Program-made: the position numbers and the translations under genes | DNA from: Acidobacteriota bacterium | GTDB lineage: Bacteria > Acidobacteriota > Holophagae > Acanthopleuribacterales > Acanthopleuribacteraceae | Assembly: GCA_030066195.1 (NCBI GenBank) | Contig: JASJCB010000045.1 | Location: 1-64,000, forward strand | Reading direction: 5' to 3' | DNA length: 64,000 nt | In this document: in pieces, positions 1 through 64,000 of the stretch | How positions within the stretch are numbered: position 1 is the stretch's first letter | Layout: the number at the start of each line of letters is the position of its first letter | Notes under the pieces: model-generated | What the model was told of the DNA's origin: nothing | What the model saw: only the letters and a program-made list of their open reading frames with translations | The model's database searches: none

Positions 1-1
1 T

Positions 2-31
2 GAGGACAAGGTCGAACCCGTAACCGGCTGA
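2..31 (+). CDS. Possible 3' end of an upstream gene
   Basis: An open frame entering the window from the left reads EDKVEPVTG and stops at 29-31, 16 bases before the dihydropyrimidinase start. It could be the tail of the preceding gene of the pyrimidine operon. Nine codons are too few to identify it, so this is only a positional suggestion. Confidence 0.3.
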   Translation, partial: EDKVEPVTG

Positions 32-47
32 TGCAAGGAGGACCATT

Positions 48-1445
<1,398 letters not shown>

Positions 1446-1457
1446 AAGGAGACACCC

Positions 1458-2324
1458 ATGCCTAGAAAGGTAAAATCCGGCCTTATTCAAATGAGCCTGC
1501 CCATGACCGAGGGCGAGGGCAGCATCGATGAGATCAAAAAAGCCATGCTGGACAAGCACGTCCCCTTCATCGAGGACGCGGGCAAGCAGGGCGTGCAGAT
1601 TCTCTGCTTACAAGAGATCTTCAACACGCCCTATTTCTGCCCCGGCCAGGACATTGCCTGGTATGCCTCGGCCGAAAGCGTTCCCGGTCCCACCGTGGAG
1701 TTGATGCAGGAATACGCCAAAAAATTCAGCATGGTCATCATCGTGCCCGTCTACGAGAAAGAACAAGCGGGTATGTTGTACAACACCGCCGCTGTTATCG
1801 ACGCCGACGGTTCCTATTTGGGCAAGTACCGCAAGACCCACATCCCCCACACCTCGGGTTTCTGGGAAAAGTTCTTCTTCAGGCCCGGCAACCTGGGTTA
1901 TCCCGTTTTCGAGACCGCCTATGCAACCATCGGCGTGTATATCTGCTACGACCGGCACTTCCCGGAAGGCGCCCGCGCCCTGGGTTTGAACGGCGCCCAA
2001 ATCGTTTACAATCCGTCCGCCACGGTTGCGGGTCTGTCGCAATACCTGTGGAAACTGGAGCAACCCGCGCACGCGGCGGCCAACGGTTATTTCATGGGCT
2101 GCATCAATCGCGTGGGCGAGGAGAAGCCCTGGAACCTGGGTCGCTTCTACGGCACCAGCTACTTCGTGGATCCGCGCGGGCAAATCTTCGCCCAGGCTTC
2201 TGAGGATAAGGACGAACTGCTGGTTACCGAGTTCGATCTGGACATGATCGACGAGGTCAGAAGCACCTGGCAGTTCTTCCGCGACCGCCGGCCGGAAGCC
2301 TACGAGGACCTGGTCGCCCCCTAA
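1458..2324 (+). CDS. Beta-ureidopropionase (nitrilase superfamily)
   Basis: Carbon-nitrogen hydrolase predicted to release beta-alanine or beta-aminoisobutyrate, CO2 and ammonia from the carbamoyl product of dihydropyrimidinase. The nitrilase Glu-Lys-Cys triad is visible as E53 (CLQEIFNTPYF), K126 (KYRKTHIP) and C163 (VYICYDRHFPEG). The length of 288 residues suits the N-carbamoyl-beta-alanine and N-carbamoylputrescine amidase group. No signal peptide is present. An AAGGAGA site precedes the ATG and the next gene follows after 9 bases. Sequence alone could also fit N-carbamoylputrescine amidase; the neighbours decide for pyrimidine breakdown. Confidence 0.88.
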   Translation: MPRKVKSGLIQMSLPMTEGEGSIDEIKKAMLDKHVPFIEDAGKQGVQILCLQEIFNTPYFCPGQDIAWYASAESVPGPTVELMQEYAKKFSMVIIVPVYEKEQAGMLYNTAAVIDADGSYLGKYRKTHIPHTSGFWEKFFFRPGNLGYPVFETAYATIGVYICYDRHFPEGARALGLNGAQIVYNPSATVAGLSQYLWKLEQPAHAAANGYFMGCINRVGEEKPWNLGRFYGTSYFVDPRGQIFAQASEDKDELLVTEFDLDMIDEVRSTWQFFRDRRPEAYEDLVAP

Positions 2325-2333
2325 GGAGAAGAA

Positions 2334-3650
2334 ATGGCACAAGAAAATCAAACGGTCGGTACTCGGTACGTTCTGGAAAAACACCACAAGCACCTGTTCC
2401 CCGCCGTCAAGAATTACTACGAGAACCCACTGGTTGCCGATCACGGCGACGGCGCTTACGTCTTCGACCTGGAAGGCAAACGCTACCTGGACTTCTTCGG
2501 CGGCATCCTCACCGTATCGGTGGGTCACGCCAATCCGGAAGTCACCCGCCGCGTCACCGCCCAGATGGGCCGCCTCACACATCTCTCGACCCTCTACCCC
2601 AACGTGCCGATCGTTGAACTGGCCGAGAAACTGGCGCGCATCACCCCCGGTAAACTGGACAAGTGTTTCTTTACCGCCTCCGGTTCCGAGGCCGATGAAA
2701 CCGCGGTCATGATGGCGCAAACCTACACGGGTAACCAGGAACTGATCGCTTTGCGTCACGGCTACTCGGGTCGCTCTACCCTGGGGCAGACCCTGACCGC
2801 CCACGGCTCCTGGCGCGTCATTCCCACCCAGATCGCGGCGGTCAAACACGGGCTTGCGCCCTACTGCTACCGCTGTCCCCTGAAGCAAACCTACCCGGGC
2901 TGCGGTGTGGCTTGCGCCAGGGACCTGGACGAACTGATCGCCACCACGACCACGGGTCGCGTGGCCGGTATGTTGGCCGAACCCATCCAAGGCGTGGGGG
3001 GCTTCATCACTCCACCGCGCGAGTACTTTGAAATCGCGGCGGAGATCATCCGTAAACACGGCGGCGTCTTCATTTCCGACGAGGTTCAAACCGGCTTCGG
3101 TCGCACTGGGACCATGTGGGGCATCGAGCAATACGGCGTGGAACCCGACATGATGACCATGGCAAAGGGCATCGCCAACGGCCTGCCGCTGGGCGCTTTG
3201 GTAGCAACCTCCGATATTGCCGACACCCTGACCAAGAACTCGCTGTCTACCTTCGGCGGCAATCCGGTTTCCTGCGAATCGGCCAACGCGGTGATCGACA
3301 TTGTCGAAAAAGAAGACGTACCGCGTAACGCCAGGGAGTTGGGCGCCCAGCTTCGCGAGGGCCTGGAAAAGCTGCAACGAGCCCATCCGGCCGTCATAGG
3401 TGACGTACGCGGCATGGGCCTGATGCAGGCCGTCGAATTTGTGGTCGACGAAACGGCGGGCGACCGCACGCCGAACCCGCAAGCGACGCAGGCATTCCTG
3501 GAAGAAACCCGCAAACGCGGCCTGCTGGTCGGCAGAGGCGGCCTCTACGGCAACGTGGCGCGTATCGCCCCCATGCTCAACAGCACCCGCGAAGAAATAG
3601 AAGAAGGCCTGGCCGCCATGGCCGGAGCCCTGCAAGCCATGACTCAGTAA
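2334..3650 (+). CDS. Class III aminotransferase (AGXT2/beta-alanine type)
   Basis: PLP-dependent omega-aminotransferase of 438 residues. The PLP lysine is K278 in MTMAKGIANGLPLGA, and the pyridine-nitrogen aspartate is in ISDEVQTGFGR (D249). It resembles alanine-glyoxylate aminotransferase 2 and beta-alanine:pyruvate transaminases. In this operon it probably removes the amino group from beta-alanine or beta-aminoisobutyrate, giving malonate or methylmalonate semialdehyde. An insertion with four cysteines at residues 178-194 (CYRC...CGVAC) is worth noting as a possible metal site. Start and stop spacing show translational linkage to its neighbours. Confidence 0.87.
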   Translation: MAQENQTVGTRYVLEKHHKHLFPAVKNYYENPLVADHGDGAYVFDLEGKRYLDFFGGILTVSVGHANPEVTRRVTAQMGRLTHLSTLYPNVPIVELAEKLARITPGKLDKCFFTASGSEADETAVMMAQTYTGNQELIALRHGYSGRSTLGQTLTAHGSWRVIPTQIAAVKHGLAPYCYRCPLKQTYPGCGVACARDLDELIATTTTGRVAGMLAEPIQGVGGFITPPREYFEIAAEIIRKHGGVFISDEVQTGFGRTGTMWGIEQYGVEPDMMTMAKGIANGLPLGALVATSDIADTLTKNSLSTFGGNPVSCESANAVIDIVEKEDVPRNARELGAQLREGLEKLQRAHPAVIGDVRGMGLMQAVEFVVDETAGDRTPNPQATQAFLEETRKRGLLVGRGGLYGNVARIAPMLNSTREEIEEGLAAMAGALQAMTQ

Positions 3651-3659
3651 GAGAGGACC

Positions 3660-4049
3660 ATGACCGAGATTCACCACGAAAATGTACAAGATCGATTGAC
3701 CGAAAGGATCATCGGTGCAGCTATTGAGGTGCATCGCCATTTTGGCCCGGGCCTGTTGGAAAAGGTTTACGAGGAGGCCCTGGTCCATGAATTAGCCTTG
3801 AGAGGAGTTCAAACCGAAGTCCAGGTTCCGGTAGCAATCCGTTACAAAGGCTGTTCCATTACCGGCCAACGAATCGATCTTATCGTGGATAAATTTGTCG
3901 TGGTTGAAGTTAAGGCTGTGGAACGGATGAAAGACATATTCGTATCTCAAACGCTAACCTATCTCCGAGCATCCGGATTAACCCGGGGCCTTGTCATCAA
4001 CTTCGGTCAGGAAAGATTGAAAGACGGCCTTCGAAGAGTTGCGATTTGA
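3660..4049 (+). CDS. GxxExxY family protein
   Basis: Protein of 129 residues named for its conserved GLLEKVY motif, which follows the family's GAAIEVHRHFGPG segment. The D...VVEVKA segment has the pattern of a PD-(D/E)XK nuclease-like core, but its biological role is not established. It sits between the pyrimidine aminotransferase and preT, starting 9 bases after the former, and has no evident link to the pathway. Family members often lie beside short repeats, and a 19-bp inverted repeat follows immediately here. This is probably an insertion into the operon (inference). Confidence 0.85.
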   Translation: MTEIHHENVQDRLTERIIGAAIEVHRHFGPGLLEKVYEEALVHELALRGVQTEVQVPVAIRYKGCSITGQRIDLIVDKFVVVEVKAVERMKDIFVSQTLTYLRASGLTRGLVINFGQERLKDGLRRVAI

Positions 4050-4084
4050 GGAATGAAACTCGGAAGACTTAAAAAGAAGAAAAA

Positions 4085-4225
4085 GGAAGAGAGGACACAG
4101 AGGGCACAGAGAAAATCAAAAACCTCAGACATAAATCATGAGTAACCCCACCAAAAACGCAAACGAACGGACAAATGACCTGGAATAAATATGACCCCCT
4201 CCGTGACCTCTGTGTCCTCTCTTCC
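4085..4225. repeat. 19-bp perfect inverted repeat after the GxxExxY gene
   Basis: Positions 4085-4103 (GGAAGAGAGGACACAGAGG) reappear exactly, reverse-complemented, at 4207-4225, with weaker similarity continuing inward for about eight bases. The arms enclose about 100 bases with no convincing gene. The 263-bp gap between the GxxExxY stop and preT is otherwise unremarkable. As RNA it would form a long hairpin between the two halves of the pyrimidine operon; as DNA it may mark an insertion. Confidence 0.75.
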
Positions 4226-4312
4226 TAAAAACAGAACCATCAACCTATCTCGCGGAACAAGTAAACACGAACCATCAACCCCAAACCGCCCTTTCATCAA
4301 AAAGGAGCAGCC

Positions 4313-5659
4313 ATGACGGCAAAGTTTCACGAAACCCTCGGCGCCGATCGCCTGGAAAGCAAGTTCCCCGACGCCAAACCGTTGTACACCGAATCGGAAG
4401 CATATTACGAGGCCAACCGCTGCCTGTTCTGCTACGATGCGCCCTGTATTTCGGCCTGCCCCACCGGCATCGATGTTCCCGGCTTCATCCGCAAGATCGC
4501 CACGGGGAATATCAAGGCAAGCGCCCGAACCATCTTCGAGGCCAATATGCTGGGGACCAGTTGTTCACGCGTCTGCCCGGTGGAAGTGCTGTGCGCGGGC
4601 GCCTGTGTCTTCAACGATCTGAACGGCGAGCCCATCCACATCGGCCGGTTACAGCGTTACGCCACCGAGAAAGCTCTGTTCGATGAAGCCGAAACAGGTC
4701 GCAAGCTCTTCGAGCCCAAACCGGACACGGGTAAAAAGGTCGCGCTTATCGGCGCCGGCCCGGCATCCCTGGCTTGTGCGGCATACCTGGCTTTGGAAGG
4801 GGTGAAGCCCACCATCTTCGAGCGGGGCAAATTGCCCGGGGGTCTCAACACCACCGGCGTGGCGCCGTACAAATTGCACGCCGAATCCAGTCTTGACGAA
4901 GTCTCCTGGCTGTTGAGCCACGGTGTCGACTTGAAGACAGAGGTAGAGGTCGGCAAGGACGTCACCGCCGATCAGCTACGGCGGGATTACGACGCCGTCT
5001 TCGTGGGTATCGGCATGGGGGACGACCGCTTGCTGTCCTTCGGCAATGAGAACAATCCGTATGTGTTGGGCGCCACCGCCTTGATCGAAGCCATCAAGAA
5101 CGATGCGGGTTTCCAACTGCCGCCGGGTGTGAAAACCGCCGTCATCGTGGGTGGCGGCAATACCGCGATCGATATCGCCAGACAACTGGCGGGTTTGGGC
5201 GTGGAAGACGTCAGCATGATCTATCGCCGCACCGCCGCGGAAATGAGCGGTTACAAGCACGAGATGGACTACGCCCGCAAGGAAGGCGTCACCCTGGTGG
5301 AAAACGCCAGGCCGGTCAAGGTTCACCAGGAAGAAGATCGAGTTCTGGGCCTGCGCGTGGCTTCCACGGTCACCGACCAGGAAACGGAAATTGCCTGCGA
5401 CCTGATCGTGATGGCGGTCGGCCAGGAGTCGCGTGTCCACGCTTTGGGGCTGGATATCGAGGTCAATGACCGCGGCCATGTCGTGGTGGATCTCGAGACG
5501 ATGCGCACCGGCAGAGAGGGCGTGTGGGCAGGCGGCGATTGTATCAACGGCGGCAAGGAAGTCGTCAACGCGGCCGCGGACGGTCGTGAAGCCGCCCTGG
5601 ACATGCTGCGTTCCTGGGGTTTGCAGCCCCGTAAATGGCGTTACAGCCCGTCGGTTTGA
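4313..5659 (+). CDS. preT: NAD-dependent dihydropyrimidine dehydrogenase subunit PreT
   Basis: Flavin/iron-sulfur electron-input subunit for reduction of uracil or thymine, the first step of the pathway. The N-terminal domain has the cysteine-rich CLFCYDAPC...CPTGIDVP and CSRVCPVEVLCAGAC clusters of glutamate synthase small subunit and DPYD-type proteins. An FAD dinucleotide fold follows at GAGPASLACAAYL and a pyridine-nucleotide fold at VGGGNTAIDIARQL. The 448-residue length suits PreT rather than fused DPYD. AAGGAG lies before the ATG. preA starts 18 bases downstream, so the two subunits are encoded together. Confidence 0.92.
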   Translation: MTAKFHETLGADRLESKFPDAKPLYTESEAYYEANRCLFCYDAPCISACPTGIDVPGFIRKIATGNIKASARTIFEANMLGTSCSRVCPVEVLCAGACVFNDLNGEPIHIGRLQRYATEKALFDEAETGRKLFEPKPDTGKKVALIGAGPASLACAAYLALEGVKPTIFERGKLPGGLNTTGVAPYKLHAESSLDEVSWLLSHGVDLKTEVEVGKDVTADQLRRDYDAVFVGIGMGDDRLLSFGNENNPYVLGATALIEAIKNDAGFQLPPGVKTAVIVGGGNTAIDIARQLAGLGVEDVSMIYRRTAAEMSGYKHEMDYARKEGVTLVENARPVKVHQEEDRVLGLRVASTVTDQETEIACDLIVMAVGQESRVHALGLDIEVNDRGHVVVDLETMRTGREGVWAGGDCINGGKEVVNAAADGREAALDMLRSWGLQPRKWRYSPSV

Positions 5660-5677
5660 TCGCGGAGGAGAAGCGTT

Positions 5678-7018
5678 ATGGCAGATTTGTCGATCGATTT
5701 TTGTGGAATCAAGAGTCCCAATCCTTTCTGGCTGGCCTCCGCGCCGCCCGCCAACTGTGGTGAGCAGGTGATGCGCGCCTTCGACGCGGGCTGGGGCGGT
5801 GCTGTCTGGAAGACGTTGGGCGTGCCCATTACCAATGTTTCCTCCCGCTTCGGCGCGGTGGACTACGCGGGCAGCAAGGTGATCGGCTTCAACAATATCG
5901 AGTTGATCACCGACCGACCGCTGGACGCCAACTTCAAGGAGATCACCGAGACCAAGAAGAAGTACCCCGATCATGCGGTCATTGTCTCCTTGATGGTGGA
6001 GTCGAAAGAGGAGTGGCGCGACATCATCAAACGCAGTGAGGACACCGGCGCCGACGGCATCGAGTTGAACTTCGGCTGCCCGCACGGCATGTGTGAACGC
6101 GGCATGGGCAGCAGCGTCGGCCAGGAGCCGGCGGTATTGAAGGAAATTACGGCTTGGGCCAAGGAATATTCTTCGATTCCGGTCCTGGTGAAACTAACGC
6201 CCAATATCGGCGATATCTTGGATCCCGGCGTAGCCGCGGTGGAGGGCGGGGCCGATGCCTTGTCGCTGATCAACACGGTCAAGTCGATCATCGGCGTGGA
6301 CCTGGACCGCTTGACCCTGTTACCGCGTGTGGGCGACGCCAGTTCCAACGGCGGTTACTGCGGCCCGGCGGTCAAACCCATTGCGCTGCACATGGTAGGC
6401 GCCCTGGCTCGTGACCCGCGCATCACCATTCCCATCAGCGGCATCGGCGGCATCAGTGATTGGCGCGACGCCGCGGAGTTCCTGGCTTTGGGTTCCACCT
6501 CGGTTCAGGTTTGCACCGCGGTCATGCACCACGGCTACCGCATTGTAGAAGATATGATCGAGGGCCTGGACAATTACCTGGAAGAGAAGGGTATGAGCAG
6601 CGTCCACCAATTGATCGGCCGAGCGGTCCCGGGCTTCAAGGATTGGGGCGATTTGGACCTGAACTACCAGATCGTCGCCGATATCGACGCGGACAAGTGC
6701 ATCGGCTGTCAACTGTGCTACGTCGCCTGCCTGGACGGGGCCCACCAATGCATCCATACGGACAATGGGCCCTGCAGCGCCTGGCACGGCGAACCGGATC
6801 ACGGCATGAATCCCCGATGCGAGGTGGCGCCGCCGCAAAGACACGAACCGAGAATCGCGGACAAACCCCATGTACCCTGGGTGGACGAGGCCGAATGTAT
6901 CGGCTGCAACCTGTGCGCCCTGGTCTGCCCGGTGCCGGACTGCATCACCATGCGCGAGATCCCCAACGAGGCGGGCCCGGAATCCTGGAACGACCACGTC
7001 GCGGCGGGGAAGGCTTGA
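5678..7018 (+). CDS. preA: NAD-dependent dihydropyrimidine dehydrogenase subunit PreA
   Basis: FMN-binding catalytic subunit that reduces uracil or thymine to the 5,6-dihydro form using electrons from PreT. The N-terminal TIM barrel contains the active-site region NFGCPHGMCERGMG, where the cysteine corresponds to the DPYD catalytic Cys. The C-terminal part has two 4Fe-4S motifs, CIGCQLCYVAC and CIGCNLCALVCPVPDC, as in DPYD. Length is 446 residues. The start follows a GGAGGAGAAGCG site. It ends the operon, and a reverse-strand gene end lies only 6 bases beyond its stop. Confidence 0.93.
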   Translation: MADLSIDFCGIKSPNPFWLASAPPANCGEQVMRAFDAGWGGAVWKTLGVPITNVSSRFGAVDYAGSKVIGFNNIELITDRPLDANFKEITETKKKYPDHAVIVSLMVESKEEWRDIIKRSEDTGADGIELNFGCPHGMCERGMGSSVGQEPAVLKEITAWAKEYSSIPVLVKLTPNIGDILDPGVAAVEGGADALSLINTVKSIIGVDLDRLTLLPRVGDASSNGGYCGPAVKPIALHMVGALARDPRITIPISGIGGISDWRDAAEFLALGSTSVQVCTAVMHHGYRIVEDMIEGLDNYLEEKGMSSVHQLIGRAVPGFKDWGDLDLNYQIVADIDADKCIGCQLCYVACLDGAHQCIHTDNGPCSAWHGEPDHGMNPRCEVAPPQRHEPRIADKPHVPWVDEAECIGCNLCALVCPVPDCITMREIPNEAGPESWNDHVAAGKA

Positions 7019-7024
7019 GAAGAT

Positions 7025-7252
7025 TCAGGCTTCTCCCTGATTACCGGAGAGCTGAGCCCGAAAGGCGTCAACTTCTTGCTGGTAGATTTCTTCAGTAATA
7101 ATGCCTTTTTCTAAAAGGCCTTTGAAACGAGCTTCAAAGACATTGACAGCTTTTTTGTTGAACTGCTTTCTCTCTTCTTCCCGACCTTCCTGTTTAACCT
7201 CTTTATAGAAAACTGTTTCCTCAACCGGGGTGTCAAATCCAAATACTGTCAT
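7025..7252 (-). pseudogene. Tandem copy of the DUF2887 C-terminus
   Basis: A 75-residue frame that duplicates, over its full length, the last 75 residues of the neighbouring DUF2887 protein. Both start M..FGFDTPVEETVFYKEVKQE and end RAQ(I/L)SGN(H/Q)GEA. The copies differ at roughly a fifth of residues but keep the frame with no internal stop. An upstream in-frame ATG at 7270 overlaps the parent's stop codon. It may be translated as a small protein or be the relic of a segmental duplication. No separate promoter was seen. Confidence 0.6.
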
Positions 7253-7256
7253 GATT

Positions 7257-8069
7257 TCAAGCTTCCCCATGGTTGCCGCTGATTTGGGCACGGAATGCGC
7301 TGACTTCCTGTTGGTAGACTTCCTCGGAAATAATTCCCTTCTCCAGGAAGCCTTTGAGACGTGCCTCGAAGGCATTGACAGCTCTTTTATTGGACTGCTT
7401 TTCGCACTCGTCCCAGGCTTCCTGTTTGACTTCCTTGTAGAAAACCGTTTCCTCAACCGGGGTGTCGAATCCAAACATTTTCATAATCTCCTTTTTGCTT
7501 AAGGTTTTAAATCGTTGGGTCAACCAGGATAAGAAAACTTCTTCCAAGCATGCTCTTTCGTCCTTGGCTAGAGGGGCCTTGCGGATGACTTTTAACCATT
7601 GAGCGGCGTTTGCTTTAACCGTTTCTTCGTTCTGCTCCAAGAAGGGTTGGAAGACCGCGTACAGCGGATGATCCTCTCCCAATTCACGAAGCGCTACATC
7701 TAAATATATTACCCGAAAGCCGTTGCCGCAACGGGCAAATTGATGCCAGGGATAGGGCTTGGGATCGCAACCCTCATTCAGGAAGACGATGATACACTCG
7801 ATCGTCCAATCCGGCTCTTCCAGTTGCAGGCCGGTTGCCTCATGCAGAAGGCGCGGATAGACAGACACTTCCCAGGCAGCCTGGAACTCGACGACCCAAG
7901 CGGGAAATGTCTTGTCGGTCGGTTCGAAGAGACCGTCGTAGGTGCGGTCCACCTGCTTGAAAGCTCGCGAGGAAAAGGAGTAACCGGCGGATTTATCGAA
8001 GGGAACCACGTCGGCGAACAGGTTGGGACATTTTCTGAAGATTTGGTAGAAGTGAGTATCGGATTTCAT
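7257..8069 (-). CDS. DUF2887 / Rpn-family nuclease-like protein
   Basis: Protein of 270 residues that begins MKSDTHFYQIFRKCPNLF, typical of DUF2887 proteins in the Rpn/PD-(D/E)XK group often linked to recombination and mobile DNA. The core FPAWVVEFQ fits the E-x-Q nuclease motif, and a charged C-terminal helical region follows. I chose the ATG at 8069, 18 bases inside the longest frame, because GGGAGA lies 7 bases upstream. Its tail is tandemly duplicated just downstream. The actual activity here is unknown. Confidence 0.78.
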   Translation of the reverse strand: MKSDTHFYQIFRKCPNLFADVVPFDKSAGYSFSSRAFKQVDRTYDGLFEPTDKTFPAWVVEFQAAWEVSVYPRLLHEATGLQLEEPDWTIECIIVFLNEGCDPKPYPWHQFARCGNGFRVIYLDVALRELGEDHPLYAVFQPFLEQNEETVKANAAQWLKVIRKAPLAKDERACLEEVFLSWLTQRFKTLSKKEIMKMFGFDTPVEETVFYKEVKQEAWDECEKQSNKRAVNAFEARLKGFLEKGIISEEVYQQEVSAFRAQISGNHGEA

Positions 8070-8125
8070 GAGCCGTTCTCCCGGCAAGTCTATTTTTATG
8101 CGCGAATAATAACCCTTAAACGACG

Positions 8126-8158
8126 AAAGGCCGCTCTCCCCAAGGGAGAACGGCCTTT
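8126..8158 (-). terminator. Hairpin terminator after miaE
   Basis: AAAGGCCG pairs with CGGCCTTT around an inner CTCCC/GGGAG stem and a short CAA-type loop. The tail after the stem is only moderately T-rich (CTTTCGTCGTTT on the reverse strand). It lies between the end of the miaE operon and the DUF2887 start, so it probably ends the former. Confidence 0.7.
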
Positions 8159-8219
8159 AGTCATCATCCTACCATCGGACCGGCTCATTTGAAAACCGGA
8201 ACTTTTGATGCGTCGGCGT

Positions 8220-8786
8220 CTAGTGCAATGCGGCGCGGACGGGTACAGCTTGGATGGCCGCCGCTTCCAGATCCAGCCAGTGGTCCAGGCGCTGTTCGAT
8301 TTCGGTTTCGTCGAAGTATTTGCGGGCCAGTTTCGCGAACAGTTCCGTATGCGTTGCCTCCGATTTACTGAGGCGATCATAGAACCGTTGCAGCTTTTCA
8401 TCGGCCACATTTTCGGCAACCAGACCGAAGCGTTCGACGCCGCGCGCCTCGACTACCGATCCCAGTAACAGCCGATCGAGCAGTCGCAGGCGCTTGTCCG
8501 TACTGAGATGCGGCAACAAACCCGCGATGTAGGGATCTTTCTCGTCCCGCTCCCAGATCAACTTTCGCTTGTGGATCAGGGCCAACACCTGCTGGTAGTG
8601 CAGCAATTCCTCACGAGCCAGGCGGACCATGGGGATGTGCAAGGCGAATTTGTCCGGGTACTGCACCACGAAGGAAGTCGCCATGGCCGCGGCCTTGCGT
8701 TCGGCCGCGGCATGGTCCAGCAGGAAATTGTCGAAATCGGCCAGGACGGCTTGAATCCAAGCGTCCCCGGTGACAGCGCGCAACAT
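8220..8786 (-). CDS. miaE: tRNA-(ms2io6A)-hydroxylase MiaE-like
   Basis: Diiron monooxygenase of 188 residues predicted to hydroxylate the isopentenyl group of ms2i6A37 in tRNA. Ferritin-like four-helix ligands are visible: E in AAAERKAAAM, the REELLHYQQV pair, E in VVEARGVERFG and the SEATHTELF cluster. Its ATG shares one base with the ilvE stop (TAATG), so it is the last gene of an overlapping four-gene operon. No miaA or miaB is in the window. The family assignment is good; the substrate is taken from the family. Confidence 0.85.
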   Translation of the reverse strand: MLRAVTGDAWIQAVLADFDNFLLDHAAAERKAAAMATSFVVQYPDKFALHIPMVRLAREELLHYQQVLALIHKRKLIWERDEKDPYIAGLLPHLSTDKRLRLLDRLLLGSVVEARGVERFGLVAENVADEKLQRFYDRLSKSEATHTELFAKLARKYFDETEIEQRLDHWLDLEAAAIQAVPVRAALH

Positions 8787-9811
8787 TAGCAGGCCCTGGT
8801 CAACCAGTGATGGTTATCGGGTGATTTGCCGCCGTGGATGTCGATCAAGGCCTGACGTAGTTTCAGGGTATTGGGTCCGATCTCGCCGTTGTTGCACAGA
8901 ATCACCTCATCGTTGTAGACGAAGGAACCGATGCCGGCCAGCACCGCCGCGGTGCCGCTCAACGCCGCCTCGCCGTAGCGAGCCCATTCCAATACCTCGG
9001 TCACGCCGATTTCACGCTCGCTGATCTTGTAGCCCAGGTCGCGACCCAATTCCAGGATGGAGTCCCGAGTGACGCCGTGCAGGAAGCTGTTATCCAATTT
9101 CTTGGTCAGGATTTCGTGATCGCTGATCAGCAGGAAATTGGCCGCGCCGGTCTCCTGAACATCGCCGTCGGGCGCGAACAAAACCTGTTGCACGCCGTAT
9201 TTCTGCTTCGCTCGTTGGATCTGACCCAGCGCCGAGGCATAGTTGCCGCCGGTCTTGGCGCTGCCGAAATGCGGTGCGGTACGCATGCGGTCGTCATCGA
9301 TGAGAATCTTCAGGGGCTTGAGACCGGTTTCAAAGTAATCGCCCACCGGGGACAACAAGATATACAGGCACGCTTCGCTGGAAGGCGACGCGGCGGCGCC
9401 GATGGAAGCCAGGGTTCCGAATAACGTGGGCCTGATATAAAGCGCGCCGGGCTGCTCGGGTACCCAATCGACACACTCGCGAATCAGGTTTTTAATGCCC
9501 TCGCTCACGAACCGGGGATCGGGCTGGGGCAGGCAAAGCAGGCCCGCGCTGTCGTGAAGACGCTGCATGTGCCGGTCCAGACGGAAGATGTGCACGCTGC
9601 CGTCGTCGTGACGATGCGCTTTCAGGCCCTCGAAGCAAGTACTGGCGTAGTGAAGCACGTGCGCGGACGGTTCCAGTTGGATGGGACCGTAGGGTTGGAT
9701 GGTAAAGGGCTCCCAGGCCCCGTTGCGATAATGGGTGATCGCAATCTTGTCGGTAAAACTTGTGCCGAACGTAGCTTTAAGAGCCGCGTCCACTTTGGGT
9801 GCATTCGCCAT
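8786..9811 (-). CDS. ilvE: Branched-chain amino acid aminotransferase
   Basis: Fold-type IV PLP enzyme interconverting Leu, Ile and Val with their 2-oxo acids. The length (341 residues) matches the longer BCAT subgroup related to eukaryotic enzymes. The PLP lysine lies in FGSAKTGGNYASAL and the class IV signature region is VQETGAANFLLI. The ATG follows GGAGGAAAATGA, which overlaps the end of the NFACT-R gene, giving translational coupling. Its place among RNA and ribosome genes looks like an operon of convenience. Confidence 0.92.
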   Translation of the reverse strand: MANAPKVDAALKATFGTSFTDKIAITHYRNGAWEPFTIQPYGPIQLEPSAHVLHYASTCFEGLKAHRHDDGSVHIFRLDRHMQRLHDSAGLLCLPQPDPRFVSEGIKNLIRECVDWVPEQPGALYIRPTLFGTLASIGAAASPSSEACLYILLSPVGDYFETGLKPLKILIDDDRMRTAPHFGSAKTGGNYASALGQIQRAKQKYGVQQVLFAPDGDVQETGAANFLLISDHEILTKKLDNSFLHGVTRDSILELGRDLGYKISEREIGVTEVLEWARYGEAALSGTAAVLAGIGSFVYNDEVILCNNGEIGPNTLKLRQALIDIHGGKSPDNHHWLTRAC

Positions 9812-10207
9812 TCATTTTCCTCCGAAATACACGTCCGGGTCGATAGGCTCGGCCATGAGGGTGTCGTAGCGTTTGAGTTGGACCTGACCCGCCGGCGCAC
9901 CGCGCCGCTTTGAGACATTAGCACATGTGGTCCAATGGATGGCAACTCTTCCGCCTTTCCGGCCCTTGCCGAAGAAGGCGGCCAGGCCGCCGGCAAGGCG
10001 CTTGACGTCGCGGGAGATTTGCGCGGGTCGGTCCGGGTGTCGGACAACCACGTGTGAACCGGGCATACCGGCCACGTGGAACCAGAAATCGGCCGGTTTG
10101 CCGATACGGATGCTCAAGCGGTCGTTATCCCTTGCGGTTTTACCGACCAATATCTCCCAACCGTCATCCAGGTTGTAAACCCGAATGCCGTCGAGCGGGT
10201 CGTTCAT
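9812..10207 (-). CDS. Stand-alone NFACT-R (DUF814) domain protein
   Basis: A 131-residue protein that is almost only the NFACT-R domain, as found at the C-terminus of RqcH/NEMF/FbpA-type ribosome quality-control proteins. The domain's GKTARDNDRLS and DFWFHVAGMPGSHVVVR motifs are clear. The N-terminal NFACT-N part is absent, so it cannot be a normal RqcH. It overlaps the hflX stop by 4 bases, which ties it to ribosome-associated GTPase HflX. A role in nucleic-acid or ribosome binding is likely but unproven. Confidence 0.85.
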   Translation of the reverse strand: MNDPLDGIRVYNLDDGWEILVGKTARDNDRLSIRIGKPADFWFHVAGMPGSHVVVRHPDRPAQISRDVKRLAGGLAAFFGKGRKGGRVAIHWTTCANVSKRRGAPAGQVQLKRYDTLMAEPIDPDVYFGGK

Positions 10208-11499
10208 CGTGACTCCCCTACCGCCTCCAGGTCGGGTTCTTGCACCAACTCCAGTTCGGGCATGTCGCGAAGCAGGGTTTCCAGACGCTCCGTGAAGCCC
10301 CGGAAACTAACCTCGATCCCATCTTCCAAATGCGAGGAGTGCAAGATCTGGCCGTATTCGCCCAGATGGTAGAAGTTCTTGGTATGGGCATAATCCAGGA
10401 AGAGCGTGCACTCGGTCAAGCGATCACTGAAGCGATCGATGACATAACGGCGCAGCTCGTCCAGGCCTATTTTTTGTTGCGCGGAAATGAACAGTGCGTT
10501 CGGATGCTGACGTTTGAGGCTTAGCAGATCCAGCCTGTTCAGCGCATCGACCTTGTTGAAAACCAGGACACTGGGGATATTTTCATCGATCAGGGAGCCG
10601 ATCACATCGTCCACGGCTTTCATCAGTTCGTTGATCTGGTGATGGGAGGCATCTACCACGTGGAACAGGAGATCGGCCTCCGCCACCTCGGTCAGCGTGG
10701 ACCGGAAGGAGGCAACCAGATCGTGTGGCAACTTGCGAATAAAGCCGACCGTATCGGTGAGGACAATCTTCAAGACCGGGTCCACATGCCAAAGCCGCGA
10801 GGTGGCGTCCAGGGTGACGAACAGCCTGTTGTCGGCTTCCACGTGGGCCTTGGTCAACTGGTTCATCAAGGTAGATTTCCCCACGTTGGTATAACCCACC
10901 AGGGCGATGTTGATAAGGAACTGGCGCTGTTTCTTGCGCGTATGGCGACCGACCTCGAAGCGTGCCAGGGTTTTTTCCAGTTTCTGCATACGCCGACGGG
11001 CAATTCGGCGGTCGATCTCCAACTGTTTCTCACCCTCGCCACCGCGAATACCGGTGCCGCCCGCCTGGCGGTGGAGGTGCGCCCACATCTTCTTCAGGCG
11101 CGGGTATTCGTATTTCAGACGAGCCAATTCGACCTGGGCGTTGGCCTCTTTGGTTTTGGCCCGTTCGGAGAAGATGGACAGAATGATGAAGGTGCGGTCA
11201 TAGACGGGGACCGGCAGCATCTTCTCCAGGTTACGCTGCTGGGAGGGTGATAATTCATCGTCGAAAATAACCGCTTTCAACGACTCGTTAATCACCAGTT
11301 GACGGATTTTTTCCACCATCCCGGAGCCTACAAAACAGGCTACGTCCGGTTTTTCGCGTTTTTGAACCAGACGGAAACGACCTTTGAAGTCGAGGTTTTG
11401 CACAAGCAGGTCAAGCTCGTCCAGGTATTCTTCGATCTCCCAAGAATTGTCTTGGGGTTTTTTAATTCCGATGAGTACGACGTCTAGCATGAAGCTCAC
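10204..11499 (-). CDS. hflX: Ribosome-dissociating GTPase HflX
   Basis: GTPase of 431 residues that binds the 50S subunit and splits stalled ribosomes under stress. The N-terminal HflX domain has the diagnostic glycine-rich GGTGIRGGEGEKQLE. The G-domain follows with GYTNVGKST (202-210), DTVGFIRKLP and FNKVD. A C-terminal extension completes the family architecture. An alternative start is the ATG at 11490; neither has an obvious Shine-Dalgarno site. First gene of the hflX - NFACT-R - ilvE - miaE overlapping operon. Confidence 0.93.
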   Translation of the reverse strand: MSFMLDVVLIGIKKPQDNSWEIEEYLDELDLLVQNLDFKGRFRLVQKREKPDVACFVGSGMVEKIRQLVINESLKAVIFDDELSPSQQRNLEKMLPVPVYDRTFIILSIFSERAKTKEANAQVELARLKYEYPRLKKMWAHLHRQAGGTGIRGGEGEKQLEIDRRIARRRMQKLEKTLARFEVGRHTRKKQRQFLINIALVGYTNVGKSTLMNQLTKAHVEADNRLFVTLDATSRLWHVDPVLKIVLTDTVGFIRKLPHDLVASFRSTLTEVAEADLLFHVVDASHHQINELMKAVDDVIGSLIDENIPSVLVFNKVDALNRLDLLSLKRQHPNALFISAQQKIGLDELRRYVIDRFSDRLTECTLFLDYAHTKNFYHLGEYGQILHSSHLEDGIEVSFRGFTERLETLLRDMPELELVQEPDLEAVGESR

Positions 11500-11756
11500 A
11501 AATGAAGTGTTTAGGGTTAACCTCGCTACCCTGATTAATCATGATACCGCATTTTTGCTCGCTTGTCGCCTGTGAATCCGAGTTGGGCCGAGTTGGGGTG
11601 TGGTTCGAAGATGAGGTCGGCACCCGGGTCATGACGGCATTTTCTTTACCCGACCAACCCGGGCCGCACGCTCTTCACTTCATCAAATTGCTCCGGTCGT
11701 GGTTTCCTTGCAACCCACGTCTTGTAACGAGGCCGCTTCCATGGGATCATGTCGCC

Positions 11757-12791
11757 ATGGAACGGACGATTACGGCGGGCGAATTTGAAATCTACCGCAA
11801 CCGTGCACAAATCATCATCGATGCCCGCTCACCGGGAGAATTCAACGAGGATCATATCCCCGGCGCCGTCAATGTCCCCATGCTGGACAACGAGCAACGG
11901 GCCGAGATAGGAACCCTCCATCGAGAAAACGTTTTCGAGGCCCGCAAACTGGGCGCCATGTACGCCGTGGAGGCCATTCGCCAATTCCTGGACTCCGACC
12001 TGATCCGCAACGCCAAAAAGAACACGGCCATGCTGATCTATTGCGCTCGCGGCGGCATGCGTAGCGGCTCCCTGGCCACGGTACTGGCCCAGATCGGTTT
12101 TACGGTCTTCCGCCTGGATCGCGGTTACAAAGCCTACCGCGCTTATGTGCTGGACAAATTAAAACAGCCCCTGCCCGGTCCGGTCCACGTGCTTTACGGC
12201 TATACCGGCAGTAGCAAAACCCGGGTTCTTCAAGCCCTGGCTTCCAAGGTCAATGTTTTGGACCTGGAGGGATGTGCACGGCACAGAGGCTCCCTCCTCG
12301 GCGACCTGATCGGCGTTCCGCAGCCCACTCAGCGCGGCTTTGAGAGCGCTCTGGCTGATACCGTCCAAGGGTTCGATCCCCGCAAACCCACGCTGTTGGA
12401 GGGTGAAAGCCGCAAGATCGGTAAGGTGAACTTGAATGACGGCCTGTGGCAGCAGTTGAAAAAGGCGCGTCCTCTATGGCTTGAGATTCCTCGCTCCCAA
12501 CGAGTGGCGTTCATTTTAAGGGACTATCACGATTTAATGGAAAACCCGGATGTCCTGGCCCGAAAATTCGAGCGTCTGAGTCGTTATCTGCCTAAAGCCA
12601 GGACCGCTGAACTCCAAGAACTGCTTGAAAATAAGTCCTGGCCTTTATTTGTGGAACGTCTGCTGGAGTGGCACTATGACCCGCTCTACGGACGCCGTCG
12701 CAAGGATCCCAACCTGCACGTGATAGAGGCTGACAGTTTGGATGCGGCCGTAACCCGGGTGGCCGAGGCAATCGGAACAATGGTGGAATGA
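11757..12791 (+). CDS. mnmH: tRNA 2-selenouridine/geranyl-2-thiouridine synthase
   Basis: Rhodanese-P-loop enzyme that modifies the wobble uridine of tRNAs for Lys, Glu and Gln. The rhodanese half carries the catalytic cysteine C96 in YCARGGMRSGS and the second half the P-loop GYTGSSKT (148-155). The open frame begins further upstream at 11541, but the 72 extra residues do not resemble the family. The ATG at 11757 gives 344 residues beginning just before the conserved core, though without a clear ribosome site. Selenophosphate synthase is not in the window, so selenation cannot be shown; geranylation needs no selenium. Confidence 0.9.
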   Translation: MERTITAGEFEIYRNRAQIIIDARSPGEFNEDHIPGAVNVPMLDNEQRAEIGTLHRENVFEARKLGAMYAVEAIRQFLDSDLIRNAKKNTAMLIYCARGGMRSGSLATVLAQIGFTVFRLDRGYKAYRAYVLDKLKQPLPGPVHVLYGYTGSSKTRVLQALASKVNVLDLEGCARHRGSLLGDLIGVPQPTQRGFESALADTVQGFDPRKPTLLEGESRKIGKVNLNDGLWQQLKKARPLWLEIPRSQRVAFILRDYHDLMENPDVLARKFERLSRYLPKARTAELQELLENKSWPLFVERLLEWHYDPLYGRRRKDPNLHVIEADSLDAAVTRVAEAIGTMVE

Positions 12792-12798
12792 GGCAGGC

Positions 12799-13278
12799 AT
12801 GGCGAAACGTTTCGAAGTCCTGGTCCATGAATACCACACCTTGGTGATCAGCCTGATCAAACGTTACTACGGCGGGCGTTTCCGTGAACAGGCAGACGAC
12901 ATCTCCCAAGAGATCTGGGCCAAACTTTGGGAAAGTTTTAAAAAAAATGAGAATAATATCGTCAATTTCAAGTCTTATCTCTATAGGACGGTTCAGACCA
13001 CCCTTTGGGACACCGCCCGTGCTTTGGAAAAAGATCCCGGTCAGTTGGATGATGAAGCCGAACCGGGAGAAACCCCGAACACGGAACAGGCTCACCAAAG
13101 GATGGCGCTGGAAGACCTGCTCTCCCGCTTGGATGAGGAAGAGTCGCGGATGATACGGGCCCACCTACAGGGTTTCAACAACGCCGAGATCGGCATGCTT
13201 TTGGGCTGTAGCGAGGGCCGGGTTCGCAACCTGCTGACGCGTATCAAGAAGAAACTGGTTTTATGGGGTGGCAAATGA
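12799..13278 (+). CDS. ECF-type RNA polymerase sigma factor
   Basis: Sigma-70 family factor of 159 residues with region 2 (QADDISQEIWAKLWESF) and region 4 (NNAEIGMLLGCSEGRVRNLLTRIKKKL), and no region 1.1 or 3, the ECF layout. The anti-sigma gene overlaps its stop as ATGA, and mnmH ends only 7 bases before its start, so it may be co-transcribed with mnmH. The inducing signal is unknown. Confidence 0.9.
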   Translation: MAKRFEVLVHEYHTLVISLIKRYYGGRFREQADDISQEIWAKLWESFKKNENNIVNFKSYLYRTVQTTLWDTARALEKDPGQLDDEAEPGETPNTEQAHQRMALEDLLSRLDEEESRMIRAHLQGFNNAEIGMLLGCSEGRVRNLLTRIKKKLVLWGGK

Positions 13279-13676
13279 AACATTGGACACTTGATCAGTT
13301 CAACATGATGAAAGAAGGCCGGGGGACCGAAGCTGAACGAGCCGAACTGGTAGACCACCTGCTGTCTTGTGACGCTTGCGCCCAACGTTTTCACATGATG
13401 TTCGACCTGGATCGAGAGATGGCAAAAAAAGAAAAGCACCCCTGGCGCTATGCCGTCGGCGCCGCGGCGGTCATATTTATGGCGTCCTACCCCTATTTCA
13501 CCACGCCCGACCGGCCCGACGCCCCCGAACCCACTCTCCACCTGGAAACAGCCATGGCCGACAACGGCGGCCTGGGAGTGCTGGATCAGGTGCACCAGGT
13601 CAACATGAACGCCGCCATCGACAACTGGGGCAAGGAAACCAACCTGGAAGACCTCCTGCGCTTGCAGCGCCGTTAG
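13275..13676 (+). CDS. Zinc-finger anti-sigma factor, single-pass membrane
   Basis: Predicted partner of the preceding ECF factor. A zf-HC2-like N-terminus has H-x3-C-x2-C as HLLSCDACAQRF, then one membrane segment near YAVGAAAVIFMASYPYF and an extracytoplasmic tail of about 60 residues. I chose the ATG at 13275, which overlaps the sigma stop, over the start four codons earlier. Useful contrast: the second sigma pair in this window, near 40-41.5 kb, lacks these zinc ligands. Confidence 0.82.
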   Translation: MKHWTLDQFNMMKEGRGTEAERAELVDHLLSCDACAQRFHMMFDLDREMAKKEKHPWRYAVGAAAVIFMASYPYFTTPDRPDAPEPTLHLETAMADNGGLGVLDQVHQVNMNAAIDNWGKETNLEDLLRLQRR

Positions 13677-13688
13677 GAGAGTTCGAAT

Positions 13689-13709
13689 CGGGTCGGAACA
13701 CGCGACCCG
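13689..13709. terminator. Convergent hairpin
   Basis: CGGGTCG at 13689-13695 pairs perfectly with CGACCCG at 13703-13709 around a 7-base loop. It fills the gap between two convergent genes and may end transcription from both sides. There is no T-tract, so a processing or attenuation role is equally possible. Confidence 0.45.
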
Positions 13710-15077
13710 TTACTTCGGGCGTTGAATTTTCAGTTGGGTGATCTTGCGATGTAGATAGGTCCTCTGGATTTCCAGGGCGTCGGCCGCTTCTGCATAATTC
13801 CAGGCATGGCCGCGCATCACCGCTTCCAGGTATTCTTTTTCGCATTGGGTTTTGAAGGTCTTCAGCGGTATCGTTCGGTTGGGCGCGGGCAGGCGCACCA
13901 GGCCGGTTTCCGCGCCCGGAGCCGGGTTGAAGATATCACCCGGAATGTCGTCGATGCCGATGGGATCGCCGCCCAAAATGACCAGGCGCTCGGCCAGGTT
14001 GCGTAACTCACGGACATTGCCCGGCCAGGGATAGGCGCGCAGGATTTTCGAGGCCGCCGGATCGATGGTTTTGGGACGATAACCGTTGCGGCGGCTGTAC
14101 TGGTCCAGGTAGTAGGCCAGCAAAAGGTCGATATCCCCCTCGCGCTCGGCCAGGGCGGGTACGGTCAGCGGAAGGGTTGCCAATCGGAAATAAAGATCTT
14201 CCCGGAACCGATGATCGCCTGTCAGTTGTTTCAAGTCCCGGTGCGTTGCCGCAACCACGCGCACGTCTACCTTGATATCCTTGCGACCGCCCACACGGCG
14301 TACCACCCCGTCTTCCAACACCCGCAGCAGGCGTGTTTGCAGGTTCAGGTCCATATCGCCGATCTCATCGAGAAACAAGGTGCCGCCGTTTGCTTCCTCG
14401 AATAGCCCAGGTTGGTCCGCGTGGGCGCCGGTGAAGGCGCCGCGCATATGCCCGAACAGTTCCGATTCGATCAAGCCGGCGGGAATGGCGGCGCAATTCA
14501 TCTTGATAAAGGGTTTGTCGGCGCGTCGGCTGCCGCCGTGGACGGCGCGGGCCACCAGTTCCTTGCCGGTGCCGCTTTCGCCCAGGATCAGAACGCGGCC
14601 CTCCGTGGGGGCTACCTTGGCGATTTGCTGTTTCAATCGTTTCATGGCCGGCGATTCACCCAAAAGCGGCGTGCCCTCCGCTTGTTCCAGTTCGCGGACG
14701 CGGCTCTCCAGGGCAGCACATTTGAGGCAATTGCGCACCGATTGCAGCAGGCGTGCCCGGCTAAAGGGTTTTTCCAGGAAGTCGTGAACGCCCAATTGAA
14801 GCGCGGTTACGGTCTCTGAGATGGTGGCCTCGCCCGAGACGATGATCGTGGGCGGCAGCAGTTTTTCAGCGACCAGACGCCGCACCAGGTCTACGCCGCT
14901 TGCGCCGGGCAGCCGCACATCGCTCAGTAGCAGATCCGGCGCCGCGCCCTCCCGCAGTCTGTCCAATGCCTGTTCCGCATCGCTGACCGCGATGACCGTA
15001 AATCCCTCGTCCTCCAATTGCAGGCTCAGGTTCAGGCGGATCTTGGGATCGTCTTCAACCAACAGGATTCGGGTCAT
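13710..15077 (-). CDS. Sigma-54 response regulator, NtrX-like
   Basis: Enhancer-binding protein of 455 residues. The receiver domain has D53 as phosphoacceptor (LLSDVRLPG) and K103. The AAA+ domain has Walker A GESGTGKE near 166-173 and the sigma-54-contacting GAFTGA at 213-218. A Fis-type helix-turn-helix ends the protein (YAEAADALEIQRTYLHRKI). The ATG at 15077 overlaps the kinase stop (ATGA); the 17 extra upstream residues of the longest frame are not conserved-looking. It should activate sigma-54 promoters on signal from the linked kinase. Targets are unknown. Confidence 0.92.
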   Translation of the reverse strand: MTRILLVEDDPKIRLNLSLQLEDEGFTVIAVSDAEQALDRLREGAAPDLLLSDVRLPGASGVDLVRRLVAEKLLPPTIIVSGEATISETVTALQLGVHDFLEKPFSRARLLQSVRNCLKCAALESRVRELEQAEGTPLLGESPAMKRLKQQIAKVAPTEGRVLILGESGTGKELVARAVHGGSRRADKPFIKMNCAAIPAGLIESELFGHMRGAFTGAHADQPGLFEEANGGTLFLDEIGDMDLNLQTRLLRVLEDGVVRRVGGRKDIKVDVRVVAATHRDLKQLTGDHRFREDLYFRLATLPLTVPALAEREGDIDLLLAYYLDQYSRRNGYRPKTIDPAASKILRAYPWPGNVRELRNLAERLVILGGDPIGIDDIPGDIFNPAPGAETGLVRLPAPNRTIPLKTFKTQCEKEYLEAVMRGHAWNYAEAADALEIQRTYLHRKITQLKIQRPK

Positions 15078-16285
15078 GAGGCAACGACCTCCGGGCTTGC
15101 CGAAACGGGTAGCGTGAGTAGGAAACAAGCACCTGTATCAGTCGGCGCCAGGGCCAGATCACCGTCGTGCTCCAACATGATCTTGCGTGAGATGGGCAGA
15201 CCCAGTCCCATGCCTTCACCTACCTTGCTGGTAGTAACATAGGGCTCGAAAATGCGTTCTCCCAGCTTGGGGTCGATTCCTGGGCCGTCATCTTGAACCC
15301 GAATCATCGCCAGGCCCTGTTCGAGGCTGACCGTGAAGACCACCCGCCCGGAATCACCTGTTGCCGTCGCGCTATTGTCGCACAAGTTTACCAACACCTG
15401 CCGCAGCATCCCTTTATCCGCCGATACCGATGCCCTGTCGTGAATACGAGCCTCCAGAACCAGGTTGGGCCGGAACTCGGCGAAGAGCCGGCAGAAGTCT
15501 TCGACGAACCGGCTCAGGTCCAAGGGTTCCTTGCGGGGCGCGCCCAGCCTGGCAAAGGAGGTAAACGCCTCGGTAAAACTGACCAGCTTTCCGATATCGG
15601 CAATGACCCCGGCGCTGAATTGAGCCAGGACCTCCTCTTGTCGGTTTGTATCCCGTTTCAACAAGCGCGGCAGGCCCTCCACTTCCAAGCGTATGGAGGT
15701 CAGCGGGGTCCGCATTTCATGCGCGTGGCGACGGGCGGCTTCCTGCCATCCCGACAAGTTCTCCAGATACGACAGTTTGTTGCGCTGCCTGACGAACAAT
15801 TGGTGAGCGCGGGTGATCATACGGCCCATACGCGCGGCCATGTCGCGACCTTTCAGGTTGACGGACAGCCCACGGCTCCCCGCGGCCAGGTCAGCCAATG
15901 GTTGTTCCAAGCTCGCCAATCGCCGATCCTGGCGCCGTCTGGTATAAATGGAGGCCACTATAAACAGAATTAGGGTAGCGGCGAAGATAAAGCCCAGGAA
16001 CCATTCATAGCGAGATAACAGGTCCGGGCTGCTCTGGCTGAGAATCTCCAGGTTCTGGCGGGTTTCCTGGAGATCATCGAAGCGCGCACGATAGATCCCC
16101 TGGTTCTCAGGGTCCAATCGGGCCAGGGTGCGTAGGTCTTCGCCGGATTGTGTCAGGGCGTCTTGGATATCCGGGTGCGTGGCCAGATCGACCAATACCC
16201 GCGATAACTCGTGCTGAAACCCACGAAATAGGAGAATCGCCGCCGCAATCATCACCAACAACGGCAGAACCGTAACGCTTTTCAC
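15074..16285 (-). CDS. Membrane sensor histidine kinase, NtrY-like
   Basis: Protein of 403 residues with two membrane segments (about 5-25 and 96-115) around a short periplasmic sensor of about 70 residues, then a HAMP-like linker. The HisKA domain has the phosphorylatable H189 in HAHEMRTPLTSIRLE, and the ATPase domain shows the N-box LCDNSATA, DDGPGI and GMGLGLPI. Genetic coupling to the sigma-54 regulator supports an NtrY/NtrX-type pair. The small sensor region gives no hint of ligand. Confidence 0.9.
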   Translation of the reverse strand: MKSVTVLPLLVMIAAAILLFRGFQHELSRVLVDLATHPDIQDALTQSGEDLRTLARLDPENQGIYRARFDDLQETRQNLEILSQSSPDLLSRYEWFLGFIFAATLILFIVASIYTRRRQDRRLASLEQPLADLAAGSRGLSVNLKGRDMAARMGRMITRAHQLFVRQRNKLSYLENLSGWQEAARRHAHEMRTPLTSIRLEVEGLPRLLKRDTNRQEEVLAQFSAGVIADIGKLVSFTEAFTSFARLGAPRKEPLDLSRFVEDFCRLFAEFRPNLVLEARIHDRASVSADKGMLRQVLVNLCDNSATATGDSGRVVFTVSLEQGLAMIRVQDDGPGIDPKLGERIFEPYVTTSKVGEGMGLGLPISRKIMLEHDGDLALAPTDTGACFLLTLPVSASPEVVAS

Positions 16286-16367
16286 CAGACCCGCCTCCTA
16301 ATGCAGCCATCAGTATCCTATAAACGGCCGTCACGGGAAACGAGTTTCCATCGGGACAGGAGAAGCG

Positions 16368-16967
16368 TTACGCGGCAGGAACGGCGTCGGAGGTAACCAG
16401 GCGTTCGAAAACAGCGCTGGTGAATACGTCCAGCGGTCTGGAGCTCTTGGCTACCTTCATCCGCATCAATGCGCCTTGCCAGCTGTTGATCAGGAAATCG
16501 GCCAGGTCTTCGGCGGCCAGGCCGGTTTGCAGTTCGCCGCTTTCTCGAGCCTCACGAATACACTTGACGAAATTATCCCGCATCACCGCCCATTTGGATT
16601 CCAGCACCTCCTGGAATTCAGGGCACAGGTCGCCCATCTCCTGGCTCATGTTACCGATAAAGCATCCGCCCGAAAAATTGTTGGCGGCCATCTTTTCCCT
16701 ACCGAAGGCGAAGAAGTTCTTGATGCGTTGCAAGGGGGTTGCCTTCGGGTCATCGAAAATCTCCTGCATGGCAACCTGCGATTCCCGGGTATAGTACTCC
16801 AAGATCTGCATGCCGAAATCGTGTTTGGAGCGGAAATAATGATAGAAAGAACCCTTGGGCACGCCTACCGCCGCCAATACCTCCTGGATGCCCGTGTGGT
16901 TATACCCCTTGTGCATCAGGATTTCCAAGCCTTTTTCCAATAGTCTTTTCTTTGTATCTCTACTCAT
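16368..16967 (-). CDS. TetR/AcrR-family repressor (NemR/AcuR-like)
   Basis: Regulator of 199 residues. The N-terminal helix-turn-helix has the TetR signature GIQEVLAAVGVPKGSFYHYFRSKHDF. The ligand domain keeps CFIGNMSQEMGD with a cysteine at a position comparable to thiol-sensing NemR/AcuR relatives (family resemblance, not proof). Start at 16967 rather than the longest frame, because the domain begins there and the operator lies just upstream. It probably represses itself from the adjacent palindrome; other targets may be the divergent hypothetical gene. Confidence 0.87.
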   Translation of the reverse strand: MSRDTKKRLLEKGLEILMHKGYNHTGIQEVLAAVGVPKGSFYHYFRSKHDFGMQILEYYTRESQVAMQEIFDDPKATPLQRIKNFFAFGREKMAANNFSGGCFIGNMSQEMGDLCPEFQEVLESKWAVMRDNFVKCIREARESGELQTGLAAEDLADFLINSWQGALMRMKVAKSSRPLDVFTSAVFERLVTSDAVPAA

Positions 16968-16973
16968 AATGCC

Positions 16974-16989
16974 TCGACCAACCGGTCTA
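16974..16989. promoter_or_regulatory. NemR-like operator palindrome
   Basis: TCGACCAACCGGTCTA lies 7 bases upstream of the TetR start. It matches the palindrome TAGACC-N4-GGTCTA in all but two end positions, the form reported for NemR boxes in E. coli. Placement in the TetR/17122 divergent region supports autoregulation. Confidence 0.65.
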
Positions 16990-17121
16990 ATCTCACTACA
17001 CCTAACATATACCCGTTGACAAAGAATTTCAAGGGAAACCAAACTCGGAATATTTATCGACGACTTGTGTCTTTACGCCCGCGTAGGTTATGGTGACCCC
17101 ATTGAAAGCGAGGCAGATCTC

Positions 17122-17991
17122 ATGAATCGCAACCTAACTCTAAAAGAAATCCATCCCGTCTTGGGTTTCGCCGCCAGGCCCGCGGGCCTGACCCTCGGTG
17201 AACTCCGGGCAGCGATTCGCCGCCTTCAATCGGACCGGGAGGAACCGGGCCTGACCGAACGTGCCCGAGAGGTCCGCGCCGTCTTCCGTACTGAGGCGGC
17301 CGCCATTTTGCGCACCCTGCGCCTGACCGAGCAACCCTACCGCATGCGATTGGCGTACGCCCTTCGCGTCGTTGCGGACGAAGATGTCGACCGCACAACC
17401 ACGGGCCTGCTGACGCGACGCATGCTGCTGTTAATTCGCCGCCTGGCCCGGCGTCCATTCGCCGGGGATTCCGTGGTAGAAGGCCCCTGGCTTACCTTCT
17501 GTCAACTGGAAGGCAAGTTGTGGCATCGATTCCTCAACGCGGGACCTGCCGCCTTCCTGGCCTTGGATCGAGCTTGCGAGCGGGCGGCGGATGCCCGGCT
17601 TGTCGAACAAGGCCTGCGATACCTGAACCGAGAGGCGCCGGAAGCTTGCGTGACAGCCTTCCAATCCTTCCCGGTCGAATTGTTGAGAGCCGCCCGTGCC
17701 TTGGGCCGCCTACCTGCCGAACGAAGCGCCCGCATCATCCAAGCCTGGCTGAACCACCCGCTGAGTCGGCTCGAAGGCGCGTCCCTGGAAGCCGTCGCCC
17801 GGACGGTGGCGGCCAATCTGCCCGAAAGGATCAACAACCCCATCCCCAACAAGCTGAAAGCCTACCTGGCCGGAACCCAAACCCTGAAGCCGGGCCAGGT
17901 GGAACGCATGCAACGGATACTTCAGGTCAAATTGCATAAGACCCGGCTGGATCTTCTGAAACACCTCGCGAAGCATCGACCCGATCGATGA
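17122..17991 (+). CDS. Hypothetical helical protein
   Basis: I do not recognise this 289-residue product. It is Arg- and Leu-rich, predicted largely alpha-helical, without signal peptide, membrane segment or known motif. I chose the ATG at 17122 (product begins MNRNLTLKEIHP) because GAGG lies about 8 bases upstream. It is divergent from the TetR gene across the operator and could be a target of it. Clean codon use over the full length supports a real gene. Confidence 0.65.
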   Translation: MNRNLTLKEIHPVLGFAARPAGLTLGELRAAIRRLQSDREEPGLTERAREVRAVFRTEAAAILRTLRLTEQPYRMRLAYALRVVADEDVDRTTTGLLTRRMLLLIRRLARRPFAGDSVVEGPWLTFCQLEGKLWHRFLNAGPAAFLALDRACERAADARLVEQGLRYLNREAPEACVTAFQSFPVELLRAARALGRLPAERSARIIQAWLNHPLSRLEGASLEAVARTVAANLPERINNPIPNKLKAYLAGTQTLKPGQVERMQRILQVKLHKTRLDLLKHLAKHRPDR

Positions 17992-18108
17992 CTGCCTAGG
18001 GCCTTGAACGCGGACGGCAAGATTACCGAACTCTGCGTGATGCGCAACCCGGGCAAGATGCAACACCTGCATTGAGCCCGGGTCGTCTCGATGGTGAGAT
18101 TGGAGAGA

Positions 18109-18441
18109 TCACCCGGCGAAATCGTCGGGAACCTCTACTTCCATGCTCAGAATGCCCATGCCATGGGTTTTGCCCTGGGCGTCGGTTTTAATGGATTCGG
18201 TACCGCCGCCGCCCAGGCTGTCGTGAAGGATGAAGTTGAGCGCCTTCAGGTTGGGCATCTCGTAGCGATCGACGCTGCCCAGGCAGATCTTGTGGTAGTG
18301 CTGCTTCACCCGATCGGCCGTAACCTGCTCGCGAATGATGTCGTAACCCGCGTCGGTGTAGGCAATCAGGCCCACGTTGGAACCGTCGCCCTTGTCGCCG
18401 GAGCGGGCGTGGGCGATGTCCATCAGCTTGATCTTCTTCAT
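18109..18441 (-). CDS. AtuA-associated ferredoxin-fold-like protein
   Basis: A 110-residue protein beginning MKKIKLMDIAHARSGDKGDG, the hallmark of the small domain that accompanies or is fused to AtuA (DUF1446) proteins. The ATG at 18441 lies one base after the AtuA stop, with GGAGG inside the AtuA 3' end. The two probably act as one complex in acyl-CoA or isoprenoid-acid metabolism; the exact reaction is not established. Confidence 0.83.
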   Translation of the reverse strand: MKKIKLMDIAHARSGDKGDGSNVGLIAYTDAGYDIIREQVTADRVKQHYHKICLGSVDRYEMPNLKALNFILHDSLGGGGTESIKTDAQGKTHGMGILSMEVEVPDDFAG

Positions 18442-18442
18442 C

Positions 18443-19795
18443 TTACACCTCCACCACATCGACCTTCACGTCGATCAGCTCTTTCTTGATCAACGCGGGC
18501 CAGTAGGCCACGATTTCGGACGCCTTGGGACGCCCGCCCGCAAAACCGGTGATGCCCGGGGGACCGGCGGTCACCAGCGGGGCGATTTCCATGCCGAAGC
18601 GATTGACCTTCTTCTTGTCCGGGTCCTTGACGCCGATTCGCATGACCACTTCCGGCGCATCCTCCGCCGTAGGCACGATGCCCTCGTGACACACGCCGGT
18701 ACCCAGGTACTCCACATTCTTTTCGGCATAGACGCAACCGGCGCGCTCCAGGCGACCGAACAGAACCTCGGCGCACTTTTGCGCTTTGGCGTAGGCGTCG
18801 GGCCCACTGACCGTGAGGGCCGCAATGGCTTTGTAGCCGTTCAGATAGGAGATGGAGACCTTGTAGAACGGCGTCGCGTCCTTGCCTTTCACGCCGCTCA
18901 CCAGCACGCGATCCTTACCCTCCCGGCTCAGTTGAATGGTGGAGAATTGCGCCACGCAGTCGGGGGTGATGTAGTTTTCGGGATCGCCCATTTCATAGAG
19001 CAACTGTTCGGCCACCGTGTCCACGGTCACCAGGCCGCCGGTGCCGTCGTGCTTGGTGATCACCATCTTGCCGTCCTCGCTGACTTCACAGATGGGATAG
19101 CCGATGTTGGTCATGTCCGGCACTTCCTGCCAGCGGGTAAAGTTGCCGCCGGTGCACTGGGCGCCGCACTCCAGGATGTGACCGCCCACCGTTCCCAGGG
19201 CCATCTGATCCAGGGTGTTCCAGCCGAATTCGTGCATGATGGGGCCCAAAACCAGGCCGGGATCGGTGCCGCGACCGGTGACCACGATCTGCGCGCCCTG
19301 GTCCAGGGCTTCCACGATGCCGTTGGTAGGCATGTAGACATTGGCCGACATGATCTGCCGTTCGGCGTCGAACAGCCCCTCACCGGTGTCCATATTGGCC
19401 AGCTTCTCGCCCTTCTCGCGGAACTCGTCCAGGCGACCCATGATGTCGTCACCGGTCACGATGCCGATCTTCAGGCCGGTGACGCCGTGTTTTTTGGCAA
19501 CTTCCAGCAAGGCGTCGCGGCAGGATTCCGGGTTGACCCCGCCCGCGTTGGCAATGACCTTGGTGCCCTTCTCCATCAAGGTGGGCAGCACGCGATCGAT
19601 AAATTGGACGAAGTCGTAGGCATACCCGCGCTTGGGGTCTTTCAGTTTCTGGCGCTGCATGATGGACATGGTCAATTCCGCCAGGTAGTCCATGGTAATG
19701 TAGTCGACATGTCCCAATTCCAACATGCGGACGGGCTCATCGACACTGTCGCCCCAGAAACCCTGGGCGTTGCCGATTCGAATCGTTCTGGCCAT
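18443..19795 (-). CDS. AtuA family protein (DUF1446)
   Basis: Protein of 450 residues with the family start RIGNAQGFWGDSVDEPVRML and motifs such as DYITMDYLAELTMSIM and GRGTDPGLVLGP. AtuA was named from acyclic terpene utilisation in Pseudomonas, but most relatives lie in general acyl-CoA degradation loci and the biochemical function is unknown. Here it is paired with its small partner, with no acyl-CoA carboxylase or geranyl-CoA genes nearby, so a terpene role cannot be claimed. Confidence 0.85.
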   Translation of the reverse strand: MARTIRIGNAQGFWGDSVDEPVRMLELGHVDYITMDYLAELTMSIMQRQKLKDPKRGYAYDFVQFIDRVLPTLMEKGTKVIANAGGVNPESCRDALLEVAKKHGVTGLKIGIVTGDDIMGRLDEFREKGEKLANMDTGEGLFDAERQIMSANVYMPTNGIVEALDQGAQIVVTGRGTDPGLVLGPIMHEFGWNTLDQMALGTVGGHILECGAQCTGGNFTRWQEVPDMTNIGYPICEVSEDGKMVITKHDGTGGLVTVDTVAEQLLYEMGDPENYITPDCVAQFSTIQLSREGKDRVLVSGVKGKDATPFYKVSISYLNGYKAIAALTVSGPDAYAKAQKCAEVLFGRLERAGCVYAEKNVEYLGTGVCHEGIVPTAEDAPEVVMRIGVKDPDKKKVNRFGMEIAPLVTAGPPGITGFAGGRPKASEIVAYWPALIKKELIDVKVDVVEV

Positions 19796-19799
19796 GTTC

Positions 19800-20561
19800 T
19801 TATCTCCGTTTTTTGCGTTTCTCGAAACAGGCTGTACACATGGGTTCGGCGATATCCTTGGGGATGAAGTTCACCGTTTCCACTTTACCGCAATCCACAC
19901 ACTCGATCTGGAACATCAGCCGGGTGTCGGGTTTGCCTTTGCGCAATTCTTCGCGCTCGCGATCTTTGATAAAGCAATCTTTGCACATGAAGTACTCGCC
20001 GCGATTAGGCTTGAAGCGCAATTGCTGCACCTTCTTGCAACGGCGGCAGGTCACATTGAAGCGCGGCTCCTCACGGGGCGGCGCTGCCGGGTCCGGGGAC
20101 ACGGAACGCGTGTCTGCTCTTGATGGCGACTTTGCCTCAACGGGTGATTTCCCGCTTTCTGCAGAGACCGAGCGATCCTCGGCCTTGGGTTCATCGCCGG
20201 CGGCTTCTTTTTCGGCCTGGTAACAGCCGTCGCAGAGGAAGCGCCGGTCCTTCTTGGGGAGAAAGGGTGTCTGCTGTATGTCGCCGCACAAATCGCACTC
20301 GGTCAAATAGGAGATCTTGCCGGCTTTTCGCTTGACTCGGGTTGACGGTTTTCCCTTGGTTGCCACGAACCTGCATTCCTTGCAAGTGACCTCGCGATCC
20401 TTGTAGGGTTGGAAGGGCAGGCGCACCACGGCGTCGCAACGGTCGCACGGTACCTTGTAAAAGGTTTTACCATCCTGGTCCTGCACCTGAATCGTGCCGC
20501 TTTTGGCCTGATTGCGAGCTTTTACGACCCGGACCCTGGGTCTCTCTTCTGAATTTTCCAT
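19800..20561 (-). CDS. Protein with four CxxC-x17-CxxC zinc ribbons
   Basis: Product of 253 residues that contains the same unit four times: CDRC...CKEC, CDLC...CDGC, CRRC...CKDC and CVDC...CTAC. In each unit exactly 17 residues separate the pairs, and an F-x-P motif lies in the middle. A low-complexity Ser/Pro/Glu linker separates units two and three. The spacing matches the described CxxC-x17-CxxC domain. Sixteen cysteines suggest four zinc sites and a nucleic-acid or protein scaffold. The ATG at 20561 was preferred to 20630. It is 4 bases upstream of atuA and probably co-transcribed. Confidence 0.85.
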   Translation of the reverse strand: MENSEERPRVRVVKARNQAKSGTIQVQDQDGKTFYKVPCDRCDAVVRLPFQPYKDREVTCKECRFVATKGKPSTRVKRKAGKISYLTECDLCGDIQQTPFLPKKDRRFLCDGCYQAEKEAAGDEPKAEDRSVSAESGKSPVEAKSPSRADTRSVSPDPAAPPREEPRFNVTCRRCKKVQQLRFKPNRGEYFMCKDCFIKDREREELRKGKPDTRLMFQIECVDCGKVETVNFIPKDIAEPMCTACFEKRKKRR

Positions 20562-20763
20562 GATCTCGCCGGTCTTTCCAAAATAGGGAGCCGCGCCCCC
20601 GACCGGACATTGTACCCTAAAAACCGGCAAGGCATCTCAAATTCGTTACTCCGACGGCCTCAGGGCGAGGAAACAGGGCAACAAATGAAATGTCGTAGGC
20701 AAGTGTTTATTTCGGGTCCGATCGGAGCAAAGACGAGCTGAGGCTGGTTTCTCGCGCCGGGAG

Positions 20764-22023
20764 TTACCGGTACGCCTCGATCAGGCGCTCCATGGCATTT
20801 AAGCCGCGCTCGAGTTCTTCCATGCAGGGGCCGTAACTCACGCGAATATAGGATCGCAAGCGCGAGGGAATGTGACTGCGCCGCTTGCCGGGGTTTACGT
20901 CGAAGAAGACGCCGGGCACGCAGATCATCTTGAAATCCAGGCCCTTTTCAAACAGGTCCATCCCGTTTTGCAAGGGACGCGGCATGTTCTCCAAAGAGAC
21001 AAAGGCATAGAAACCGCCTTGCGGTTCGGCGGGCAGTACAAAACCCAGTTGCTTCAAGCGGGAGAGCATATACTTGCGTTTAACGCCGAAATGGGTACGA
21101 ATGGCCTCAGCTTCACGGTCGGCAATATCCGGGTCCAGCAGTGGAATGGCCGAGCGTTGGATGGGATGGGGCGCCCCGCCGTCCAGGAAACTGCCGGCTG
21201 AGCTGATGCAATCGATCACATCTTTAGGGGCCACCGTCCATGAGAGTCGCAGACCGGGATAGCGCCAGTTTTTGGTGAGACCGTCCAGAATAACCACGGG
21301 GTCGCGATCCACGTCCTCCACGTAGGCAGCCGCGCTCAGGCCGCCTTTGTCCACAATGCCGTCATAGGCGTAATGGGAGTAGAACTCGTCCATGATCAGG
21401 GCCACCCGCAACTCGCGGGCCATAACCACACAGGCATTCAAGTCCTCCCCGTACAGTACCTGACCGGTGGGATTGCACGGGTTGGAAATCAGGAGACCGC
21501 CCAAACCCATGCCGACGGTACGCTCGCGCATGCGTGCAGGATCGGGTCGAAACCCGCGCTCGGGTCGCAGTGGAATGGGGATGGGCACCAGGCGGCGGTA
21601 AAGGTCCAACAGCTCTTCGTAGGCCGTATAATCGGGAATGAAGTGACCCAGGTTCAAATGGCCCATCGCCGCGGCCAGACGGGTGAGACCGGAACGGCCG
21701 CCGGGACTGATGGCCACGTTCTCGGCCGTGTATTGTGACTTCATGCCGCGCCGGTAGCGCCGGTTGTAGAGCCTGGCCACCGCGGCGCGCAAGTCCATAA
21801 TGCCGGCAACGGTGCCGTATTCCAAGCTGGCGGGCGGAACATCGATATGCTCCAAACGCAGGGGGCTGCCCTCGATGGGTCCGGTTTCCGGGGCGCCCTG
21901 GCCTAAATTGGCCCAATCGCGATTACCGTAATAAAAGCCGCGTTTGCCGGCCTCGCTCATCACATAAATCACCCCGGTTTTGGGGACGGAACGAAAAGCA
22001 TGACTGTGTTTCTCGGGTAACAT
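20764..22023 (-). CDS. Class I/II PLP aminotransferase
   Basis: Fold-type I enzyme of 419 residues. The PLP lysine is in LDGLTKNWRYPGLRLSW, the NPCNPTGQV loop and the DEFYSHYAY motif with the pyridine-binding Asp are present, and a C-terminal Arg (SYIRVSYG) should bind the substrate carboxylate. Substrate cannot be read from sequence; aspartate, alanine or aromatic amino acids are possible. It stands alone with 200 bp on its 3' side. Confidence 0.82.
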   Translation of the reverse strand: MLPEKHSHAFRSVPKTGVIYVMSEAGKRGFYYGNRDWANLGQGAPETGPIEGSPLRLEHIDVPPASLEYGTVAGIMDLRAAVARLYNRRYRRGMKSQYTAENVAISPGGRSGLTRLAAAMGHLNLGHFIPDYTAYEELLDLYRRLVPIPIPLRPERGFRPDPARMRERTVGMGLGGLLISNPCNPTGQVLYGEDLNACVVMARELRVALIMDEFYSHYAYDGIVDKGGLSAAAYVEDVDRDPVVILDGLTKNWRYPGLRLSWTVAPKDVIDCISSAGSFLDGGAPHPIQRSAIPLLDPDIADREAEAIRTHFGVKRKYMLSRLKQLGFVLPAEPQGGFYAFVSLENMPRPLQNGMDLFEKGLDFKMICVPGVFFDVNPGKRRSHIPSRLRSYIRVSYGPCMEELERGLNAMERLIEAYR

Positions 22024-22059
22024 GGCACTTCCTTAAGGGGGATCGTAAAGACGGCCTGT

Positions 22060-22728
22060 CTAGACGCGAGCCGAGGCGAGGTCACGGGCACGGAGCGCCG
22101 TCGGCAGGGCATCCTCGATAAAGGCACGGAAACTAGCGGCTTCAAACTCCCCGGACCGGGCGATCAGCAGTCGATCGGCTTCGATCATCAAACGGAACCC
22201 CGGATTGGCGCCGAGCCGGCGCGCGCTCGATTCATCGATCAGTTGGTGCGCAAACGCGGTATCGTCGCCATGAACAGCATATAACGAAGAAAAGCGTTCG
22301 TCTTCCCAAAAAATACAATCAGTGGCCAAAACGTCGGGTTTAGGCGGACTCGGAATCATGACGAGGGACGGGAGCGGAGCGGCCAGTTGAAAAACTACAC
22401 ATTGATAAAGATGCATGTCCTCGAAGGTAGGTCCGTCGCGGTAACCGTAGTTGAAAGCGGTAAGGGGAATCCCATGGAAGATGCCGGTAATCACCTGGCT
22501 CGCGCACATGGGCTCCTTGCAGGGGAACAGGGGGAAGCCTTCCAAAAGGGGACGCAGGGATTCGTCGGCATCGCCCAAAAAGCGCAGGCCCAGCCGACCG
22601 GTCACGAAGGAGAAATCGCGGCGCCTTTTATAACCCAGGTAGAGAAACAACACACCGGACACCAGGAAAAACGCGGTGAACAGGGTGTGAAAGGTCCAGT
22701 TGATATCGTAAAAGCGAAAAGGCATCAC
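22060..22728 (-). CDS. Membrane-anchored DUF3137-like protein
   Basis: Protein of 222 residues with one N-terminal membrane helix (about 13-32) and a soluble domain of about 190 residues. Segments such as ITGIFHGIPLTAFNYGYRDG and SLYAVHGDDTAFAHQLI resemble DUF3137-type proteins, whose function is unknown. The gene lies 36 bases upstream of the aminotransferase on the same strand. The family call is from memory of the pattern and needs a profile search. Confidence 0.55.
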   Translation of the reverse strand: MMPFRFYDINWTFHTLFTAFFLVSGVLFLYLGYKRRRDFSFVTGRLGLRFLGDADESLRPLLEGFPLFPCKEPMCASQVITGIFHGIPLTAFNYGYRDGPTFEDMHLYQCVVFQLAAPLPSLVMIPSPPKPDVLATDCIFWEDERFSSLYAVHGDDTAFAHQLIDESSARRLGANPGFRLMIEADRLLIARSGEFEAASFRAFIEDALPTALRARDLASARV

Positions 22729-23430
22729 CGCTTCCCCAAAAAATCAGAAGGCGGGCCTACCTTACCATAGCCGATCACCACTGTCAGCAGCGGGGTAAGG
22801 ATGCGATTGGAGATAAGAGATCCGTGAAACGTGCCCACCTGCATATTTTTGACAATATCCAGGTTTGTCCCTTCCGACTATCGACGTATCGGGATCGGAA
22901 CAAGGTTAGTCACGCTCGGATAACCCCATATTCTCCTTGGAGGTGGTTGGGCACCCGCGCCTAAGCGGATATGGAATCGAGAAGGAGGATTGGTCCCGAG
23001 GGACAACCCTCGTTTCGCCCAAGATCTCGATCGACCCGGTTGTCCATGGACGTATTCTGATGCAAACAAGCATTGACAACGTCGCGGAACATCGTTTCGA
23101 AATTTTTATGCACTGTTACCGGTTTGCACAACGTAGTTCGAGATCCGAAACGCCGATGTCCGTACGGGTCCATCGACCTCTATGTAACATACCTCGATAT
23201 ACGAGCGGGTCGACCTTTCTTTCAGGCAAAATCACCCGATAGACGGGCGGGTACATCCTTCTCCCGAGTAAATACATCGATAGACGAACGGGCGCATCCT
23301 TTTCCTACGCAAAATAACTCACCGGACGAGCGAGTCGGCCTTTCTCCTACGCGAAATAAATCGGGGGCCCGCGGCCTTCCGCATTGAATCGCTTCCGGTT
23401 CGATAAAGGTATCGGCCCTTCCCGCGAGCC
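22729..23430. other. Gene-free 700-bp region
   Basis: No convincing coding frame was seen between the DUF3137-like gene and the sulfotransferase promoter. The left part, to about 23150, shows nothing I can name. The right part is the degenerate 41-42-bp repeat listed separately. Confidence 0.6.
23163..23367. repeat. Degenerate 41-42-bp tandem repeats
   Basis: Four adjacent units begin at 23201, 23243, 23284 and 23326 with ACGRRCGRGT-like starts, a pyrimidine-rich TCCTT/CCTTT middle and an ACGCAAAATA-like end. A more decayed unit precedes them from about 23163. Unit lengths of 42, 41, 42 and 42 break any reading frame, so the repeat is unlikely to be coding. It ends about 60 bases before the sulfotransferase promoter. 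Confidence 0.7.
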
Positions 23431-23439
23431 TGTTATAAT
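23431..23439 (+). promoter_or_regulatory. Extended -10 promoter of the glycan operon
   Basis: TGTTATAAT is a perfect extended -10 element (TG-n-TATAAT). Transcription would start near 23446, downstream of the first ATG of the long frame (23443), so that ATG cannot be used from this promoter. This moves the sulfotransferase start to the TTG at 23479. Confidence 0.65.
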
Positions 23440-23478
23440 GCGATGCTTGTTTTTGGGAACGCTTGTCAAGGACGCGCT

Positions 23479-24300
23479 TTGCACACCACACCTATCTTTA
23501 TCGGCGGGCTCATGAAGTCGGGAACCACCCTGTTGCGGGCTTTGGTCAGCAACCATTCCGGCATTTTCGGCGGGCTGGAAACCTTCTGGTTCAGCGACCG
23601 GTTCGCCGCACGGTTTCACGACGGGGCAAGTGAAACCATCCACCGGCTCTTCGGGTTTTTCGATGTGCCCGTCAGCGAACACGCCGCTCTTTATCGGCAA
23701 GGGGATGACGCCCCGGCGTTTTTCAATCGCTTCATGAATCACTGCACCAGACGCGCCGGCAAGCGCCGCTGGGTGGAAAAAACACCGGACAATGTACGAC
23801 ACCTGGACCTCATTCAACAACACTGGCCCGGTTCGCGCTTTCTGCATGTAATCCGCGATCCCCGGGATGTCTACGCCAGTTGGAAGCGCAACAACAAATA
23901 TGACCTGGCCACATTCCTGGCTCATGTCGCCGCCGTGGAAGAGGCCGCCGGCGATCGCCTGGGCAGGTCCGGCGACACCTACATGGAAGTCCATTACGAG
24001 GATCTGGTCACCCGTCCCGAGGAAATCATGCGCCGGGTCATGACCTTTCTGGAAGAATCCTGGGAAGACGCGGTAGCCGTCAACCGCAAGGGCCGCGAGG
24101 AGTTCGACAAGGTGCGCGGGCTCACCGGCAAGGCAAGTCCCACGCTGGATTCCTTGAGCAAGCCCATCTTCACCGACTCGCTGGGCCGATGGCCGCAAAT
24201 TTTGTCTTCGAAAGAAATCGAGACCATTGAAACGCAAACGGCTGAGTACGGCCGCAAGAGCGGTTGCTTTCAATCGCCGGTCAACGAGGAATCATCATGA
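23479..24300 (+). CDS. Sulfotransferase family protein
   Basis: PAPS-dependent sulfotransferase of 273 residues. The 5'-phosphosulfate loop is GGLMKSGTTLLRALVSNH at the extreme N-terminus and the 3'-phosphate motif is VIRDPRDVYASWKR. The start is a TTG with AAGGA six bases upstream, chosen because the promoter overlaps the longer frame's ATG and because the P-loop is normally N-terminal. The CMP-sugar synthetase ATG overlaps its stop, so the acceptor is probably a surface glycan. Confidence 0.85.
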   Translation: MHTTPIFIGGLMKSGTTLLRALVSNHSGIFGGLETFWFSDRFAARFHDGASETIHRLFGFFDVPVSEHAALYRQGDDAPAFFNRFMNHCTRRAGKRRWVEKTPDNVRHLDLIQQHWPGSRFLHVIRDPRDVYASWKRNNKYDLATFLAHVAAVEEAAGDRLGRSGDTYMEVHYEDLVTRPEEIMRRVMTFLEESWEDAVAVNRKGREEFDKVRGLTGKASPTLDSLSKPIFTDSLGRWPQILSSKEIETIETQTAEYGRKSGCFQSPVNEESS

Positions 24301-25001
24301 ATGTACTGGGCATCATCCCCGCGCGCGGCGGCTCCAAGGGCCTGCCGCGTAAAAACATCCGGCCCCTCGCCGGGAAACCGCTTATTCAATACAGTATTGA
24401 AGCCGCCGCGGCAAGCAGTCGCATGACGCATCACGTGCTGTCTTCCGAGGATGCCGAAATCATCGAAACCGCACGCAACCTGGGTAGTGAGGTCGTTATC
24501 CGTCCCGACGAACTGGCCGGCGACAAAGTCCCCATGTATCCCGTGGCGCAACACGCCCTGGCCGAGGCCGAGCAACGCTTCGGCGTAACCTTCGACGCCG
24601 TCATGGTGTTACAGCCCATCGCGCCCCTGCGAACCGCCGAGGACATCGACAACGCGGTTGAACTTTTGGAAAGCAGCGGCGCGGAATCGGTCATCGGCGT
24701 GGTTCGCGTCTACGATCACCATCCCATCCGCATGAAGAAAATCGAGGACAACCGCATCCAGCCGTTTTGTTTCCCGGAAGAAGAAGGGACTCGCCGCCAG
24801 GACCTTTCTCCCCCCGCCTACCTGCGCAACGGCGCCATTTACCTCATCCGACGGGCCTCGCTGGTCGCCGGTTCGCTGCACGGCAAGGATCAATGTCCCT
24901 ACATCATGCCCGCCGATCGTTCCGTGAATATCGACGAACCCCTTGACTTTGTGATGGCCGAACTGCTGATCAAGCAGGCGCGCGGCGAGGAGCTTCTGTA
25001 G
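24297..25001 (+). CDS. CMP-sugar synthetase (NeuA/acylneuraminate type)
   Basis: Cytidylyltransferase of 234 residues with the family N-terminus IIPARGGSKGLPRKNIRPLAGKPL and later LQPIAPLRTAEDID. It activates a nonulosonic or similar acidic sugar as CMP-sugar. The ATG at 24297 overlaps the sulfotransferase stop (ATGA). No nonulosonic acid synthase (NeuB) is in the window, so the sugar is unknown. With its neighbours it forms a three-gene surface glycan set. Confidence 0.85.
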   Translation: MNVLGIIPARGGSKGLPRKNIRPLAGKPLIQYSIEAAAASSRMTHHVLSSEDAEIIETARNLGSEVVIRPDELAGDKVPMYPVAQHALAEAEQRFGVTFDAVMVLQPIAPLRTAEDIDNAVELLESSGAESVIGVVRVYDHHPIRMKKIEDNRIQPFCFPEEEGTRRQDLSPPAYLRNGAIYLIRRASLVAGSLHGKDQCPYIMPADRSVNIDEPLDFVMAELLIKQARGEELL

Positions 25002-25003
25002 CC

Positions 25004-26416
25004 GTGTCGAAGACGGTGCTTTTCAATATCACCCACGGTTTCCAGGCCCGTATGCTGTTGCGAACCCCGATCGCGGAACGCCTGATTGCCGAGGGTTGTC
25101 GCATCATCGTGGTCTCGCCCAACGCCGCCGAGCCCTACTTTCGGCAGGAGTTCGAAAAGGACGGCTTCCACCTGGAGTTGATGCCGCACAAGTTCAGCAA
25201 GCTGGAGGGTTTCCTGATCAAAACCCGGCAGTACCTGTTGATGAACCCCTCGCTGGGCGGCACCCTGAACTACAAGCGCGAGGCCTACCGGCGCAAGAGC
25301 CCCTTTCGAGCCGGGGTGATTCGCACCGCCAACCTGTTCCTGGGCAATATTCCGGTCTTGCGCAAAACCTACACCGCCCTGGAACGCGTCGTCTTCAACG
25401 GCCGCGAGTGGGACCAACTGCTGGCGCGCACCCAACCGGACCTGGTGGTGGCGGGCACACCCGGCTTCAACCCCAACGATATCCACCTCTTGCGCGCGGC
25501 CCGTAGGTTGAAGATCCCCACGGTTACAGTGATGCTGTCATGGGATAACCTGACCTCCAAGGGATACATGGGCGCCTATCCCGACCGCCTGCTGGTATGG
25601 AGCCCGCTGATGGCAGAAGAGGCCCGGCATTATCACGACTACACCGGCCCCATCCACGAGGTGGGCGCGGCCCAGTTCGACATCTACGCGGAAGTGGACA
25701 AACAGCGGGCCGCCGCGACGTTTCGGCGTGAACACGGCATGGATGAGGACACGCGCCTGCTGGTCTGGGGCACCATCAACCAGGCCATCTATCCCGATCA
25801 ACTGGACGACCTGAAAGGTTTCATCGAGGCTATGAGCCGGCGGACGGAGAAGATCAAACTGTGGATTCGCCTGCACCCGCAAACCATTTCGGGACCGTTC
25901 AAACATATGAAAGAGTCTTACGAGCAGCTGGCAAGCGATATGGTGCACGTGGAATTCCCGCCGGTACGCTCGGAGAAACTGGCCTGGGACCTGCCCAAGG
26001 AAGACATGTTGCACCTGGCTCGATTATTGGCGGCGGCAGATGTGGTGGTGATCCCGCGCTCCACCCTGTCCATCGACGCGGCTTGTGCGCGAACGCCGGT
26101 GATCAATGTGGCCGTCAATCCCCAATTCGCCAAGGGCTTCAACTACACGCACTACGCCAAACTGCTCAAGTGCAACGGCGTCCGCGTGATGAAGGACTTC
26201 GACGAATTGGAGCGTACGGTGACCGCCTACCTGGCCGATCCCGCCATGGACGCGGAGGGACGCGCCGCCATTGTCATGCAACAGTTGGGCGTCTACTACG
26301 GTCGCGCCGCCCAACGCACCGCCGAGGTGCTGTCGGCGTTGGCTCGCGGAGAGGAACCGGAACCCGCCGAGGCATTGTCACCGAGACAGGAACCGGCCGG
26401 TATCATTTCGAACTGA
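25004..26416 (+). CDS. GT-B-like glycosyl/glycerophosphotransferase
   Basis: Protein of 470 residues with two Rossmann-like halves. The N-terminal part (LFNITHGFQARMLLRTPIA) resembles capsule or UDP-sugar transferases, and the C-terminal part has LWIRLHPQ and an AADVVVIPRSTLSIDAACARTPVI donor-site region, as in CDP-glycerol/glycogen-phosphorylase-fold enzymes. The start is a GTG two bases after the CMP-sugar synthetase stop. It is the likely transferase of this glycan set. Donor and acceptor are unknown. Confidence 0.72.
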   Translation: MSKTVLFNITHGFQARMLLRTPIAERLIAEGCRIIVVSPNAAEPYFRQEFEKDGFHLELMPHKFSKLEGFLIKTRQYLLMNPSLGGTLNYKREAYRRKSPFRAGVIRTANLFLGNIPVLRKTYTALERVVFNGREWDQLLARTQPDLVVAGTPGFNPNDIHLLRAARRLKIPTVTVMLSWDNLTSKGYMGAYPDRLLVWSPLMAEEARHYHDYTGPIHEVGAAQFDIYAEVDKQRAAATFRREHGMDEDTRLLVWGTINQAIYPDQLDDLKGFIEAMSRRTEKIKLWIRLHPQTISGPFKHMKESYEQLASDMVHVEFPPVRSEKLAWDLPKEDMLHLARLLAAADVVVIPRSTLSIDAACARTPVINVAVNPQFAKGFNYTHYAKLLKCNGVRVMKDFDELERTVTAYLADPAMDAEGRAAIVMQQLGVYYGRAAQRTAEVLSALARGEEPEPAEALSPRQEPAGIISN

Positions 26417-26436
26417 TCGGAAGCTTCAACGCCTGC

Positions 26437-27456
26437 TCAGTTCAAGGGGGCTACACCCAGCCCGGGCGCGTCCAATAACCGAATGCGACCGTCCGAAACG
26501 GGATGAGCGCTATAGGGGTCGTTGCTAATCAACAGATTACCGTCCAGGTCCGGGAAGTCGGCGAGCGGGCCCAGGTGGGCGGCGGCGGCAATGCCCAGGG
26601 CCGATTCCACCATGCAGCCCAACATGATTTTGAGGCCGAGAGAACGAGCCATGGCAATCGCATCGCGGGCGATGAGGGTGCCGCCGCATTTCATCAGCTT
26701 CAGGTTCACGCCGTGATAGGCCTCGCCGATGGTGATCAGGTCGCCGACGGCGGTGAAAGCCTCGTCTGCAATCAGCGGCAGCGGGCTGCGCGCCTTGAGC
26801 CAGATCATATCCTCCACCTGGGCGGCGGGCATGGGTTGTTCCACCAGTTCGATGCCCTGTTTCGCGAGCTGCTCGATTTCCCTTAGGGCGGTCTCGCGAT
26901 CGGTCCAACCCTCGTTGGCGTCCACGCGAACGGGTACATCCGTCACCGTGCGAATCGCCCGGATGATCGCCTGGTCGTCCCCGCTGCCCAGTTTGATCTT
27001 CAGCACGCGAAAGCCCCGGGCTTCGGCCGCGCGTTGCGCCACCTTCTCCGGGGTGTCGATGCCGATGGTAAAGCTGGTGGGCGGCATGGCGGCCGGGTCC
27101 AGGCCCCACATGCGGTAGAGCGGCGCGCCCAGCAGCTTGCCGGCCAGGTCCATGATCGCCATGTCCAGCGCGGCCTTGGCGGCATATTCGCCGGGATGGG
27201 AAGCAAGCATCTTGCGAATCATGGGCTCATAGGCGCGCGGGTCGCCTTCCAATTGACCGCACATGGCTTCCAGGGCGGCGCGGCAGGACTCCGGCGTTTC
27301 GCCGTAGCGCGGATTGGGGGCGGCCAGCCCGTAACCCCGGATGCCCTCGTACTCCAGCCGAACCGACAGGTTGGGCCGCCAGTCGCTGCTGCGGTTGGCA
27401 ATGGTAAAGGTATGCTTCAGATCGATACGGTGATCAAATATCGAGCACTTCATCAT
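26437..27456 (-). CDS. Dipeptide epimerase (L-Ala-D/L-Glu type)
   Basis: Enolase-superfamily enzyme of 339 residues. Acid/base K-x-K is in RVLKIKLGSG, the metal ligands are in VRVDANEGW, ELVEQPMPA and PLIADEAF, and the second base lysine is in VNLKLMKCGG, the muconate-lactonizing subgroup pattern of YkfB/YcjG. It probably epimerises murein-derived L-Ala-D-Glu. It is third after a transpeptidase-like PBP and thiI on the same strand, which fits peptidoglycan recycling, but other dipeptides are possible. Confidence 0.85.
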   Translation of the reverse strand: MMKCSIFDHRIDLKHTFTIANRSSDWRPNLSVRLEYEGIRGYGLAAPNPRYGETPESCRAALEAMCGQLEGDPRAYEPMIRKMLASHPGEYAAKAALDMAIMDLAGKLLGAPLYRMWGLDPAAMPPTSFTIGIDTPEKVAQRAAEARGFRVLKIKLGSGDDQAIIRAIRTVTDVPVRVDANEGWTDRETALREIEQLAKQGIELVEQPMPAAQVEDMIWLKARSPLPLIADEAFTAVGDLITIGEAYHGVNLKLMKCGGTLIARDAIAMARSLGLKIMLGCMVESALGIAAAAHLGPLADFPDLDGNLLISNDPYSAHPVSDGRIRLLDAPGLGVAPLN

Positions 27457-27486
27457 GTACTTCCTCGCATTGATTCGGGTCCGGCG

Positions 27487-28680
27487 TTATTCCGACAGGG
27501 CGGGGTCCTTGCAGGGAGGGTAGAGTTCGATGATCTCGGTCAGGTCCAGGGCGCGGCCGATGAGACCGTCGATATCCAGCCGGGCTTCCTGTTCGTGCAT
27601 GTCCGATACGCGGGCCTTGGTCAACGGGTCCTTGGGACTGAACAGGGCGCAACAGTCCTGCGCGGGCCGGATGGAAATATCGTAGGCGCCCATGCGTTCC
27701 GAGAGGGTTATGATCTCCCGCTTGTCCATGCTGATCAGGGGGCGCAGAACCGGATAGGGCACCCCCTCCTCGATCACGCCGATATTCTCGATGGTTTGCG
27801 AAGCCACCTGGCCGAGGCACTCGCCGGTGATCAGCGCCTTGCCGCGAACCCGGTCCATGATGCGGGAGGCCGCGCGCATCATCATGCGGCGCGACAGGAC
27901 GACCGTGGCCGCCGGGGCGCATTCGGCGCGGATGGTCTGCATGACCTCGGTAAAGTTCACCACGAACAGGTTGAGTTTGTTCTGATAGCGGGCCAGTACC
28001 TCGGCCAGTTCGATGACCTTGTCCTTGGCCGCTTCCACCGTGTAAGGGGGCGTGTGGAAATAGATGCCGGTCAGCCAGGCGCCGCGTTTCTGCATCAGGT
28101 TACCGGCAACGGGCGAGTCGATGCCGCCGGAAATCAGCAGACCCATGCGGTCCCTGGGCCTTACCGGCAAACCGCCCAGACACTTCCAGGTTTCCAGGTG
28201 TAACCAGGCGCCTTTGACATCGAGCGAGATATGTAGCGGCAGATCGGCATGTTTCAGGTCCACCGGCAGATCGAGGCCGTTGCCCAAGACGTGATCCGCC
28301 ACCTGCCTTTGGATTTCGGGGCTGGTGAGGGGCATGTTCTTGACGCCGCGTTTGGCGCGAATGGCAAAGGTTTTCCCCGAATCTTTATACGGTTCCAACA
28401 GCGTCCAGGCCACTTCCTTGATGGCGGCCATATCGGCCTTGGTGCGCCAGATGGGGCTGATGCCGACGATGCCGAAGACGGTCGACATGGCCTCACGCAC
28501 GTCTTCCGGCGAAGCATCCGTGTGCAGCAGCAGGCGCTTGTGCCCTTTCTCCACGCGGCCGTCGATCTTTTTGATGCGCGGCTTGATGATGCGGATCAAG
28601 TCATCCACGAACAATTTCTGGTTTTTGCCCTTCAGCGCCAGCTCGCCGAAGCGGAGCATGTAGGTGTCCGGCTTGAGCAT
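27487..28680 (-). CDS. thiI: tRNA 4-thiouridine synthase ThiI (no rhodanese)
   Basis: THUMP plus PP-loop adenylating enzyme of 397 residues that prepares U8 of tRNA for thiolation. The N-terminal ferredoxin-like/THUMP region begins MLRFGELALKGKNQKLF. The PP-loop is SGGIDSPVAGNLM, and the conserved cysteine is in DCCALFSPKDPLTKA. The C-terminal rhodanese of the E. coli enzyme is absent, as in many bacteria, so sulfur must come from another carrier. The ATG at 28680 lies one base after the PBP stop. Confidence 0.9.
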   Translation of the reverse strand: MLKPDTYMLRFGELALKGKNQKLFVDDLIRIIKPRIKKIDGRVEKGHKRLLLHTDASPEDVREAMSTVFGIVGISPIWRTKADMAAIKEVAWTLLEPYKDSGKTFAIRAKRGVKNMPLTSPEIQRQVADHVLGNGLDLPVDLKHADLPLHISLDVKGAWLHLETWKCLGGLPVRPRDRMGLLISGGIDSPVAGNLMQKRGAWLTGIYFHTPPYTVEAAKDKVIELAEVLARYQNKLNLFVVNFTEVMQTIRAECAPAATVVLSRRMMMRAASRIMDRVRGKALITGECLGQVASQTIENIGVIEEGVPYPVLRPLISMDKREIITLSERMGAYDISIRPAQDCCALFSPKDPLTKARVSDMHEQEARLDIDGLIGRALDLTEIIELYPPCKDPALSE

Positions 28681-28681
28681 G

Positions 28682-30394
28682 TCAGCGCCCCAGGTATTCC
28701 GGCGCCAATTCGCGAACACTTTCCTGAAGGCGTTTGGCCACCACGGCGCCGTTGTACTCGCATTTGCCGCCGTTGTGCAGGAATAACGAGAAGGCGACCT
28801 TGGGATCTTCGGCAGGGAACAAGCCGATCATGACCGAGTTGAAAGGCCGGTCGCCCGAGGTGCCGGTCTTCATGGCGCTTTCCACGAAATCCACCTTGGA
28901 GCGCCGGGCGGTGCCGCGTTTATCGGTAAGGGAGGCAACCATGGAAGTCATGACCTTGTCGGCCACGCGTTCGCTGAAGAGGCGGCCCAGGGTTTCGCTG
29001 CCGGCTTCCTTGTAGGTCTTGCCCTCCACGTTGGCGAAGTGGGTGAACAGGCGCGGCGTCATGGCAGTGCCGCCGTTGGCCACGCTGCCGGGGATGAGCA
29101 GGATGCCCAGCGCGGAGGTTTCCAGGAATTGCAGGCCGATGGCCGTGCGCGCCAGGTCGTAATCAGTGGCGGGTTCTTCCAGAATACCGCCGTAATAGCC
29201 CTCGCCCCACAGCCCGGGCAGCCGACGTCCGTCGAAGAAACGGGTGAAACCCTTGCCTAGACCGGGCCAGGTCAGTTCTACACCCATCTTGGCGAACATC
29301 AGGTTACAGGAGACGGCCATACCTTCTTCCACGGTTTCCAGACGTCCCTGCTCGGTCCAATCCCACAGGGTGTCCTCGCCGATCTTGATGGCGCTGGGAT
29401 ATTTCTTGGGCGCATAACGAGCCGTATCGCCGCCGTCTTCCAGGAACAGGGCATAGGTGAGCACCTTCATCACCGAACCGGGTTCGAAAGCGTAGCTGAA
29501 CGGATTGTAACCCTTGGAGCCGAATGCGGCCAGGACGTCTCCGGTCGCCGGATCGCTGAGTATCATGGTGCCCTTGTAATCGCCCATGGATCTCTGGGCG
29601 GCGCGTTGTAGGTCCAGATCCAGCGTGGTGTGGACCAGGTTCTGGTTGTCCACGGGGTCCATTTTTTCCAGCAATGCGGCAATGCCTTCGTCGCCCTGCC
29701 AACCGGCGAAGATGCGGGGAGATGTAAACTCGTAATCGTCGGTTTTCACGTTGAAGGCAAGTACTTCGCGACCCTTGCGGTCCAGAAAGACGGGTACGCG
29801 ACCTTCCTTTTTATACTTGTTGATCTTTTCTTCCAACTGTTGGTAACGCCGGCTCTTCTGCAACTGGGGGCCGGCCTTGCTCAATTGTTCGACAGCGCCG
29901 GTCAGATCACGGGTCCCCAGGCAAATGGCGGCCAGCTTGACCGCGTGATCTTCCAGGGCGCTTTCGGAAAGTCGGTCTTTCAGAAAGTCGGCGAAGACTT
30001 TGCCGCCGTCATAGCGTCCCTGATCGATAAAGCTGTCCAGAATGACGGCCGCTGTATCCTTAGATATGGAAGATTTCTTTTCCAGCGCTATTTCGAAATG
30101 CGCTTTCGCGGCTTCCCGGTCGCCCTTCAACAAATCGACGGCGCCCAAACCGTCCTGCCCCAAACCGTTGGAGAAGGGCAGCTTCGCGGCCTTTTGGAAG
30201 GCGGCTTCAGCCTGGTCGTAACTGCCCTCGGCCAGAAACGCGGCGGCCTTGTTGTAGCTCATTGAAATGTACTTCTTGTAACCGAACCAGCCGACCGCGG
30301 CAACGATGAGGACCAGGATCAGGACGCCGACACCGGGCCGACGACGTTCTCTGCTGGAGTAACTGGGAAACTTGCTTTTTTTGCCAAATGCCAT
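28682..30394 (-). CDS. Penicillin-binding transpeptidase with TPR-like N-terminus
   Basis: Membrane-anchored D,D-transpeptidase-like protein of 570 residues. One membrane helix lies at about 22-42, followed by a TPR-like helical region of about 150 residues. The transpeptidase triad motifs are S-x-x-K in FEPGSVMKVL, S-x-N as SCN, and KTGTSG. The TPR-like segment in place of a usual PBP dimerisation domain is uncommon and suggests a protein-interaction role. It leads an operon with thiI and the dipeptide epimerase. Confidence 0.85.
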   Translation of the reverse strand: MAFGKKSKFPSYSSRERRRPGVGVLILVLIVAAVGWFGYKKYISMSYNKAAAFLAEGSYDQAEAAFQKAAKLPFSNGLGQDGLGAVDLLKGDREAAKAHFEIALEKKSSISKDTAAVILDSFIDQGRYDGGKVFADFLKDRLSESALEDHAVKLAAICLGTRDLTGAVEQLSKAGPQLQKSRRYQQLEEKINKYKKEGRVPVFLDRKGREVLAFNVKTDDYEFTSPRIFAGWQGDEGIAALLEKMDPVDNQNLVHTTLDLDLQRAAQRSMGDYKGTMILSDPATGDVLAAFGSKGYNPFSYAFEPGSVMKVLTYALFLEDGGDTARYAPKKYPSAIKIGEDTLWDWTEQGRLETVEEGMAVSCNLMFAKMGVELTWPGLGKGFTRFFDGRRLPGLWGEGYYGGILEEPATDYDLARTAIGLQFLETSALGILLIPGSVANGGTAMTPRLFTHFANVEGKTYKEAGSETLGRLFSERVADKVMTSMVASLTDKRGTARRSKVDFVESAMKTGTSGDRPFNSVMIGLFPAEDPKVAFSLFLHNGGKCEYNGAVVAKRLQESVRELAPEYLGR

Positions 30395-30656
30395 GAACCG
30401 TTCTTATCCCCCGACTGTCAAGTGGCGCACCCCTCTGCGCCGGAATCCCAAAGGTTATCATAAAACCAGCACAAAGTGGACTTCCGGCCGGTGGAGGCTT
30501 CGTGTTCTCCGCATTACTCCTGCCTCATGTGACGGGCCGCACCGCCCCATGGACGAAAAAAGCCCCCCGGGGTTCAACGGTATGGAATCCGCGAAATGAG
30601 AATGCCTTGAAGGGCGAAGGCTTTTCCCTGTTCTCGATCTGTTTCCGGGGTTATAC

Positions 30657-32549
30657 TTGACCATCGACTTTTTAGTGGTGAGGCGGCTTTTGATGGACCC
30701 GGAGGCCATGTGCCTGAAAGAGCGAACCCAAAACCTGATGCGCCGGCAAAGCAATGCTTTCACCGAATTATTGCCGTGCTTGCGTAGCGAGGCGGCGTCG
30801 CGGGCTTTGGTTCAAACGGAACAGGGCTGGGAAGCGCACCACGACGGCCGCTTGTTGGAGGGCGCGAAGCCCCTGAACATCGGCGGCGAATTACAGCAAG
30901 CCGGCATCATCGCCATGTTCGGCGTGGGCAGCGGCGGCCTGTTTTTGCAACTGGCCGGTCTGGTGATGCGGACCGGCGCCTCGCTGTTCGTCTTCGAGCC
31001 CGACAAACATCTGGCCGCGGCCTTTCTGGTTCACCGCCATGAATTGGGCGGCATCGACGGCAGCCGCATCGGCCTGTTCACCTCCCTGGACGCCATGACG
31101 CTACACCTGAGTACCCCCGAGAACGCCTCCGGCGCCTTGAAAACGGCAATCCTGCCGACCTACTCCCGCTGCTATCCGGGGTTGGTTACGGAATTCCAGC
31201 ACAAGATCACACACGGTCGCATGGTTGCCCTCAGCATGGCCAAAGACCAGACGGAACGCGTACCGACCCTGCTCTACCAGTTCCTGGTCAATTTCGAAAA
31301 ACGCACCCGATTTCCCACGGCGCTCAGCCTGGAAAACGCCTTTCGGGATAAACCGGCCCTGATCCTCGCCGCCGGTCCCGGTTTGGACAAGAACCTTCAC
31401 CTGCTGACCCCGGAGATCCGCGAGCGCTGCCTGTTGATCGCCATGAACTCCAGCCTGAGCGCCATGAAACGGCTGGGTGTTCTTCCGCATCTGGTCGTGA
31501 GCATGGAGACGGGCGATACCACATCGGACCTGGTCGATATGCCCGACGAGGTTTTCGGCGTCTATAGTCAGCACTCCCACCCCAACGCCTTCGGGGAAAC
31601 CGGGGCGCGTCTCTTCATCTACCCCACGCTGGAAACCTACAGCATGTCGTTCCTGAAAAAAACCCTGCAGAAGGACCAGGACTGTTGGGAATCGGGGCCC
31701 TGCGTGGCCAATACCGCCTTTCTGCTGGCGCGCAAGATGGGTTGCGAACCGATTGCACTGATCGGCCAGGACCTGGCTTTCGAGGGAGAGCGGGCCTATG
31801 CAAGCGTCACGCGGTACGGGGAGGTCTCCTTTCGCGATGACGGACAAACCGGCGCCATCATCTACCCGGACCAATTCGGAAAGAACGAATCGGAGGGGAA
31901 CCGGGCGCGCTACCAAAGCCAGGACGGTGTGGCCAAGCAAATGACGGAGGTTCCGGCCTGGTCGGGACACGGCATGGTGCGCACCACGCTGGATATGGCC
32001 ATGTTCCGCATGTGGCTGGGCGAACAGGCCGCAAAAATGGGGGAGCAGGGTCTTCGGCCGCCGATCAACGCCACCGAGAGCGGCGCCCGGTTCGATCATT
32101 TCGAGCACATACCGTTACAACAGTTCCTGGCCGAGTGTCTGGGCGACTCCTTCCGGCCGAATGTGATGCTGACCCGAATTTGGGAAGAGACCGAGCGCAT
32201 CGATCCCAAGCACATGGATGATATGTTGGTGGAGCTACGGCAACAAGCCACCAGTTTTCGCGCCTACTCCCGCCTGGTGCTGGAACGCCTGGAACCGCTC
32301 TGCCGGGGAGAGGGCGGCGAGGCTGAACTGAAGCAATACGAAGAAGCGGCCGCCGTCGCCGGGCCCTACAGCAACCACGTGCCCCTGGTGCTGGGCCTGT
32401 GCGCGCACCGCATCGATACCATCAACAAACAGCCCCCCTCGAATAAACCCGGCGAAGCCTTTATACGCGCCCGGACCATGTTTCAAGTCCTCGTGGAGGG
32501 TTGCCGGGAAGTACTGGGCTGGGTTCGAGCCGTTCGTTACAAGACCTGA
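30657..32549 (+). CDS. DUF115 / Maf-type glycosyltransferase-like protein
   Basis: Protein of 630 residues with the DUF115 (MptE-like) core, seen as KPALILAAGPGLDKNLHLL, LLIAMNSSLSAMKRLGVLPHLVVSMETGD and ALIGQDLAFEG. Such proteins include Maf enzymes that add nonulosonic acids to flagellin. A CMP-sugar synthetase lies 6 kb upstream, so a surface-glycosylation link is plausible, but no flagellin gene is present. The first ATG is used; ATGs at 30693 or 30708 are alternatives. Confidence 0.8.
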   Translation: MTIDFLVVRRLLMDPEAMCLKERTQNLMRRQSNAFTELLPCLRSEAASRALVQTEQGWEAHHDGRLLEGAKPLNIGGELQQAGIIAMFGVGSGGLFLQLAGLVMRTGASLFVFEPDKHLAAAFLVHRHELGGIDGSRIGLFTSLDAMTLHLSTPENASGALKTAILPTYSRCYPGLVTEFQHKITHGRMVALSMAKDQTERVPTLLYQFLVNFEKRTRFPTALSLENAFRDKPALILAAGPGLDKNLHLLTPEIRERCLLIAMNSSLSAMKRLGVLPHLVVSMETGDTTSDLVDMPDEVFGVYSQHSHPNAFGETGARLFIYPTLETYSMSFLKKTLQKDQDCWESGPCVANTAFLLARKMGCEPIALIGQDLAFEGERAYASVTRYGEVSFRDDGQTGAIIYPDQFGKNESEGNRARYQSQDGVAKQMTEVPAWSGHGMVRTTLDMAMFRMWLGEQAAKMGEQGLRPPINATESGARFDHFEHIPLQQFLAECLGDSFRPNVMLTRIWEETERIDPKHMDDMLVELRQQATSFRAYSRLVLERLEPLCRGEGGEAELKQYEEAAAVAGPYSNHVPLVLGLCAHRIDTINKQPPSNKPGEAFIRARTMFQVLVEGCREVLGWVRAVRYKT

Positions 32550-32963
32550 ATTCGCACCGCAAGCTCGTATTGCCGGAACACACCCGGCAGAATCGGTCTA
32601 TCTCTCTCAACCGGCAATCGGAGTCTCAAAACCACATGCGGCCGGGATATCGGTGGTGATAACCGGTTCCTTTCACCGGAAGGTGACCGGACGGAACTAT
32701 AAAGGTAGCATCATTCCCGGGCATCGAAGTTGTTGACTCGGAAAAAACAACACCTGTCGCAACTTCTCAAAAAGCCCGGGTTAGATACAGAGTAGCGTGA
32801 ACAAACCTCATGTGGCTCGACCTGGGTAAGAAACCGACAGCCGGCCTGAATGATGACCCTGCTTATAAGCAAGGGTAGGGTAGAGCAGAGACCTCGCGGC
32901 CTCTGCCCCCGAAGAACCGTACTAATGGGAAGCGAATGATTATGGGGAGTAGGGCGATGGATA
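32550..32963 (+). other. Hairpin-rich intergenic region, possible structured RNA
   Basis: No gene is visible. Between about 32716 and 32915 three inverted repeats follow one another: CCCGGGC...GAAGTTG with CAACTTC...GCCCGGG, ACCCTGCTT with AAGCAAGGGT (one bulge), and GCAGAG with CTCTGC. Successive hairpins plus a purine-rich GGGTAAGAAACCG linker recall intron or catalytic RNA layouts, and a group II intron relic is possible. No reverse transcriptase frame or domain V is seen, so I leave it unnamed. Confidence 0.4.
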
Positions 32964-33081
32964 TTGGGCAGAAGGCATGATATCAAGGCCTCCGGGCTGT
33001 TCTTCCGCTGCGACGCCTCCCCATAAAAATGGTGTACTACCTTTAGGCCCGAGCCAATCGGCCGGCCAAAAGGAGGACGCC

Positions 33082-33303
33082 ATGTTAGCGAATTATTTTA
33101 CCGAGACATTTACCATTCAACGTCTTCATTCCGGCCCGTCCGGGCCATACATGGATGGATTTGCTCAGGAACTCCGCAACAAACAGTATGGTTGGGAGAC
33201 CGCTCGAAGGTATCTTCGCGGTGCATCCCATCTGGGTCAGTACCTAAAGATCGTTGAGGTCGAACTCAATTGGCTCTTCCGGTTTTTGGGGGGATGGGCA
33301 TGA
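33082..33303 (+). pseudogene. Truncated tyrosine recombinase N-terminus
   Basis: A 73-residue frame beginning MLANYFTETFTIQRLHSG, with a strong AAAGGAGG ribosome site. Residues up to about GASHLGQYL resemble the core-binding N-terminus of phage-type integrases found in mobile recombinase genes. The frame then diverges and stops, and the catalytic domain with R-H-x-x-R and Tyr is missing. This is a recombinase relic, marking old mobile DNA. The next 250 bases hold no gene. Confidence 0.55.
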
Positions 33304-33553
33304 CCCCTGTCGAACATAAAGGGGGGCTCCACCAAAGTTTTGGGACCCGACCCCTAGAACTCCATAGAAATGCCTTGACCGCTTCGCAAGCTACGCGGCC
33401 AAGACATTCGTATGATGCGCTAGGGGTTGAACCCTAAACCATGGTCGTTCCAACATTTATCCTTCAACAGAGCCCAAGCTAACGACTCCTAGCACCGTTA
33501 TCCCCCCAAAACCGGAAGACCCTTAATTTTTTGGAGTTCGTGTCTCATTTTGA

Positions 33554-34042
33554 TTGATACATACCGATCGAGATTCTCATGCCACTCTGAACGCCAAGCT
33601 ACCCGAAGCGTCTAGCTGGTCGGCGCTCCAATGTTACGAACTCATCGGCCAGGTTTTTCAAAAAGAAGCAGTGTCTCTCTTTTGGCAGTTTGCCGACATG
33701 TGCTCCGACAGGGAGCATGTCCTGGAGAGCCTTCTCGGGCTATTGCCCAGAGACGATTATGGCTTACGTGGTGAGCTTTTCGCCCAAATTGGCGAAAACC
33801 TCTCTGAACCGGAACTTCGCACCCTGGTGGACCGCGTCCGCCATTTATCTCTTGATTCCGATGCCAACCCTTCTTGGTCCGCGGCCTTGAAAACCCTACT
33901 TGACATGAGCCCCGGCGGTGCTGGGGATGTCTCAACACCAAGACCTTCATCCTGGAGAGAAGAATCACGGTCGTCACCACGGCACCGCAGAAATTCACCA
34001 GTCGGCTTGCCTTTTCTGAAAGACGAAGGCCCGAATTGGTGA
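33554..34042 (+). CDS. Hypothetical protein, TTG start
   Basis: I do not recognise this 162-residue frame. The first 120 residues are rich in Leu, Glu and aromatic residues with an even helical pattern (ALQCYELIGQVFQKEAVSLFWQF); the last 40 look like low-quality, Arg/Ser-rich sequence, which suggests a frameshift or a fused non-coding end. No clear ribosome site was seen. It lies in a decayed accessory stretch, so it may be a damaged gene. Confidence 0.4.
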   Translation: MIHTDRDSHATLNAKLPEASSWSALQCYELIGQVFQKEAVSLFWQFADMCSDREHVLESLLGLLPRDDYGLRGELFAQIGENLSEPELRTLVDRVRHLSLDSDANPSWSAALKTLLDMSPGGAGDVSTPRPSSWREESRSSPRHRRNSPVGLPFLKDEGPNW

Positions 34043-34130
34043 ATTCGGACCATCCGCTTCTGAATTACAGGCATATCGGGTTGATGGTAATGGTGAGGTG
34101 AACCTGATAAACAAAGGTGTCTACCCGCCT

Positions 34131-34307
34131 TCATGGGCATGGCCTGAAGATGCCTGCATGTTCGGTTACCATGGTATCCCGGTGGATGATGCGAACACCG
34201 TCCAAATAGACAGGTCCACGGTTGGCACATGGCGGCAGGCAAATAGAATCGGGCATGTTGCCCATGGTCGGTGTGCAGACACTGTTGTTGACAGTAGGTT
34301 GGGGCGA
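34131..34307 (-). pseudogene. Possible gene fragment after the CxxCH protein
   Basis: Reading the reverse strand two bases out of frame from the 34313 gene gives about 58 stop-free codons: FSPQPTVNNSVCTPTMGN, followed by YLDGVRIIHRDTMVTEH and ending FRPCP. The composition looks coding and it abuts the stop of the upstream gene. It may be a frameshifted continuation of that gene or the relic of another exported protein. I cannot name it. Confidence 0.3.
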
Positions 34308-34312
34308 AAAGG

Positions 34313-35827
34313 TCAGTGGGTAACACTACCTCCGAGGCTCTCCTTCTTGGCAGCTTTTTCAACGGTCGTATTGGTGAGGGCTCCCGCCAGGTTACGCGCG
34401 ATTGTGGGACATTGGTTGGAACTGTTGCAACTGAAACCCAGGAATTCTTCCAGAATGTCCAGGCGGTGATCCAGGAAACCACCGGCCATGGTGAGCGCGT
34501 TGGACAAAGCGCTGTTTTCGTCGACGTGGACAAAAATGGGGTTTTTATCCGGCCAATCCAACATATTGCCCAAGTCGGCTTCGTCGCTTTGCATGTGACA
34601 GCCGGCACAGGTCTGAGTGGTTGCCCGGTTGCCGATCTGCGTAGGACTGAAGATATGGTCGACGCCCAAGGTATTCAGACGCGCATCGATTTGCGCGGCA
34701 AAATTGGTAGAGGGCACCAGATTGTCCGCTTGGGAGTTACTTTCCCCGGCATTGAAGTCGGGTTGGTGGGTGAGGACGATATTGTTGATGCCGTCGTCAC
34801 TGGGAATCAGTGTCTGCAAAAAATTGACGAATTCAGTTTGGTAGGTGGTGGGTGTCAGGGGGTTGGCCGTCCATTCGCTGGGATGGGGGTTGTTGCCCAC
34901 GGGGCGGGGCGCCACGATGAGCTTACACGTGTTTCTTGCAACAGGTTCCGCGGTTTGCTGAACTGCCGCCCTGGTCTCTGCTGTTGCGGTGACTTCTTCC
35001 GCGACAATGGAAGTGCACTTTCTTTCCAATTGGAATTCGCGCAGGGTCCAGGGTTGCTGCATGAACATGTTGGTGCGGATCTGACCTGTGGTAACACCGG
35101 GAGAGCCGTAGCCGGAGGTGCCGCCCAGGCCATAGGCCTCGGGGCGAATGATGGGTTCGAACCCTTGCAGGCCGTTGAAGAAGAAATCTTCAATCATGTC
35201 GGCACGCACATTGACATTGTTTTCAAAGGTCAGGTCGCCCCAGAACTCGGCTACCGGGAGGCAGCCGCAAGCACCGGCATCGGGATCGGGATTGGGCAGG
35301 ACACCTTCAAAGATAATGAGGTTGCGATCGAAGGTGGAAAACGGGGACTTGGTGTAGACGATGCGATATTCGCCGCAGTTGGAACCGTCCATGGGCGCCA
35401 GGTCAAAACGGTTGAAGACAGCTACGGGAACGTGGGACTCGGGCGCCGCGTTCTCCAGGGAGCTTTCAGCGCGAGGACATTGAATGGTGTAGCCATTGAT
35501 GGTGGTGCCGTTGTCATCGCAATGGGGTTCATTGGCGGGATCACCGATCTGACGGGGCCTGAGTGCGCTCCACCATTGGCTCCACAGCGTATCGGGTGTG
35601 TTGGTTCCGGCAACGTTGGCACGGTTGATAAGTGTTTGTAGCACGGTTCGTAGGGGGAACCGATCCAAAACTTCCTGGTCGGTAACGACCAGGGAACGGT
35701 CAGCATCCAGGGTGCGCACTTGACACGTATCGACATTGAGTGCGGTTGCAGCTTCGGCTGTAACCTCTTTAGCAAATAGGGTTAGGGTTGAGGCTAGCAG
35801 TAAAAAAAACATAAAGGCAGACTTCAT
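34313..35827 (-). CDS. Exported protein with one CxxCH motif
   Basis: Protein of 504 residues with a signal peptide (MKSAFMFFLLLASTLTLFAK). A single heme-binding CAGCH lies about 90 residues from the end, and another dozen cysteines suit an extracytoplasmic disulfide-rich protein. I chose the ATG at 35827 because AGGAGA precedes it. I do not recognise the family; the lone CxxCH near the end suggests a mono-heme or former cytochrome-like domain. No cytochrome maturation or respiratory genes are nearby. Confidence 0.7.
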   Translation of the reverse strand: MKSAFMFFLLLASTLTLFAKEVTAEAATALNVDTCQVRTLDADRSLVVTDQEVLDRFPLRTVLQTLINRANVAGTNTPDTLWSQWWSALRPRQIGDPANEPHCDDNGTTINGYTIQCPRAESSLENAAPESHVPVAVFNRFDLAPMDGSNCGEYRIVYTKSPFSTFDRNLIIFEGVLPNPDPDAGACGCLPVAEFWGDLTFENNVNVRADMIEDFFFNGLQGFEPIIRPEAYGLGGTSGYGSPGVTTGQIRTNMFMQQPWTLREFQLERKCTSIVAEEVTATAETRAAVQQTAEPVARNTCKLIVAPRPVGNNPHPSEWTANPLTPTTYQTEFVNFLQTLIPSDDGINNIVLTHQPDFNAGESNSQADNLVPSTNFAAQIDARLNTLGVDHIFSPTQIGNRATTQTCAGCHMQSDEADLGNMLDWPDKNPIFVHVDENSALSNALTMAGGFLDHRLDILEEFLGFSCNSSNQCPTIARNLAGALTNTTVEKAAKKESLGGSVTH

Positions 35828-36571
35828 ACAGGTTCTCCTGAATTGGGCGCCGGGGAGGAGGCGCCAAAGCAATTAGACCCAAACTTACGGCCTTTGTTAC
35901 AAGGGTCTCTATTTTTAAAAGCAATGCAATGATACCAAAAAATTTATTTTTTACAAAATAGATATTTCAAAAGAAAAATAGACTCAGACTCTTTCTTGAA
36001 AAGATATGTTTTTCTTAGGAAAAAGACTTTAGAAATATTGGGAATCCCCAAATTTTATCAATCCGGTACTGTGATGATGGAGGTAACCCACAAAAGTCTT
36101 TCCGGCAAAGCTGGGTGTTAAAGACCTACAACCAGCTTCTAATAATAGACTTGTATTGGCATCCACTTGCCGGCTTGGACAGATCGAACCCGCGGGTACC
36201 TTTCTCGATGACCCGAACTTCATGATTGATGGGACGGGTTTTCCGGATCAGAAGGTCGTCGCCCGAGGAAGATGGCCGACGACGCTCCCGGCCGCCCGAC
36301 CACCGGGTGCCCAAACCGTTCCCTTTATGGTACATGGTGATAGGAACGGAAGTATGAACGTTCAGGATGGCAAAACAGAGTTGACCGCGGATCGCATCAT
36401 TCCCATTTCTTGTAGATTGGTAGACAGTGAAATCCATTCCCATTTGCATGCTATTGTTTCGTACCCCTCCTGTTCAACGGGCGTGCATGGAATTGTCGGG
36501 CCGGATCGTGAGACGATACTGAGATTGAGGTGGCAGCCGTTTTACTGATGCACCGGGTAGCCGGGTGGACT
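35828..36571. other. Gene-poor region with an AT-rich segment
   Basis: About 740 bases without a supported gene. Positions 35905-36020 are strongly AT-rich (runs such as AAAAATTTATTTTTTACAAA), unlike the GC-rich surroundings, and may carry the promoter of the CxxCH gene or mark foreign DNA. Frames of 107-130 codons exist on both strands near 36130-36550, but neither has a ribosome site or recognisable motif. Confidence 0.5.
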
Positions 36572-36892
36572 CTATTCCCGTTGTCTTTCGTCCGCCGCAG
36601 CCTTGAGGGCCTGAAGATTAAGCTTAACCGATGCCTTATGGCAATGGTAGCTATTGATAATACGGTAAATTAATAGAAAGGGGAGCATGAGGGGAAAAAA
36701 CGAAAGTAGAATCATCAGAATGTCTCCTATAAAAATCATCATGGCTATTAAGTATTGCCTCACATAAAGATACCCAAACAGAGGAAAGAAAAAGCCCAAC
36801 AGCGCGGCCAGTACGGGAGATTTCACCGAGGATTCTTGTTCCAGTATTCTTTGTTGCACATAATCAGTCTGTTGCATGGGTTGCTCTGTCAC
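36572..36892 (-). CDS. Small membrane protein, TM2-like
   Basis: Protein of 106 residues with two hydrophobic helices (about 27-45 and 49-72) joined by the short FGYLYVRQY turn, the TM2-domain style, and a basic C-terminus. The GTG at 36892 is used because AAGGAGG lies five bases before it. It is the last gene on the CHAT-protease strand run, after the acidic peptide, and uses a near-identical ribosome site. It may be the membrane partner of that unit (inference). Confidence 0.65.
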   Translation of the reverse strand: MTEQPMQQTDYVQQRILEQESSVKSPVLAALLGFFFPLFGYLYVRQYLIAMMIFIGDILMILLSFFPLMLPFLLIYRIINSYHCHKASVKLNLQALKAAADERQRE

Positions 36893-37015
36893 AACCACCT
36901 CCTTGAAAGAACAGGTTTGAATGCAGAAGGGCTCGGCCGGAAATAGGAAAGTGCCTTACTTAAGAATAACGATCACTAATCCTATGAGCGGAAACAAGGA
37001 AGAATGAGCGGGGCG

Positions 37016-37037
37016 CAGCGTGCCCAACGGCACGCTG
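37016..37037 (-). terminator. Hairpin after the acidic peptide gene
   Basis: CAGCGTGCC and GGCACGCTG form a perfect 9-bp stem with a CAAC loop, 16 bases past the peptide's stop. There is no T-tract, so it may attenuate rather than end transcription into the TM2-like gene. Confidence 0.55.
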
Positions 37038-37052
37038 ACTACCTATCCGGGA

Positions 37053-37217
37053 TTACAAATCGTCTCCTGATTCATCAAATCCGATCTTGATTTCTTCAGG
37101 AACATCATCACCATCGTTGTCCCCGTCAGAGCCGGTATCCACTTGATTGACCGACAGGGTTGCGGCTTTCGCCTGGATGGTGTCATCATCGCTTGTTTTC
37201 TTCGATTGCTTTATCAC
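37053..37217 (-). CDS. 54-residue acidic peptide next to the CHAT gene
   Basis: The best start is the GTG at 37217, five bases after AAGGAGGT, giving a product that begins MIKQSKKTSDDDT. The longer frame from 37301 lacks a site. The N-terminal third is Lys/Ser/Thr-rich and the C-terminal half strongly acidic (GSDGDNDGDDVPEE). No signal peptide or cysteine is present. It starts 90 bases downstream of the TPR-CHAT gene on the same strand. It could be a substrate, regulator or secreted peptide of that protein. I do not recognise a family. Confidence 0.6.
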   Translation of the reverse strand: MIKQSKKTSDDDTIQAKAATLSVNQVDTGSDGDNDGDDVPEEIKIGFDESGDDL

Positions 37218-37307
37218 GGTGACCTCCTTCAATCTGACCCGAGTTTCGGGCGCTTTCAATAACAAGACACCGTAAATCAAATTATGTAAAAAAGTAGGCA
37301 TATTTTT

Positions 37308-40079
37308 TCATAAATGTGCCCAAACGCCTTGGTAGATAAAACCTGCCCAGAAATAGGGCGCATGCCATTTCTCACTTTGCGCCATCGATTGCTGCGCATG
37401 GCTCAGCGCTGCGGCCGGTTCCATACCATCCTTGAAGACGGCGCGGTAAAACCGCTCCATTAATTGCGTGGTTGCCTCATCACTGACAGGCCAGAGGCTG
37501 GCAACAACGCCGGAACTGCCCGCGTGTAGAAAACTGTCGGAAAGACCGACCAGACCTTCGCCTCTCAATGATTTCCCAAGACCGGTGCTACAGGCACTCA
37601 GTACGACCAGATCTGTTTTCAATTGCAGGGCCTCGATGTCATGAGCATATACAAAACCATCGACGGCTTTGCCGTCCCCATCCCGGGTTGCCAGAACCAG
37701 AGCGGAAAGTTCAGGACGTTCAGTCATCAACAAGCTGCGCGTGGCGATGTGGAGGTAGCGAGCCTGTTGAAGGTTTGAGGCATACAGCGCGTGTTTTGCA
37801 GCCCTTAACCCTTCAAAGGATCGAACAGGAAAAGGAGCCGAGGCCGCGATTTGGGAAGCTTCCCGACGGGTGTGGGGCAATGGTTTAAAATCGCCGCCGA
37901 ATTCCGGGTCGGCCAGTACGACCATCTCCTGACCTGAGCGACGTCCCGCGTGACGCTGTTGTAATTTCTGCAAAACCGTAAGCGAGGGTAGGGTAATCAA
38001 ATCATGGTTGTTCATAGATGCGGCCCCCTGATTCAGGGGACTGGGTAAAGCGGCAAAGGGCAAGTAATGCAGGGCGCCGTCCGGGATGAGGATCAACCGA
38101 TCGGTGAGTTGGTCCGCAACGGGACCAAGTAACTTTTGGGCGAGATGCCGACCCAGACGGTCTCTTCGAAGTCCGTTCTGACGCGGACTTTGCAAAGCCT
38201 CGTGAAAATCCAACACATTGCTTTCGATGTCTCGGCGCGCCCCTAAAGCCCGAAAGATCAAACCGTTATGATCCATCGCCCATAAGTAGACCTCTTCCGT
38301 GCCCATGGCAAAAAACAACAATGTGGTGTTCTGGTCCAACCACCGTGCTTGGACCTGTGGATACAGGTTCGGCGACGCCTCGGAGATGGTCCAAGCCGAT
38401 TTTGAGAAGGAGGCCGTTAAGGCATGATCATACCGGCGCAATAGATCATCCAATTCACGACCGATCCGCCCGTCGTCTCCATGTTGGTGACGTTTGAGGG
38501 CGAGCGTACTGATGCCGGCACGCAACCTGTCGATGTCTTCTGCCGTTCGGGTGATTTCTGCCTCCTCACGTTTAACGGGCATCAGTGCATTGACCAGACC
38601 CCGAGCACGCATACCTTCCGCAAAGATAAAGGCTTGTAAACGGGCAGGTTCGGTTGCTGTCTCAACCAATAGGTCTAACTGGAATTCCGCATAGCTGATT
38701 CTTCGCGCCTCGAACTCGGCACGCTGCTTGATAGGAAGGGCATCGACATCCTGCTTACCCATGGCATCCCACACTTGGGCCATGTGTGCCGGCGCGGTAT
38801 CCAGATCACCGAGTCCTTTGAAGGCACGTGCTAATTGGAAGCGGATATAGGCATGATCGGCGGGGTTGTTTTCGGGCGGAAAAACATCGAGAAGAGGCGT
38901 CAATGTATCGATGGCTTTGCGATACTTTTTCAATGCAATCATGGCCTCGGCACGCCGCACATCCAAGCGTTGTACGTCCGTCGGTGAGGAAGAAAGCCGC
39001 AACCTGGCCTCATCCAGAATCTGAAGCCCCCTGGTATGGTCTCCCAGCGCAAAACAAGTTCCGGCCTCGTAGTTGCGAATCGCCGCGGAAATGCGGGGAA
39101 AATCTTCTCCTATCAACTGCAAACCCCGCCGGTATTGTTTGAGGGCATCTTCAAAACGGCCGTTTCCATGATGCATCCAACCCAGCTCAGCGTACACCCA
39201 AGCTTGTTTATCGACAGCCCCCTCAATTTCCCGAATTACCAGACACTCCTCCAGTAAGGATTCCGCTCTCGTAAAAGAGCCCCCGAAGATATAAGCTCTG
39301 GCCAGGGAAAACAAGGTGTTGGCCCGGTCGCGGTTTTGCCGCGGCCGTAACGCCAATGCTTTGTGGTAATGATCGACGGCCCGCGCCAATTGACCGGTGC
39401 GCACGTAAGTCGTGCCGAGGTTTTGATAGATCCGGCTCAATAATTGGTCGTCATCGAGTTCGGAAACCATGGGCACCAACTGCCGGTAGGCAAGAAGCTG
39501 TTCCTCGATGCGCCTCAACTCCTTGAACAGAATCGCCCGTCGCCATAAATCGATAATGCACTGTTCCCGGTCACCCGCCGCTTCCCAGAGACGGCTGCTT
39601 TGCAGGTAAGCATCCAAGGCCGCATCGCCCTCCAGGGTATCGGCCTTCACGGAGAGGGCAAACGCTTTCGCCCGGCGAAGCTCGTCCGGACCCGCTTCCC
39701 GGCTGGACCGGGTGATTCGGTAGATTCCTTTCTCGTTGGGCCGCAAGGCGCTGATCTCCAGCCGATAGGTGCCCGGCCCGGTTTGCAGGCAGAGGAGTTC
39801 CCGCCTGATGCTGCCGATGGGGGCATCGCGGGAAAAGGCGAGTTCCCCATTCGGCCCGTAGCAGGAAACCAGAAGGTTCAAACCGGGTTGCGTCACCTCG
39901 ATTTCCTCATAGCGACCGGCCGACGCCTCGAAATGATACAAATGAACGCCCGTGCCCGGGGATTTTTTTTCAATGGGCTGATCCGGTCCTAACCGTTGAG
40001 AGCGAGGGCGGTCGGAACAACCACCTGCAAGCAGGAAGACCGTGACCAGGATCAACGCCGGCATATGCTGAAAACGCAT
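37308..40079 (-). CDS. TPR-CHAT lipoprotein with altered catalytic His
   Basis: Protein of 923 residues. A signal sequence ends at a lipobox-like LAGGC, then a PPC-like beta domain (LYHFEASAGRYEEIEVTQPG) near 40-130, TPR repeats from about 150 to 500, and a C-terminal CHAT domain from about 600. The Cys dyad residue C830 is in LSACSTGLG. At the usual HIATHG position this protein reads H777-I-A-T-R781-S, so the expected catalytic histidine is arginine (codon 37737-37739, CGC). The ATG at 40079 has AGGAG eight bases before it. It is third in the sigma - anti-sigma-like - CHAT operon. Confidence 0.88.
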   Translation of the reverse strand: MRFQHMPALILVTVFLLAGGCSDRPRSQRLGPDQPIEKKSPGTGVHLYHFEASAGRYEEIEVTQPGLNLLVSCYGPNGELAFSRDAPIGSIRRELLCLQTGPGTYRLEISALRPNEKGIYRITRSSREAGPDELRRAKAFALSVKADTLEGDAALDAYLQSSRLWEAAGDREQCIIDLWRRAILFKELRRIEEQLLAYRQLVPMVSELDDDQLLSRIYQNLGTTYVRTGQLARAVDHYHKALALRPRQNRDRANTLFSLARAYIFGGSFTRAESLLEECLVIREIEGAVDKQAWVYAELGWMHHGNGRFEDALKQYRRGLQLIGEDFPRISAAIRNYEAGTCFALGDHTRGLQILDEARLRLSSSPTDVQRLDVRRAEAMIALKKYRKAIDTLTPLLDVFPPENNPADHAYIRFQLARAFKGLGDLDTAPAHMAQVWDAMGKQDVDALPIKQRAEFEARRISYAEFQLDLLVETATEPARLQAFIFAEGMRARGLVNALMPVKREEAEITRTAEDIDRLRAGISTLALKRHQHGDDGRIGRELDDLLRRYDHALTASFSKSAWTISEASPNLYPQVQARWLDQNTTLLFFAMGTEEVYLWAMDHNGLIFRALGARRDIESNVLDFHEALQSPRQNGLRRDRLGRHLAQKLLGPVADQLTDRLILIPDGALHYLPFAALPSPLNQGAASMNNHDLITLPSLTVLQKLQQRHAGRRSGQEMVVLADPEFGGDFKPLPHTRREASQIAASAPFPVRSFEGLRAAKHALYASNLQQARYLHIATRSLLMTERPELSALVLATRDGDGKAVDGFVYAHDIEALQLKTDLVVLSACSTGLGKSLRGEGLVGLSDSFLHAGSSGVVASLWPVSDEATTQLMERFYRAVFKDGMEPAAALSHAQQSMAQSEKWHAPYFWAGFIYQGVWAHL

Positions 40080-40115
40080 GGAACGCTCCTGAAAGATGAG
40101 CCGTATCAAGATGTC

Positions 40116-40904
40116 TTAAAGCGTAACATGCAATGTGAAGCGGCCGAGATCTGTTTTCTGTCCGTCCCTGACGCCAACGACCTGAATCTGGTGCGCGCCG
40201 GGCGATTTGAAAAACCGGGCCGACAGCCGGCAGGTGAGGTAACGCTTGGGACCGTCGATGGTGCCGGAAAAGACAAGTTGGTCCCGTGCATCCATGATCT
40301 CGAAACCATAGGAAGGGAAGTCGCGCCATTTGGTGGGCAGTTTGATGTAGAGGCTCTGTTCCGGGCCTTGGAAGCGAAACGGGGTTGCGGAAAGGTCACG
40401 GGTGACCATGTCATCCAATTGTATTTCGAGCACGTTGCCCGATAGATCGGGCCGGTTGTCCTCCCCCACAAAGTTCCCGGTAAACAGAAGAAAGAGACAG
40501 GCAGCGGTGAGAAGCCCGTGAACCAGGTAGTGCGGGAGGCGGCTCGAACCGCCCTTTTGCGTTGGAACGGCGTGTACCTCGGCTTCCCCGTCACGAAGCC
40601 GATCCTTAAAATCGGCCCAAGCGGCATCATCCTCCTCCGTGGGCGCGGCGGCTTCCGGCAAGGCGTCCAGATCCAGCAGGGTCCGCACCGCCTCCCGATC
40701 AAAAACCAGGCGGTCCCGGAGGTCGCGTTCCGCTTCCGAACTGAGTTCTTCTTCACGGTAAGCCAACAGTTCTTCCGGGCTCGGCGGCTTCATGCCCGCC
40801 CGCTGCCGTTCCTCCACCATATCAGCCAACGCCTTGTAGAGATCGGGATGGTTGACTCTACCTGAGGGAAGGGCCTTGCCGGTTTCCCGCTTTTCCTCGC
40901 TCAT
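40116..40904 (-). CDS. Anti-sigma-like membrane protein without zinc ligands
   Basis: Protein of 262 residues. A charged cytosolic N-terminus of about 125 residues is followed by one membrane helix (LVHGLLTAACLFLLFTGNFV) and a periplasmic beta-rich domain ending in VRDGQKTDLGRFTLHVTL. The segment PSPEELLAYREEELSSEAE is laid out like a zinc-finger anti-sigma domain (SxEELxAYxxGELS), but the HxxxCxxC ligands are missing. Located directly after the ECF sigma gene, it is its probable inhibitor. It lies between sigma factor and CHAT gene, so it is a candidate target of proteolysis. Confidence 0.75.
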   Translation of the reverse strand: MSEEKRETGKALPSGRVNHPDLYKALADMVEERQRAGMKPPSPEELLAYREEELSSEAERDLRDRLVFDREAVRTLLDLDALPEAAAPTEEDDAAWADFKDRLRDGEAEVHAVPTQKGGSSRLPHYLVHGLLTAACLFLLFTGNFVGEDNRPDLSGNVLEIQLDDMVTRDLSATPFRFQGPEQSLYIKLPTKWRDFPSYGFEIMDARDQLVFSGTIDGPKRYLTCRLSARFFKSPGAHQIQVVGVRDGQKTDLGRFTLHVTL

Positions 40905-41005
40905 GTTCTTCTCCCTGCCGGGCCTAATACCCGGGCGCCGCTACCACTGAGGCGGGTGATATTCTTTATTTCGTACAAAGGCATCACGACATCCCCTGTC
41001 ATCGC

Positions 41006-41533
41006 TTAAGGATCCGACTCGGTCAGTTCCAGGCCAAGGCGCTCCCGGGCCAGATGAAGCTGAGTTTTCACGGTCTCGACGGATATTTTCAAGGTGGCGG
41101 CGATCTCCCGGTATTTGAGCTGGTGATAGATGCGCAAGAGCATGCAGTTGCGCATTTGCTCGGGGAACTGTTCAATGGCCTCGCGCATGCGTGAGCTCCT
41201 CTCCTGGTGAATCAAATTCGAGAGTGCCGGGTTCGCGGACACATCGGCAGCGCGGTCCGCATTGGTTTCGTCTAACGGTACCACGACCCCCTTGCGCTTG
41301 ATGGTTTGCTCCTCGCGGATCTGGTTCTTCCACAGGTTTGCGGCAACTCTGTGAACGAAGGTTTTGAATGAGGCCTCGCCGCGAAACCGGTCTCTGCCCT
41401 TATAGACACGCAAAAAGACTTCTTGGGTGAGATCATTGGCTTCTTCCGATGAAAATCCCTGTTTGGTGAAAAAAAATAAAACTGATCGACGGTATTTTTT
41501 GTAATTGGTTTCAAAGGTATGATCATCCATCAA
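41006..41533 (-). CDS. ECF-type sigma factor of the CHAT operon
   Basis: Sigma factor of 175 residues with region 2 (SSEEANDLTQEVFLRVYKG) and region 4 (LKYREIAATLKISVETVKTQLHLARERL). It leads the operon containing the anti-sigma-like, TPR-CHAT, peptide and TM2-like genes. Its upstream DNA holds the 43-bp hairpin array, so the array may lie in its leader or promoter region. The regulon is unknown; autoregulation is usual for such factors. Confidence 0.9.
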   Translation of the reverse strand: MMDDHTFETNYKKYRRSVLFFFTKQGFSSEEANDLTQEVFLRVYKGRDRFRGEASFKTFVHRVAANLWKNQIREEQTIKRKGVVVPLDETNADRAADVSANPALSNLIHQERSSRMREAIEQFPEQMRNCMLLRIYHQLKYREIAATLKISVETVKTQLHLARERLGLELTESDP

Positions 41534-41805
41534 AGGTTACGCGTCCTGGTTTTTGATATCCAACCGGGGGCTTCCAACTTGTAATGAATTGAAACCCGAA
41601 AAGAACACGAGGCGGACACCTATCCTATCATAGTTCCGAATGTTAATGGCAAGGTACCGGGATACCGGGGAGGGTGTAATTGAAAGTGGGGGTTAGAGCG
41701 GGCTGAATCCTCACCACGCGGACACGTCTTTTGACCTGATTTCATTTCACAACCTAAAGAATCTAAGTATAGCAAGGTTTTTGCTGATATATCAATTTGA
41801 CTCGG
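41534..41805. other. Leader region before the sigma gene
   Basis: No gene is visible. It holds the left arm of the 21-bp inverted repeat at 41673-41693 and the short direct repeat TACCGGGATACCGGGG. The sigma promoter should lie here or beyond the array, but no confident -35/-10 pair was seen. Confidence 0.5.
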
Positions 41806-42159
41806 AAGCCTATGTGCAACGTTGTCCATAGGCTACTTACTCAGTGGAAAGCCTATGTGCAACGTCGTCCATAGGCTTCCTACTCAGTGGAAAGCCTATG
41901 TGCAACGTCGTCCATGGGCTACTTACTCAGTGGAAAGCCTATAGGCAACATCGTCCATGGGCTACTTACTCAGTGGAAAGCCTATAGGCAACGTCGTCCA
42001 TGGGCTACTTACTCAGTGGAAAGCCTATAGGCAACGTTGTCCATAGGCTTCCTACTCAGTAACCTGCCGTAGGGCAACGTTGTCCCCAGGCAATGCACTC
42101 AGTGATAAGGGGAGGGACGGCGTTGCCTTTTTCCCGTTACCCTTACTTTCAATTACACC
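41673..42159. repeat. 21-bp inverted repeat enclosing the array
   Basis: GGTGTAATTGAAAGTGGGGG (41673 on) is matched by the reverse complement of 42139-42159 at 19 of 21 positions. The arms lie about 130 bases left and 30 bases right of the tandem array, so the array sits inside a symmetrical element of about 490 bp. The arrangement suggests a mobile miniature element or one large RNA stem. Confidence 0.7.
41806..42106. repeat. Seven-unit 43-bp tandem hairpin array
   Basis: Units start at 41806, 41849, 41892, 41935, 41978, 42021 and 42064, with exact 43-bp spacing; the last is degenerate. Each unit carries AGCCTAT ... ATAGGCT (or ATGGGCT), a 7-bp stem around a GCAACGTNGTCC-type loop, then CTCAGTGGA as linker. 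Where the right arm changes from ATAGGCT to ATGGGCT a G-U pair still forms, which suggests RNA structure is conserved. There are no unique spacers, so it is not CRISPR. It lies between the two protease blocks. Confidence 0.9.
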
Positions 42160-42211
42160 GGGAAGCAGAGCATGCTTGAACAGGGCATCGTTCCGCAGCT
42201 TGAGCGGCAGA

Positions 42212-42568
42212 TCACTCCGGTTCCATTTGACGGCGGTATTCCTGCAGGTTGCGGCTGATTTTTTCCTCTTGCCAGATCAACATCCGGCCCTTCTCATCGG
42301 CGCGCAAGATCCCATCCATCCAATAGCCGGACCCCCGCCGATCCGACCAACTCAATCTCAACTGGAATTCATAATAGTGCATCAGGTTGTTGTATGTTGA
42401 AGAACGAATAAAGACGTTGATATCCCGCACCTGATCGAAGTCAAGGGAAACGGCCTCTTTACCGGCTGACCGGGCGAGATGCGCGAGGGAGGGCTTCTGG
42501 GAATGACAGCAGGTGAAACACAAGAGCCATAGGAGCAAACATAATCGAACCATCATGCGGTCACTCAC
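42212..42568 (-). CDS. Small exported protein or lipoprotein
   Basis: Product of up to 118 residues with an N-terminal hydrophobic segment LCLLLWLLCFTCCHS that should be a signal peptide; the CC may be lipidated. The mature part has an alternating pattern with YYEFQLRLSW and RMLIWQEE, beta-rich in appearance. The GTG at 42568 overlaps the stop of the 1300-residue protease gene; the ATG at 42556 is an alternative. It is the last gene of the upstream protease block and may be its accessory. Family unknown. Confidence 0.65.
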   Translation of the reverse strand: MSDRMMVRLCLLLWLLCFTCCHSQKPSLAHLARSAGKEAVSLDFDQVRDINVFIRSSTYNNLMHYYEFQLRLSWSDRRGSGYWMDGILRADEKGRMLIWQEEKISRNLQEYRRQMEPE

Positions 42569-45500
42569 TTCATATCAACGGTGTCCATATCCAACACGCG
42601 GTAGGCCAATGAAAAATCCTGAATCCGCTCGCTCCCTTCGCGGGGATGTCTGCCGATACCGAAGTTCTCCGGAGCCAGGTAGCTGGTGCGGTATAACCCG
42701 ATGGCCGCACCGGATAACCTTGCCAGCAACTTGCCCGCCATGTTGATGAGGGTCGCCGCCGCCCCCGCCGCCGCACCGACGGCCGCTGCCTCGGGACCGC
42801 CCAGGGTGCCGATCGCCCCTTGTAAGCCCTGATTATTCAGGCTTGTTTGCAGCATATCACCCAGATCCGGTTCGTTGCCGCGATGCTTGGACACCCAAAT
42901 GGCAATATCCACGTAGTCATGTGCCATGCCGTGAAACACCAAAAGCTTCCCGAAAGATAACCGGTCGCCGTCCTTGACACCGGGGAATCGGAAGGTGGCC
43001 TGTTGATGGACAGCCCCTTTTTGCCCATACTTGCCGTTGGTGGTAACCAGTACATCGATGCGGATATCCGCACCCAGCCAGGCCCGATTTTTGTGAACCA
43101 CCAACGCATCCAGGCATACCGCCAGCTTTCGGCCTGACCCCATTCCGCGTGTTCTTCCCAGGTAGGCCGGGAAGCTGTCGTGCAGCCGGTCATCCCGCAG
43201 GAATCTCGGGGTGTCCTCCGCCGTGCTGTTGGGGTTCAGGTGGAAGTCCAGATGCCGGATCGAATACCGCACATCCCCCCTCTTTCGAGCGCGCACATCG
43301 CGGGTCACCCCCTGGCCGATATGGTCGATGAGCCCCTCTAACGCGGACTGCCGCTGACCGCGGCAAACCCCTGCCGGCGCCCTTGTTTCCAGGGCCGTTA
43401 AGTCTTGTGGTTGATCGGTCACAAACACAACCAGTGTCTCCGGCAAGGGTTCTGTCGTGGGGAGATCGTCCGGCCACGCCATTTCCCAGTCGTAGACCTG
43501 GTCGTAGGGGTCGAAGCCCAGGGTCCGTTTCTCTCCCGGTGATACCTCGACGCCCGAATGCTGTTCGTCGGTGAGTAGTTCGATGGTGCGTTTCAATTGC
43601 AGATCGAAAACATTGATAAACACGGGGCGGGCGCCCCGGTTATCCACCTCGATATAGATGGTATCGCCCAGGCGTAACATGGCTCCCCTGTCGGGCAAGG
43701 GTTCCTTGACGCCCGCCGCAACCCGGCCCCAGCTCAGTGCCAATTGATCGGTTTTCAGGGCAAATTCGCCGGTCCCACTGGTCATGGCTCGCAGCAGACG
43801 GGCTCTGGCTAGGAGGGTTAACTTTTCTAAAGTCAGGTTGGTATCCGAGCATGCTTCGCCAATCTCCAGACCGTCGCTATCCAGCACGCGCATGTGGCCC
43901 GCTTTCATCTTTACTCTCAACGGGGTGTGGGCTTCGTTCTCTTCGGCCAGGCGGAGCCGGCGCGACCCGGCCAGGCCCGCCAACAGGGTTTCCGGCGCCT
44001 TGCCTTCGATGGAAACGGGTTGACGAGCTACCGCTTCTTCCACTGGGAAGGCTTGTAAAACACCATGGAGCGGCTGGTCCGAACGGACCTCAACCCGCGA
44101 AACACCTCCCAAAACCCGGGTCACACGGGCCTCACCCAACTGGCGCTCCGGTGTATCAACCTCCGCGTCTTCCGGTAGGAGCGCATAGACCGAACCCCTG
44201 GTGACGCCCTGCAGACGGCCGCCGCGCAGGCTGGGTTGATCGCGGTCATAGAAGAAACGCAGAACTCCGGTCCGCTCCGTTTCTTCCGTTTGGAACAGCA
44301 ATCGGCTTGCCGGACCCGCGAGGTCGACCCGTTGGGTGGCGTTCATGGCCAGGACGCGCTCGCGAATCCATCTGCCGACCGTCAGCCAGGAGACGGTACT
44401 CGGATCCAGGCCCTTCAGGATCATGTAGAGTGATTCGGTCAGCATGCCCACCACATCGCCTTGCACACCCTGATACTCACAAGCCGATTGCATCACGCCC
44501 GAGGCATTCAGGCGGACCACGTGGGGATTGCCCCCGGCATGGCGCCTTCGCAAACCCGAGACGCGTTCAACGGCCCGGCCCAACCCCAGGTCCCATGCAC
44601 GAGGCAACGCGCGGCAACGCTGCGACGTATCGCGCATCAGCCGGGCGGCGTGGCAGCAATCCAGGATGACGGTGACATTGCGCGTCTTTTCCGTTAACCG
44701 GGCCAGGATATCGGAGAGTTCCCGATCCAAGATACCGCGAAAGTCGGAGGTGGTTGAAAGGGGCATGTCGGTGGGCACCAGGAACTGGTAATAGGGCGGT
44801 TGGCCGCTCCTTTCCTGCTGGTCCGGGTGGTAATCCGGGTTATGGGCCAGACCCCCGTGACCCGAGTAATAAATGAGGACCGCGTCCTCCGGGTTGCTGT
44901 CCTCGATCAATTGTTCAAGAGCCCTGAGTATACGCTGCCGCGTTGCCTGTTCTCCATTCAGGCTGTTCAATAGAAAACCATGCGGCGCCAACAGGTCCTC
45001 CATAAGTTCCAGGTCGTTTTCGGGACCCTGAAGGCCATAGGTGGCACAGCCGATCAGCGCGGCCCGTTTGTGCGCCGTCCCCTCGTGCTTCCCGGATACC
45101 CGGTCAGGTTCCCGCGTCCTTTTCGCGGCCAGGGGCAGGTGAACGGCCGGATCGCCGAGAACGATGTAGCTACGGGAATCCTGCCAGGCCAACCACCGGG
45201 TCAATTGCGCCTGTTTGTCTTCGGTTCCCGGAGCCATGAGTTGACCCGCGAGTCGTGCGCTCACGGCAGCGAAACGGCGGTTGAAATGCTCCATGGCATA
45301 TCCCACGGGTTGCCCGGAGGCCAGACGCATCAGCAGGCTTGTGAAATGCGACACCTGACCACCGCCGGCTTCCTGGAGGAAAGAAAATTGGAAGCACTGG
45401 TCCACATGGCCGATCACGGCCAGGGCCCCATTTTGATGGGCCAGCATGGCCTTGGGCAGGCTGGAAACCAAAGGGACCTTGTGAAGGCGCCGGGGCTTGC

Positions 45501-46467
45501 TGCCCGGGGTTTGGGTCTGATCGAATTCGGGGGTGCCCGCGCTGTAGCAGGCAAACAAAAGGGCAATCAGGCCGGTGAGGTCGGCGTCCTCGGGCAGGTC
45601 CTCGGCGAAGAAGCAGTCCTCGCGCTTTTTGGGGCCTTCCTGCTTGTTCCAATCCGAACAGATCAGACCGCCCTGCATGCGTATCCTTTTCTCCGCCGAC
45701 TTGCGGATGCTGATGCCGTGGGAAACGCTCAGCAGAAGCGACGGAGTTTGCACGCCGCCCAGTAGGCGGCTCAGGCAGTCTCTGGTGGCTTCACCGGCGA
45801 CATATGGCGTTAGAGACCAGGTAATCCGGCCACTTTCACGCTTTGTGTTTATCTTGTCGTTCAAGGCGATCAACAGGCTTTCGGAAGCCATCTCGGTCAA
45901 GTGGTCGCCGTTTTGGACACCGAAAACGGCCACATCCGGTTCGTTCGGGATCATGGTTGCTTCACCCCGCAGCACGTTTTGCGCGTAGTGGGTGTAGTCC
46001 TCGGGCCGGTCGAAGCAGATCCGGCCCACGGCATAGGCCACATCCAGCTCACATTGGAAATCGAAACCGATCCGCTCGGGAGGGCCTACAATGAGTAGAT
46101 AATAAGGCACAGTGTCGGGCTCCGCCTCGAAAGCAGGGGCCTGCCGGCGGTTGAGGAATTGAAGGGCGGTTTCACCGTCCTGGTAGAGCATGGGTTCATG
46201 GTAAGCCTCACCCGCCTGTTCCTTCCGCTTGTTCAATAGGGGCGCCAGATTTTCCAAAACCGGTACGTCATCGGCATGAACAATCACGCCCCAACCTGCC
46301 GAGCTCAGGTCTAAAGGGTCCACCCCGGCGGCAACGTCCCTGGTCTGCAACGCGTCCTCCATCTCACCAACAGCCATGGATGCGATCAGTGATGCTATCG
46401 ATTGCGGCGGTCGCCGCCACTCACCGCTTTCCAGATCGACGCCGTTGAAATAGATGTGTTGGCTCAT
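42565..46467 (-). CDS. Protein with C25/CHAT-like and caspase domains
   Basis: Product of 1300 residues without signal peptide. The first half contains a gingipain- or CHAT-like dyad, H250 in LLLSVSHGIS and C307 in LLFACYSAG, within about 120-445. A caspase p20 domain follows at about 465-720 with H537 in YYSGHGG and C605 in ILDCCHA. A DUF4384-like beta domain occupies about 930-1040, and a long tail ends in a Gly/Ala-rich segment. The N-terminus starts IYFNGVDLESGEW. Two protease-like units in tandem is unusual. AAGGAGGG precedes the ATG. Confidence 0.85.
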   Translation of the reverse strand: MSQHIYFNGVDLESGEWRRPPQSIASLIASMAVGEMEDALQTRDVAAGVDPLDLSSAGWGVIVHADDVPVLENLAPLLNKRKEQAGEAYHEPMLYQDGETALQFLNRRQAPAFEAEPDTVPYYLLIVGPPERIGFDFQCELDVAYAVGRICFDRPEDYTHYAQNVLRGEATMIPNEPDVAVFGVQNGDHLTEMASESLLIALNDKINTKRESGRITWSLTPYVAGEATRDCLSRLLGGVQTPSLLLSVSHGISIRKSAEKRIRMQGGLICSDWNKQEGPKKREDCFFAEDLPEDADLTGLIALLFACYSAGTPEFDQTQTPGSKPRRLHKVPLVSSLPKAMLAHQNGALAVIGHVDQCFQFSFLQEAGGGQVSHFTSLLMRLASGQPVGYAMEHFNRRFAAVSARLAGQLMAPGTEDKQAQLTRWLAWQDSRSYIVLGDPAVHLPLAAKRTREPDRVSGKHEGTAHKRAALIGCATYGLQGPENDLELMEDLLAPHGFLLNSLNGEQATRQRILRALEQLIEDSNPEDAVLIYYSGHGGLAHNPDYHPDQQERSGQPPYYQFLVPTDMPLSTTSDFRGILDRELSDILARLTEKTRNVTVILDCCHAARLMRDTSQRCRALPRAWDLGLGRAVERVSGLRRRHAGGNPHVVRLNASGVMQSACEYQGVQGDVVGMLTESLYMILKGLDPSTVSWLTVGRWIRERVLAMNATQRVDLAGPASRLLFQTEETERTGVLRFFYDRDQPSLRGGRLQGVTRGSVYALLPEDAEVDTPERQLGEARVTRVLGGVSRVEVRSDQPLHGVLQAFPVEEAVARQPVSIEGKAPETLLAGLAGSRRLRLAEENEAHTPLRVKMKAGHMRVLDSDGLEIGEACSDTNLTLEKLTLLARARLLRAMTSGTGEFALKTDQLALSWGRVAAGVKEPLPDRGAMLRLGDTIYIEVDNRGARPVFINVFDLQLKRTIELLTDEQHSGVEVSPGEKRTLGFDPYDQVYDWEMAWPDDLPTTEPLPETLVVFVTDQPQDLTALETRAPAGVCRGQRQSALEGLIDHIGQGVTRDVRARKRGDVRYSIRHLDFHLNPNSTAEDTPRFLRDDRLHDSFPAYLGRTRGMGSGRKLAVCLDALVVHKNRAWLGADIRIDVLVTTNGKYGQKGAVHQQATFRFPGVKDGDRLSFGKLLVFHGMAHDYVDIAIWVSKHRGNEPDLGDMLQTSLNNQGLQGAIGTLGGPEAAAVGAAAGAAATLINMAGKLLARLSGAAIGLYRTSYLAPENFGIGRHPREGSERIQDFSLAYRVLDMDTVDMK

Positions 46468-46816
46468 GCTTCCCTCCTTGACAGGTTCGGTTCAATAAAC
46501 AAGACACGCATTCAATCGATTTGTTAAAGAGCCTGATCTTGCACTGCACTTTTGTTGCCGGTTGTCCTTATTCCCGAGTGTGCGTTGAAAAAAGGGTATC
46601 TCGTCCCCCGGGTTCCGCTGATTAGGAGGCTTGAAATGCGCCGAATGTCTTTGTTCTCAGGTGCTCTTCTGGTTTTGCGGTGTTTTGGGGTCTGTGCTCT
46701 TTGCAGAAGACAGTGCTTTCCTATTGGTCAGAAGATCGCGATCGAACTTGATATTGATGAAGGCTGGTTTGCAGAGACTGCCGGCTTTATCCAAGGCTTC
46801 CTACCGAAGCCGTGTC
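46468..46816. other. Intergenic region without a supported gene
   Basis: Two overlapping forward frames near 46550-46850 show signal-peptide-like hydrophobic stretches in different frames, as if a small exported protein gene had been frameshifted. Neither has a convincing full-length product, so no gene is called. Confidence 0.4.
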
Positions 46817-46858
46817 ACAGGCGCTGCCCGGCCATTCATGTGACCGGACAGCGCCTGT
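46817..46858 (-). terminator. Hairpin terminator after the WD40-caspase gene
   Basis: ACAGGCGCTG (46817-46826) pairs perfectly with CAGCGCCTGT (46849-46858) around an inner CCGG/CCGG stem, 15 bases after the WD40-caspase stop. A weaker CTACC/GGTAG pair extends it outside. The T-tract is weak. The 1300-residue gene starts about 350 bases on, so it may have its own promoter. Confidence 0.6.
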
Positions 46859-46873
46859 TGGTAGGGCATCGGC

Positions 46874-49800
46874 TCAGAGCCCCGCGTCTGAATATTCCTT
46901 GTCGGGAGTTTCCAACCCATAGATATAGCGATATTTAGCGGTTTGCATAATCCAACGCCAATCACCAGGGACTTTGTCAGGCTTGTCTTTATCGTTCCAA
47001 CGGTTCCCCCAAATGACGTCCATCATCTCGCCATTCGCGGCCTTTGCAAAAAGCATCCATTCGTTTTCGATTTTGGTGATTTTCTTTTTCGAGGGGGGTC
47101 TTGTATAGCCGGCCACTACAAAATCGGAAGCCAGGTTTTCCCGACGGGTTGTAGGGGTTTGCATGGAATTAATCTCAGCAACCCGCTTGATGACAAAACG
47201 TTTGAGTTCGCTAACACTGATACGATAATCTTTGTTCATATCGGCGGCGGGTGGAGCGGACTCCCGGCCCGGCGCCAAACCCTGGAGGAGAGCGTGTGTA
47301 AACACACCATTTTCCAGGGCTTCTTCCTCATAGGCAAATTCTCGACCGGATGCTGAGGTTAGTACGACGGCTCCCGAATCGCGCCGCAGATCGACAAATA
47401 GCCTCTGCATGAGCTGGAAGTGATCTTGTACAGTTTTCGTGGCTTGTTGGCGTGTGTTGCTCTTCTTGAACCCCCGGCTACCGCCGGAGGAATCAGACTC
47501 AGTGTCGACCCGCCCCGGTTTCCCGTCCACTTCACCGGAGAAACAGGTATCGATCAGCAGTAACCTTTGCCGTGCGGAAATGCCATCTACCAATCCCTCA
47601 AGCTTGTTATAGGGCAGGCCGGTCTCACTCGGGTTGGAGAAATCGATGTCGGCCGTACCGAAATAGAAATCTCCATCGTCGAGCATGCCATGCCCCGCGA
47701 CAAAAACCCAGACCTGGTCGTTGACCCTTGCTTGCGCCAGAAAGGAACGGGCCTCAAGGATGTTATCTCTGGTGGCGTCATGATTCAAAAGTTTTTTTAT
47801 GACGACCTGTTCGGGTTCAGATCCCCGGATTGTTTCGACGACCGTCGCGAGATCCTCTGCATCTTTCGCAGCGTATTTCAGATCGAACATATCCTCGTGT
47901 AACATGTAATCCGAAACACCAATCGCAAGAAGGTACCTCTTGGACGGTTCCATTTCAGCAGTGCAGTACACATAGTGGGTCGCCTGACGAGAAGCACGAC
48001 CCTCAGCGTTGATTACACGAGCCTGAATTTTATTGCGGCCCGGACTCAGGGCCAATTCGGCAAGGAGCTCATGCTTTTGCGTGTTCAAGTCCGCAATGGA
48101 CTTTCCTTCTCTACCGTAAACAGGCACATCGTTAACCCAAACCATAAAACGATCCAAGCTGTGATCCCCGTCCTCTGCTTCAAGCTTCATCATCATCGAT
48201 GGGGCGGAAACTTCCATATTCTGATCACTGGATATCCGTATCATCGGTAGCCTGAGATTATCGACCTCCCGAGCCTTGTCAGGCGACATCAAGGCTTCGA
48301 TATCTTCTTTGCTCCTGCCCATCTTCTCCAATCGTTTCTTAGCTGCATGATGAAAATCGGCGATACGCCCCTGATCCGAGCCCGGTATGCTCGCCAGGAC
48401 CAGATCGGGTCTGTTGAGAACCAAATCAAATAGCTCGAAGGAGTAGGCCTTGTTGTCCTTGACAATCGCGATCCCTTCATAACCATTGCGGGTACTCATA
48501 TAATGAAGGTCTTCGTTATAGATGATGAAATCTTCACTGCCGGTGAAACCAATCATGGTGATCAATGGCCGTAGGTTATCTTCCTCTAGTGCCCAGAGCC
48601 TCACGCGCCCATTCAAATCACCGGCCATAATAATAGAGCCGTCCCCATTAAAGCCGGCCTCTGTAAAGCGGTCTTGGGAAAACAAAAGCTTGCCCTGGTC
48701 CAAATCCCAGACATGGAATGTGTTCTGATGGTTGCTCAGTAGCTTGCGGCCATCCGGGCTGACACTCAGGCCAAATAGCGGAGCATTTCTCAATTTCTCA
48801 ATGGATTGGAACTCGTTTGATTGGGATGCGGTCTGACTGAAAGAAGGATCTTTGACGGAGCCGGGAATGACCATCTCGCGTACCTGTTCGCCGGTTTCTG
48901 TTTTCCAAAGCACCAATTTATAACCCGCTGTGATTAGATATTTACTGTCAGGTGTAAAGGCGGTCGCGACACCACCTGCAAAGGTTCTTTCCAGTCGGCC
49001 CGTTGCCACATTCCAGAGGTCCGCATAACCATCCAACTGATCATTTCCAGCGTTAAGCAAAAAGTAGCGACCATCCGGGCTGAAACAGCCGTCTTGATAA
49101 TTCTTTCGGCCTATACGCCGACTCTTGTCTTTGAAAATTTCGCTGCCGCTGGAGACGTCCCACCATCTCAGTTCACCTTTTCTCTGAAATATTCCCATAG
49201 GCATACCTATGCTGACCAGTTGTTGACCGTCGGGCGAGTAACACAGAGCACCGATATGTTTTTTGGCGCCCTGGATGGCTCTTTTGAGACTGAAGTCGGC
49301 CAAATTCCAGATTCTGATGCTTTTGCCCATGTCGGCCGTCGCAATGGTTTTGCTGTCTGGAGAAAAGCTAAAGGTGGTTACCGGACCGTCATGACCTCTG
49401 AGCATGGTCATCTTGCTGGGGTTGGTCGTGTCCCAGATGCGGCAGTTGTTCTTGAAATCAAGAATAAAGGCATAGCGACCGTCCGGGCTGTATTTTAGTT
49501 CACTGGATCCCAAGGTCACGCCCTTGAAGGATTGGTGAATCTGCCGATCAGCGACTCCCCAACGTCGGATATTACCGCCCTCGCCATCTGTGATCAAATG
49601 AGAGCCCTCGCGATTGAAAGCCAGCGTGTAGATAGGAGAAGATCCCTCAAAAAGGATTCCCGCGTCTGTACCCGTCTTTGTGTCCCACAATCTGAGCTCA
49701 CATTTTTTGGGACCGCCATCTTCCCGCTTTAGGACGGCTTCGATGTGGTCAGGGTCTTCGGCGTTGTTCCCCGCGACCGATATTTGACCAAAATGAATGA

Positions 49801-50965
49801 ATTGAGGTATGAATTTATTGCCTTTACTTTTTCGAAGCTTCAAGCTCATGCTTCTCTTTTTCTTGGGTTTGAAGGCTGTATGCTCATTGAGTGGATAGAC
49901 TGGAGCAACGGTGGTATCCGCTACGATGCCTTTGACCGACTCACTGACCGACTCCCCCCTGGCAATGCTCGTAGCGCCTTTGATAAAAGTGCCGAAACGG
50001 ATTTTTTTGGAACGGTCCTTTTTTTTCTTTTTCTTTTGGGCAGCGGATTGGTCTACCGCCGCCGCTTGCCCTGGTTGAGATCGGCTTTCGAAAAAGTAGG
50101 CAGCATCGTCATTGGCCGCCGACACAAGGTGACGACCGTCAGGGCTGAATGCCAAGGCGGTAACGCTCGGCGTGTAATCTGAGAAAGTATGGATCTGGCG
50201 ACCATCGGTCACGTCCCAGAGGATTAGACCTCTGGCTGGAAAACGGGCCTGATCCATACCACTGACAGAGGTGGCAAGCCGGGTTCCGTCGGGAGAGAAG
50301 GCCACAGCTTGTAATAACAGATTGAACTTACTAAAAGTACGCACCCGGTTGCCGTTGTTTGCATCCCAGAGCACAAGGGTATGGTGTAACGAGCCACCGG
50401 CAATGGTCTGCCCATCAGGGGAAAAGCATACGGGTTCAATAGCTCCCTCTTCTTCGGCAAGGGTAAACAATTCGACACCGGCACCGACATCCCAGACTTT
50501 GACTTCACCTTGTTTGGTTTCATTCTCTCTATCTAAATGAGAAGCGGCACTGACCAGCCTACTGCCGTCGTAGTTAAAAGCCAGGTCCAGCACCGGATAG
50601 CCATGGCCCTCCAGGACGGCAATTCGAGCACCGGATGCAATATCCCACAGAGTGATGTTCTGATTGCGCGCACCTACAGCCAACAGCTTGCCATCCGGGC
50701 TGAAGGCAAGGCATGCATAACCGTGGTTGTCGTCCGCGATCACCCGTACCACCTGCTCGGCGGCAATTTCCCAAAGCAGAACCCGGTCATAGCTTGCTGA
50801 GGCGATGAAGGCATTATTGGGACCATGGGCAATGTCGTTTAAGGCGAATCGATGGGCCACTTGGGGTACCAACTCGAAGTTATCGGGGATTCGGCCATAC
50901 AGCGGGCCTAAGCAGAGACCGAGTAGTAGCAAAGCAGAAACTTTACGGGAAATACTTGTGTACAT
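46874..50965 (-). CDS. Exported WD40-repeat caspase
   Basis: Product of 1363 residues with a signal peptide (MYTSISRKVSALLLLGLCLG). WD40-type repeats fill about 35-770, recognisable by recurring FSPDGxxL...W/RLWD motifs. A caspase domain lies near 1015-1290, with H1092 in FVAGHGML and C1141 in LLIDTCFSGEVDG. A Lys-rich stretch (about 300-320) interrupts the repeats and comes from tandem A-runs. Start at 50965 with GGAG upstream. The beta-propeller would sense or dock a partner; the caspase would act outside the cytoplasm. Confidence 0.9.
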   Translation of the reverse strand: MYTSISRKVSALLLLGLCLGPLYGRIPDNFELVPQVAHRFALNDIAHGPNNAFIASASYDRVLLWEIAAEQVVRVIADDNHGYACLAFSPDGKLLAVGARNQNITLWDIASGARIAVLEGHGYPVLDLAFNYDGSRLVSAASHLDRENETKQGEVKVWDVGAGVELFTLAEEEGAIEPVCFSPDGQTIAGGSLHHTLVLWDANNGNRVRTFSKFNLLLQAVAFSPDGTRLATSVSGMDQARFPARGLILWDVTDGRQIHTFSDYTPSVTALAFSPDGRHLVSAANDDAAYFFESRSQPGQAAAVDQSAAQKKKKKKDRSKKIRFGTFIKGATSIARGESVSESVKGIVADTTVAPVYPLNEHTAFKPKKKRSMSLKLRKSKGNKFIPQFIHFGQISVAGNNAEDPDHIEAVLKREDGGPKKCELRLWDTKTGTDAGILFEGSSPIYTLAFNREGSHLITDGEGGNIRRWGVADRQIHQSFKGVTLGSSELKYSPDGRYAFILDFKNNCRIWDTTNPSKMTMLRGHDGPVTTFSFSPDSKTIATADMGKSIRIWNLADFSLKRAIQGAKKHIGALCYSPDGQQLVSIGMPMGIFQRKGELRWWDVSSGSEIFKDKSRRIGRKNYQDGCFSPDGRYFLLNAGNDQLDGYADLWNVATGRLERTFAGGVATAFTPDSKYLITAGYKLVLWKTETGEQVREMVIPGSVKDPSFSQTASQSNEFQSIEKLRNAPLFGLSVSPDGRKLLSNHQNTFHVWDLDQGKLLFSQDRFTEAGFNGDGSIIMAGDLNGRVRLWALEEDNLRPLITMIGFTGSEDFIIYNEDLHYMSTRNGYEGIAIVKDNKAYSFELFDLVLNRPDLVLASIPGSDQGRIADFHHAAKKRLEKMGRSKEDIEALMSPDKAREVDNLRLPMIRISSDQNMEVSAPSMMMKLEAEDGDHSLDRFMVWVNDVPVYGREGKSIADLNTQKHELLAELALSPGRNKIQARVINAEGRASRQATHYVYCTAEMEPSKRYLLAIGVSDYMLHEDMFDLKYAAKDAEDLATVVETIRGSEPEQVVIKKLLNHDATRDNILEARSFLAQARVNDQVWVFVAGHGMLDDGDFYFGTADIDFSNPSETGLPYNKLEGLVDGISARQRLLLIDTCFSGEVDGKPGRVDTESDSSGGSRGFKKSNTRQQATKTVQDHFQLMQRLFVDLRRDSGAVVLTSASGREFAYEEEALENGVFTHALLQGLAPGRESAPPAADMNKDYRISVSELKRFVIKRVAEINSMQTPTTRRENLASDFVVAGYTRPPSKKKITKIENEWMLFAKAANGEMMDVIWGNRWNDKDKPDKVPGDWRWIMQTAKYRYIYGLETPDKEYSDAGL

Positions 50966-51112
50966 AATGACTCTCCAGAGGGGTTCCGGAATCCCACGAG
51001 GCATCTGCCGGTTGGACTCGGATAGAAGTTGGTAAGCCGACCAGCGACTTTGCTTGAATAGACACGGACGTTTATCGTTTTGTTATACGAAACGGTTGTT
51101 TCGAACCTCGAA

Positions 51113-53053
51113 TCAGGGTTCTTTCCGCCTGATTTCCGCGACCGCTTGACGAGTTGCCCAGGATGCGATAGGTATGGCCTTGTCCGGCAGCTTGAAACCT
51201 CGTGTTGAATGACCCAGCAATACTTCCAGGGGATGAAGGTTGGGAGCCACACGCGACCCCAAACCGATCTTGATAGGTTTCTGTTCCAAACAGCTCATGT
51301 CAAGGGGTTCAAGCGCCGCGAAGATTTTGATAATGTTCTTTTCCTGTTCGATCCCATCTTCCAGGTAGGCTTCGAAGGTGACTGACCAGCTTTTCTCCGG
51401 GGCTAGAGGTTGTTGCCCCTCACCGGCAGGGTAAAGCTCGCTCACGCTACCGTCCGTGGAAAGAGCAAGGACAGCGATATATATCTCGAAATCGGACTTA
51501 TTGATGACCTCAAATGTGACAAGGTCACCAGGATGGAATCGACCCTGGCTTTTTCCTATCGGCTGGAAAGCCGATCTGGTGTTACCGCCGGCATCCTTGA
51601 TAGAGAAAGCGATATCCAAGCTGTTGTCGGGGTTGTCGATTGAAAGTAGGTTGAACCATTTGGCCCAAGCCAGGACCGTGTTTACAATGGCCTTGCCGGC
51701 ATTCGCTGCCCCATCAGGTAAAGATTTGCCCAGGGGCAGGTCATCCGCTCCCCTGACAGTTACCACGGACTTTGGTCGATCATGGTCCAAGAGCAAATGG
51801 TAGGACTCCCCCTCTGCCACGGGCAAAACCATGGCATACGCCTTCAACTTAGCCTTGACATCGCGCAGTAATTGGGAGCTCTCCAGATCACGGAAGAAAA
51901 CACTCAGTTGCTTTTCTTCGAAGCGGTGTTCCCGTTCCACCGCACGGCCATTCACCGGTACATCGGTGCCCTTGATGAGTCGGCCAAGGGAAGAGAATGG
52001 CTCGATTGAAGTTAAGCTCAGCCGGGCCAGACCGGGTCCCTCGAATATTTTCGTACCCGGCGGATAGATTTCAAAAACCGAACCTGCAGTCAGGCCATGG
52101 ACCAGGCCGGCGTTGAGTCGGATACGATCCCCCTCCTTACCAGTCACGAGAATATGGGAACCCGTTATCTGATCTAATTCCCCAAAGACAATCCGGTCCA
52201 TTTGTCCTTGGAGTTGTGGCGTTTGCCAGGCATAGTGCTTTTGAACGGCGACCACGACCTTGTCCATGATATCGCGCCAGGTGGTCGCCTCACTTCGGCC
52301 GCGCAAAGTTTTTACCAAGGAAAAAGTCAAGGCTCCGTAGCTTTGATCACCTTTGCGAAGCTCGTTAGACAACTCCGTGGAACGACAGCCGGAAATCAGG
52401 GTGTAGTTGCTGTTTCCCTCTGAGAGCAGGCCGGCGGCTCCATCCGAGCCCTGCCTCTGGGTGGGGATTCGCGGAACCGTTCTTCGATCAGGCTTGACCT
52501 TTCGCACATTGCCTGGTTTTTGACCTGCACCCGAATGACAACTGTCGAAGATCAGGGTGATATTCTTGCATTTTTGGGAAAGTCGCGAGATCAGATCGTT
52601 GATTTCATCATCACTGATATCGAAGACCTTACCGGCCGGGTCTCGGCTGTCGTAGGGAACCAGGGTCTCATCCATATCATCGGGCTCGTCTCCTGATGTG
52701 TCCGGCATTTGCGAACCATGTCCTGAGAAATGAAAGACGATGGTATCGCCTGGTTGCGCATTGTCGATGAGATGATGCTCGAATCGCTCGATAATGGCTT
52801 TGCGAGTTGCCTTCTCATCGAGAAGAACAATGATTTGACCCGGAGGAAACCCGAAATTTTTGACAAGCAGGTCCTTCATTAAGCCTACATCGTTGACGCA
52901 CCCTTGCAAAGGCGGCAGGTTTTGATAGCGGTTGATCCCCACCAAAAGCGCCCATTTCTTGCCGGGACGACGAGAAGAGTCCACAGGATCGGCACTGGAT
53001 CGACTCGCCAACAGCGGAGAGACCAAAATGAACATGATCCAGAAAGCGCGCAT
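51113..53053 (-). CDS. Exported caspase (metacaspase-like) with DUF4384-like domain
   Basis: Product of 646 residues. The signal peptide is MRAFWIMFILVSPLLASRSS, then a caspase domain at about 32-290 with H112 in FHFSGHGSQ and C172 in IFDSCHSG. Acidic residues around DEPDDMDE suggest calcium-dependent activation as in metacaspases (inference). A beta-rich DUF4384-like domain follows at about 490-590. It lies 147 bp upstream of the WD40-caspase, on the same strand and probably in the same transcript. Confidence 0.88.
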   Translation of the reverse strand: MRAFWIMFILVSPLLASRSSADPVDSSRRPGKKWALLVGINRYQNLPPLQGCVNDVGLMKDLLVKNFGFPPGQIIVLLDEKATRKAIIERFEHHLIDNAQPGDTIVFHFSGHGSQMPDTSGDEPDDMDETLVPYDSRDPAGKVFDISDDEINDLISRLSQKCKNITLIFDSCHSGAGQKPGNVRKVKPDRRTVPRIPTQRQGSDGAAGLLSEGNSNYTLISGCRSTELSNELRKGDQSYGALTFSLVKTLRGRSEATTWRDIMDKVVVAVQKHYAWQTPQLQGQMDRIVFGELDQITGSHILVTGKEGDRIRLNAGLVHGLTAGSVFEIYPPGTKIFEGPGLARLSLTSIEPFSSLGRLIKGTDVPVNGRAVEREHRFEEKQLSVFFRDLESSQLLRDVKAKLKAYAMVLPVAEGESYHLLLDHDRPKSVVTVRGADDLPLGKSLPDGAANAGKAIVNTVLAWAKWFNLLSIDNPDNSLDIAFSIKDAGGNTRSAFQPIGKSQGRFHPGDLVTFEVINKSDFEIYIAVLALSTDGSVSELYPAGEGQQPLAPEKSWSVTFEAYLEDGIEQEKNIIKIFAALEPLDMSCLEQKPIKIGLGSRVAPNLHPLEVLLGHSTRGFKLPDKAIPIASWATRQAVAEIRRKEP

Positions 53054-53168
53054 ATCGATCTCCTAATTTTGAACCGGTACCAAAGCCCCGCATTTTGTTC
53101 ACACTTAAGTAGGACACCAGGCTTCAGAAAATGTTAAAACTTCGATCTTAATTCGTTGGTATTGAACA

Positions 53169-56100
53169 CTATCGAAATTCTAGTGCGGTCAACAGATTCT
53201 CCGCCTCGGCAATGGCTTCATCGATGAGAGCCACTGCCAACAGGTTGCCCATCTGGAAATACAAGGCACGCGCTCTGGTTAGATGAAGCAGGGCCTGCTG
53301 ATAGCGGGCTTCAACCAGATGGGCTCGACCCAGACCTTCTTCTGCTTTTGTCAGCATGCTTACATCGATTTTGCGTTCGAGCAGGTAAGTGAACCAGGGT
53401 ATTGCGAAGTCAGTTAGACCCGCTTCGAGATAAGCCTGTCCAAGAGCCAGGGCATCGCCAAGCTCGGCTCGGACTGCGAACAAATCCAATCGAACCATAA
53501 TCGCGGCACCCCGGTCATCAGCGCCGCGATAGGCGGCCGCTTTGAGTAACAGTTTGGAATCCGGCTCATCAGCCGGCGTATCGATTTTCTGTAACTGTTT
53601 TTGTAAGACATCCGGCGTATCAACCAGTTGCATGTCAGCGATTATTCGGACCGGCCCCGACCCCAGTTTGTTGTTCAATATGGGCTCAATCGTGACCCGA
53701 TACTTACTTCCAGGCCGAAGTGGCGGCCATTGCCGAGGCCAAGACATGCGACAGACAGAAATTGTACTACTGCCCTTGGGTATCGATTCACGGTTGGGGT
53801 CTTTGATCTTGAGCGGGTGTGGACGGCGCCGCCCCGGTTCTCGAAGGGTCAGGCGCCATTCAGCCATATCGGGAATATCGGTCCATACTAATTCGGGCCT
53901 GGGTGAGCTGGTGAACCCGATCGGAGCCAACATCACGTATTTTTCATCGCCACGAGAATAAAGCGACAAGGTGGGTCCCAGAGAGAGTTGTTCGCGGCTG
54001 AACTGATCGGAGAGTAAGGAGAAGAGGCCGGGTGCTCGCTTTTGGCCAATCGTACATAAAGCTTCATCGATCACCCAAGTTCCCGGCCCTTCCAGGCTTA
54101 TCAGGTTACCCGAGGCGCAAAGTAGTGTGGCAACGACTTTCTTGGACGTTGTTAATGTCCAACCCTGGCTTAAAGCACCCCGAAAAGAGGCCGGCCATAG
54201 TCGACCGGCCGCGCTGACAGTGAAGGGACCTTCGAGATCGGTGATCAGGGCGAAGGGTCCGTTTCTTACGGTTACTTCTCGCTGAGTTTGGTTTAGCATT
54301 ACCGTTTGTTCACACTTCAATTGGTCAAGCTCTTTACGCCAGCTCAGGTGCTCGGCATGAGGAATGGCAAAGTAAGCAGCCACCCGTGTGCAGGCCAGGT
54401 CCAACTGATTCATATCGCGATAACAAAGCGCCAGCAGGTAAAGGATCTCGGCTGTTTGCAGAGAATCGTCTTGGGGCAGGGTCAAGGCTTGTTCAAGATA
54501 GACAATCGCCTCCTCAGCGGCACCCAATGCTCTACTCAGGCGCCCTAGATTCTTGAGAGCCGGCACGAAATCACCACATTGCTCGAAGGCGGCTCGGGCC
54601 GGCTGCCAGTTCTTCTCTGCCAGATGGATTTTGCCCAACTCGTGACGGGCTGCCACGTAACCGGGATCCAAGTCGATCGCGCGAGCCAGGCTCACCGTGG
54701 CGGCCTCGGTTTCCTTCAAGGCCAGTTGGATGCAGGCCAGGTTGTAGTGGAAAACCTGGAACACATCAACCTGGTTCACCGCCTTTTGTGCATGGGGCAA
54801 GGCTTCTTCATAGCGGGCCTGCCTGAACAACAGCATCGCCAGATTCGAATGGGCAACAGCGTAGTTTTCATCCATATCGACGGCATTGGCAAAGGCTTGT
54901 TCGGCCGCGAGCAGGTCGCCGGCCTCCATGGCCTCAACACCCTTGCTATTGGTGCGTCGCACCTGCGCTGTCACCGGTCTCAAGCGCTTGATTTCCCCCC
55001 GCGCCTGTTCATCGAGCAGGTTGAGACGGTCCAACAACTGGTAGAGCAACTCCTCCTTCAGGTCCGCGATTGCCTCAGGTGTACCGGCGGAATCCGCCTG
55101 TAGTATTACTTCAGGAAGAGGCCTGCCGCCGCGATCCATAATCGTGGCGACAAGTCGTCTTGTCTTGCCGTTCTCAAGCCGAACAGCTACCTGGTAATCA
55201 GCCTGATCCCGGACTGGTGTGACGCCTTTGACGACCGCCAGGCCCATCTTCAGGGGCGTGGTATCCTTCCAAAGCGCCGATTCGGTTCCCCGCACCTCAT
55301 CGAAAGCGATGCGAATATCGGCCATGGCCTTGTTGATCAGAAAGGCGGCCACAAAAAGCGTCAGTACCGACAAGGCCGCAATAAGAGGTTTCCAGGGGAA
55401 CGGATTGCGAAAGAGCCGACCATTGGGCAATTTCGAGAACAGCACGGGAACGGACCAACTACTGCCGCCTTCCGACTCGGGCAGTTGGGAGATGGCGCTG
55501 CGACCGAGAACAACCGCTTCATCGACAGTTTTGTCTTGGGCCAGTTGCCGGTAAAGCGCAAGGCTGAATTGGATTGCGGCCGGATCGGGAATTTCGCGTC
55601 GCATGGCCACCACGGCGGGAACCCCGGCCTTGAAAAGCTCCAGGGCTACGCCTCTGAGATCGTCCTCGTGTCCGACAACCGCTGAACCATGGCAGGAATT
55701 GAGTACGACCAGATTCGGCCGAAGCTTGTGGCCAATACAACGCAGGTCATTGGCCAGATCCGTGCCGCTGACGGTGCGAAAACCATTCTCGGCATCCTTG
55801 AAATAGAGAACGGGGGTATCATCCACGATGCCGCCGTGCCCCATAAAATGCAGGATATGGAAGCCTTCTTGCAATCGGGCCTGCAAGCCCCGGCGACTGA
55901 CATCATCGAGGTGCCGAACCTGAAGTTTCTCCTCGGTAAGGTTAACCTTTTCCACTTCCAAATCGAGGGTTTCCAGGTTCTCGGGATCGGAGGCAACTGC
56001 CAACACCCTGAGTCGCCGGGCATAGGTCGATGTCGACCAGGCTCCAAAGGTCTCCCCGGTTTGCGCGGTATCGGTCACCGAGCGTACAATCGAATAATGG

Positions 56101-56495
56101 CTGTCCAGTCCAAGATGATGATCGTCAAAGAGCATCTCCCAGGGTAACGCGTGCAGCCGCGCTGACGCGTCCCGGCCCCCTTCCAGCACCAACTCCAGCC
56201 GTAGGGGCTGTCGGCGAAACTGTTGGAAGCGCTCGCCGAGTTTGCCTTGAAACAAGGCATCATACAGGCGTTTGCCCACCGCTTCAGCATCGAGTCCCGG
56301 CTTTCGGCGCTTGACATGAACGCAGCGGTCGGAACGGGAAATCCCCCCTGCTTTGAAGCTATTGAAACCTTCAGGCAAGCGAAATTCTACCTTGGAGGTA
56401 CGGCCTTTGTCCGGGTCTGTTGCCCACGCGGTATACAAACCATCTGTCGATGCTGTTATTTGAATCACAAAGTCTCGATAGACATTAACCGGCAT
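53169..56495 (-). CDS. CHAT - membrane helix - TPR protein
   Basis: Product of 1108 residues from the ATG at 56495, which has GAGGTG five bases upstream; the frame begins 47 codons earlier without a site. The N-terminal CHAT domain has an intact dyad, H220 in LHFMGHGG and C268 in VLNSCHGS. A membrane helix follows at about 368-390, then TPR repeats around 480-720 and a beta-rich region near 730-960, and a second TPR-like stretch to the end. The catalytic domain would be cytosolic and the TPR part extracytoplasmic. First large gene of the upstream protease block. Confidence 0.87.
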   Translation of the reverse strand: MPVNVYRDFVIQITASTDGLYTAWATDPDKGRTSKVEFRLPEGFNSFKAGGISRSDRCVHVKRRKPGLDAEAVGKRLYDALFQGKLGERFQQFRRQPLRLELVLEGGRDASARLHALPWEMLFDDHHLGLDSHYSIVRSVTDTAQTGETFGAWSTSTYARRLRVLAVASDPENLETLDLEVEKVNLTEEKLQVRHLDDVSRRGLQARLQEGFHILHFMGHGGIVDDTPVLYFKDAENGFRTVSGTDLANDLRCIGHKLRPNLVVLNSCHGSAVVGHEDDLRGVALELFKAGVPAVVAMRREIPDPAAIQFSLALYRQLAQDKTVDEAVVLGRSAISQLPESEGGSSWSVPVLFSKLPNGRLFRNPFPWKPLIAALSVLTLFVAAFLINKAMADIRIAFDEVRGTESALWKDTTPLKMGLAVVKGVTPVRDQADYQVAVRLENGKTRRLVATIMDRGGRPLPEVILQADSAGTPEAIADLKEELLYQLLDRLNLLDEQARGEIKRLRPVTAQVRRTNSKGVEAMEAGDLLAAEQAFANAVDMDENYAVAHSNLAMLLFRQARYEEALPHAQKAVNQVDVFQVFHYNLACIQLALKETEAATVSLARAIDLDPGYVAARHELGKIHLAEKNWQPARAAFEQCGDFVPALKNLGRLSRALGAAEEAIVYLEQALTLPQDDSLQTAEILYLLALCYRDMNQLDLACTRVAAYFAIPHAEHLSWRKELDQLKCEQTVMLNQTQREVTVRNGPFALITDLEGPFTVSAAGRLWPASFRGALSQGWTLTTSKKVVATLLCASGNLISLEGPGTWVIDEALCTIGQKRAPGLFSLLSDQFSREQLSLGPTLSLYSRGDEKYVMLAPIGFTSSPRPELVWTDIPDMAEWRLTLREPGRRRPHPLKIKDPNRESIPKGSSTISVCRMSWPRQWPPLRPGSKYRVTIEPILNNKLGSGPVRIIADMQLVDTPDVLQKQLQKIDTPADEPDSKLLLKAAAYRGADDRGAAIMVRLDLFAVRAELGDALALGQAYLEAGLTDFAIPWFTYLLERKIDVSMLTKAEEGLGRAHLVEARYQQALLHLTRARALYFQMGNLLAVALIDEAIAEAENLLTALEFR

Positions 56496-56687
56496 GGTAA
56501 CACCTCGTATCATTTTCAGGCCAGGATTCAGTGATCTTATGGATTTTGCCGGTGAGTCAGGCCGGCGGCTTTGTGACCAGATTGTGACGGCTATCCTTAG
56601 TCGATCGGTTAGATGGTCTAAATGAGCGGTTGGCACACGAGACCCGGCAAGGTGAAATCATCGTGTCACCATTGACCGGTAGCGGGG

Positions 56688-56882
56688 CTAAACGGGTTCC
56701 TTCCCGGACCCGACAATTGCTGAATTCAAGGGTTCCAACGTTGAAACAGAGGAAGAGTTCGTTTTGCAATCATCTGGACCACCGGGCTGTTGCCGGCATA
56801 GAAACTGCTCAAGCAGTAGGGGCTCGTTAGGAAGCCTCGCTCTTGCCAACTCGACCCCATTGAACACAACTTCTTGTTCCAA
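56688..56882 (-). CDS. 64-residue protein upstream of the CHAT gene
   Basis: A TTG start at 56882 has GGAGGT eight bases upstream and gives a product beginning MEQEVVFNGVELARA. The VFNGVEL segment resembles YFNGVDL at the N-terminus of the 1300-residue protease of the same block, which hints at a shared recognition or docking motif. The rest is unremarkable with two cysteines. It is co-directional, about 190 bp before the CHAT start. An overlapping 18-codon ATG frame competes for the site, so translation is uncertain. Confidence 0.4.
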   Translation of the reverse strand: MEQEVVFNGVELARARLPNEPLLLEQFLCRQQPGGPDDCKTNSSSVSTLEPLNSAIVGSGKEPV

Positions 56883-57550
56883 ACATCTGCACCTCCGTTT
56901 GGCAAATCACTTCTTTTACAAGACACCTGTTATAAAAAAATGTTGAAATTAATTTTGGGCCCTCTCATCCCTGACGGTGTATCTTTCTTATTTTTCAAAG
57001 AAATTGGGACAGACTGGGAGACTGGAAAACGCCTGAAACCCTCCGATGAATGAGGGTCACCGCCGCAAGGGGCATGGCCGGGATCCTTCAGGACAAACTT
57101 GTAGTTTGTGCCTTGGCCGACAGAAACGGGGACGCCCAGGCTGTTGTCGGCCCTACCTGGGCACCTGGCCGGCCCATGAAGCCAAAAGCTGGTTCCGATT
57201 CGTTCTGGAATGAGAACCGGGACTTGCCTTACGCGCCACCGCATAAGTCAGATTTGGTCGCGCGCTTTGGCCAAAGAAAACGAAACTTGATTTCAATCAC
57301 CAATCACCTGTACTGCTAGTGTCAAGAGTTCATACCTTCAATACTGGAGGTCCCCAAAAAAGGGTCCTGTTGTTGACACTCGATCGAGGAGTCGGCTCTT
57401 GCCGGTTTGGCCGGAATCCAAGGGCCCGGATGTATGATGGTTGAAGAAGGGTGATGGCCGTCGGTGCTCCGTGGGGTCTTGAAGAGGTTGCTCTCCACCG
57501 GGGTTTCCGGCTAGAGTAACAGTTTGACAAGGACGACGAGGAGCAATGAG
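56883..57550. other. Intergenic region between protease block and symporter
   Basis: No gene is supported in about 670 bases. Frames of about 90-105 codons exist on both strands, without ribosome sites or motifs I recognise. A GGTCCCC/GGGTCC hairpin is near 57347. The promoter of the divergent CHAT block probably lies on the left side. Confidence 0.45.
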
Positions 57551-59005
57551 ATGATCTACGTGGTGGCAATCGCAGCATACCTGTTGGTGCTGGTGGCGAT
57601 CAGCATCTACAAGAGCCGCTCGGTCAAGACCCAGGAAGACTTCATGGTCGCGGGTCGCGCCGTGCCCTGGTACTTCCTGGTAGGGACGCTGGTCTGTACC
57701 TGGATCGGCTCGGGGAGCCTGTTCGGCGGCGCGGGTCGCGGCTTTCGCGAGGGCTTTTCGGCGCTGTGGATGAGCGCCGGTGCCTGGGTGGGGATCGCGA
57801 TCGTCTACTTCCTGGCCGGTAAGGTGCGCAAGATCGCTCAGTACACGGTCCCCGACATCCTCGAGACCCGCTACCATCCGGCGGCGCGCATCCTGGGCAC
57901 GGTCGCCATCATCATCGCTTATCTGACCATTGCGAGCTACCAGTTCATCGGCGGTGGACGCCTGTTGAATCTGCTCTTCCCCGAGGTCGACCCGGCCACC
58001 GGGCAGGCGATCGTCTGCGGTCTGGTGGTGGTATTCACGATCCTCGCCGGCATGATGTCGATCGTCACCATCGACATCCTCAACGGCCTGGTCATTCTGG
58101 TCAGCATCATCGTCGCCGTACCGCTGGTGCTGTCGCAGGCGGGCGGTTGGGAGCAGATCCAGGTCACCCTGCCCGACACCCACTTCACAACGCTGGGCCG
58201 CTTGGGGATCCTGCCCGCGATCGGTCTGTTCCTGCCGACCTTCTTCCTGTTACTGGGCGAGAGCAGCATGTACCAGAAGTTCTTCTCGGCCAAGAATTCG
58301 GCCGACGCGCGCAAGGCCGTGATCGGCATGATCCTGGGCGTGATCGTGATCGAGACGGTCCTGATCGCCGTCGCGGTCTTCGGGGCCGGGCTCTACTGGG
58401 ACAACCCCGATTTCGTCGGCACCGCCGCCGGCTTCAGCGCCGAGCAGCAGCGCAACACCGAGACCATCCTGCTCCAACTGGGTCGGCACAACCTGCCCGT
58501 GGTTGCCGGCTGCCTGTTGCTGGCGGGCTGCGTGGCGATTATCTTCTCGACTGCCAACACCTTCCTGATGGTGCCCTCCACCAATCTCGCGCGCGACATC
58601 TACCAGCGCTTTATCAACCCCGATGTCAGCGAACGCGGCATCATCCGCTTCCAGCGGGTCACGATCCTGATCCTGGCCGTGCTCGCCTACGTGGTCTCCT
58701 CGTTCTTCGTCAGCATTCTCGACATGGCGCTGTATGCCTATACCATGGTCGGCGCCGCGGTCACGCCGGCCCTGTTGGCGGCCTTTCTGTGGAAACGGGT
58801 CACCCCGGCGGGCGGGGTCAGCTCGATTGCCTCGGGTATCGGCGTCACCATTGTTTTCGGCCTGCTCAACACGCTGGGGGTCACCGACATCGCCTATGAC
58901 TACATCATCTACCCCGCGGCCGGTGTCTCGATCCTGTGTCTGATCGTGGTCAGCCTGCTCACCGAGCCCTCGCCGGAGGAACGCTGGAAACCGTTCATGA
59001 GCTGA
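57551..59005 (+). CDS. Sodium:solute symporter (SSS family)
   Basis: Inner-membrane transporter of 484 residues with about 13 hydrophobic helices, N-out in the SSS family. The family region GTWIGSGSLFGGAGRGF-like sodium-site loop is seen near 57-75, and the GESSMYQKFFSAK segment follows TM6-7. The ATG at 57551 has GAGGAG seven bases before it. Substrate cannot be assigned; solutes such as proline, pantothenate, sugars or organic acids are all possible. It is a single gene, convergent with nothing and divergent from the CHAT block. Confidence 0.88.
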   Translation: MIYVVAIAAYLLVLVAISIYKSRSVKTQEDFMVAGRAVPWYFLVGTLVCTWIGSGSLFGGAGRGFREGFSALWMSAGAWVGIAIVYFLAGKVRKIAQYTVPDILETRYHPAARILGTVAIIIAYLTIASYQFIGGGRLLNLLFPEVDPATGQAIVCGLVVVFTILAGMMSIVTIDILNGLVILVSIIVAVPLVLSQAGGWEQIQVTLPDTHFTTLGRLGILPAIGLFLPTFFLLLGESSMYQKFFSAKNSADARKAVIGMILGVIVIETVLIAVAVFGAGLYWDNPDFVGTAAGFSAEQQRNTETILLQLGRHNLPVVAGCLLLAGCVAIIFSTANTFLMVPSTNLARDIYQRFINPDVSERGIIRFQRVTILILAVLAYVVSSFFVSILDMALYAYTMVGAAVTPALLAAFLWKRVTPAGGVSSIASGIGVTIVFGLLNTLGVTDIAYDYIIYPAAGVSILCLIVVSLLTEPSPEERWKPFMS

Positions 59006-59255
59006 ATCCTCTTCGCGATCGGAGGATCCAGGACGAAAAGTGATTGTAAGACGAGAACATTCACGTCATTGGTTTGCGGGAGCTGGTCGAAGAGCTATAG
59101 GCACTTGGGTAACCGGCCCAGGCCAACATTCTGTCAGAATTGATTTCAGACCTGCTGATTTTGTGATTTAACCCATGCTCAAAGGTTCAAGATGGACACA
59201 TCAAACTATAGCTTCAACCAATTTTGACCAAAACCGGCTCTAAACCAGAAGCTTG
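59006..59255. other. Intergenic region
   Basis: No gene or repeat was seen. It ends in the promoter of the cysteine-rich peptide. Confidence 0.5.
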
Positions 59256-59264
59256 TGTTATAAT
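59256..59264 (+). promoter_or_regulatory. Extended -10 promoter of the Cys-rich peptide
   Basis: TGTTATAAT is a consensus extended -10 element 93 bases before the peptide start. No good -35 hexamer sits at the right distance, as is common with extended -10 promoters. Confidence 0.65.
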
Positions 59265-59356
59265 CGACTGGTACATCTTAACAAGTTGCGGCTGTTATGC
59301 TGCAACACAGTGTAAACTTATTGCCTCCATTTCTACTAAATTCAAGGAGAAATTGT

Positions 59357-59542
59357 ATGAAAAAGCTGATCCTTTTGCTAGGTATGACTGCCGTCCTGGC
59401 CTTGGGCGCCTTTGCCTTGGAACTCCCGGACCCGTCGGCATTGTGCAGAGATTTGTGTGAGCAACAGTATTATTATTGCGACATTTTTGCCAATCCTGAC
59501 TGCGACTGGCAGTATAGAGGATGTTTACTTGCTTGCCTCTGA
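59357..59542 (+). CDS. Secreted six-cysteine peptide
   Basis: Product of 61 residues with a clear signal peptide (MKKLILLLGMTAVLALGAFA). The mature part of about 40 residues has six cysteines spaced C-x3-C-x6-C-x7-C-x6-C-x3-C, a symmetric pattern. Paired CxxxC motifs on two helices recall alpha-hairpinin-type disulfide peptides. AAGGAG is nine bases before the ATG. I know no bacterial family with this exact pattern. It could be a toxin, protease inhibitor or structural peptide. Confidence 0.8.
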   Translation: MKKLILLLGMTAVLALGAFALELPDPSALCRDLCEQQYYYCDIFANPDCDWQYRGCLLACL

Positions 59543-59851
59543 GCCGCTGGTCATTCCAATCGAGTGGGAGTCGGGGCCGCCCCCGCTCCCCGCGTCATGA
59601 TGTGGTAAAGAGTGACCCTCCCGGGCTTCGATTTGAGATGTAAGACCAGAAGCGATTAAGGCGCACCTTCCCATTTATCCATGCTTTCCGATCCTTCCTA
59701 TCAATCGCTCCTGTTTTTGGCTCGATCGGGAATTTGCCTCTTGCCGGCCACGGTCCATGGAGCGCATCCATCTGTAACCGAACAGGCTGCCGGCCGTCAT
59801 CGAAGAATCAGACCTGCCGGCCTGATGAATAAGGAGTTAACCGGAGAAAGA
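59543..59851. other. Intergenic region before the transposase relic
   Basis: No gene is supported in about 310 bases; only the IS remnant that follows is recognisable. Confidence 0.5.
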
Positions 59852-60079
59852 CATGGCCAAATCCGGCGTGACGCCGACCGATTCCTTGGCGGTGGCGATG
59901 ACACCACGCTTATTATCGATCCCGGCGGCTTTCCCAAGCGAGAGAGTCATGCCGTCGGCGTTGATCGTCAGTGGTGCGGCCGATTGAGCAAAGTGGACAA
60001 TTTTCAGGTGGCTGTGTTCGCCGCGCTTGTCAACAGCCGGGATGCGGCCTTAACGGACCGTAGCGTGCTGATCTTATGA
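59852..60079 (+). pseudogene. IS701/IS4-type transposase remnant
   Basis: About 75 residues match the DDE transposase core of the IS701/IS4 group: LIIDPGGFPKRESHAVGV corresponds to the usual D-D-TGFPKKG-HSVGV segment and RQWCGRLSKVDNFQVAVF to RQYCGRLGKxxNCQVxVF. Both the N-terminal and C-terminal parts are missing and the frame stops at 60079. The expected second Asp of the motif is Pro (IIDPGGF), so the catalytic site is damaged too. Confidence 0.8.
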
Positions 60080-60107
60080 ACCTGGTGTCCTAAAAAAATA
60101 AAATTGA

Positions 60108-60136
60108 TTGATAGGATTATTTCTTCGTGATAGAAT
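60108..60136 (+). promoter_or_regulatory. Sigma-70-type promoter
   Basis: TTGATA at 60108-60113 and TAGAAT at 60131-60136 are separated by exactly 17 bases, 70 bases before the small exported protein start. It should drive that gene and perhaps the propeller-like gene after it. Confidence 0.6.
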
Positions 60137-60205
60137 TTGAAAACATAGGTAAGTGCGTTCAAGCGAGCCTTCCTATAAATCAAAAATTCAAAAATGGAGA
60201 TTTCA

Positions 60206-60412
60206 ATGAAGAAATTCATGTCGGTATTTCTTTGTCTGTTCCTCTCGATTGGTTTTGTTGCGATTGCTGCTGATGAGGTTTTCCCCGATGACACTAGTGA
60301 CGAAGCTGTATGGGAGCAGTGCAATTGGGAAGCTTACAACGATCTTGCAGAGGGCGTGGACTACGAACAGGCGCAACAACTCTTTGACGAGTGCATGGAA
60401 ACTGCCGGATAA
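60206..60412 (+). CDS. Small exported acidic protein
   Basis: Product of 68 residues with a signal peptide (MKKFMSVFLCLFLSIGFVAIA) and an acidic mature part containing two cysteines 24-25 residues apart (CNWEAYNDL ... FDECME). The ATG at 60206 is preferred to that at 60194 because it begins the lysine-rich signal sequence and TGGAGA lies upstream. Family unknown. It is followed by the propeller-like gene on the same strand. Confidence 0.7.
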   Translation: MKKFMSVFLCLFLSIGFVAIAADEVFPDDTSDEAVWEQCNWEAYNDLAEGVDYEQAQQLFDECMETAG

Positions 60413-60531
60413 TCGCCGGAGAAAGGTTTAACTGGCGTTCCTTTTCTTCGTGAACTGGAATGCTTATTGCCGCAAAGGGAGATGGCCTCATTACTTATGG
60501 GTCGTCTCCTTTTGTACTGTGAGGTTTCAGC

Positions 60532-61458
60532 TTGACGCTTTTTCTGTTTTTTCTTTTTGTAAACGATTTAGATTTCATTGGACAAGATTTTCTTGATGAA
60601 TACGAGCTGTACCGCTTCAACGGTGGGTTTGTTTTCCAGGGTGATGTGTATGTCAATTATCTGGAAACCCTGGTCCGAATTACTCCTGAAAAGACTGTGA
60701 CTATTTTTAATGCAAAAGGAGAAGGGCCGAAGGAATTAAACCGCTGCAACAGCTTTTTTGCCTTCAATGGCAGCGTCTGGGGTTATGAATCCACCATGCG
60801 CCGAATTGTGAAATTCAATCGTGATTTGGAGATAGAAACCAAAATTAAGATCCCGGATCAATCCGGCTACAGCATGAGCATTACCCCTGGAGAGAATGTT
60901 TTTTACACATTTGAATACTCCGTGATCAATCATCGGGATGTGCCGTTTACAGTAAAGGTCCGTGACAAAGACACTCTGGAAGTTATCGATACCTTCACAC
61001 TTCCAACCTGGAAACCTAAAAATGATAAGGGGGTCATCAGGTTTTTTCAGATTAAGGACGATGTTGTCGGCTTTACGGAGTTTGTCCAAAATGATGAGCA
61101 TTATGAGATCTTTGTGTTGGATAAAGACAGCCAGGTGACTTCATCTCTCAAACACGTGACTCCGCAAACCATAAAGTCAGATAAACCGGTTTACCGGCTG
61201 GGGAGTTATGGGGCGACCAAGGTATTAGGCATTATTCATCTTCAAGATCGTGTTCATGTGAGTATGAACGCCCTTGACACCAATGCCAAGACACCACTGA
61301 GAAAACGGGAATGGCAGTTTTACGAGCACGTTTTCGACTATAAAACTAAAAAGCCGGTCTCAGTCAATAAATCCAACCGTCGTTTGTTGCCTTCCATCGG
61401 CGTCACCGAGGCACTGATTTTTTACGAAAGTGACGAAGGGCTTTACCTGAAGCGCTAG
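60532..61458 (+). CDS. 6-bladed beta-propeller-like protein
   Basis: Product of 308 residues from a TTG with GAGGT seven bases upstream. A short hydrophobic start (LFLFFLFVN) is followed by repeated four-strand-like units. The motif NAKGEGPKEL matches the GxGPGEF-like turn of 6-bladed beta-propeller proteins. It is probably exported or membrane-anchored, with the start too short for a clear signal peptide. A role with the preceding small exported protein is possible. Confidence 0.6.
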   Translation: MTLFLFFLFVNDLDFIGQDFLDEYELYRFNGGFVFQGDVYVNYLETLVRITPEKTVTIFNAKGEGPKELNRCNSFFAFNGSVWGYESTMRRIVKFNRDLEIETKIKIPDQSGYSMSITPGENVFYTFEYSVINHRDVPFTVKVRDKDTLEVIDTFTLPTWKPKNDKGVIRFFQIKDDVVGFTEFVQNDEHYEIFVLDKDSQVTSSLKHVTPQTIKSDKPVYRLGSYGATKVLGIIHLQDRVHVSMNALDTNAKTPLRKREWQFYEHVFDYKTKKPVSVNKSNRRLLPSIGVTEALIFYESDEGLYLKR

Positions 61459-61469
61459 GCGGGGTAGGG

Positions 61470-61655
61470 TCAAGTCGCCCTAACCTGTCCATTCAGTTCG
61501 ACAAAAAGGCCCGCGGCACCATTACCGCTGAATGCCGTCTCGATCCCATCGATGAATCGGTCAGGCGGGAGTACCGGTTTGAATCCACTCTGCGCAATCG
61601 CAACGGGGACGTGGTATCCACGGCCGTCGCGACCTGGTTGGTCGGTCCCAAATAG
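61470..61655 (+). pseudogene. DUF4442 hotdog thioesterase C-terminal fragment
   Basis: Reading from 61470 gives NLSIQFDKKARGTITAECRL and, after a gap, NGDVVSTAVATWLVGPK, ending TAG at 61653-61655. This matches the C-terminal half of DUF4442/YiiD-like acyl-CoA thioesterases, whose hallmark is the (L/I)SIRFxKPARGxI segment. There is no start codon or N-terminal half; the fragment begins right after the propeller stop. It is probably the remains of a gene cut at the propeller junction. Confidence 0.7.
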
Positions 61656-61657
61656 GT

Positions 61658-62176
61658 TCAAACCATTCTGGCCAAAACCACATCGGTCTGGTGGTCATTG
61701 CCCAGGACGAATGTCATGGTGCCCACATCCCTGAAGGACCATTTGGTGTAGAACTCCAGGGCGCGATGGTTGGGCTGCCAAACGCTCAACCACATCGTCT
61801 TGCGGCCCTTGCCTTGTGCCTGGTCAAGACAGCCCCGCATCAAAATGCCGCCGATACCGCGCCCGATCAAATCGGTGCGGGCGTAAATGCGCGACAGTTC
61901 TATCGGCGCCGGACCCGTTACGCAGGACGGCGGTTCGCGATCGTGAAGCTTGGCATAGCCGGCCGGTTCGTCCTCCAGTTCGGCAAGTAGGTAGGTGACC
62001 GCCGGGTCGGATAGTTCACGCGTAATCTGGTTGCGGTTGAATGCTGAACCCACATAGGTGTCCATATTCTCCGGGGTATTGGCTTCCCCGTAGGTGTCGC
62101 GGAAAGTTTGCTCCATGAGGCGGACAAGGATACCGACATCCGCGGGCTTGGCCAGCCTGAGGATTGGAAGTGACAA
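61658..62176 (-). CDS. GNAT N-acetyltransferase
   Basis: Product of 172 residues with the acetyl-CoA-binding motif A as LIGRGIGGILMRGCLDQA and motif B near WLSVWQPNHRALEFYTKWSF. The frame is open from 62266, but the TTG at 62176 has AGGAG seven bases before it and starts where the domain does. Substrate unknown. Its end abuts the DUF4442 remnant's end. Confidence 0.82.
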   Translation of the reverse strand: MSLPILRLAKPADVGILVRLMEQTFRDTYGEANTPENMDTYVGSAFNRNQITRELSDPAVTYLLAELEDEPAGYAKLHDREPPSCVTGPAPIELSRIYARTDLIGRGIGGILMRGCLDQAQGKGRKTMWLSVWQPNHRALEFYTKWSFRDVGTMTFVLGNDHQTDVVLARMV

Positions 62177-62252
62177 GCGGAAACTCCTGGCTCCGGCGGC
62201 ATCCCTGGAAATGGATCGATGAAATAGTTGGGCCGGTAGTAACGCCGGATGG

Positions 62253-63677
62253 TTAAACTGGTCCAATCATATCACGCTCTGCAAAGCGTGTGGCAAGTCC
62301 CTTCATCAATCGTACGGCCAGGGCGGGCATAATGCGGGAAGCCTGTTCCAACTCGGCGCCGTTGAGTGAAGCCAGGACCACTTCGCCGCGCGCTTGTAGA
62401 CGAGCGGTGCGCTGGGTGCCGGTAAGGGCCGCAACCTCTCCCAGAATCTCGCCCTCGCGACTCTCCACCGCCAACAGTTTACCGTGACGGTGCACCTCTA
62501 CCTGGCCGTGGAGAAGGATATAGACCTCGTAAGAGTGTTCCTCTTCGTCGCAAATCAGCTCACCGTTATTGTACAGGCGCAGACGGTAGAACTTGCCCCA
62601 GCGCTTCAGCAATTCGCGCAGTACGGGATCGGCGATCTGGCCGCGCAGCTTCACGCGCCACTCGCGGTCCAGGCGGGTGCCGCGTTTGCTGATATGTTCC
62701 CATTCCTCGGCCCTGTCTTTGGTGTGTGGATCGATCTTGTCCAGGGCCAGCAGAACCTCGGCGGCGGAACCGGGACGCCGACGCTGATCGAAAGCCAACA
62801 AGGTGTCTACCAGGCCGGCTAAATCCTTGTAATCATCCGAAACCCTGTCTTCCAATTTGGGTAGGGTCGTACGCTCACGCAGGCGAATGGCTTCCCGTTG
62901 CGATAACTCTTTATGGGAGAAATCGCCGGTGATGCAGTACCACAGCATGGCGCCGAGGGCGAACAAATCGGAGCGCGCATCCAGCTTGATGTTTTCCCCT
63001 CGGGCCTGCTCGGGCGGCATGAAAGCGGGCGTGCCGGTGATACGGTGACTATCTTTTTGGAAAAGAGAGCGTGAGATACCGAAATCGGTGAGCAGGAAGC
63101 GGCCGTCCTCGGCAATCAAAACGTTACCGGGTTTGATATCCAGGTGCAGAATACCCAGGCGATGAGTGACGACAAGGGCTTCCAACATTTCGCGCAGCAG
63201 GCGCTTAGCGGTCTCGGCCGACAGCGGCCCTTCGCGCAAAACTCGGCGCAAAAGGGAACCCTGCTCACAATAGTGCAGCACTGAAAACAAAGCTTTGCCG
63301 TCGATGCCCCAATCGTAGAGTTGCACCACATTGGGATGTTTGACGCCTTTCATCAGCGAGATTTCGGAGCGGTGGCTTTCGGAGGGCTCATCGCCCTTGT
63401 AATCCATCACCTTCAGGGCAACCATATCGGGAATGGGTTCCGAGGAGGGTTTTTGCTCGATCACCTCGCCCAGGTACACCGTTCCGGCGCTGCCGTGACC
63501 CAAAACGCACTTGATGCGGTAGCGCGCACGCTCGCTTGTCAGCGGCATGTTGGGCTGCTGATCCGGTGCGGCGCCAAGACCCTCCAGCTCTTTGGTCAGG
63601 TCCAGGGTGGGTAACGAATCACCGTCGATATCGAACAACGAGGACATATCCTCATCATGCTCATTAGGCGTGCTCAT
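62253..63677 (-). CDS. Ser/Thr kinase with cyclic-nucleotide-binding domain
   Basis: Product of 474 residues without membrane helix. The Hanks-type kinase domain has the glycine loop GHGSAGTV (about 60-67), K89, the catalytic HLDIKPGN (D180) in which HRD has become HLD, and DFG (D198). A C-terminal cyclic-nucleotide-binding fold lies at about 365-460, with LLHGQVEVHRHGKL and EGEILGEVAALTGTQRTARL phosphate-binding cassette. A cAMP- or cGMP-gated soluble kinase is the simplest reading. The ATG at 63677 is used; 63710 is the longer alternative. Confidence 0.88.
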   Translation of the reverse strand: MSTPNEHDEDMSSLFDIDGDSLPTLDLTKELEGLGAAPDQQPNMPLTSERARYRIKCVLGHGSAGTVYLGEVIEQKPSSEPIPDMVALKVMDYKGDEPSESHRSEISLMKGVKHPNVVQLYDWGIDGKALFSVLHYCEQGSLLRRVLREGPLSAETAKRLLREMLEALVVTHRLGILHLDIKPGNVLIAEDGRFLLTDFGISRSLFQKDSHRITGTPAFMPPEQARGENIKLDARSDLFALGAMLWYCITGDFSHKELSQREAIRLRERTTLPKLEDRVSDDYKDLAGLVDTLLAFDQRRRPGSAAEVLLALDKIDPHTKDRAEEWEHISKRGTRLDREWRVKLRGQIADPVLRELLKRWGKFYRLRLYNNGELICDEEEHSYEVYILLHGQVEVHRHGKLLAVESREGEILGEVAALTGTQRTARLQARGEVVLASLNGAELEQASRIMPALAVRLMKGLATRFAERDMIGPV

Positions 63678-63828
63678 GAACGGCCCCTGCCCCGCGCCGG
63701 GTAAAACCAAATGCCGGGGAGATTCGATGCTAACAAATCATTATAGCAAGTTGCCGAGGGCAATTGGCAAGTTTCCAGGTTCCGGCAAAACGCGTTAAAA
63801 AAACAGACTTGAAACCTTGCATCTCTAT

Positions 63829-63884
63829 AAAAAAAAGGCGGGCATTATCCAACCCTAAAAAAAAGGCGGGCATTATCCAACCCT
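63829..63884. repeat. Perfect 28-bp tandem duplication
   Basis: The 28-base unit A8-GGCGGGCATTATCCAACCCT occurs twice without a mismatch, at 63829-63856 and 63857-63884. It lies upstream of the kinase start and downstream of the outer-membrane gene. Identity implies recent duplication; it could shift spacing in the kinase promoter region. Confidence 0.9.
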
Positions 63885-63910
63885 CGGCTAGGCGTCAACA
63901 CCGGCGCCAA

Positions 63911-63944
63911 AAATAAGAAAGGGACGGCCGAAGCCGCCCCTTTC
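63911..63944 (-). terminator. Rho-independent terminator of the outer-membrane gene
   Basis: GAAAGGG-A-CGGC pairs with GCCG-C-CCCTTTC with one mismatch; read on the reverse strand the loop is a stable C-TTCG-G tetraloop and the stem is followed by TTATTTTT. It lies 27 bases after the stop of the outer-membrane protein gene. Confidence 0.85.
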
Positions 63945-63970
63945 AGGTTGTGTGTTAATCCCGGAGGAAC

Positions 63971-64000
63971 TTAGAAGGTCCAATCCAGGGTAGCGTACCA
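63971..64000 (-). CDS. C-terminus of an outer-membrane beta-barrel protein
   Basis: The last ten codons at the window edge read WYATLDWTF then TAA. A final aromatic/hydrophobic alternating strand ending in Phe is the outer-membrane insertion signal of porin-like or TonB-dependent barrels. The rest of the gene lies outside the window. This supports a Gram-negative envelope. Confidence 0.7.
   Translation of the reverse strand, partial: WYATLDWTF

What the first reader, a model, noticed from the sequence alone, without database searches (positions are those of the whole stretch)
37308..41533. Sigma - anti-sigma-like - TPR-CHAT operon resembling CRISPR-associated protease signalling without the CRISPR
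In type III-E CRISPR (Craspase) loci a TPR-CHAT protease cleaves Csx30, which restrains the CASP-sigma factor. Here a TPR-CHAT gene, a membrane protein in the anti-sigma position and an ECF sigma gene are in one operon, but no Cas gene or spacer array is in the window. The gene order is seen; the functional parallel is my inference.
Basis: partly seen in the sequence, partly recalled or inferred. Interest (0 to 1): 0.75.

Follow-up and report, generated by a model that had tools for sequence, protein, structure and literature searches.

The report
Membrane sigma switch with CHAT lipoprotein
A bacterium related to animal-associated acidobacteria carries a gene-switch operon in which a membrane-anchored inhibitor of a transcription factor is paired with a caspase-like protein predicted to sit outside the cytoplasm; it looks like a split version of the myxobacterial DdvS/DdvA switch, not a CRISPR-less Craspase, and the caspase-like protein in this copy has lost a catalytic residue.

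Summary
The gene order is real: ECF sigma (41006-41533), one-TM protein (40116-40904), TPR-CHAT (37308-40079), all on the minus strand. It is a family, not a curiosity. Nine such sigma-upstream-of-CHAT sets occur in this genome (0.17 expected), and the anti-sigma profile alone leads to an adjacent CHAT gene in 14 of 18 loci from other Acidobacteriota. The middle protein is a class I anti-sigma factor: relatives carry zf-HC2 zinc motifs and the family profile's best solved matches are the anti-sigmas ChrR, DdvA, 3hug and RsiW. The Craspase reading fails on three tests. The genome has no Cas1 and no RAMP protein; the TPR-CHAT begins with a lipoprotein-type signal, so it should act outside the cytoplasm; and its catalytic histidine (H585 of the Craspase CHAT) is arginine here, one of 2 losses in 148 CHATs. 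The best solved sequence match of the CHAT domain is DdvA, the CHAT-bearing transmembrane anti-sigma of Myxococcus. The operon is best read as a split DdvS/DdvA system: an extracytoplasmic TPR-CHAT sensor, probably non-proteolytic in this copy, gating a membrane anti-sigma. An unexplained small hydrophilic fourth gene follows many CHAT genes. New variant of a known kind.

The parts
41006..41533 (-). ECF sigma factor, regions 2 and 4 (TTG 41533 or ATG 41530)
   Evidence: Pfam PF04542 and PF08281; NCBIfam sigma70-ECF 8.6e-28
40116..40904 (-). Membrane anti-sigma factor, 262 aa, class I anti-sigma domain without zinc ligands
   Evidence: Family profile A5 hits ChrR 2e-7, DdvA 1e-3, 3hug 1e-3, RsiW 0.03; relatives carry zf-HC2; AF2 helices 43-105
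40476..40532 (-). Transmembrane helix of the anti-sigma factor (residues 125-143)
   Evidence: Hydropathy peak at residue 128 and AF2 helix 125-143; extracytoplasmic beta-sandwich follows at residues 158-261
37308..40079 (-). TPR-CHAT putative lipoprotein, 923 aa
   Evidence: CHAT 3.7e-60 and TPRs; AF2 model pLDDT 82, Foldseek top hits TPR-CHAT/Csx29, DdvA, separase
40017..40079 (-). Signal peptide with lipobox-like LAGGC (residues 1-21)
   Evidence: Read from sequence; Cys21 invariant in four paralogues only 28-33% identical to the window copy
39696..39974 (-). N-terminal beta-sandwich domain, PPC-like
   Evidence: AF2 strands 36-128; paralogue C90 matches PPC PF04151 above cut-off; the window copy has no hit
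37326..38159 (-). CHAT domain
   Evidence: PF12770 207.8 bits
37737..37739 (-). Arg781 (CGC) in place of the catalytic His
   Evidence: Column aligns with DiCHAT H585; His in 146 of 148 CHATs
37590..37592 (-). Cys830, the retained catalytic Cys
   Evidence: Aligns with DiCHAT C627; Cys in 148 of 148
37053..37217 (-). Candidate fourth gene: 54-aa acidic hydrophilic peptide, GTG start, AAGGAGGT Shine-Dalgarno
   Evidence: Similar SD-preceded hydrophilic ORFs follow CHAT in 13 of 23 membrane triads, 0-1 of 26 non-triad CHATs

Best explanation
This is a membrane sigma / anti-sigma switch with an extracytoplasmic TPR-CHAT partner, a split form of the Myxococcus DdvS/DdvA arrangement. Shown by sequence: an ECF sigma; a class I anti-sigma with one TM helix and an extracytoplasmic beta-sandwich; a TPR-CHAT protein with a lipoprotein-type signal and a beta-domain; and co-inheritance of the three. 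Inferred: in the resting cell the anti-sigma holds the sigma at the inner membrane; the TPR-CHAT lipoprotein senses an envelope or surface signal (probably through the TPR and beta domains) and acts on the extracytoplasmic domain of the anti-sigma, so that the sigma is released. In paralogues with intact His-Cys the CHAT domain may make the first (site-1) cut, with a cellular protease finishing. In the window copy, which lacks the catalytic His, the effect must be by binding or conformational change, or by shielding or exposing the anti-sigma to another protease.
For: Middle gene: its family profile's top solved matches are ChrR, DdvA, 3hug and RsiW; zf-HC2 in relatives; ASDI-like helices, TM and beta-sandwich in the model. 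Export: invariant Cys after the hydrophobic stretch and a PPC domain in C90. DdvA (8rot) matches the CHAT profile at residues 825-969, E 1.9e-10, and the anti-sigma profile at 7-47 (E 0.12; the isolated DdvA domain 8rlz at 0.001): both modules in one polypeptide. Recurrence: 9 in this genome against 0.17 expected; relatives of the family; 14 of 18 loci fetched with the anti-sigma profile have CHAT next door. Sigma and CHAT distances correlate, r = 0.69, P = 2e-4; own-genome paralogues alone P = 0.009. His lost in 2 of 148, Cys kept in 148 of 148.
Against: No interaction was tested. Export rests on the N-terminal sequence and domain content, not on a trained signal-peptide predictor, and the lipobox is not strict (Ala at -3). 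The anti-sigma of the window has no zinc motif and no Pfam hit of its own. Its AF2 model is weak in the N-terminal half (mean pLDDT 68 overall). The DdvA full-length match at the anti-sigma end is not significant alone. Order and orientation vary across the phylum (CHAT upstream, convergent or divergent), so a fixed operon is not universal. No ECF-type promoter was shared upstream of the sigma genes, so autoregulation is not shown.
Confidence: 0.66

Rival explanations
1. Craspase-like: the CHAT protease cleaves the anti-sigma, as Csx29 cleaves Csx30, and so frees the sigma.
For: Same three kinds of part; the AF2 model of the TPR-CHAT has Csx29/TPR-CHAT structures as top Foldseek hits; most paralogues keep His and Cys.
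Against: No Cas1 or RAMP in the genome; predicted export of the CHAT protein; the window copy has Arg in place of H585.
Confidence: 0.12
2. Effector model: the TPR-CHAT is the output, not the sensor. The sigma/anti-sigma pair senses envelope stress by itself and switches on its own operon, including the CHAT lipoprotein and the small peptide, which act on an outside target.
For: The gene lies downstream of a complete sigma/anti-sigma pair; ECF factors often autoregulate (general knowledge); a small hydrophilic gene follows; many exported TPR-CHATs in other phyla stand without any sigma.
Against: DdvA fuses anti-sigma and CHAT in one protein, which places CHAT on the signalling side; sigma and CHAT sequences co-vary; no common promoter was found; CHAT can also lie upstream of the sigma (L186, L190, L194).
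Confidence: 0.2

Closest known systems
DdvS/DdvA ECF sigma / transmembrane anti-sigma of Myxococcus xanthus (PDB 8rot, 8rw5, 8rlz)
   Same: ECF sigma; class I anti-sigma domain; membrane; CHAT domain. DdvS becomes active when DdvA is inactivated (PMC4374960). Both our profiles match DdvA, at opposite ends.
   Different: In DdvA the anti-sigma and CHAT parts are one protein; here they are two genes, with CHAT on a separate lipoprotein and an extra beta-sandwich on the anti-sigma. From memory, not checked here: DdvS controls a type III-B CRISPR-Cas system; this genome has no RAMP or Cas1.
Craspase / CASP (type III-E: Cas7-11, Csx29 TPR-CHAT, Csx30, CASP-sigma)
   Same: TPR-CHAT fold and a sigma/inhibitor pair; Csx29 cuts Csx30, which inhibits CASP-sigma, and needs H615 and C658 (PMC10028731).
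   Different: No Cas genes, exported instead of cytoplasmic CHAT, an ASDI-type membrane anti-sigma instead of Csx30, catalytic His missing in the window copy.
RseA/RpoE- and RsiW/SigW-type regulated proteolysis of membrane anti-sigma factors
   Same: ECF sigma held by a one-TM class I anti-sigma; signal from outside.
   Different: The site-1 protease there is DegS or another enzyme; here the operon brings its own TPR-CHAT.
ECF54 group (CHAT, subtilase and carboxypeptidase genes in context)
   Same: ECF sigma with CHAT in its gene neighbourhood (PMC8999054).
   Different: Described as lacking an anti-sigma factor; the model example is actinobacterial. Membership of our sigma was not tested.

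Membership tests
DdvS/DdvA system | ECF sigma next to a class I anti-sigma with a TM helix | tested here: met
DdvS/DdvA system | CHAT domain in the same polypeptide as the anti-sigma domain | tested here: not met
   Separate genes 40116-40904 and 37308-40079
DdvS/DdvA system | CHAT part related in sequence to DdvA | tested here: met
   8rot E 1.9e-10 with CHAT profile A4, best PDB hit
DdvS/DdvA system | Sigma controls CRISPR-cas genes | not testable with these tools
   Regulon not computable; no Cas1 or RAMP in the genome
Craspase / type III-E CASP | Cas7-11 (RAMP) effector and Cas genes | tested here: not met
   No RAMP, no Cas1, no array in the window
Craspase / type III-E CASP | TPR-CHAT with catalytic His and Cys | tested here: not met
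   Arg at the H585 column, Cys kept
Craspase / type III-E CASP | Cytoplasmic CHAT protein | tested here: not met
   N-terminal signal with invariant Cys, PPC domain in a paralogue; localisation itself not measured
Craspase / type III-E CASP | Csx30-type sigma inhibitor | not tested
   Csx30 was not compared directly; the middle gene matches class I anti-sigmas instead
Class I anti-sigma factors (ASDI) | N-terminal helical anti-sigma domain related to known members | tested here: met
   Profile A5 vs ChrR 2e-7, DdvA 1e-3, 3hug 1e-3, RsiW 0.03
Class I anti-sigma factors (ASDI) | Hx3Cx2C zinc motif (present in about 56% of the class, PMC7406223; not required) | tested here: not met
   Window reads RLVFDREA; most relatives have HxxxCxxC
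ECF sigma factors | Regions 2 and 4, co-encoded anti-sigma | tested here: met
ECF54 group | Sequence membership of the ECF54 group | not tested
   No ECF group models at hand

The most novel reading that the evidence does not exclude
A four-gene envelope signalling module widespread in Acidobacteriota, in which an exported separase-like TPR-CHAT protein controls a membrane anti-sigma factor, with catalytic and pseudo-catalytic copies side by side in one genome and a small repeat-bearing hydrophilic peptide as its ligand or substrate.
Probability: 0.3. Interest if true: 0.72.

Novelty: new variant of a known kind. Interest (0 to 1): 0.52.

Why it matters
CHAT proteins are known as cytoplasmic proteases in CRISPR signalling and as relatives of separase. 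Here they are predicted to lie outside the cytoplasm and to be wired repeatedly into sigma-factor switches, nine times in one genome and across the phylum. That offers a natural set, with intact and lost catalytic sites, to test whether CHAT domains signal by cutting or by binding, and it suggests how a fused regulator such as DdvA and split systems relate. The library searched held one paper naming CHAT genes near ECF factors (ECF54) and none describing this three-gene set.

Tried and rejected
Craspase membership: rejected. CRISPR array: the main array-like feature in the window is a 43-bp tandem palindromic repeat, dispersed in the genome and not CRISPR-like. ECF-type promoter upstream of the sigma: a GGAAC-N15-GTC string at about 41637-41615 exists, but such strings are no more common upstream of the paralogous sigmas than in shuffles (2 seen, 3 expected), so no autoregulation claim. 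Fold search of the anti-sigma model gave only generic beta-sandwich matches. PPC in the window's own lipoprotein: no Pfam hit. NCBIfam for the small peptides: nothing. PADLOC: only generic TPR/caspase matches. The NAR 2018 DdvS/DdvA paper was not held.

Full report
What is there. On the minus strand lie an ECF sigma gene (41006-41533), a 262-aa gene (40116-40904) and a TPR-CHAT gene (37308-40109 as an ORF; the likelier start is ATG 40079 behind AGGAG, 923 aa). Pfam gives Sigma70_r2/r4 for the first, nothing for the second, CHAT 3.7e-60 plus TPRs for the third.

Not chance, and not rare. The genome (11.6 Mb, 407 contigs, 92% complete) holds 35 CHAT matches and 45 sigma region-2 matches. Nine CHAT genes have a co-directional sigma within 2.5 kb upstream; 0.17 are expected. 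The same set recurs in five other genomes of the family. As a test that does not start from CHAT I searched 119 Acidobacteriota genomes with the anti-sigma profile alone and fetched 18 high-scoring loci, favouring matches that reach the C-terminal part; 14 have a CHAT gene adjacent, in several orders and orientations. Distances between sigmas and between CHATs correlate (r = 0.69, P = 2e-4; own-genome paralogues alone P = 0.009).

The middle gene is an anti-sigma factor. Paralogues and relatives carry HxxxCxxC before a single TM helix, and four pass the zf-HC2 cut-off. A profile of 17 members has as its best solved matches the anti-sigma factors ChrR (2e-7), DdvA (1e-3), 3hug (1e-3) and RsiW (0.03); 3hug is labelled a conserved membrane protein in the PDB and is, from memory, a mycobacterial anti-sigma factor. 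The window copy has lost the zinc ligands (RLVFDREA), as almost half of class I anti-sigmas have (PMC7406223). AlphaFold2 gives helices at 43-105, a TM helix at 125-143 and a confident extracytoplasmic beta-sandwich at 158-261.

The TPR-CHAT is predicted to be exported. It starts MRFQHMPALILVTVFLLAGGC; the Cys is invariant in four paralogues that are 28-33% identical to it, most other members of membrane triads have a lipobox-like or ordinary signal sequence, and paralogue C90 has a PPC domain above the Pfam cut-off. This is sequence inference; no trained predictor was available.

The catalytic histidine is missing. The CHAT profile aligns to the Craspase TPR-CHAT so that the columns fall on its H585 and C627 (counted from the alignment; residues from PMC9729208). 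The window has Arg781 (CGC) and Cys830. Of 148 CHATs, 146 have His; the exceptions are the window and the C345 paralogue, both in this genome and both in triads; Cys is kept in all 148. A canonical protease activity of the window copy is therefore unlikely.

Closest known system. The best solved sequence match of the CHAT profile is 8rot (1.9e-10), ahead of the Craspase structures; its title is the transmembrane anti-sigma factor DdvA. The anti-sigma profile matches the isolated DdvA domain 8rlz (0.001) and residues 7-47 of 8rot (0.12, not significant alone). DdvA thus carries, fused, what here is two genes. DdvS becomes active when DdvA is inactivated (PMC4374960). From memory, DdvS/DdvA controls a type III-B CRISPR-Cas system and DdvA's large C-terminal part is thought to sense an extracytoplasmic signal; that paper could not be read. 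The AF2 model of the window TPR-CHAT (pLDDT 82) matches TPR-CHAT/Csx29, DdvA and separase by fold.

Craspase is excluded as a membership: no RAMP and no Cas1 in the genome, no CRISPR-like array in the window. An ECF-CHAT association was already noted for group ECF54, there without an anti-sigma (PMC8999054).

Mechanism. I think it most likely that the lipoprotein senses an envelope signal and acts on the beta-sandwich of the anti-sigma, releasing the sigma; by cutting in paralogues with an intact dyad, by binding in this copy. The parts and their topology are read from sequence; the interaction, the signal and the direction of control are inferred. The chief rival is that the CHAT protein is an output of the sigma.

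A fourth gene. Behind the CHAT gene, 13 of 23 membrane triads have an SD-preceded, hydrophilic, mostly acidic ORF (window: 37053-37217, 54 aa), against none of 26 non-triad CHATs (one if basic ORFs count; Fisher 4e-6 or 6e-5; criteria were set after looking). Several carry repeats such as NPKPDGTLGFSAP. Two acidobacterial loci, L100 and L109, have clearly homologous ones. Their role is unknown.

Host. The genome is in the same family as G002, a single 11,786,365-bp contig that matches in size the 11.79-Mb genome of Sulfidibacter corallicola (PMC8841776); I infer Acanthopleuribacteraceae.

Noticed in passing
37053-37217 (-); L046, L051, L059, L062, L069, L071, L091, L193 downstream of CHAT: Small SD-preceded hydrophilic peptides, some with tandem repeats (e.g. 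EPEDPTTGNPKPDGTLGFSAPRR, EPKPGLATEEGFADGG), behind CHAT genes of membrane triads; no family match.
   Followed up: partly
41806-42060: Six copies of a 43-bp tandem unit containing a near-perfect palindrome, upstream of the sigma gene; the unit also occurs on contigs C44, C163, C174 and C327.
   Followed up: partly
L032 5650-9593, L076, L077, L079: A second type of set: sigma, a roughly 120-170-aa protein mostly without a clear TM helix, and a CHAT protein with no signal sequence (motifs FAGH and NLASC). This apparently cytoplasmic version is a better place to look for a Craspase-like cut.
   Followed up: no
L029 (C345) 4985-8140: The other CHAT with Arg in place of the catalytic His; its anti-sigma keeps the zinc motif, so the two losses may be independent.
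   Followed up: partly
42565-46467 and 53169-56636: A 1300-aa protein with a caspase (Peptidase_C14) domain and weak C25 similarity, and a second, divergent CHAT protein, on the same strand near the triad.
   Followed up: no
L014 4380-5644, L017 425-1569 and 10058-11253, L018 14701-15815: Sigma genes followed by a short one-TM protein with a TPR-like C-terminus, next to CHAT genes in other orientations: another sigma/regulator type in the same genome.
   Followed up: no
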